From: a virus
Reading direction: 5' to 3' (one strand)
Virus record (IMG/VR): IMGVR_UViG_3300005099_000044
Coordinates: 1 to 27,074 of that record
Length of the DNA stretch: 27,074 nucleotides
Shown one piece after another: positions 1 through 27,074 of the stretch. Every line of letters starts with the position of its first letter. Position 1 is the stretch's first letter. The notes beneath the pieces were generated by a model. That model ran no database searches, was not told the origin of the DNA, and worked only from the letters and a program-made list of their open reading frames with translations. Both the position numbers and the translations under genes were made by a program.

Positions 1-937
1 ATGAAATCCTTCCTAATGGTCTTAATATAGATAAATATTTAAAAATAAAAACATTGCATAATGGAGGAGAACCGAGAACCCAGGGAGATATACGTCTTTC
101 CCAGGAATTTGCACTACCAAGAACCACGGTTAGGGCTTGGATATATCATAACAAGAAGCCATTTGGAATATATGAGCATGGTGATTATATTGAATTCCAT
201 TCTGCTAAAAAGGATTATAAGTTTAAGAGATATATTGAAGTTGATGAAGAATTGCTTAAATTATTTGGGTTATTTTTATCAGATGGTGCCATTCATAAAG
301 ATGGATATCAAATCTCATTCGCATTCGGGCCTAAAGAAAAATTTTTATCAGAAGAAGTAATAGACACAATTTATAATAAATTTGGTTTAAGACCACAATT
401 CAATGGCAAACACACCTTTGGTGTGAATTATGTTCGATATTGCAATCAAGTGAAGTGTTATGGTTATTTTTCAGAAGTATTTTTGGTTTATGTGATGCAC
501 ATACGAAAAAGATACCTTCTTGGATTTTTTGGATTAATCCCAAAAAGCAGAAGGCTTTAGTAGACGGGTTTCTAGCAGGTGATGGAAGTATTTCAAATGG
601 AATCTGCTCTCTAGTCACTGTTAGTAGAGAATTAGCCGAAGGTTTACAGTTTTTACTATTAAGAAATGGAATTTTATCAGGAATTTATAAACATGAATAT
701 GATCCAGAAAGCAGAATATCAATAAAAGGCTGTCCTTATCAAATCAAGGGATGTGGATATTTTTATCAGGTCAGATACACTGAAAAGAAAAAACAATTTG
801 GTCATGGTTATGTTTATAACAACATGGCAATTTTAAGAATAAAAGGAATAGAAGAAGTAAAAAATAATGACAGTGTTTTTGCGTTGAAAGTAAAAGATGA
901 TGAGACTTATTACAGTTCATATTTAATGAACCATAAT
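1..937 (+). mobile_element. Intein with LAGLIDADG homing endonuclease (left end outside window)
   Basis: The frame is open from base 3. A helix-turn-helix-like stretch (around 84-150, ending PRTTVRAWI) is followed by a first LAGLIDADG helix, LFGLFLSDGAI, at 261-293, and a second, LVDGFLAGDGSI, at 557-592; both keep the acidic residue. The C-terminal splicing block reads VFALKV, then six residues of DDETYY type, and ends MNHN just before Cys+1 at 938, matching the block F and block G (HN|C) pattern of inteins. The N-terminal splicing blocks are not in the window. The two LAGLIDADG halves are in different frames. The best join is a missing base near 441-446, which gives YC-x-SSEVLWLFFRSIFG, a typical inter-motif sequence of this endonuclease family. 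Confidence 0.85.
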
Positions 938-1339
938 TGTTCGCATATCCTTGAACATATCAAAAATTATGAACAACTAATGTGTGAAACATACAGAGTC
1001 TTGAAAATTGGCGGTAGATTGATAATCAAAGTGCCCTATGCATTCTGTCGTGCAGCGATTGCAGATCCTACTCATGTAAGACAATTTGTACCTGAATCAT
1101 TCTTTCATTTCTTACCAGAAAATCTGGGGCCAGTAGCTAATCCCAAGTTTTGGGGCACATTTAAGATTATAGATTTAGAAGTGATTAAGCATGATAGGCC
1201 AGAGATAGATCGTGGGGAGGTCGGGGCCTACCTGACTGAAATATATTGTGAAATGGAGAAAATCCCTAAACAAAAACCTCTTAAACCAAACTGGACCATA
1301 AGACAGGAAAATGAGCAAAGGCAAAGCAATCATATTTAG
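1..1339 (+). CDS. SAM-dependent methyltransferase (C-terminal part) interrupted by an intein; partial, frameshifted
   Basis: The host protein (extein) resumes at the Cys codon at 938 and runs to the stop at 1337-1339. Right after the junction it reads CSHILEHI, then an R-V-L-K-x-G-G-R-L segment and VPY, the usual order in class I SAM methyltransferases of the Methyltransf_11 type (acidic LEH loop followed by LxPGG). The AdoMet-binding N-terminal half is to the left of the window. Nucleotides 1-937 are intein. The reading frame is broken inside the intein near 441-446 (frame 3 before, frame 2 after), so as sequenced no full-length precursor can be made. The last 29 bases overlap the glycosyltransferase gene, which suggests joint expression and a role in modifying surface sugars. 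The substrate cannot be told from the sequence. Confidence 0.8.
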
Positions 1340-2336
1340 AGGTTATAAGGCAATAGGAGATGCACTTTACACTTCTCCTTTGCCTAGACTTATGAAAGAA
1401 GATGGATATGAGCAAGTAGATGTAGCATGCTGGGAATCAAACCAGCAAGTGTTTTGGAATAATCCTTATGTAGATAACATTAGGGTATTTCCAGATGATC
1501 TAAGCGAAGAGGAATTTGAGCATTACTATAATGAATGGCACAAAGAGTATGATGTGATTGTAGATTTGAGATATACAATAGAAAGCAAGTATCTCTTTCG
1601 CACAGATGCTCCTTTGCCTTCTTTAGAGGAGAGAAGAAAGAAAAATAGGGGAGTCAATTATTACAAAGAGACAATGAGAGTTGCAGGCTATAAATTGGAT
1701 AAAGGTAGACCTGAATTGTATCTTTCTGAAGAAGAAGAAAAGATACTTCAAGACTTCAAGAAAGAAAATCCAAAATTTGTAATTTGGCAGTTGTATGGTT
1801 CATCCAATGCGAAACAACTTGTTCGTGCTCCTTTATGGATAACTGAGATTATGAAAAGAGTGCCTGATTGCAAGCATTACTTAGTAGGTCATGCTCATTT
1901 CAGCACAAAGAGATTGTTTGGTTCAGATAAAGTTAAATGCATGGCAGGTGTTTGGGGCCTGAGAACATCCATGCTTATGTGCAAATATGCAAACTTAGTT
2001 GTCGGGCCAGAATCTGCAATAACCAATGCTTCGGGTGCTTTTGATACGCCTAAATTTATAATGTATTCAGGCACTTTGCCAGAGAATCTAGGCGGAGATT
2101 TCGAAAACCATTATGGCTTTTGTCCTAAGTGTGAATGTTATCCTTGCTACAAAATAAGCATAAGCCCAAAAGAAGTTTGGAATTTAAAGAAGAGAAGACT
2201 TGCTTATGCAAATATGGAAGAGTGCAGGGTGAAAGACCCTTTTGATTGTTACAGATATTTAGGTTTTAAATGCACTTTAAGCCTTCCAGAACAAGAAATT
2301 ATAGAGAAGGCTGTGGATATTTTAAAACACAGTTAG
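1311..2336 (+). CDS. Glycosyltransferase family 9 (heptosyltransferase-like)
   Basis: This is a 341-aa protein. Near the N-terminus GYKAIGDALYTSPLP matches the GDxLxxTP loop of ADP-heptose:LPS heptosyltransferases (GT9), and near residue 240 GPESAITNASGAFDTP matches the GPxSGxxHxA nucleotide-sugar binding motif, here with Asn in place of the usual His. The length agrees with GT9. A Cys cluster (CPKCECYPC, residues 271-279) and further Cys near the C-terminus (EEC, DCY, KC) may bind a metal or form disulfides. The gene starts inside the end of the methyltransferase gene, so the two probably act together. Family membership is fairly safe. Whether it modifies the host envelope or the virion is inference. 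Confidence 0.8.
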   Translation: MSKGKAIIFRGYKAIGDALYTSPLPRLMKEDGYEQVDVACWESNQQVFWNNPYVDNIRVFPDDLSEEEFEHYYNEWHKEYDVIVDLRYTIESKYLFRTDAPLPSLEERRKKNRGVNYYKETMRVAGYKLDKGRPELYLSEEEEKILQDFKKENPKFVIWQLYGSSNAKQLVRAPLWITEIMKRVPDCKHYLVGHAHFSTKRLFGSDKVKCMAGVWGLRTSMLMCKYANLVVGPESAITNASGAFDTPKFIMYSGTLPENLGGDFENHYGFCPKCECYPCYKISISPKEVWNLKKRRLAYANMEECRVKDPFDCYRYLGFKCTLSLPEQEIIEKAVDILKHS

Positions 2337-2345
2337 GAGGCAAAA

Positions 2346-2651
2346 ATGATAATAGGAGTTTCAATAGAGGAATATGAGGCTTATGATAAGGAAACAATTA
2401 CTATAGGCTCAACAGCAGTTGGATTTACAAGTAGCAAAATTTCAAACTGTAAAATTGCTTTTTGCACCCTTGACCCAGACGGTGGAGCTATAAGATTTTG
2501 GATTGACGGTTCTACTCCTACTTCTACCTCAGGCCATTATGTTGCACCAGGAGAGAATATCACGATTGCAGGGCCCAATAATATAAGCAACTTCAAAGCA
2601 GTAAAGGCGGGTGCAAGTGATGGAATACTGCAAGTAACTTACAAGAAATAA
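2346..2651 (+). CDS. Small phage structural module protein (paralogue of the C-terminal half of the 19305-19952 product)
   Basis: This is a 101-aa protein with a strong GGAGG site at 2336-2340 and an ATG at 2346. From AYDKETI to the C-terminus it aligns without gaps to the C-terminal 90 residues of the product of 19305-19952; a hand count gives about 63 of 90 identical, including CKIAFCTLDP, GGAIRFW and DGSTPTST. The composition (Gly, Thr, Ser, alternating hydrophobics) suggests a compact beta-sandwich. No known family is recognised. The fused copy sits in a distal tail protein, so a role as a tail-surface or decoration domain is the best inference. Confidence 0.75.
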   Translation: MIIGVSIEEYEAYDKETITIGSTAVGFTSSKISNCKIAFCTLDPDGGAIRFWIDGSTPTSTSGHYVAPGENITIAGPNNISNFKAVKAGASDGILQVTYKK

Positions 2652-2662
2652 GGAGGAATGCT

Positions 2663-3253
2663 ATGATTTCAGGTAGCAAGATTGGATTCTCAAACATAGT
2701 CCTTGCCTTGCAAAAAGTAAGCGATAAATATCCTTGGGGAGATGACTTTGATTACTTATTAATGCTTAATCCTTCTCCTTCAGATTTAGATGGTGATAGT
2801 ACCTTAGATTATGAAGAGAAAACTGGAATCACAGACACAACTGAGGCTGAACAGATTGATAAGACTTTTGTCTTTGCAGATCTAGAGCATTATGATATTT
2901 TGCCTACAAAGGGTGGATATGTCAGAGCAGTAGCTCAAGCAGGTATTGCTAGGACGGGTTCAACAGATGGCAATGTTTACTTAACCAAGATTACCTTTGA
3001 TCTAGGTTATGTGGACTCTAGCGGCAACTTTACATCCAAATCCAGTGCAACTGCAACAACTAATTTCAACACAAACTCCACAAGTTATGACCTCTGTAGC
3101 GGGCAGGCATGGCTCAGTTATGATTTTGACATTCCTAGTGGCTATAAATTGGCCCTGCGGGTAAGACTCTATGGCTACATCGCTACGACAGAAAGCGGCA
3201 AAATGAAGCTGTGTTGTGGCAGAGGAAGTTATGACAGCTACTTAGAGTTTTAA
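2663..3253 (+). CDS. Hypothetical beta-rich structural protein with a calcium-loop-like motif
   Basis: This is a 196-aa protein with an AGGAGG site at 2651-2656 and an ATG at 2663. Residues around 37-50 read PSDLDGDSTLDYEEK, a DxDGDxxxDxxE pattern like the calcium loops of thrombospondin type 3 or dockerin repeats. The rest is Ser/Thr/Gly/Tyr-rich with strand-like alternation, and the C-terminus has two adjacent Cys (LCCGRG). No family is recognised. It lies between the stand-alone module gene and a coiled-coil gene, just ahead of the tailspike, so a virion or adhesion role is plausible but unproven. Confidence 0.65.
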   Translation: MISGSKIGFSNIVLALQKVSDKYPWGDDFDYLLMLNPSPSDLDGDSTLDYEEKTGITDTTEAEQIDKTFVFADLEHYDILPTKGGYVRAVAQAGIARTGSTDGNVYLTKITFDLGYVDSSGNFTSKSSATATTNFNTNSTSYDLCSGQAWLSYDFDIPSGYKLALRVRLYGYIATTESGKMKLCCGRGSYDSYLEF

Positions 3254-3256
3254 GCT

Positions 3257-3514
3257 ATGGGTACGATGACCAAAAGAATTAAAAAGAAACTAACAATCAA
3301 AGATGTTGTAGAAAGGCTGATTAAACTTGAAGAAGAGGTTGGCAAAATCAAGCATGAAGTAATGAAGATGACAGAGCAAGAATTGAATACCAGGACGGAG
3401 CAGTTGCAAGACTTACTAGCAGAGATAACAGCTCTGGTTGCCTTGTTCAAAGAAAAGGGCTTTGTTACTCAAGATGAGATAAACGAATGGCTAAGGAGAA
3501 AGAAAAATGGCTAA
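3257..3514 (+). CDS. Small coiled-coil protein
   Basis: This is an 85-aa protein, strongly helical and charged. It has heptad-like spacing from about residue 14 to 65 (IKDVVERLIKLEEEV and onward), and a C-terminus FVTQDEINEWLRRKK that looks like a short helical capping motif. The ATG at 3257 lacks a clear Shine-Dalgarno; an in-frame ATG at 3266 is an alternative. The end overlaps the tailspike start by 8 bases. Short coiled-coil proteins just ahead of fiber or spike genes may act in oligomerisation or assembly, but no specific function can be given. Confidence 0.65.
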   Translation: MGTMTKRIKKKLTIKDVVERLIKLEEEVGKIKHEVMKMTEQELNTRTEQLQDLLAEITALVALFKEKGFVTQDEINEWLRRKKNG

Positions 3515-5264
3515 CTATTATGTAGATGCAACTTTGGGCGACGATAGCAATCCAGGCACAATAACACAACCTTGGAAAACGATAAGCAAAGTGAATTCTT
3601 CTTCTTTTAGCCCAGGGGATAATATATATTTTAAACGAGGAGAAGTTTGGCGAGAGCAATTAACCGTTCCATCTTCTGGTTCAGACGGCAATCCTATTAC
3701 TTTTGGAGCTTACGGAAGCGGCAATAAGCCTGTTATCTCAGCTTTGGAGGAAGTGCCTAGTGAAGACTGGTCTGGCCCAAATGAAAATGGTGAATACACT
3801 TACTCGACTACAACTACTTGCGTGGTATTTGCGGAAGATGGGGAATTTATACCTGAAGGTGTAGCAGGCAATCTTTCTCCTGGAGAATGGGACTATGATT
3901 CGGATACTGATACTTTATATTATAAACCTAGTTCAGGGACCCCTTCAGACCATGTAACCGAAAGAGGAGAAAGAACCCGTGCTATTTTAATAAGTGGAAA
4001 AAGTTATGTTACCTTGGTAAACCTTAACCCAGTGGGCAACAATCATCCGCAGGCATATAGAAACTGTGTTGATGTTATAGGCACTGGAAGCAATATTATA
4101 GTTGATAATTGCTTGATTAAGATAGCTTACGTCTGTGGTATTCGGTTTGACTTAGATATATCAGACTCACGAATTAGCAATACAGAAGTAACCCAATGCA
4201 CTGGCAGAGGTATCTGGATACGAGGTTCAAACTCAGTAGTTAGAAACTGTCATGTGCATCATATTGGGCAAGGGAATCTTATAGATAGCCATGATAGAGA
4301 AGGAATTAGTGTCGGCGGTAGTAATAATATTGTGGAGTTATGTACTGTCCATGATTGTGGCCATCCTTCTGCTGGGGATGAAGGGTCTGGATGGGGTATT
4401 TTGCTTTACGGTGGCACAGGAAACAATACCGTGCAATATAACACTGTCTATAATATAGACCATATTGGAATAGGTATCTTTCAATCAAATGATAAGGTTT
4501 ATTACAATGTAATTTACAACTGTGGGATTAAAGCAACGGCGGATGGGGGATATTTTGGAGGAATTCGAGTAAAAGGAAACTTATCTGGCATAGAAATCTA
4601 TAATAATGTCGTATATAAGTGTGATGATAACATATCTACTGCTAACAAACATTATGGAGCTGGTATTTTGATCTTTGCTGCCGCAGATGAAACTCTCAGT
4701 TTGACTCTAAAGAACAATATTGTAGCATTTAATGAAACAAATTATGATTTAGTTGTCAGGGAAATGGCAGAAACAGCACAGATAAATCTGACTTCTGATT
4801 ATAATTGTTTTTATCGTCCCGATGGTGCAAAATTTCATTATGATGGCTCAGAAAAGACTTTTTCTGAGTACCAATCCGCCTCTGGCCAAGATAGTCACTC
4901 TATATGCCTAGACCCCGCTTTCGTTGACCCAGACAACGGAGACTTTCACCTCAAAGTCGGCTCTCCTTGCATAGACGCAGGGACAGATGTTGGCCTTGAT
5001 AGAGACTTTGATTATAATCCTGTTCCTTGGGGAGCAGGTGTTGATATTGGGGCGTTTGAGCTAACTAGAAGAATAACTGTACTGAAATTGTCCCATCGTC
5101 CAAAGGACTGCCGAAGCGGCAAATGGACTGACCTTAGCCGCTTTGGAAACCACGGAATACCTCACGGCGGGGCGAGGCCAGTAATGATTGCCCCAAGGGT
5201 ATGGGGTTTGAGTTTGATGGAGATGATAGTACTTACTTGGATTGTGGAGAAGATAAGAGCTTGA
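3507..5264 (+). CDS. Right-handed beta-helix tailspike / pectate-lyase-fold protein (0-frame product)
   Basis: This is a 585-aa product. The N-terminus ANYYVDATLGDDSNPGT followed by QPWKTISKVNS and SPGDNIYFKRGE is the characteristic opening of secreted or phage beta-helix proteins (DUF1565/pectate-lyase superfamily). Residues from about 170 to 440 show repeated N-x-V-x-x-N and G-I-x-I rungs. A closing segment, SPCIDAGTD followed by DIGAFE, is typical of the end of this fold. After that come DLSRFGNHG and GGARPV, the first strands of a LamG-like domain whose remainder lies in the -1 frame. In the 0 frame only about 18 unrelated residues follow GVW before the stop at 5262-5264. The start is supported by AAGGAG at 3493-3498. 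Likely role: polysaccharide binding or cleavage at the host surface. Confidence 0.8.
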   Translation: MANYYVDATLGDDSNPGTITQPWKTISKVNSSSFSPGDNIYFKRGEVWREQLTVPSSGSDGNPITFGAYGSGNKPVISALEEVPSEDWSGPNENGEYTYSTTTTCVVFAEDGEFIPEGVAGNLSPGEWDYDSDTDTLYYKPSSGTPSDHVTERGERTRAILISGKSYVTLVNLNPVGNNHPQAYRNCVDVIGTGSNIIVDNCLIKIAYVCGIRFDLDISDSRISNTEVTQCTGRGIWIRGSNSVVRNCHVHHIGQGNLIDSHDREGISVGGSNNIVELCTVHDCGHPSAGDEGSGWGILLYGGTGNNTVQYNTVYNIDHIGIGIFQSNDKVYYNVIYNCGIKATADGGYFGGIRVKGNLSGIEIYNNVVYKCDDNISTANKHYGAGILIFAAADETLSLTLKNNIVAFNETNYDLVVREMAETAQINLTSDYNCFYRPDGAKFHYDGSEKTFSEYQSASGQDSHSICLDPAFVDPDNGDFHLKVGSPCIDAGTDVGLDRDFDYNPVPWGAGVDIGAFELTRRITVLKLSHRPKDCRSGKWTDLSRFGNHGIPHGGARPVMIAPRVWGLSLMEMIVLTWIVEKIRA

Positions 5265-5809
5265 AAATTTCTAATCAAATTACGTTAGGAGCGTGGATAT
5301 TGGCCCAAATAGAAAATTCAGGAAAACATATAATAATTAAATATAGACCTAGCTATAATGAAGGTGACTATGATTTGAAAATTGGACAATTTGTTCTCTA
5401 TGTTGATAATTTAGGCTATCCCGATGGTTTTAAAAAACTTACCTTTACTCCGATTTATCATAAGTGGGTTTATGAAATTGCAGTATATGATGGACAATAC
5501 ATGAGAGCGTATTTAAATGGTGATGAAGTAGCGAATTTAAATATTGGTTCACACACTATTGATACTAGAAGCAGTAAACTATTTATTGGCTCAAATGCTT
5601 ATCATACTCATAAACATCCTTTTAAAGGCATCATCGCCGAGCCAGTTGTTGCGAATACAGCTTGGTCTCAAGACGAAGTCCGTGAAATCATGTATCGCTC
5701 CGATTTATATAGAACGCTCCGAGGACTGCCAAGGAGCTTCATACAAGTACCTAGGAATTTTAGGACTTGGAGAAAGACAGAAGGAGGAATTTATACAAAA
5801 GCAATATGA
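5201..5809 (+). CDS. LamG-like C-terminal domain of the tailspike in the -1 frame (frameshifted extension or sequencing break)
   Basis: This frame encodes GFEFDGDDSTYLDCGED, ITLGAWI, KWVYEIAVYDG, MRAYLNGDEV, SKLFIGSNA and FKGIIAEPVV, the ordered strands of a Laminin_G_3/concanavalin-like domain that usually binds carbohydrate. Its first strands (DLSRFGNHG, GGARPV) are in the upstream frame, so the domain is split across the shift and is not an independent gene. The join needs a -1 shift at 5204-5210 or one more base in the GGGGTTT run. The joined product would be about 767 aa. The stop at 5807-5809 overlaps the ATG of the next gene (ATGA). Confidence 0.7.
   Translation: MGFEFDGDDSTYLDCGEDKSLKISNQITLGAWILAQIENSGKHIIIKYRPSYNEGDYDLKIGQFVLYVDNLGYPDGFKKLTFTPIYHKWVYEIAVYDGQYMRAYLNGDEVANLNIGSHTIDTRSSKLFIGSNAYHTHKHPFKGIIAEPVVANTAWSQDEVREIMYRSDLYRTLRGLPRSFIQVPRNFRTWRKTEGGIYTKAI
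5204..5210 (+). promoter_or_regulatory. Candidate -1 frameshift slippery heptamer G GGT TTG
   Basis: In the tailspike 0 frame the codons are TGG GGT TTG. Bases 5204-5210 are GGGTTTG, a perfect X-XXY-YYZ heptamer in the correct phase. A -1 slip leads straight into the LamG frame. No strong downstream stem is obvious by eye. A homopolymer error in GGGGTTT would look the same, so this is a candidate only. Confidence 0.45.
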
Positions 5810-6345
5810 CAAGAATATTAGCTAAATTAGAAAATATAAGCAGAGTTTTAGAACAAATCAAAGCAGATATTAAAAATCGCATTATGCAAGCAGGACAGAA
5901 AAGCACAGAAAGCATAACCCAATCTGCAATGGATTTAATGAAAGAACATGCACCCATTGCTTTTGGGGCATTAAAAGACTCCATAGGAAAGAAACTTGTA
6001 TATGGATACCCTGTAATGTATGGTATAAGTGCAACAGGCTTAAAGAGACCTTCTGTAGGATATGCAGAAGCAGTTGAATATGGAGTAAAAGCAAGTGCTT
6101 ATGGATATACAAAACACGGAAGACATTATGAAGGCGTGCCTCCTTGGGACAGAGGTTCAAGACTATATGAATGGGTAAGACTAAGAGGTCTTGCTCCTTT
6201 CTTATCAACCTCTGCAAGAATAGCTAGAAAAATAGGAGAAAAAGGGATACCTGCAAAGCACTTTGTGAAAAAATCCCATTCCGTTTTGGTTGGGCTTGTG
6301 CCAGATATTGTAAAGAGAGTTTTCGATAAGCACCTACATTCTTAA
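5806..6345 (+). CDS. HK97 gp10-like tail completion / head-tail joining protein
   Basis: The product is about 179 aa. The chosen ATG at 5806 overlaps the upstream TGA (ATGA), a sign of translational coupling; an upstream in-frame TTG at 5767 has no ribosome binding site. The order of features fits the HK97-gp10 family: an N-terminal helical part, the A-P-I-A-F-G-A-L-K-D-S segment (the APvdTGaLrdSi motif of the family), YAEAVEYG (the family's AxyvEfGt), and a C-terminal PAKHFVKKSH segment (the PRPFlrpA counterpart). Its place directly before the tail terminator and tube genes supports the call. Confidence 0.8.
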   Translation: MTRILAKLENISRVLEQIKADIKNRIMQAGQKSTESITQSAMDLMKEHAPIAFGALKDSIGKKLVYGYPVMYGISATGLKRPSVGYAEAVEYGVKASAYGYTKHGRHYEGVPPWDRGSRLYEWVRLRGLAPFLSTSARIARKIGEKGIPAKHFVKKSHSVLVGLVPDIVKRVFDKHLHS

Positions 6346-6354
6346 GATAAAGCA

Positions 6355-6804
6355 ATGAGTTTAAGCACAATTAGAAGCGAAATTAAGACAATTCTAGAAG
6401 GCATAAGTGGGATAGGCAAGGTGTATGATTATCTGCGATGGGATACAAGAGATTGGAAGGGATTTTTCAACTTGTTTAAATCCAATGGCACATATCATGG
6501 CTGGATGATTACAAGGACAAGCACAACAGAGGACAGAAGATTTGAAACAGACCATAATTTAAGGACTTATACTTTTAAGATAGTAGGCTTTTACCCTTTG
6601 AATGATGCAAAAGCAACAGAAAAGACATTTCAAGACTTAATAGAGACGATATGCACAACATTTAGAACGAATTACAATTTAAATGGGAAATGTTTGGATT
6701 CAGACCCACCAGAAGTAAGTGTTGTAGAAAATAGAATGTTTGGTTCTATTGTTGCACATTATGCAGAGATTATACTCAGAGTAAGAGAAAGAATTACATT
6801 GTAA
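6355..6804 (+). CDS. Tail terminator / minor tail protein U-like
   Basis: This is a 149-aa protein. It starts with a helix (STIRSEIKTILEGI), followed by IGKVYDYLRW. A central HNLRTYTFKIVGFYPL strand pair is the usual core of tail-terminator proteins, and the C-terminal beta strand AHYAEIILRVRERI is typical. Position supports the call: it lies between the gp10-like protein and the tail tube, the standard siphophage order. Direct motif evidence is modest because the family diverges widely. Confidence 0.7.
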   Translation: MSLSTIRSEIKTILEGISGIGKVYDYLRWDTRDWKGFFNLFKSNGTYHGWMITRTSTTEDRRFETDHNLRTYTFKIVGFYPLNDAKATEKTFQDLIETICTTFRTNYNLNGKCLDSDPPEVSVVENRMFGSIVAHYAEIILRVRERITL

Positions 6805-6816
6805 AGGAGGCTTGAA

Positions 6817-6948
6817 ATGGGTAAAATGAAATTTCAAAGCAGAGCAGGCGGACATTACTCTCCTGCTCCATCCAAGCCTAAAGCAAAGATTAAAGCAAAG
6901 AAAGAAGTCAAAGCAAAGAAAGAAACAAAGGAAGGAGGTGACAAATAA
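6817..6948 (+). CDS. 43-aa Lys-rich small protein upstream of the tail tube gene
   Basis: AGGAGG at 6805-6810 precedes an ATG at 6817. The 43 codons end in TAA at 6946-6948, which overlaps the ATG of the tail tube gene (TAATG). The product starts MGKMKFQSRAGGHYSP and then has three K-A-K-type repeats (KAKIKAKKE, KAKKETKE), so it is strongly basic and probably disordered. The good binding site and coupled stop/start argue that it is translated. Function is unknown; it could also serve as a leader peptide that sets tube-protein translation. Confidence 0.6.
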   Translation: MGKMKFQSRAGGHYSPAPSKPKAKIKAKKEVKAKKETKEGGDK

Positions 6949-7922
6949 TGTCCTTATTAACAAGAAGAAGTGTTGTATTGGCAAAGATTGAGAGCAATTA
7001 TGGAACGGATGCAAGCCCAGGAACAGCGGATGCTATTCTTTGTACTGCTCCTAGTGTGACTCCTTCAGGTGACTTGCTCACAAGGGATTTTGTAAGGAGC
7101 TCTATCTCACCCTATCCTCATGTTATCGGTGCTAAGACAGTAGAGGTTACATTTGATACTGAGATTAAGGGTTCAGGTACAAACTCAAGCACTTCTACAA
7201 GTGACATTATTCCTGAAATAGGAGTCTTATTCAGAGCATGTGGATTAAGTGAAAGCGTGACTTATGGCTCTACTTCAGGTACTCCCACTACTTATTCAGA
7301 TTTAACTGCTTCTTATCAGCCTATTTCTACAAACTTTGAGAGTGCTACTCTCTATGTCTATTTTGATGGTGTATTGCATAAAGTTGTAGGTTGCAGAGGT
7401 ACTGCTGTATTAACACTTGATGCGGGTGCATTTCCTAGAATTAGCTGGACATTTAGAGGACTATATCAGGATGTTGTAGATGCCAGCTTGGTGACAGGAG
7501 AATATGACGATACTCAGCCACCTATTGTTGAATCCTTGAACTTGCAACTCGATTCTTTCTCCCCTAAAGTGCAGTCAATTACTCTTGACTTGGCAAATAC
7601 TCTTACTGAGATTAGAGATGTCAATTCAAGTGAAGCTATGCGTGAAATCACGATTACAAACAGAGATGCAAATGGAAGAATCAATCCTGAGATGGAACTT
7701 GTTGCTACTTATGACTTCTTTGGGATTTGGAAAAATGCAACAAAGAAATCTCTAAGCTGTACCATTGGAAGCGCAGGTGGAAATAAGATTATAATCTCTT
7801 GTCCTACAATTCAGGAGAATAGTTTGGCTTATGCAGATAGAGACGGTATTAGGGCACTGGATATTCCTATCAAGTTAGCAAGTGAGAGTGGAGATAATGA
7901 GATAACAATTAAATTTGTATAA
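6948..7922 (+). CDS. Major tail tube protein
   Basis: This is a 324-aa protein. The opening LTRRSVVLAKIESNYGTDASPG matches the start of many siphophage tail tube proteins. The body shows the tube pattern: VEVTFDTEIKGSGT, the PEIGVLFRACG helix, ATLYVYFDGVLHKVVGCRGT, and SWTFRGLYQ. It is followed by a second similar half with PPIVESLNLQL and SITLDLANT, then YDFFGIWKN. Inference: a double-layer tube subunit that polymerises into the tail tube around the tape measure. AGGAGGTG at 6932-6939 is the strongest ribosome binding site in this part, fitting high expression. Confidence 0.9.
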   Translation: MSLLTRRSVVLAKIESNYGTDASPGTADAILCTAPSVTPSGDLLTRDFVRSSISPYPHVIGAKTVEVTFDTEIKGSGTNSSTSTSDIIPEIGVLFRACGLSESVTYGSTSGTPTTYSDLTASYQPISTNFESATLYVYFDGVLHKVVGCRGTAVLTLDAGAFPRISWTFRGLYQDVVDASLVTGEYDDTQPPIVESLNLQLDSFSPKVQSITLDLANTLTEIRDVNSSEAMREITITNRDANGRINPEMELVATYDFFGIWKNATKKSLSCTIGSAGGNKIIISCPTIQENSLAYADRDGIRALDIPIKLASESGDNEITIKFV

Positions 7923-7939
7923 TTGCCTCTTCGAGGCAA
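7923..7939 (+). other. Stem-loop directly after the tail tube stop codon
   Basis: TTGCCTC (7923-7929), loop TTC, GAGGCAA (7933-7939): a perfect 7-bp stem starting one base after the tube stop codon. It is not followed by a T run, so it is not a standard intrinsic terminator. It may protect the 3' end of the highly used tube mRNA or weaken read-through into the chaperone gene. Confidence 0.5.
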
Positions 7940-7963
7940 ATAAGATTAAATAGGAGGTAAGGG

Positions 7964-8422
7964 ATGCCAAATTATGGAGGTTTCGATTTATCCTTAGATG
8001 AAGAAGTAATCGTGCTTATAGACACACAGCATGGAAAAGAATTTGAATTAAAGCATTATGTAAGAAGGCCCAAGACCTCAGAGTTTAAGGAATACAGAAA
8101 AAGAATGAGTGAGTTTAGAGGTGGGTTGAGGCGGTTTAAATGGGAAGATAGAACGACAGATGCAGCAGAATGGCTGTATAGAAAGATTATACAGAGAGTG
8201 GAAGGATATACTCTTTCTGCTTATGGGAATAAAAGTGTAATGGATGTTACGAAGGAAGAGTTAGAAGAGATAAGTCAGCGTCGTGGAGAGAAATATGAAT
8301 CTTGGATTGACCTGATTCCACCTAGACATAAGATGTTTGTAATCGATAGAGTAGCTGGCCTGGTAGTTGAAGGTGAAGCCGAAATGGAGGAGCAATTGGG
8401 GGAATCTTCAAGCGGAGCTTAA
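7964..8422 (+). CDS. Tail assembly chaperone, short form (G-like)
   Basis: This is a 152-aa protein with AGGAGGT at 7952-7958 and an ATG at 7964. It lies between the tail tube and the tape measure, where siphophages encode the G/GT tail assembly chaperones. The sequence is helical and charged: EFELKHYVRRPKTSEFKEYRKR, then KEELEEISQRRG and DLIPPRHKMFVIDRV. The C-terminal residues lie in the region where the -1 frame opens. It probably binds the tape measure during tail assembly. The call rests mainly on position and the overlapping second frame. Confidence 0.75.
   Translation: MPNYGGFDLSLDEEVIVLIDTQHGKEFELKHYVRRPKTSEFKEYRKRMSEFRGGLRRFKWEDRTTDAAEWLYRKIIQRVEGYTLSAYGNKSVMDVTKEELEEISQRRGEKYESWIDLIPPRHKMFVIDRVAGLVVEGEAEMEEQLGESSSGA
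8398..8404 (+). promoter_or_regulatory. Candidate -1 frameshift site (G5 run) in the tail chaperone gene
   Basis: The -1 frame is open from 8377 and the 0 frame ends at 8420-8422, so any shift must occur in this short overlap. The only homopolymer is GGGGG at 8398-8402 (0-frame codons GGG GAA), which allows the P-site codon GGG to re-pair on GGG one base back. It is not a perfect X-XXY-YYZ heptamer, so the exact site is uncertain. Confidence 0.55.
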
Positions 8423-8709
8423 GGCATAGTTGCAATCCTCAAACTTGTGATGCTTATAAAATTTCGGGCGGAAAGGCTTGTAAAAGTTGCCCGAATAATC
8501 CAGAGAATTGGCAACAGGATCTTGATCCAAATTGGATTGCTTACTCAAACTACATAATTTGGTTGCATACTCTAAAGAGTATTGGTTGTACCTTCTTGAT
8601 GGATGACTTGTCTCTTTCTGAGTGGAAAGGATTGGAAATTCTGGAAAGGGAAATCAAACTCAAGGAAAAAGAAGAAATGGAGAAAATTAAAAGAGGAAGA
8701 AGAAAGTAA
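8401..8709 (+). CDS. Tail assembly chaperone, -1 frame extension (T-like part of GT), Cys-containing
   Basis: The -1 frame is open for about 100 codons and ends in TAA at 8707-8709, one base before the tape measure ATG. It has no usable start codon until an internal ATG deep inside (MDDLSLSEW). Therefore it is most likely expressed only as a fusion to the upstream short form, giving about 248 aa. It begins with HSCNPQTCD, then ACKSCPNNP, a C-x4-C plus C-x2-C arrangement that could bind zinc. It continues with WIAYSNYIIWLHTLKSIG and ends in a highly charged helix, KEEMEKIKRGRRK. Frameshifted G/GT chaperones are widely conserved in siphophages; the Cys part is not something I recognise from the model examples. 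Confidence 0.75.
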   Translation, partial: GIFKRSLRHSCNPQTCDAYKISGGKACKSCPNNPENWQQDLDPNWIAYSNYIIWLHTLKSIGCTFLMDDLSLSEWKGLEILEREIKLKEKEEMEKIKRGRRK

Positions 8710-11700
8710 ATGGTTGGCTACGACGTCAGTATCACGATAACCACACGCTGGAGAGAAGCAGGTAAGCCTCCCTCTCCTGAGCCCGTTCAAAGAACAGAGC
8801 AGGCTGTAAGGCGTACTACTTCTGCACTCAAGGAGCAGCAGAGTGTCTTATCTAGGTTTATTCAGAATTGGAAGAGCACATTTGCTGTGTTTGCAATGGG
8901 ATATGTTTCTGTTGTTGGGTTTCTTGAAGCAGTAAGAGCAGTTACAGGAGCTATATCTAGATCAATCGAAGTGAGCAGTAGATGGGAATCTGAAATTATA
9001 TCTTTGACTGCTACTCTAACTTCTTTTATGAAATTAAAACCAGGAGAGACTTATGTAGAAGCATTTGAAAGAGCCCTGCCTTATGTAAGAGAGCTTCACA
9101 AAGCAGCTAGACAATTGGATGCTGAATTTATAGGCACAGCAGATGATCTGATGGAAGTTATGCGAGCATTGATAGCACAGGGTATTACAATTGATCTTCA
9201 AAACGAAAGACATATCAAGGCTTGGTTGGCAATTGCTTCCGCTGCTAAGTTATTGACATTTCACATTGATAGGGCAGGACAACTTTATCAAGAGGTTTTA
9301 GCCTTTATGGAAGGCAATGTAAGAATGGGAGCAGAGTTAGCTAAACTTGCTGCGGCCCTCGATCCTGAATATAAGAAGCATATTCAATCACTAAAAACAG
9401 TTGAAGAACGAATGGATTATATTTTAAAACTTCTAGGAGCATTTACCACTCTTCAAGATAAGGTGGGAAATACTTGGGATGCTATAAAGTCCACTCTCAG
9501 TACAATATATGATGAGATTTTGGTTGCAGGATTTAAACCATTCTTTAATTGGATGAAAGAGACTGTTGACAGCATAAATAAATCATTAAGGCAAAGCAAA
9601 GAATTAACAGATACTTCCTTGAGCATTATCAAAGGCTTAGAAAAATTTTGGAAAGATATTTTATCTATAATTAGGAGTGTTTCAAATGTCCTTGGTCAAC
9701 ATAAAGTTATTTTGCAAACATTGCTAGCAACATTACTGGAGGTAATACATAGATTAGCGATCGGTCTAGAATTACTGAGTTCTTGGTATAAGGTTGCTAT
9801 TCCCAAAGTTTATGCTGGATTTGAGCTAATTGGCAAGGTTATAGGCACTCTGACTGCAGGAATGATGGAAATGGGAAAGGCTATGCTTCATTTTGATCTC
9901 AGCAAAATGAAAGAACTGAAGAAATTAATCAAAGATGAAATCATCAGACATTACAAAGAATATGAAGAAAGGATTACAAAGCATCCTGATTTATTGACAG
10001 AAATAATAAAAAAGACAGATGAGTGGTACAGGGAAAACTTTGAGAATAAAAGGATTACAGATGAGATATCTAAAAATGTTGAGAAAATCTCTAAGATTGA
10101 GGTAAGACTCAAGCCACCTGATACTAAAAAAATCGAAGAGGCTATTCGGAAGATTGATGATGCTTATGACACTCTGATGTTAGATTATGAAAGATACCAG
10201 GCTCAAATGGCTTCAATTACAGAAGACCTAGCAACAGAAAGATTGAGAATAGAATCTGAATTGACAGGCAGTCTAGAGGCTCAATATCGCTATCGAGTAC
10301 AACAAGTAGAGAAATGGGAAGCTGAGAAATGGAATCGAGTTGTATCTCTCCAAAATAGTATGCTCAAAAAGTTAGCTAATCTAAGAAACAAAATAGAAGA
10401 ACAAGCAGCTAAAGAGTCAAGAGAACTTAGATTAGATGAAGTTGCTGCTCTTGTTGACCTCGATATAAAAGAAATGGAGATTTATAAGGATGTGCAAGAA
10501 CAAAAAATTAAGATAGCAGAGATTGCTGCTGAGAAAGAAAAGGAAATCTTCTTAGATACATATGCCTATGCAATCAACTTAGGTGAAATCTTGGAAACCT
10601 CTGTTGCAGATGCCTTTGAGGGCATTATATTAGGCACTCGCAAACTTGAAGATGTATTCATAGCTATGAGAGATGCAATCGTTGGGCACTTTGCCCAAAT
10701 GATTGCAAAAATGATAAGACAGAAGCTGGATTTTGATACGATTTGGATCACAAATGTTAAAGATATGGAAGGTCAGTTTGCGGATTCTGCAATAAATATT
10801 AGGAACATCTGGGACTCTGTAATGGATTGGCTTACAAGTGGAATAGGTAAACTTACAGGAGCGATAGGAGCACTTGGATATGGAATTGCTGGAATGGTGG
10901 GAGGAGAACCTTGGAGAGCAGTGGGAGGAACAGCTGCGACAGTAGCTATGCTTACAGGGCATCCTGTAATTGCGGTCGCTACAATTGCAACAGCAGAAAT
11001 TGGGAAGGCCATATTTAAAGGTAAGACAGAATGGATATCTGTGGGAGCACCTGCTGCTGGAATGGCGAGTACAACAATTGGCCTTGAAACAGGATGGTGG
11101 GAAAACATGTCTACTTTCTGGCAACTCAGTTTATCCTTTCTTACTGGATGGATACCGATATTTGGCAGTATTTTTGGAAGAAAATGGCCCACAGTTAGAG
11201 GTACTCTGGAAGCCTCCCTAACCTTTTTAACAGAAGCATCTCAAATAGCAGATGAATATGCAGAAGAAATAAGTGAAGTTTCAGGTGGAACAAAGGGACG
11301 AGTAAGATTTGAAGAAGCCACAGAAAATGCCAGAGTAATTATTTTGCAATGGCGTGATGTGAAAGGAAGCATGGAAGATTTGTCCGCCGCCTTCTTAGAT
11401 TTTACTCAAGGTGTTGTAGATATATACAATACATACTTTTCTATGCTGCCAGAAGATACGAGGGATGCATTCATAGAATCCCTGCCTCAACTTGAACTCA
11501 AGTTTGCTGCAGGACGCAAAGATATGGAAGAATTAGGAAAGAAAGTTGCAACAGACCTATTACTTAATACTTATCTCTCTTGGGGTATTCCTCTGGTAGA
11601 TGAGCTTTCTAAGCTCTTGGGAATCGATTTATTTGAAAAATTTGGGTTGAAGCGAACATTTGAGGAAATTGTTGAGGCAGCAGGCGTAGAACCTTGGGAA

Positions 11701-14700
11701 GATTTAGAATCTATGTTTGAAGAACTAGGAGAAGTTGGGCATGAACATGCAGAGGAGTTAGAAAAACTTTACGATTATACAGTTACAACTTTACAGCCGT
11801 TATTTGATGCAACAATGCAATATACTCAAACTATGCTTAATTTGATGGCTGTATATGGGGAGGATATAATTGGCGCATATATAGAAGACTCAGCAGAACA
11901 AGTCAAGGCAATAGTAGATAAATACACAGCAGAAATTGCAGGCTTGGACGAGGAAGAAGCGGCTGAAAAGTTAGAAGAAATGCAAAATACCATATCTGCA
12001 TATCTCTCAGAAGTTGCTGACTTTATAGAAGAAATTGAAGGAGTGATAGAAGAATTTACAATGCCTGAAGCAGTAAGGGAAATCCATGAAATTGAGAAAT
12101 GGTATCAGGAAATGTTACAAGAAGCCGAGGCTTTGGGTCTAACAGGAGAGGCAATAGATAGATTGAACCAAGCAATGGCAGCTAAATTCTTCAAACCCAT
12201 AGAAGACATTATAGATACTCGGAGCGATTTTCAAAAGGCTGTAGATGAAATTAATGAATGGTATGTAGCAGCAACAGATTTCTTTGAGAGACATCAAGAA
12301 GTATTGGAATCTTTGGGCTACTCCATTGAGGAAATAATCCTTGCATACAGGATGCAATTGGAAGAAATATTCTTAACACCTTTAGAGGAGCTCAGAGAAG
12401 AAATACAAGGATTAGAAGCCAATATACAGGTACCACCTGAGGAGCGTGCTGCTGAGATATCTGAGATTCTGGATGAAATCATGACCTTGCTTGCCTCAGA
12501 CACAGAAACTCTTGCTTCTCAATGGGAATATCTCCTTGAGCTTTTAAATGAATACATTGACTTGCAAGAGCAAGCATACGAGGATCAAATAGAACAGTTG
12601 CGCAAAGAATATGAAGAAAGAGAGGAACTTATTAGAGAATCATACGAAGAAGAGCGAGAAAGAATTCGAGAAGAATATGAAGAAAGAATGGATGCTATAA
12701 GAGAAGAAATTGCCCAAACAGAAGAATTAATAAATGCGTGGGAGTCTATTCAAGAGCAGGTAGAAGACTTAATAGATCAAATCGAGGAAATGAGTAGAAC
12801 GCCTGTAGAATCCTTGGAATCTGCTTGGACTGAATTTCAAGATTTATTGGAGCAAATTTCAGAGGCTGCTACTGAAGAAAAGCCTGAGTTAATAGAAGAA
12901 CTCCTAGATTTAATTCCAGATTTGTTAGATCTTGTAGAAGATATTTTTGGAGAAGGGTTGATTTTAACAAAATTGCAAGAATATCTCCTTAATGTACTAG
13001 AATCTATCGGAGCTGAGGCTGAATCTGAGCTAGAGGTGCTTCAAGATATGAGAGATGATCTTGAAAGACAATTAGAATTGCTGGAAGAGCAGTTAGATAT
13101 GGAATTAAGTCAATTAGACGAATCTATGGAAGCAGAACTTGAGGCATTAAATCAAGATTTACAGAATGAGATTAACGAACTAACTCAGGCAACAATTGAT
13201 TCATTGAATGCCTTAATAGATACGGTTGAGGAAGCAGGGCAGGGCATTATAGACTCTATGACAGGTCTTGAATATGGAGGCATCCCACCAGAAGAGCTTG
13301 AGGCTTTGACAGAAAGTTTAGAATCCTTAAACGAGCCCTTGATAAATATGGATGAAAATATAGGCACATTAACTCAGACAACCGCAGATACATTGCCAGA
13401 AATGAATGAGACTCTCGTCAATGAGGTAACTCTAATCCAAGACCAAATCTTACCTTTAATGGGCGAAATGAAATCCAGTTTGGAAGCGATCAATCAAAAT
13501 TTAACAAACATTATTGGGCAACTTAATTCTTTAATTGGAACAAACACAACTGGTTTTAGCAGCATTCAAATAGCAGTTGATAGTGCCAGTGAATCAATCT
13601 GCAGTGAAATTTCAACCGCAGCATCCTCTATTGAATCTGCAATTTCAAGTGCAGCAAGCTCTATATCTTCTTCCATTTCTGCCATTCAATGTGTATGTGA
13701 GAGCCATTGTCACTGCGATTGTACTTGCAATGTTAATGTGGGAGGGGCTCAAGCAGGTGGAATTGTGACTCGGCCTACTTTACTTCTTGTGGGAGAAGCT
13801 GGGCCTGAAGCAATAATACCGTTGTCGAAATTGGGAAGTTACATGCCTGCATCCTCTCCAGTTGGAGGGAGCCCACTTACTCATCCATTTTTTGATCCGT
13901 GGAAACTATGGGATGAAATAGAAGATTTGGTTGATGCAATAGAAGAGCTTACAGAAGCCTTGGCAGATTGGATAGAAGAAGCACTCAATCCTTTGTATGA
14001 TTTTGAAAAGGAATTGGAAGAAATTATTGAAACAACTGAGATGTGGATATACTTGCTTGAGAAGCATCGAGATTATTTGGAGAAGATTGGATATAATGTC
14101 GATCTTCTGATTGATTTAATAGAACGAACAGCTTGGGAAAAGATGTTGGATCTAATTGAAGATGATGTAGAGGAAGTAAGAGACCTAGTTAATTACACAT
14201 CTGATTGGGAACAAGAAATTGCTGATATTTTAGATTGGTATAAGGAATTAACAAGGAAAACAGAAGAGATATTAGAAGCATTACTTAGACTTGAGTGGCC
14301 TTCAAGATTGGAGCAATATGGAATTACCACAATAGAAAGTTTGAAACAGGTCATTGAAGATTTGAAAAAAATAGAACCTTATTGGGAAAGATTGGGTGAG
14401 ATCATTCCTGAGATATTAGGCAAACCATTGGATCAATTCCTAAGGCAACTTTATTTAGAAAAATACAAATGGGACATTGCAGCATTAGCAATAGAGGATT
14501 TTTTCGACGCATTTATGGAGAGAATAGCGGAGGAAACAGGAAGACCTTTTGAAGAGCTTTATGATCATTGGGAGTCTTATTTAGAAGATTGGCTTGAGTT
14601 CTTAGAAGATGTGAAAGAAGGAACTATGACTTGGTTGGATTTGTTTGCCGAGATTGCAAAGGATATGACAAATATATGGTTTGAAGAAGTATGGGAATGG

Positions 14701-16503
14701 CGAGAATTTACTCCTGAAGAAGTTAGAAAGTGGTTGACTTATTTCTTTGAACAAAATTTGGGAGCTTTTCAGGATGAATTTGCAGATGTTTTGGAGGAAA
14801 CTGTTGGTCGTTGGATATATCCTTTCTTGCCCGATACTATCAAAGAAATAGTTTCTAAAATGGACCCAGAAGAAATTTGGAAATATCTGATTAAGAATTT
14901 GGATAAGACTATTCAGGCATTAGAAGATTTGCTTGATACTATTGGGCAAGCTATCGAAGAACAACTTAAATATTTGGAAAAAATCAAAGAAGCAGCTGCT
15001 ATAAAAATAGCAGATGTCTTGTACAAAACATTTATCGAGCCCTTGGAAGATTTGAGAGAACAAATTGAAGAGTTCTCATTAGGCGAAGAATATGTAGCAA
15101 AAGCATTGGAGGATGCAGAAGCTCAATGGAATAGAATAGCAGATACTTGGGAAGAAATTACTGCAACAGGCAATGAAGAAGCACTCAGAGCAATGGCGTC
15201 TAATTGGGAAAATATTTTAGAAGATGCCGAGAATTATATTGATTTATTGGAGCAGGCTTACGAACAAGAAGTTGAAAATCTTGAAAAAGAATATGAAGCA
15301 AGAATGGAAGGTTTTAATAAGGAAACAGGAGAAATTTACAGCACTTGGCAAGATATTGCAGACCTTCTTACAGAAAGAGGATATGATGTAGGAGAGCAAT
15401 GGGGTGAGGCTTGGGAAAAAGCACAACAAGTAGGTGAAGGCGTGAGCGAGGCATTTGATATATGGAGAGATTGGCAAGAAGAACAAATAGATGCTTTGGA
15501 AGAGCAAAAATCTGCATGGGAAGACGTTATGGAATCTGCAAAGCAATTGATAGATGAACTAACAACAGTCAGCGAACTTGCACCTGTTCAAAGTTGGGAA
15601 GCCATACAGAGGAGATGGGAAGAACTGCGTGAATCTATGGTCGCGGGGGATTCTAAAGCAGCCAAAGAGCTTATCTCCTTTACAGAGACTTATTTAGAAA
15701 TGGCAAGAACATTTATGCCGAGTCAATATATCGATGTATATGAAGATGTCCTTGCCACCTTGCAAGAGGCTAGAGATGTGGCAGAAGACCAAGTACAAAC
15801 CTTAGGAGATTTGGCTGATAGCATTCGTGAAACTGTAGAAGAAGCAGAAATTGCACTGGAAGATGTTATGGAACAGTTAAACGATGAGTTAGAGCAGCAA
15901 ATAGAAGATTTAAGACAGGAATACGCAGAACAGATGAATGAAGTCTACGACCTTCTTGAAGAAATGCAGGAGACAATGATAATGGAAATTGTGCCTCCAG
16001 AGTTCAGAGATGATGTTTTAGAACAATTGCAATATCAAGCAGATTATCTCTCCAGAGTTGAAGATATCTTGAATGGCAATATAACTCCAGAGAAAGAGTG
16101 GCGAATAAATGGAATGAATGACATGCTTGCACACATAGAACAATCCATTGAACTTGATAAACAAAGAAATGATTATCTTAAAAGATTATACGAAATTTTC
16201 GAAACCAACAAAGTCATTATCACTAGTTTGCAAACAGGTGGCATTATCGGTCAGGAAGGTGTATATCACCTCCATCCAGGAGAAATCGTAATACCTCGCA
16301 ATGCAAATATCAAAGTGGAGATAGATGCGGATAAATTAGGTGAGTCTATCGCCTCTTCTTTGATTCGTGCAGGTATATCTTCAAAAGAAACCTCTTCTAT
16401 ACACTTACATATAGACGGCAGAGAAATAGCAGCAGTCACAGCAGAACAAATAAGAAGAGGTCATCCAGAATTAGTGAAACAGATAAGAAGAATAACACAT
16501 TAA
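8710..16503 (+). CDS. Tape measure protein, 2597 aa
   Basis: This very large, mostly helical protein follows the tail chaperone. The N-terminal part has a typical tape measure opening (TEQAVRRTTSALKEQQSVL, then a hydrophobic FAVFAMGYVSVVGFLEAV near residue 65). A Gly/Ala-rich hydrophobic zone at about 710-775 could enter the membrane at DNA delivery. Residues 1293-1336 form a strongly charged single helix or coiled coil. A Cys/His cluster, CVCESHCHCDCTC, lies at 1661-1673, followed at 1683 by GGIVTRPT and VGEAGPEAIIPL, the motif that commonly ends tape measures. A second, similar ending starts at about 2510 (GGIIGQEGVYHLHPGEIVIP). At roughly 0.15 nm per residue the tail would be near 390 nm, if the whole chain acts as ruler. 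No peptidase or lysozyme domain was recognised. Confidence 0.9.
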   Translation: MVGYDVSITITTRWREAGKPPSPEPVQRTEQAVRRTTSALKEQQSVLSRFIQNWKSTFAVFAMGYVSVVGFLEAVRAVTGAISRSIEVSSRWESEIISLTATLTSFMKLKPGETYVEAFERALPYVRELHKAARQLDAEFIGTADDLMEVMRALIAQGITIDLQNERHIKAWLAIASAAKLLTFHIDRAGQLYQEVLAFMEGNVRMGAELAKLAAALDPEYKKHIQSLKTVEERMDYILKLLGAFTTLQDKVGNTWDAIKSTLSTIYDEILVAGFKPFFNWMKETVDSINKSLRQSKELTDTSLSIIKGLEKFWKDILSIIRSVSNVLGQHKVILQTLLATLLEVIHRLAIGLELLSSWYKVAIPKVYAGFELIGKVIGTLTAGMMEMGKAMLHFDLSKMKELKKLIKDEIIRHYKEYEERITKHPDLLTEIIKKTDEWYRENFENKRITDEISKNVEKISKIEVRLKPPDTKKIEEAIRKIDDAYDTLMLDYERYQAQMASITEDLATERLRIESELTGSLEAQYRYRVQQVEKWEAEKWNRVVSLQNSMLKKLANLRNKIEEQAAKESRELRLDEVAALVDLDIKEMEIYKDVQEQKIKIAEIAAEKEKEIFLDTYAYAINLGEILETSVADAFEGIILGTRKLEDVFIAMRDAIVGHFAQMIAKMIRQKLDFDTIWITNVKDMEGQFADSAINIRNIWDSVMDWLTSGIGKLTGAIGALGYGIAGMVGGEPWRAVGGTAATVAMLTGHPVIAVATIATAEIGKAIFKGKTEWISVGAPAAGMASTTIGLETGWWENMSTFWQLSLSFLTGWIPIFGSIFGRKWPTVRGTLEASLTFLTEASQIADEYAEEISEVSGGTKGRVRFEEATENARVIILQWRDVKGSMEDLSAAFLDFTQGVVDIYNTYFSMLPEDTRDAFIESLPQLELKFAAGRKDMEELGKKVATDLLLNTYLSWGIPLVDELSKLLGIDLFEKFGLKRTFEEIVEAAGVEPWEDLESMFEELGEVGHEHAEELEKLYDYTVTTLQPLFDATMQYTQTMLNLMAVYGEDIIGAYIEDSAEQVKAIVDKYTAEIAGLDEEEAAEKLEEMQNTISAYLSEVADFIEEIEGVIEEFTMPEAVREIHEIEKWYQEMLQEAEALGLTGEAIDRLNQAMAAKFFKPIEDIIDTRSDFQKAVDEINEWYVAATDFFERHQEVLESLGYSIEEIILAYRMQLEEIFLTPLEELREEIQGLEANIQVPPEERAAEISEILDEIMTLLASDTETLASQWEYLLELLNEYIDLQEQAYEDQIEQLRKEYEEREELIRESYEEERERIREEYEERMDAIREEIAQTEELINAWESIQEQVEDLIDQIEEMSRTPVESLESAWTEFQDLLEQISEAATEEKPELIEELLDLIPDLLDLVEDIFGEGLILTKLQEYLLNVLESIGAEAESELEVLQDMRDDLERQLELLEEQLDMELSQLDESMEAELEALNQDLQNEINELTQATIDSLNALIDTVEEAGQGIIDSMTGLEYGGIPPEELEALTESLESLNEPLINMDENIGTLTQTTADTLPEMNETLVNEVTLIQDQILPLMGEMKSSLEAINQNLTNIIGQLNSLIGTNTTGFSSIQIAVDSASESICSEISTAASSIESAISSAASSISSSISAIQCVCESHCHCDCTCNVNVGGAQAGGIVTRPTLLLVGEAGPEAIIPLSKLGSYMPASSPVGGSPLTHPFFDPWKLWDEIEDLVDAIEELTEALADWIEEALNPLYDFEKELEEIIETTEMWIYLLEKHRDYLEKIGYNVDLLIDLIERTAWEKMLDLIEDDVEEVRDLVNYTSDWEQEIADILDWYKELTRKTEEILEALLRLEWPSRLEQYGITTIESLKQVIEDLKKIEPYWERLGEIIPEILGKPLDQFLRQLYLEKYKWDIAALAIEDFFDAFMERIAEETGRPFEELYDHWESYLEDWLEFLEDVKEGTMTWLDLFAEIAKDMTNIWFEEVWEWREFTPEEVRKWLTYFFEQNLGAFQDEFADVLEETVGRWIYPFLPDTIKEIVSKMDPEEIWKYLIKNLDKTIQALEDLLDTIGQAIEEQLKYLEKIKEAAAIKIADVLYKTFIEPLEDLREQIEEFSLGEEYVAKALEDAEAQWNRIADTWEEITATGNEEALRAMASNWENILEDAENYIDLLEQAYEQEVENLEKEYEARMEGFNKETGEIYSTWQDIADLLTERGYDVGEQWGEAWEKAQQVGEGVSEAFDIWRDWQEEQIDALEEQKSAWEDVMESAKQLIDELTTVSELAPVQSWEAIQRRWEELRESMVAGDSKAAKELISFTETYLEMARTFMPSQYIDVYEDVLATLQEARDVAEDQVQTLGDLADSIRETVEEAEIALEDVMEQLNDELEQQIEDLRQEYAEQMNEVYDLLEEMQETMIMEIVPPEFRDDVLEQLQYQADYLSRVEDILNGNITPEKEWRINGMNDMLAHIEQSIELDKQRNDYLKRLYEIFETNKVIITSLQTGGIIGQEGVYHLHPGEIVIPRNANIKVEIDADKLGESIASSLIRAGISSKETSSIHLHIDGREIAAVTAEQIRRGHPELVKQIRRITH
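12379..12640 (+). repeat. Internal tape measure repeat, copy 1 (residues about 1224-1310)
   Basis: The segment starts PLEELREEIQGLE and includes LASQWEYLLELLNEYIDLQEQAYEDQ. It resembles a segment about 887 residues later. The spacing is close to that between the two GG-I-type ending motifs (827), which supports an old duplication of a large block. It is visible only at protein level. Confidence 0.5.
15040..15310 (+). repeat. Internal tape measure repeat, copy 2 (residues about 2111-2200)
   Basis: The segment starts PLEDLREQIEEF and includes MASNWENILEDAENYIDLLEQAYEQE, parallel to copy 1. Both are followed by Glu/Lys-rich helix (KEYEERE versus KEYEARM). The similarity is clear over about 85 residues and fades outside, so part of it could be convergent helix composition. 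The exact match YIDL-x-EQAYE argues for common origin. Confidence 0.5.
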
Positions 16504-16519
16504 TTTGGAGGTGTTTGAA

Positions 16520-17083
16520 ATGGAAGAAAAATTCAAGCAAGGAATGGATGTGGGAGCAAATATTGTTGCAAAGCGAGGGGTCCATTTTAGGCCCCTTTGG
16601 GGCGCACACTACAAAGTAGAATGCTATGACAAGAATGGCAAGCTCAAATGGGTAGATGAATTTGATAATCTTGTTGTGGATGAAGGTTTGAATGATAATC
16701 TAGATAAGTATTTCAAAGGAAGCAATTACACAGCTGCATTTTATGTAGGGCTTACAGATGGTTCTCCTACACCTTCTGCAAGTGATACCATGTCTTCTCA
16801 TTCAGGTTGGAATGAGGTTACTGCCTATAGTGAATCTGCCAGACCTACACTTACTCTTGGCACTGTATCAAATAAATCTGTAGATAACTCTGCAAATAAA
16901 GCCCAATTCACAATAAATGCAGACAACACGACAATAGGCGGTGCATTTGTGACAACTGATAGTACAAAGGGAGGTACTTCGGGCATTCTATATGGTGTGG
17001 GAGCGTTTTCTTCAGGAGACAAAACATTAGACAATGGTGATGTTCTTCAGGTTACAATAACTCTTACTGCAAGTGCAGCATAA
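16520..17083 (+). CDS. Phage tail/virion surface protein of the VGLTDG type
   Basis: The product is 187 aa from the ATG at 16520, chosen because GGAGGTG at 16507-16513 lies at good distance; an in-frame TTG at 16505 sits inside that site. The order KWVDEFDNLVVDEGLND, AFYVGLTDG, DTMSSHSGW, RPTLTLG, SVDNSANKAQF, IGGAFVTT and GILYGVGAF is a family I recognise from many uncultured and cultured phage genomes as a virion-associated beta protein. Its biochemical role is not known to me. It follows the tape measure directly, so a distal tail role is likely. Confidence 0.7.
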   Translation: MEEKFKQGMDVGANIVAKRGVHFRPLWGAHYKVECYDKNGKLKWVDEFDNLVVDEGLNDNLDKYFKGSNYTAAFYVGLTDGSPTPSASDTMSSHSGWNEVTAYSESARPTLTLGTVSNKSVDNSANKAQFTINADNTTIGGAFVTTDSTKGGTSGILYGVGAFSSGDKTLDNGDVLQVTITLTASAA

Positions 17084-17099
17084 CAGGCTATAACAAGGA

Positions 17100-19295
17100 A
17101 TGAGCAAGAAGTTTGAGTTAAAACATAAACGTACGTTAAACTCTAAAGTATTCTATAATGGAGATGGGACTTTTACCTTTCGTGCACATGTAGGACATAT
17201 TCACTATAAGGATAAACAAACAAAAGCGTTTGAGGACATAGATCCTACTTTAATTCCTACTGAGAATGGCTGGGAAATGCGAAAGTCTAATTACGAGGCT
17301 GAAATTCCTAAATATGCTGATGGAGAGTTTAAATTTATTCATTCTTGCCTAGTAGATGTTAAGACAAAGAAAGATTTGGAATTGCCAGAGGAATCTGTCT
17401 CGTTTATTCCTTTGGGTGTGTCTCATGTTGCTGGCAAATTGGATGAAAGTAGGAGAAAAATCGTATATCCAAATGCATTTGGAGACGGGATTGACTTGGA
17501 AATTGAAACAGGTAGGCTAAGTCTTAGAAAGTACATTGTCATTAGAAAACAGCCCAAAGAATTAGTCAAGGATTTAGAATTCTCCTTTGAGCTGATAAGT
17601 TCTGGTAAAAAAATAAAATGGAAAGATAAAGAGACAGGTGAGTTTACAGAATGGAAAGGAGATAAGGATTTAGAGATTTTGGGAGATGTGCCTTTTATTA
17701 TCGGTCTAAATCGTGAGTCTTGGATTCGTCCTTTAAGGATTTGGGATTCTGCTGGTAACATGACTTACATTCAGGTGCGACTGAAGAGTCAGGGCAACAA
17801 GACCATACTTACAAAAATTTTGCCCAAAGATTTTTTGCTTAAAGCTACATATCCAGTTTATACAGACACTACAACGAGTTATTATTCGGGGAGTGGAGAT
17901 GGATACATTAGAAAGTATGATCCTAATTGGGATACATGTCATGATGCATCGAGTGGTGATTTGACAAATTATACAGGAACTGAAATTAATCTTTATGTTA
18001 TACAAGGTGCTAACGATTATTATTGTTATAGAACATTCTTTCCAATTGATACTTCAGGAATTCCAGACACTGCTGATATTATCTCAGCTAACTTTCATTT
18101 TTATATTTGTTCCATAGAAGCTAAAAATGTTGGTACTAACTATCTTTCATTAGTTCATACTTCTCAAGCATCAACTTCATCATTAGTAGATGATGATTTT
18201 GACCAATGTGGTGCAGTTAACAATCCAACTGAAGGAGCGAGTAGATTGGAAGTTCCTTCTACTACTGGATGGTGCTCATTTTCATTAAATTCTACTGGTT
18301 TAGGTTGGATTGATAAAACTGGATATACGAAATTAGGCATTAGATCTGGAGATTTGGATTGTGACGATGTTGCTCCTGTTGATGGTTCTCATGAATTGGG
18401 TATTAAAATAAGTTCTTCAGAAAGCACTGATGATCCATATCTTGAAGTAAGTTATCAAATCTTGGGCAGTGTAACTCTACAAATCTCCCAAAGCCAATCC
18501 CAAACAAGTTCAGTAACATGTGAAAGGAATATTTCCTTATCTCATTCATTGTCTCAAACGCAAGATAGAGTTCGGTTAGTCCCGCAATCTATTTCCTTGT
18601 CTCACTCTCTATCCCAAACTCAAGATAGAGTAAGGATATCTCCAATGAATCTTGAACTATCTTACTCATTATCCCAATCCCAATCTGGTCTTACTCAGGC
18701 TCAATCTCAAATAACTCTTTCACATTCTCTTTCCCAAACTCAATCTGGTCTTGCTCAGGCTCAATCTCAAATAACTCTTTCACATTCTCTTTCCCAAACT
18801 CAATCTGGTCTTGCTCAAGCAGTAGGCCAAGTTATACTATCTCATTCTCTGTCCCAATCCCAATCTGCTGTATATGCGGCTCTAATGGGATATATGGCAA
18901 AATCTCTTTCCCAAAAGACACCAGATTATGACGCTACCTTGCCTAATTTACCGATTGCTTCCTTCAGTGAAAGTGTTACTGTTACAACTAATATTCTTGA
19001 GGTTGACAGTGGAGATGAAGAAAGAATACAAATAGCACAGCCAGATTTTAGAGTTACATTGAATTTATCTAAACTAACAAAGAGTCAAATTGAGGAGCTA
19101 ATTGAGTTCTACACAAATGAAACCAAAGCCAATGGCAAAATGCGTTCTTTTAAATGGACTCATCCAGTAGATGGACATACTTATGTTGTAAGATTTGATA
19201 CGGATTTGATAGATGTAATTAGGCATGGTTTATTTACAGATGAGTTAAGCATAACTCTGAGAGTTCTGGGATATGCGAGTTTAAAATGGACTTAG
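17100..19295 (+). CDS. Multidomain distal tail / adhesin-like protein with Ser/Gln 20-residue repeats
   Basis: This is a 731-aa protein. Residues 1-260 form a domain with FELKHKRTLNSKVF, HVGHIHYKD and FEDIDPTL, seen in phage and cell-surface proteins. Residues 260-460 resemble DNRLRE/TGF-propeptide-like jelly-roll domains (GDGYIRKYDPNWDTCHDA, YYCYRTFFPIDTSGIPDTA, LYLEV-type closing strand). Residues 461-600 contain seven copies of a 20-residue repeat. Residues about 630-731 (SGDEERIQI, LTKSQIEELIEFY, FKWTHPVDGHTYVVRF) resemble the N-terminal domain of the next gene and fit a distal tail or minor tail protein fold. No good binding site lies ahead of the ATG at 17100 (AAGGA directly abuts it). 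Likely a tail-tip component reaching outward; exact role unknown. Confidence 0.65.
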   Translation: MSKKFELKHKRTLNSKVFYNGDGTFTFRAHVGHIHYKDKQTKAFEDIDPTLIPTENGWEMRKSNYEAEIPKYADGEFKFIHSCLVDVKTKKDLELPEESVSFIPLGVSHVAGKLDESRRKIVYPNAFGDGIDLEIETGRLSLRKYIVIRKQPKELVKDLEFSFELISSGKKIKWKDKETGEFTEWKGDKDLEILGDVPFIIGLNRESWIRPLRIWDSAGNMTYIQVRLKSQGNKTILTKILPKDFLLKATYPVYTDTTTSYYSGSGDGYIRKYDPNWDTCHDASSGDLTNYTGTEINLYVIQGANDYYCYRTFFPIDTSGIPDTADIISANFHFYICSIEAKNVGTNYLSLVHTSQASTSSLVDDDFDQCGAVNNPTEGASRLEVPSTTGWCSFSLNSTGLGWIDKTGYTKLGIRSGDLDCDDVAPVDGSHELGIKISSSESTDDPYLEVSYQILGSVTLQISQSQSQTSSVTCERNISLSHSLSQTQDRVRLVPQSISLSHSLSQTQDRVRISPMNLELSYSLSQSQSGLTQAQSQITLSHSLSQTQSGLAQAQSQITLSHSLSQTQSGLAQAVGQVILSHSLSQSQSAVYAALMGYMAKSLSQKTPDYDATLPNLPIASFSESVTVTTNILEVDSGDEERIQIAQPDFRVTLNLSKLTKSQIEELIEFYTNETKANGKMRSFKWTHPVDGHTYVVRFDTDLIDVIRHGLFTDELSITLRVLGYASLKWT
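18480..18899 (+). repeat. Seven tandem 60-bp repeats (20 residues each)
   Basis: The period is exactly 60 bp and in frame. The unit is SHSLSQTQSGLAQAQSQITL-like; the copies starting at 18720 and 18780 are nearly identical at first (CACATTCTCTTTCCCAAACT) and the others are diverged. The first copy (QISQSQSQT) and last copy (SHSLSQSQSAVYAAL) are degenerate. Recent copies lie in the middle, which suggests slippage or unequal crossing-over. The likely structure is an elongated beta-solenoid or spacer. Confidence 0.85.
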
Positions 19296-19304
19296 GAGTG
19301 AGAT

Positions 19305-19952
19305 ATGATACCTGATTATGATCACTTACTGCCTGTTGACCCGCAAGAGGCAATAGAAGAAACAGAAGAGCCTTGGCAAAAAATACTGGAAGGCTCTGGA
19401 TATGAAGAAAAGCGGATTGAGCTTGGAGATATAAAGTCTTATGTACAGTTAAGATGGCCTCTGTTAACACAATATGAAGGAAGGCAGTTATTTGATTTCT
19501 TTGTTGTAGTAAAGAAATATAAGACCTTTAGATGGAAAAATCCAAGAAATAGCAAGATATACACAGTAAGGTTTAATGAAGACCTTAACAGAATTACAGA
19601 TCCAAGCAAGGTATATTCAATTGACCCTGTTAGATTAAAAATCATTGGCATATCAGGTCTTGCAGTCAGTATATATGATGCTTACGATAAAGAAACAATA
19701 ATTGTAAGCTCAACAGTAGTGAGATTCACACAAAGCAAAATTGCACAGTGCAAAATAGCATTCTGCACCTTAGATCCTAATGGCGGTGCAATTAGATTTT
19801 GGATGGACGGCTCAACACCAACCTCAACAGAAGGACACTATATATCGCCAGGTCAAAATATTATGATCACGGGCAACAGCAATGTATCCAATTTTAAGGC
19901 AATTAGGGCTTCTACTTTAGATGGCAGATTACAAGTATCATACCATAAGTGA
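19305..19952 (+). CDS. Distal tail domain fused to the 90-residue paralogous module
   Basis: This is a 215-aa protein with GGAG at 19294-19297 and an ATG at 19305. Residues about 20-118 (YEEKRIELGDIKSYVQLRW, LLTQYEGRQLFDFF, FRWKNPRNSKIYTVRF, LKIIGI) match the C-terminal domain of the 17100-19295 product in order and spacing. Residues 126-215 (AYDKETIIV to VSYHK) are the second copy of the module encoded alone at 2346-2651, about 70 percent identical by hand count. So this gene is a fusion of two units that each occur elsewhere in the window. Likely a minor tail protein next to the hub. Confidence 0.7.
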   Translation: MIPDYDHLLPVDPQEAIEETEEPWQKILEGSGYEEKRIELGDIKSYVQLRWPLLTQYEGRQLFDFFVVVKKYKTFRWKNPRNSKIYTVRFNEDLNRITDPSKVYSIDPVRLKIIGISGLAVSIYDAYDKETIIVSSTVVRFTQSKIAQCKIAFCTLDPNGGAIRFWMDGSTPTSTEGHYISPGQNIMITGNSNVSNFKAIRASTLDGRLQVSYHK

Positions 19953-19961
19953 GGCATTACA

Positions 19962-22900
19962 ATGCTTAGCTTAACAGATTCACAATTAGAGCTATTGCAA
20001 AACTCTTATAAATCCATAATTTGGCTTTTTGATGTAACAGATAAGAACAGCAATACTTATCATTGGTCAACAAGAGATTATACTTATAACTCAACAAGCT
20101 ACTCATTTAACATAGTTGAGTTTTCTGGTATTTCTTTGAACAGGAGTCGTTCGGAAGAAAATGTAATTGCGCCTAGTGAAGTAAGAATTGAAATAGGCAA
20201 TGTAGGTAATACTTACTCTGCAGATGATTTTACAAATGGAGAGGTTCTGATTTCACTCTTAGTGGATGATACTCTCATCGCTAAATGGAAATTTAATATT
20301 ATAAAGGCTTACGGCCGTTATCAAACCATCACTCTAGAATGTGAAGATTTTTTGCAAAAATATCTAGAAGGAGCTTATCCTAATACCCAACTTGTTAAGG
20401 CTCTCTTTCCAGATGTGTATTATGAGGATGAAGATGTATGTGTGCCTGTATGTTTTGGCACTGCTTATATTCCGCTTAGACCTGTAGAGATAGAGGGAGC
20501 AAGATATTACCTTCTTGGGCCCATAGACAGGACATATACAATAACAGAAGTACATGCTCCTTCAGAGTGGGGTATAAAAGAGACATGGTCTTCTTCAGAA
20601 TATTCTTTTAATCAATACACGAAGTCAGACCAATTTGGCAATTCATGGCGTGTTTTTCAGCCCATAATCGCAGACTCAGATTTGGATGGAGTAGCAGATG
20701 CATGTGGCGTATGGATTGACGGACAAAAAATATTAGATATGCCTACTCAATTTAGTTATAATTCTATTACTAACCCAGCGGATGTAATAAAGGAGATTCT
20801 CAAAGATTTTGGCGTGCCTGAGGATGAAATAGACAATGACTCTTTCAGTACTGCTGCAACAACATTTAATAACTGGGGCTTAACCTTTAATGGTGGATTG
20901 TGGACAAAGTCAGATAGAAGGGATATTTTAGCAATGCTTCTTAACTCATGTCATGCAAGGATTTTGGTAAGAGATAAGTTGTATCTGTCTGTTTTATCCA
21001 AGACAAGCCAAAAGACTGTAACTTCATCGTTAGTAGCAAAAGAAAGTTTTGATTATTCTAAATTGTCTGAGGAGCTATCTGACAGTGGATATGTAGTATG
21101 GCAAAAAGAAGGTGAACCTCAAGATAATATGTTGAAAGCGCTTGTACCAGGCAAAGGGACAACTACTGATTATATAAGCGATGAAGAAGTGTATATACCT
21201 TGGGTACAAAATGCAGTTCATGTGCAAAAATTGGCATGTCTTGTATTTCAAAGAAAATTCTTTAAGATTGCAGAGTTATCCTTTGAAAGTAGAAGTGAGC
21301 TTTTGGCATTAGAGCCAGGGGATGTTATCACAATCAATGGAGACAATTATGGTGGCACTTATCAGGCAATTGTAGATAGTGTTGAAGTGAAGAATGATTT
21401 GACTGTTAGGATAACTGCTACAAGGTATTCCATTGAATTTGATGATTGGGATGATTTGACTCAGTTTACAGATATAACAATATACACTGAGGTACCTTCT
21501 GCATGGGAAACTTTACCCTCAGGTTATGGATATGGATTGAGATGGGATAGAGACCAAGCTACCTTATTCGTAGAAGGCACGGTTAGAGTTACAGGTGGTT
21601 TTATTGCAGATCAAGGTGGATTTATAAGATCAGGTCAAACGGCATTTGATACAGGTACAGGATTTTGGATAGGAAATGATGGCGGTACTCCCAAATTGTC
21701 TATTGGTGACAGTTCGGGCATAAAAATGACTTGGAATGGCGTGAGTCTAAATATTTTTAAGGCATCCATAAAGACTGCAAGTTCTGGAGCAAGAGTGGAG
21801 ATCTTTCCTACGGATAATGTAGGCATAGTTGCCTATGATGATGCAGATTCAGAGATTTTCAAAGTCATGGTAGGCGGTGCAGATGTAGGCGATGTAATTA
21901 TAGGAGATTATGCAAATAATCAAGGTTGTAAGTGGGATAAAAGTGAAGGCACATTTTCTATAAGAGGTTTGTTAGATGCGGGTGATCTGGTTTCGGGGAC
22001 ATTGAATGTGGATAGAATTGAAGCGGGCAGTATTACAGGGGACAAAATAGCCGCAAATAGCATTGATACATCTCATTTGAAAGCCGATAGTGTAACAGCA
22101 GACAAAATAGATGTAGATCAGTTATCTTCAATTCAACACCATACAGGCACTTTGATTGTAGATGAATCTATCCACTCTTCTACAAAGACTTCTTATAGCG
22201 ATACAAATGCGGGTTTTTGGATAGGGAATGATTCGGGCACATATAAGGTGAACATTGGAAATGCAAATAAATATTTAAAATGGGATGGAGATGACTTATT
22301 GATATATGGAAGGGGTAAATTTGGAGCTACGAATGACCGTATAGAAATTGGTCAAGCGGGATATAGCTCATACATACAGTTCTTTTATGGTGGAGTGTTG
22401 AAAGGGGCTATTTCTGGAGTTTCCAGCGGATTGTCCATTACAGCTGATCAAATATCCTTCACTGCTGATTGTGTTTTCGATGATCCTTGCACCTTTAGCA
22501 ATACCATCACTTGCGAGAAGATAGTACCATCAAGTGATAATACTTATGATATTGGAGAATTTTATCAACATTTTCGAGCTGGTTATTTCGGCACTCTCAA
22601 TGCTCATTTAGTACAAAGAAGAGCTAGTGATTCTAATATTGGTGCGAGTAACGCTCGCTTTGCTAATGCTTATATATCCACGGTGCATTACTGTACAACA
22701 GACGACTATTGCTCTCTTGTAGATTTATCTGGAATCTTAACCAAACCTGCTTGTGATGTGTTATTTGATTTAAAAACAGATGACTTTACTGTACAAGCAG
22801 GCAGACACATAGCACATGACTCTTGGCCCAATTTCGTCAGAAATCTAGAATATGTTGAGGTTGCAGAAGATGAAAAGGATAAGTTGGAGGAAGTAGCTAA

Positions 22901-23066
22901 GTTAGTCTCAAGAAAGGTAGGGGAAATAGAAAAAGATGGCAAAAAATACTTTACCTTTGAAATTTCCTCTGTGAATGCAGATTTAATTGATTCTATTATC
23001 TTAGCGGCAGTTAAAGAGTTAATATTGCGGGTTAAAGAATTAGAAGCTAAAATCAAGAGAGGATAG
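19962..23066 (+). CDS. Tail hub/tip protein with fiber-like C-terminal region
   Basis: This is a 1034-aa protein. The N-terminal 150 residues (IIWLFDVTDKNSNTYHWSTR, ISLNRSRSEENVIAPSEVRIEIGN, ITLECEDFLQKYL) resemble the first domain of phage tail hub/tip proteins. The middle to about 510 continues a hub-like fold (NPADVIKEILKDFGVP, LEPGDVITI, RITATRYSIEFDDW). From about 540 the sequence becomes fiber-like, with two FWIGND-x-GT units at about 567 and 751 and ITGDKIAANSIDTSHLKADSVTADKID repeats of the collagen- and coil-like fiber type. The last about 170 residues (SDNTYDIGEFYQHFRAGYF to AAVKELILRVKELEAKI) resemble the region before and including a degenerate S74-type intramolecular chaperone, without a clear catalytic Ser/Lys pair. 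Probably recognises the host. Confidence 0.75.
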   Translation: MLSLTDSQLELLQNSYKSIIWLFDVTDKNSNTYHWSTRDYTYNSTSYSFNIVEFSGISLNRSRSEENVIAPSEVRIEIGNVGNTYSADDFTNGEVLISLLVDDTLIAKWKFNIIKAYGRYQTITLECEDFLQKYLEGAYPNTQLVKALFPDVYYEDEDVCVPVCFGTAYIPLRPVEIEGARYYLLGPIDRTYTITEVHAPSEWGIKETWSSSEYSFNQYTKSDQFGNSWRVFQPIIADSDLDGVADACGVWIDGQKILDMPTQFSYNSITNPADVIKEILKDFGVPEDEIDNDSFSTAATTFNNWGLTFNGGLWTKSDRRDILAMLLNSCHARILVRDKLYLSVLSKTSQKTVTSSLVAKESFDYSKLSEELSDSGYVVWQKEGEPQDNMLKALVPGKGTTTDYISDEEVYIPWVQNAVHVQKLACLVFQRKFFKIAELSFESRSELLALEPGDVITINGDNYGGTYQAIVDSVEVKNDLTVRITATRYSIEFDDWDDLTQFTDITIYTEVPSAWETLPSGYGYGLRWDRDQATLFVEGTVRVTGGFIADQGGFIRSGQTAFDTGTGFWIGNDGGTPKLSIGDSSGIKMTWNGVSLNIFKASIKTASSGARVEIFPTDNVGIVAYDDADSEIFKVMVGGADVGDVIIGDYANNQGCKWDKSEGTFSIRGLLDAGDLVSGTLNVDRIEAGSITGDKIAANSIDTSHLKADSVTADKIDVDQLSSIQHHTGTLIVDESIHSSTKTSYSDTNAGFWIGNDSGTYKVNIGNANKYLKWDGDDLLIYGRGKFGATNDRIEIGQAGYSSYIQFFYGGVLKGAISGVSSGLSITADQISFTADCVFDDPCTFSNTITCEKIVPSSDNTYDIGEFYQHFRAGYFGTLNAHLVQRRASDSNIGASNARFANAYISTVHYCTTDDYCSLVDLSGILTKPACDVLFDLKTDDFTVQAGRHIAHDSWPNFVRNLEYVEVAEDEKDKLEEVAKLVSRKVGEIEKDGKKYFTFEISSVNADLIDSIILAAVKELILRVKELEAKIKRG

Positions 23067-23067
23067 T

Positions 23068-23472
23068 ATGAAATCAACCAAAAAGAAAATTAGCATCAAA
23101 AACTCATTTTTTGAGAGCTTTGCAATAGAGTCTCAAAGACTTGAGCGAAAAGACCTACCTATAACCTTAGCATTCTGGATTAGCAAGAATTTTGAAAAGA
23201 TAAGGCAAGAGTCCCAAACCTATTTTGAAATGAAGCGAAGGATAGCAGAGAAGTATAGTGCGAAGGATGAAAATGAAAAGGCAAAGATAGATTCAAGAGG
23301 CAATTATGAAATTGAAGACATGTCAAAGTTTATAAAGGAGCTAAGAGAATTGCAGGAGCAGGAGATAGAGATAGAACTGGATGTTATCAAAATTAAATTA
23401 CAAGACCTGGATGGAATAAAAATGACACCTGCTGAAATGTCCTGCTTGATGCCCTTTATTGAGATAGAATAG
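23068..23472 (+). CDS. Small phage protein, DUF1617-like
   Basis: This is a 134-aa protein; AGAGGA at 23058-23063 includes part of the preceding stop. The pattern LPITLAFWISKNFEKI, ESQTYFEMKRRIAEKYS-x-KDE, then MSKFIKELRELQEQEIEIELDVIKI and MTPAEMSCLMPFIE matches the small phage proteins grouped as DUF1617-like, which lie downstream of tail genes in Clostridia and related phages. It is mostly helical. The function of the family is unknown to me; a chaperone or minor virion role is inference. Confidence 0.6.
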   Translation: MKSTKKKISIKNSFFESFAIESQRLERKDLPITLAFWISKNFEKIRQESQTYFEMKRRIAEKYSAKDENEKAKIDSRGNYEIEDMSKFIKELRELQEQEIEIELDVIKIKLQDLDGIKMTPAEMSCLMPFIEIE

Positions 23473-23481
23473 GAGGCTTAT

Positions 23482-23727
23482 ATGGCAGATATAAGCGAAG
23501 AAATTATAAGTAGTGAGTTATTGAGGAAGAAGAGAAGAGTGCAGTTTAAAGCACCTTCTGCAAGCACAAATGATACAATTACATTGGGAGATTATACAAC
23601 TGTGCATGGATGCTGTTTGATGAAAGAGGATGGCACGAGTGTTGCATGCAGTATATCTGGTAATGTCATTACTATAACAGGCAGTGTAAGCTCAGAAGAT
23701 TTGTATGGCTTTGCTATTGTAAGCTAG
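23482..23727 (+). CDS. Hypothetical small beta protein
   Basis: This is an 81-aa protein with AGGAGG at 23471-23476 and an ATG at 23482. The N-terminus is helical (ISEEIISSELLRKKRR), followed by a short beta domain with DTITLGDYTT, HGCCLMKEDG, ISGNVITITG and LYGFAIV. The pattern looks like a small virion decoration or anchoring protein of the kind encoded next to tail or capsid genes. No specific family is recognised. Confidence 0.55.
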   Translation: MADISEEIISSELLRKKRRVQFKAPSASTNDTITLGDYTTVHGCCLMKEDGTSVACSISGNVITITGSVSSEDLYGFAIVS

Positions 23728-23738
23728 AATTACAGGCT

Positions 23739-23963
23739 GTGGAATCACGATTTATAAAAACAGATTTAGAATTTTTAGAAGAGTTAGAATTAATAGTTAA
23801 GTCAATATCTCATCATCTCCACGATATCTTATTGGAATTGGATGATTTAGGAGATAAACTGTTGCGAAATGAATTGTCCTTGCAAGAATTTATAAAATTG
23901 GATAAAATAAGAAGTGTATTGAATCAAACTAAAATTTTAATGGAGTCTCTAGAGGAGCTATAA
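23739..23963 (+). CDS. Hypothetical small helical protein
   Basis: This is a 74-aa protein from a GTG at 23739 with only a weak AGG ahead. It is nearly all helix, with Leu/Glu heptads (LEFLEELELIVKSI, HHLHDILLELDDL, LDKIRSVLNQTKILMESLEEL). It ends in TAA directly before the ATG of the next gene (TAAATG), which suggests coupled translation. No family is recognised. Confidence 0.5.
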   Translation: MESRFIKTDLEFLEELELIVKSISHHLHDILLELDDLGDKLLRNELSLQEFIKLDKIRSVLNQTKILMESLEEL

Positions 23964-24638
23964 ATGACTAGGCAAGAATATTTAGATGCCATAGATATAG
24001 AGCTAAAGGATACTGGCTCATTCTTATCTACAAATGACAAATCTCAAGCCTTAGATAATGCAATTCAGCAATACTCAAAAGATAGACCCAGAATTAGAAT
24101 GAAAGAGTATGATGGAGATGGGAGCAGTTATGATTTTCAATTGCCTGATGATTACATGGGTGGTTTTAGCTGGATTGTAATGGTTGAATATCCTGCTGGA
24201 AAGCAAGAGCCCAAGATTGTAAGAGAAGATAGATATGCTGTTTATTTTAAGAATGACCTTTATTACTTGAGGATGAAATACAATGTGCCTTCTTCTAGTG
24301 AGTCTTTGAGAGTTTGGTATACAACTTTACACAATGAAGGTACGATACCAGAAACAGATACAAGACTAATTGTGAAACTTGCAACCTCTTATTGCTTTAG
24401 AATGCTTGCGGCTAAATTTGCCCAGTCGAAGGATAGCATTATAGATGCGGATGTTGTAGATTATAAAAGCAAAGTAGATCAATACACAGCTTTAGCAGAT
24501 AAATTGGAAGCAGAGTATAATAGAGTTATAGGCAGAGGAGACAAAGGACATCCACCTGCTTTTGCAGTCAAGGATTGGGATAGGAGCTTGAGTGAGGCAA
24601 TGGGTCATTTTTTGTACCACAAGCCTCTTTATAGATAG
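23964..24638 (+). CDS. Phage connector/adaptor-like protein
   Basis: This is a 224-aa protein. It shows the order TRQEYLDAIDIELKD, QALDNAIQQYSKDRPR, a YDFQLPDDYMGGFS strand, VEYPAGKQEP, LRMKYNVPSSSESLRVWY, and a long helix pair ending in CFRMLAAKFAQSKDS, ADVVDYKSKVDQYTAL. This matches a family of phage proteins annotated as head-tail adaptors or connectors, whose helical N-terminus joins portal to tail. In most siphophages such genes lie upstream of the tail genes, while here the gene sits downstream of the hub. The position is unusual and leaves a role as a tail or baseplate part open. Confidence 0.6.
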   Translation: MTRQEYLDAIDIELKDTGSFLSTNDKSQALDNAIQQYSKDRPRIRMKEYDGDGSSYDFQLPDDYMGGFSWIVMVEYPAGKQEPKIVREDRYAVYFKNDLYYLRMKYNVPSSSESLRVWYTTLHNEGTIPETDTRLIVKLATSYCFRMLAAKFAQSKDSIIDADVVDYKSKVDQYTALADKLEAEYNRVIGRGDKGHPPAFAVKDWDRSLSEAMGHFLYHKPLYR

Positions 24639-24642
24639 ATAG

Positions 24643-24819
24643 ATGCTTGATGTAGAAAAATTATTGAAGCAAGAAATCAAGCGTATTAGAAAGATGCAGA
24701 TGGAACAGATAAATACTTTACATGAGCTTTATATAGGCAAGAAGGGACGCATAAGCAAGAAATTAAAGAGAGGCATAAATAATATTTTGAAATCCAATAA
24801 TGATGCACAAACTGCATAA
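24643..24819 (+). CDS. Hypothetical 58-aa basic protein
   Basis: The ATG at 24643 comes four bases after the stop of the adaptor-like gene. The reading frame runs to TAA at 24817-24819 and overlaps the next ATG (24800) by 20 bases. The product is Lys/Arg-rich and helical: MLDVEKLLKQEIKRIRKMQ, then YIGKKGRISKKLKRGI. It has no Shine-Dalgarno of its own, so coupling to the upstream gene is assumed. No family is recognised. Confidence 0.45.
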   Translation: MLDVEKLLKQEIKRIRKMQMEQINTLHELYIGKKGRISKKLKRGINNILKSNNDAQTA

Positions 24820-25030
24820 ATTGCACAGTCAACTTTTAGAAGAAGAAATAGTTAAGCCTCAATTGAAGAGACAGTTGGGCTGGATTAACAACCTAACCTT
24901 TCAACAAACTCCTTGGAACAAAGACCTTGCATATCTTAATTGCTCCTTTGATTTGAATGAAGAAGGACATGAGAGTGAGGATTTAGATAAATTATCTGCT
25001 TTGTATAAAGTCCATGTAACCGTATTCTAA
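24800..25030 (+). CDS. Hypothetical 76-aa protein
   Basis: The ATG at 24800 overlaps the end of the preceding small gene. The product has a His/Leu-rich start (MHKLHKLHSQLLEEE), a mid part with WINNLTFQQTPWNK, and a Glu/Asp-rich stretch ending in LYKVHVTVF, a hydrophobic strand. No membrane segment is seen, so it is not an obvious holin although it lies directly before the lysin. It ends two bases before the lysin ATG. Confidence 0.45.
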   Translation: MMHKLHKLHSQLLEEEIVKPQLKRQLGWINNLTFQQTPWNKDLAYLNCSFDLNEEGHESEDLDKLSALYKVHVTVF

Positions 25031-25032
25031 AT

Positions 25033-25452
25033 ATGGATTTTTCAAAACTTCCTGAGGTAATATTGCTCGCTCTTTGTATATTTGGAGAAGCTAGAGGAGA
25101 GCCATTAGAAGGCAAAATAGCAGTAGGTCTTGCTGTTAGAAATAGAGTAGAGAAACACCATAGCTCTTATCGCACAGAAATTCTCAAGCCCTATCAATTC
25201 TCTTGTTTCAACCAAAACGACCCCAATTATAAGAAAATTTGTCTCTATGCCTCTAAGCCTGAAAAGGAATGGGAAAATTCTAAAACTTTAAGAGATTGCT
25301 TACTGGCTGCTAAAATAGTAATGGAAGGAATCTCTGACTTTACTCATGGTGCTACCCATTATTTTGCAACCTATTGTCCTGCTCCTAGTTGGGTCAAGGG
25401 ATTTAAATTTTGTGGGCAATTTGGGAGGCATTTGTTTTGGAAAAAGAGCTGA
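25033..25452 (+). CDS. SleB/CwlJ-type cell wall hydrolase (phage lysin)
   Basis: This is a 139-aa, single-domain protein. IFGEARGEPLEGKIAVGLAVRNRV near residue 13 is the signature of Hydrolase_2 (SleB/CwlJ), in which the Glu of GEARGE is the catalytic residue. It is followed by QFSCFNQNDPNY and, towards the end, the DFTHGATHYFA segment and a GRHLFW ending, all in the family order. The family cleaves the glycan strand of peptidoglycan as a lytic transglycosylase or related hydrolase. There is no signal peptide, so export would need a holin or a leak, which is not visible here. It marks the lysis region and implies a peptidoglycan-bearing host. Confidence 0.88.
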   Translation: MDFSKLPEVILLALCIFGEARGEPLEGKIAVGLAVRNRVEKHHSSYRTEILKPYQFSCFNQNDPNYKKICLYASKPEKEWENSKTLRDCLLAAKIVMEGISDFTHGATHYFATYCPAPSWVKGFKFCGQFGRHLFWKKS

Positions 25453-25646
25453 TTTGTACATTTCCATTTGTATATCCGTTTCATCAATGTGAATATCGAA
25501 GATTAATGAGTGATGGCCTCTATCACTGCATATGCAATAATGGACAGTGCAGAAAATGCCAAAGATATTATGCTAAACCTAAGTGGGAATTGCCTGAGTC
25601 AGTATTGGAATATTTAAGGCAAGCAGCATTGAAGAGTCGAGTTTAA
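25437..25646 (+). CDS. Cys-rich small protein, zinc-finger-like, TTG start
   Basis: GGGAGG at 25423-25428 is followed after 8 bases by an in-frame TTG at 25437, inside the end of the lysin gene; the frame then runs to TAA at 25644-25646. The 69-aa product has one Cys near the N-terminus (LICTF), one in HQCEYR, and then HCICNNGQCRKCQRYY, a C-x-C-x4-C-x2-C cluster typical of structural zinc sites. It ends in a helix (PESVLEYLRQAALK). An alternative start is the ATG at 25506. It could be a regulator or a lysis partner; function unknown. Confidence 0.5.
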   Translation: MEKELICTFPFVYPFHQCEYRRLMSDGLYHCICNNGQCRKCQRYYAKPKWELPESVLEYLRQAALKSRV

Positions 25647-25849
25647 TTTTCTTTATTTTCTAACTGAATCATAGGATTAGGATATTTATCTGGCCAAAGC
25701 CAATGAGTTGCTGGGATACCCGTAATTTCTGCTAATTTAGCTGCCAATTGTGGGCTTGGCCTTCTCTTACCATGCCTAATTCTAGAAAAATGCACTTGAG
25801 AGATACCTGCTTTGAATGCTATTTCCTTTCCTGTGAGCTGTTTTTCCAT
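25643..25849 (-). CDS. XRE-family HTH transcriptional regulator (phage repressor/Cro-like)
   Basis: This is a 68-aa protein on the minus strand. It shows a classic XRE fold: LTGKEIAFKAGISQVHFSRIRHGKRRPSPQLAAKLAEITGI, where the recognition helix lies in GISQVHFSRIRHG. It is the only gene on the minus strand and meets the Cys-rich gene tail to tail with overlapping stop codons at TTAA. Its promoter lies just upstream and contains a copy of the word AATTTAACCTC, which also lies in the opposing promoter, so it probably represses both. It has no C-terminal cleavage domain, so induction would not be RecA-type. Confidence 0.85.
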   Translation of the reverse strand: MEKQLTGKEIAFKAGISQVHFSRIRHGKRRPSPQLAAKLAEITGIPATHWLWPDKYPNPMIQLENKEN

Positions 25850-25863
25850 GACTTTCTAAGCAA

Positions 25864-25892
25864 AGGATAAACAATTTAACCTCATTTGTCAA
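25864..25892 (-). promoter_or_regulatory. Leftward sigma70-type promoter for the HTH gene
   Basis: On the minus strand TTGACA (bases 25892-25887) and TATCCT (25869-25864) are separated by exactly 17 bases. The expected start lies about 8 bases upstream of the HTH start codon, giving a very short leader. Confidence 0.6.
25873..25883 (+). promoter_or_regulatory. Operator-like word AATTTAACCTC, copy 1
   Basis: This copy of the 11-base word lies in the spacer between the -35 and -10 of the leftward promoter. The second copy is 50 bases downstream at 25923-25933, close to five helix turns, so both face the same side of the DNA. Confidence 0.55.
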
Positions 25893-25916
25893 GTTATGTC
25901 AAATTATATGGATGTC

Positions 25917-25945
25917 TTGACAAATTTAACCTCTTAGGTTATCTT
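25917..25945 (+). promoter_or_regulatory. Rightward sigma70-type promoter for the RuvC-like operon
   Basis: TTGACA (25917-25922) and TATCTT (25940-25945) are separated by 17 bases. The expected start is about three bases before the ATG at 25955, so the transcript would be nearly leaderless. The promoter spacer contains the perfect inverted repeat described separately. Confidence 0.6.
25927..25941 (+). promoter_or_regulatory. Operator-like inverted repeat TAACCTCTTAGGTTA
   Basis: TAACCT, a CTT centre and AGGTTA form a perfect 6-bp inverted repeat. It lies between the -35 and -10 of the rightward promoter and overlaps copy 2 of the AATTTAACCTC word (25923-25933). An imperfect further half site (TAGGGTTA) follows at 25945-25952. 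A repressor bound here would block the RuvC-like operon. Confidence 0.6.
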
Positions 25946-25954
25946 AGGGTTAGA

Positions 25955-26455
25955 ATGAAACATGAAATAACAATCTTAGCAATTGACCCAGGCCCAGAAC
26001 AATCGGCTTGGGTGTTGTGGAATGGTAGATTTATATTAGGCAAGTCAATTGAAGATAACGAGTCTTTGCTTTCAAAAATTCACAATCTCATGATTCCTAC
26101 AATCCCAAATATTCTTGCACTTGAAGAGGTAAGAAATACTTATGGCATGCCTGCGGGTATTTCTCTTTGTAAAACTATTTTCTGGACAGGCAGATTTTAT
26201 GAGGCTTGGCAAACAACTGTGCCTAATTCTCAAATCATCTTGATACCTAGAATGGATGTTAAGATGCATATATGTAAATCTCCAAAAGCTAAGGACTCCA
26301 ATATTAGGCAAGCACTAATAGATAGATTTGGTAATCCAGGAAGGAAGAATAACCCAGGCATTCTATATGGTGTGAAAAAAGATATGTGGCAGGCATTGGC
26401 ATTGGCTGTGTATGTGTATGATAAATGGCCCTTGGTGGAGAGCAACAATGTCTAG
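25955..26455 (+). CDS. RuvC-like Holliday junction resolvase (phage type)
   Basis: The product is 166 aa from the ATG at 25955, chosen because the rightward promoter lies over any earlier in-frame start (TTG at 25886). LAIDPGPEQSAWVL (Asp11), LALEEVRNTYGMPAG (Glu57), RMDVKMHICKSPKAKDSNIRQ and, near the end, YGVKKDMWQALALAVYVYD (Asp143) give the acidic residues and order of phage RuvC-like RNase H-fold resolvases. These cut branched DNA during recombination or before packaging. It is the first gene of the rightward operon with small proteins and a PD-(D/E)XK nuclease. Confidence 0.85.
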   Translation: MKHEITILAIDPGPEQSAWVLWNGRFILGKSIEDNESLLSKIHNLMIPTIPNILALEEVRNTYGMPAGISLCKTIFWTGRFYEAWQTTVPNSQIILIPRMDVKMHICKSPKAKDSNIRQALIDRFGNPGRKNNPGILYGVKKDMWQALALAVYVYDKWPLVESNNV

Positions 26456-26666
26456 AGCATTTCCAATGAAGTCTAAGAGCAATATTTTATATGAAATCCA
26501 ACACAAGCTGTCTTTATTAAAGCATGATATTATATCAGGCCAAATGCATCCAAGAGCAGCTATCTCTAGAATAGAAGAGATTGAAGCACTAATTGGTGAG
26601 TATAAGAATAAGTTTTTGATGCCTGAATATGAGATATTAGATGAAGAGAATGGATGGCCTGATTAA
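26448..26666 (+). CDS. Hypothetical 72-aa helical protein
   Basis: The ATG at 26448 has GGTGGAG at 26434-26440 and overlaps the end of the RuvC-like gene by 8 bases; an in-frame upstream ATG at 26412 is less likely. The product reads NILYEIQHKLSLLKHDIISG, then AAISRIEEIEALIGEYKNKF, an amphipathic helix pair, with an acidic end (EILDEENGWPD). It is a small early-operon protein of unknown function. Confidence 0.55.
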   Translation: MSRAFPMKSKSNILYEIQHKLSLLKHDIISGQMHPRAAISRIEEIEALIGEYKNKFLMPEYEILDEENGWPD

Positions 26667-26685
26667 ATTATAATGGGAGGGAAGC

Positions 26686-26931
26686 ATGGAAGTAGTGTTC
26701 ACTTTTGACGAAGAAGAAATCGAGGAAATTCTGAAACAAATTAGAGAACCATTATGTGAAATGATTATTGAACGCTTGAAATCATCTGAAATCCCTCAAA
26801 AGGCTATCAAAGATTTCTTTGGAGATTTATTAAATGCTGATTCAGTAGTAGATTATATTGATTGGGAGAGGGAGAAAATAGGCAACGAGGTTACAAAGAT
26901 AATTGTTGAGCGGATTAAGACTAAGAAATGA
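26686..26931 (+). CDS. Hypothetical 81-aa acidic helical protein
   Basis: GGGAGGG at 26675-26681 lies well placed before the ATG at 26686. The protein is helical, with FTFDEEEIEEILKQI, EMIIERLKSSEI and DYIDWEREKIGNEVTKIIVERI. It ends a few bases before the nuclease start, so it belongs to the same operon. No family is recognised. Confidence 0.55.
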   Translation: MEVVFTFDEEEIEEILKQIREPLCEMIIERLKSSEIPQKAIKDFFGDLLNADSVVDYIDWEREKIGNEVTKIIVERIKTKK

Positions 26932-26934
26932 AAC

Positions 26935-27074
26935 ATGGACTACCCAAGTGTAACTCAAGTAATAAATGAGTTTGCCAATTACAGCATGGTTTCTACAATG
27001 AATTTTAATCTCTCAATCTCTAGAGGTAATATTGTGCACAAACACTGTCTTGCTATTGCAAGAGGTCTTACTGT
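26935..27074 (+). CDS. PD-(D/E)XK nuclease family protein, N-terminal part (runs off the window)
   Basis: The ATG at 26935 lies three bases after the previous stop. The visible 46 residues read MDYPSVTQVINEFANYSMV, then SISRGNIVHKHCLAIARGL. The YPSVT-x-V start and the RG-x-x-VH helix are the opening pattern of RecB/Cas4-like phage exonucleases, where the helix His contributes to the active site. The catalytic D-E-x-K part lies outside the window. With the RuvC-like gene this suggests a recombination or DNA-processing module. Confidence 0.65.
   Translation, partial: MDYPSVTQVINEFANYSMVSTMNFNLSISRGNIVHKHCLAIARGLT

Follow-up and report, generated by a model that had tools for sequence, protein, structure and literature searches.

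Most tail structures resolve tape measure proteins (TMPs) only poorly, and it is an open question how their chains stay in register and how they switch from ruler to DNA channel. Where they have been resolved, TMPs are trimeric, as in RcGTA (PMC7296036) and in JBD30 (PMC11445458), and in the TMP gp46 of JBD30 a putative axial ion is held by Met1130 and Met1134 from each of the three chains (PMC11445458). In P2 gpV, the phi92 spike, the R-pyocin fibre and T4 gp37 an iron ion is held by HxH motifs contributed by three chains, six His of a trimeric beta fold surrounding the iron (PMC6116203).

The viral DNA analysed here (hereafter the window, 27,074 nucleotides) encodes a TMP with a compact strand of alternating cysteines. 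Judged from its sequence, this strand probably serves as a clasp, by metal or by disulfides, between three TMP chains.

The tape measure gene and its neighbourhood

According to the profile searches the protein belongs to the ordinary tape measures. It matched several tape measure PHROGs, with phrog_4200 as the best (2.8e-30), and these matches are in part driven by coiled-coil content. The gene order expected for siphophages (tube, chaperone where present, TMP, distal tail genes) is also present at the locus: a Phage_tube_2 gene (6948-7922) is followed by a small gene (7964-8422), the TMP gene and a DUF2460-like gene, and the order of genes around the TMP is similar in RcZahn and JP1. The whole TMP had no match among the phage records at a cut-off of 1e-5, a scan of the TMP alignment over the genome collection returned a coiled-coil match in Dorea as its sole hit, and the family profile searches revealed no match to hub protein families. 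Matches to Pfam Baculo_PEP_C and to NCBIfam models were rejected as coiled-coil or antibody noise, as were all matches to solved structures obtained by sequence, none of which was real.

Table 1. Features of the tape measure locus, with positions in the window.
Feature	Position	Strand	Basis
TMP gene, 2597 aa	8710..16503	+	ORF list; PHROG tail length tape measure families; downstream of Phage_tube_2 tail tube gene
Ile/Ala/Ser helix of hendecad (11-residue) pattern, residues 1634-1660; Q1660 is its last residue, just before the first Cys	13609..13689	+	sequence, AlphaFold model, L002
Cys strand CVCESHCHCDCTC, residues 1661-1673	13690..13728	+	sequence; comparison with L002
GGIVTRPTLLLVGEAGPEAIIPLS motif, residues 1683-1706	13756..13827	+	80 related TMPs; C-terminal in most, internal here
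Second GG-I domain GGIIGQEGVYHLHPGEIVIPR, residues 2510-2530	16237..16299	+	sequence; at the true C-terminal end

Three further features of the window were recorded. At 54-1339, reading frames that overlap a methyltransferase-like gene encode a LAGLIDADG domain; the frame is broken between 54-560 and 440-1339, and the arrangement resembles an inserted intein or homing endonuclease. The cassette at 2663-5809, which comprises a lectin domain of laminin-G-like type and a beta-helix protein and had no tblastn match in the examined parts of the relative described below, is probably an exchangeable module of the receptor-binding or spike type. Furthermore, positions 2346-2651 and 19305-19952 share a domain (EAYDKETI...SKIxxCKIAFCTLDPxGGAIRFWxDGSTPTS...) with two conserved cysteines five residues apart, which stands as a gene of its own in the one case and makes up the C-terminal portion of a tail gene in the other.

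The cysteine strand and its conservation

The original prediction had pointed to a string of cysteine and histidine residues, and its coordinates proved exact (Table 1). The TMP contains seven cysteines (1631, 1661, 1663, 1667, 1669, 1671 and 1673), six of which are located in the strand, with C C S C C C C at its odd and V E H H D T at its even positions. The probability of finding six of seven cysteines within 13 residues by random placement is about 3e-11. With cysteines fixed at both ends, all six fall on one parity with p=0.015, and the same test on the seven cysteines in 15 residues of the relative L002 gave p=0.005. The Cys/His strand is real and not a matter of chance. The protein had further been described as nearly free of both residues otherwise, which is true of cysteine; histidine occurs 27 times (about 1% of the residues), and hence only cysteine is unusual as a residue class. 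Two histidines of the strand form an HxH motif (H1666-C1667-H1668) on the face opposite to the cysteines. From this residue alternation alone we infer an extended conformation for the strand. As had been noted, the GGIV motif follows closely, G1683 being located 10 residues past the last cysteine of the strand. A lipobox reading of the sequence AIQC was ruled out owing to the position of the site deep within the chain and the Gln preceding the Cys.

The helix ahead of the strand carries the Ile residues of its hendecad pattern at 1634, 1641, 1645, 1652 and 1656. The AlphaFold2 model predicts one helix up to Q1660, with high confidence over most of its length, and disorder afterwards; in the monomer models the pLDDT of the Cys strand does not rise above about 50, and no strand is formed. 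A second structure prediction, based on two sequences, was too poor to be used.

The sole homologue found is encoded by L002 (record G001), a 72.6-kb viral contig which largely shares the gene order of the window and the TMP of which is 66-68% identical. Its strand, CVCESHCHCDCSCTC, consists of the same residues plus one additional C-S unit, and since the indel comprises exactly one C-x unit the parity of the cysteines is preserved. Residues 1661-1673 differ by eight synonymous and no nonsynonymous changes and residues 1655-1676 by Sd=9 and Nd=0 over 54 nonsynonymous sites, the silent differences including three of the six strand Cys codons and one His codon. The flanks are nearly unconstrained, with a pN of 0.51 (1600-1633) and 0.54 (1707-1730) and synonymous sites near saturation. 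All cysteines of the strand are kept in this one homologue, as is the HxH motif, so that the refutation named with the original prediction, a lack of Cys conservation in close homologues, is not borne out. Cys1631, outside the strand, is replaced by Gly, so cysteine is retained in the strand only. The conserved block has three parts, namely the helix (pN 0.07, pS 0.45), the Cys strand and the GGIV...GEAGPEAIIPLS motif (1683-1706), and residues 1677-1679 between the latter two vary freely. Judged by these codon differences with the one relative compared, the Cys strand is under strong purifying selection.

Most tail genes are 90-99% identical between the window and L002/L203 (tube protein 99%), and two large distal tail genes are 74-76% identical; going by these identities, it is mainly in the TMP and the tail tip that the two genomes have diversified or recombined.

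Of 80 further IMG/VR loci that carry the GEAGPE motif, L002 included, no locus other than L002 had a Cys strand upstream of it, and a C-x-C-x-C pattern located 50-80 bases upstream of EAGPEA in IMG/VR was found in-frame in a tape measure in L002 only; these upstream scans covered both codons of the last Glu and their listings were complete. A scan for C-x-C-x2-H-C-H-C-D-C yielded L002 and one chance match outside any ORF, and a search of the phage records with the 30-residue strand sequence gave no match. The broader pattern C-x-C-x2-H-C-x-C-x-C-x-C was scanned over viral contigs; among the matches listed, of which ORFs of at least 150 codons were considered, there were, apart from L002, Cys-rich repeat-type frames and one unrelated small phage protein. 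The proposed survey of tape measures for such strands before GG-I motifs thus turned up no case outside the window and L002, and the strand is hence not a general TMP feature. As far as these collections show, the strand is private to the two TMPs; strands with other spacings or next to no such motif could have been missed by the patterns used. Moreover, the TMPs of the tube-homologous phages RcZahn, JP1 and P24 and the TMP of JBD30 contain no cysteine at all, so that cysteine is avoided in the TMP background.

A strand of similar type, CNCDPHCGCTCGCGCNC, terminates an unrelated small phage protein encoded by a 174-codon ORF on the minus strand of L198, where it directly follows a charged, helix-like stretch; this may possibly be a convergent case.

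An internal GGIV domain

In 70 of 72 TMPs the sequence GEAGPEAIIPL is located 47-139 residues from the C-terminus, the exceptions being L002 (963 residues) and L018 (576 residues). In the window TMP it lies about 900 residues from the end and hence outside the C-terminal range of about 140 residues that is usual for the domain. As the GGIV...GEAGPEAIIPL domain is usually C-terminal, its position in the window TMP indicates a C-terminal-type domain that was made internal. The second GG-I domain has no Cys strand before it. Furthermore, residues 999-1670 align weakly to the second half of the protein (22% identity, E=6e-19, in part coiled-coil bias).

The simplest reading of these data would be that a second length was added to the tape measure after a former C-terminal domain. 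With this reading the literal placement of the cluster at the tip of the tail, as originally proposed, falls: the Cys strand is located about 64% along the chain and more than 900 residues from the C-terminus. An internal domain of C-terminal type further points to the fusion of shorter tape measures as a way in which long ones can arise, and the placement of the GEAGPE C-terminal domain is variable rather than defining for all TMPs.

In L018, another viral contig (8247 and 11203), GEAGPEAIIPL is internal to the ORF and a second GEAGPE motif follows about 3 kb downstream; this is a second case of a displaced GEAGPEAIIPL domain.

For neither the Cys strand nor the internal GGIV domain of a TMP was a description found in the open-access literature, and both are regarded as variants in this sense. 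The papers examined that combine tape measure with "cysteine-rich" were unrelated.

Possible roles of the strand and comparison with known systems

By analogy with the tail proteins described above, it appears plausible that a TMP trimer contains a site for metal binding or cross-linking, as originally suggested. We tentatively favour a metal clasp of thiolates (or of the HxH motif) that would cap the three-helix hendecad coil of the TMP trimer. Three parallel TMP chains would form a hendecad three-helix bundle terminating at Q1660, beyond which the three strands, each with Cys 1661, 1663, 1667, 1669, 1671 and 1673 on one face, would bring together up to 18 thiols. Where the chains meet on the tail axis, stacked thiolate rings could bind at least one metal ion, probably Zn or Fe, and H1666-x-H1668 on the opposite face might serve as an alternative ligand set. 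Such a clasp would keep the three chains aligned with one another at a joint within the TMP, built from a domain that is C-terminal in the TMPs of other phages. The trimer, the extended strand, the metal and the registering role are what we infer here.

The metal clasp is supported by the absence of replacements over residues 1655-1676 between flanks with a pN of about 0.5, by an indel of one C-x unit that keeps the parity, by the retention of cysteine in the strand only, by the absence of cysteine from the TMPs of RcZahn, JP1, P24 and JBD30, by the predicted end of the helix at residue 1660, and by the precedents of the axial ion in JBD30 and of the HxH iron sites. It is weakened by the comparison resting on one homologue, by monomer models of low pLDDT in which no strand is formed, and by the lack of a sequence-matched solved structure. 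The more specific proposal that three chains with six or seven cysteines each build a stacked thiolate metal column, by which a fused tape measure would be clasped internally or its register marked, seems doubtful. If true, no tape measure protein has been described with a metal site of this kind, and the column might perhaps be released through redox or metal exchange when the host envelope is entered.

Since the Cys thiolates could equally form disulfides, the metal clasp has to be weighed against an interchain disulfide staple. The cysteines, which directly follow the predicted coiled coil, would in this case pair at the helix end among the three chains after the virion has left the cell and lock the bundle covalently, and the locked bundle would be reduced or expelled whole at infection. 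That phage tails can rest on interchain disulfides is known from the tube, sheath and baseplate of Milano (PMC10811340). However, the Milano cysteines are scattered over interfaces, six alternating cysteines exceed what a staple needs, phage assembly takes place in the reducing cytosol, and the HxH motif lies on the opposite face, so that the staple is considered rather unlikely.

The strand sits at the junction with a domain of C-terminal type that is placed internally, and the TMP part after it is weakly similar to the first part. Both would also suit a contact site for a tail protein or chaperone, or a joint or processing site of two fused TMP halves, with the cysteines serving for packing. 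This is improbable, however, taking into account that every cysteine of the strand is strictly kept while residues 1677-1679 vary freely, which suits ligands better than packing. Slightly less probable still is an Fe-S or other redox-active cluster site similar to the [4Fe-4S] cluster of the lambda and RcGTA hub but residing in the TMP: the hub proteins of siphophages and GTAs are known to carry four-Cys Fe-S clusters (PMC7296036, PMC10276861, PMC10721106), yet the hub is a different protein with dispersed cysteines (Cys173/182/205/212 in lambda gpL) and the continuous C-x-C-x3-C-x-C-x-C-x-C does not have the classical 4Fe-4S spacing. That the strand has no function and is a low-complexity (C-x)n repeat retained through recent common descent is highly improbable, since the nine synonymous and zero nonsynonymous differences and the lack of a DNA tandem repeat across the strand speak against it, even though only a single relative is known and slippage could give the one C-S unit by which the copies differ.

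The metal-thiolate clasp hence appears to be the most likely reading and interchain disulfides the next, with a contact or processing site, an Fe-S site and the lack of function being less likely. A compact conserved Cys strand in a Cys-poor TMP is a natural handle for labelling, metal analysis and Cys substitution, and such a handle can report the location of this part of the ruler and whether unlocking is needed.

Among known systems, the siphophage TMPs with a C-terminal GGIVTxPTLxLVGEAGPEAIIPL domain have a motif near-identical to that of the window TMP; the others have no Cys strand, and the motif is C-terminal in 70 of the 72 but internal in the window TMP. Phage Milano uses cysteines, conserved within its clade, for the locking of the tail (PMC10811340), as the window TMP might do, and differs in that its tail is contractile and that the tube, sheath and baseplate proteins are concerned, which lack a C-x-C strand. 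The [4Fe-4S] hubs of lambda gpL, RcGTA and R4C (PMC10721106, PMC7296036, PMC10276861) hold a metal by cysteines in a siphophage tail and near the end of the TMP, as is proposed here for the strand; there it is four dispersed conserved cysteines of another protein, whereas six of the seven cysteines considered here are placed in one 13-residue strand of the TMP itself. With the HxH spikes and fibres the window TMP would share ligands at positions i and i+2 on one strand face in three chains, and it contains a literal HxH motif; their sites consist of His only, whereas the putative strand fold of the window TMP is Cys-dominated and belongs to a tape measure. In JBD30 the methionines reside on one level of the C-terminal coiled coil at the baseplate, whereas the strand of the window TMP is internal and past a helix, not in the C-terminal coil. 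Both TMPs would nevertheless turn the sulfur ligands of a trimer toward the tail axis, as we presume for the window TMP, and in JBD30, too, a GG-type domain is found, located upstream of the site.
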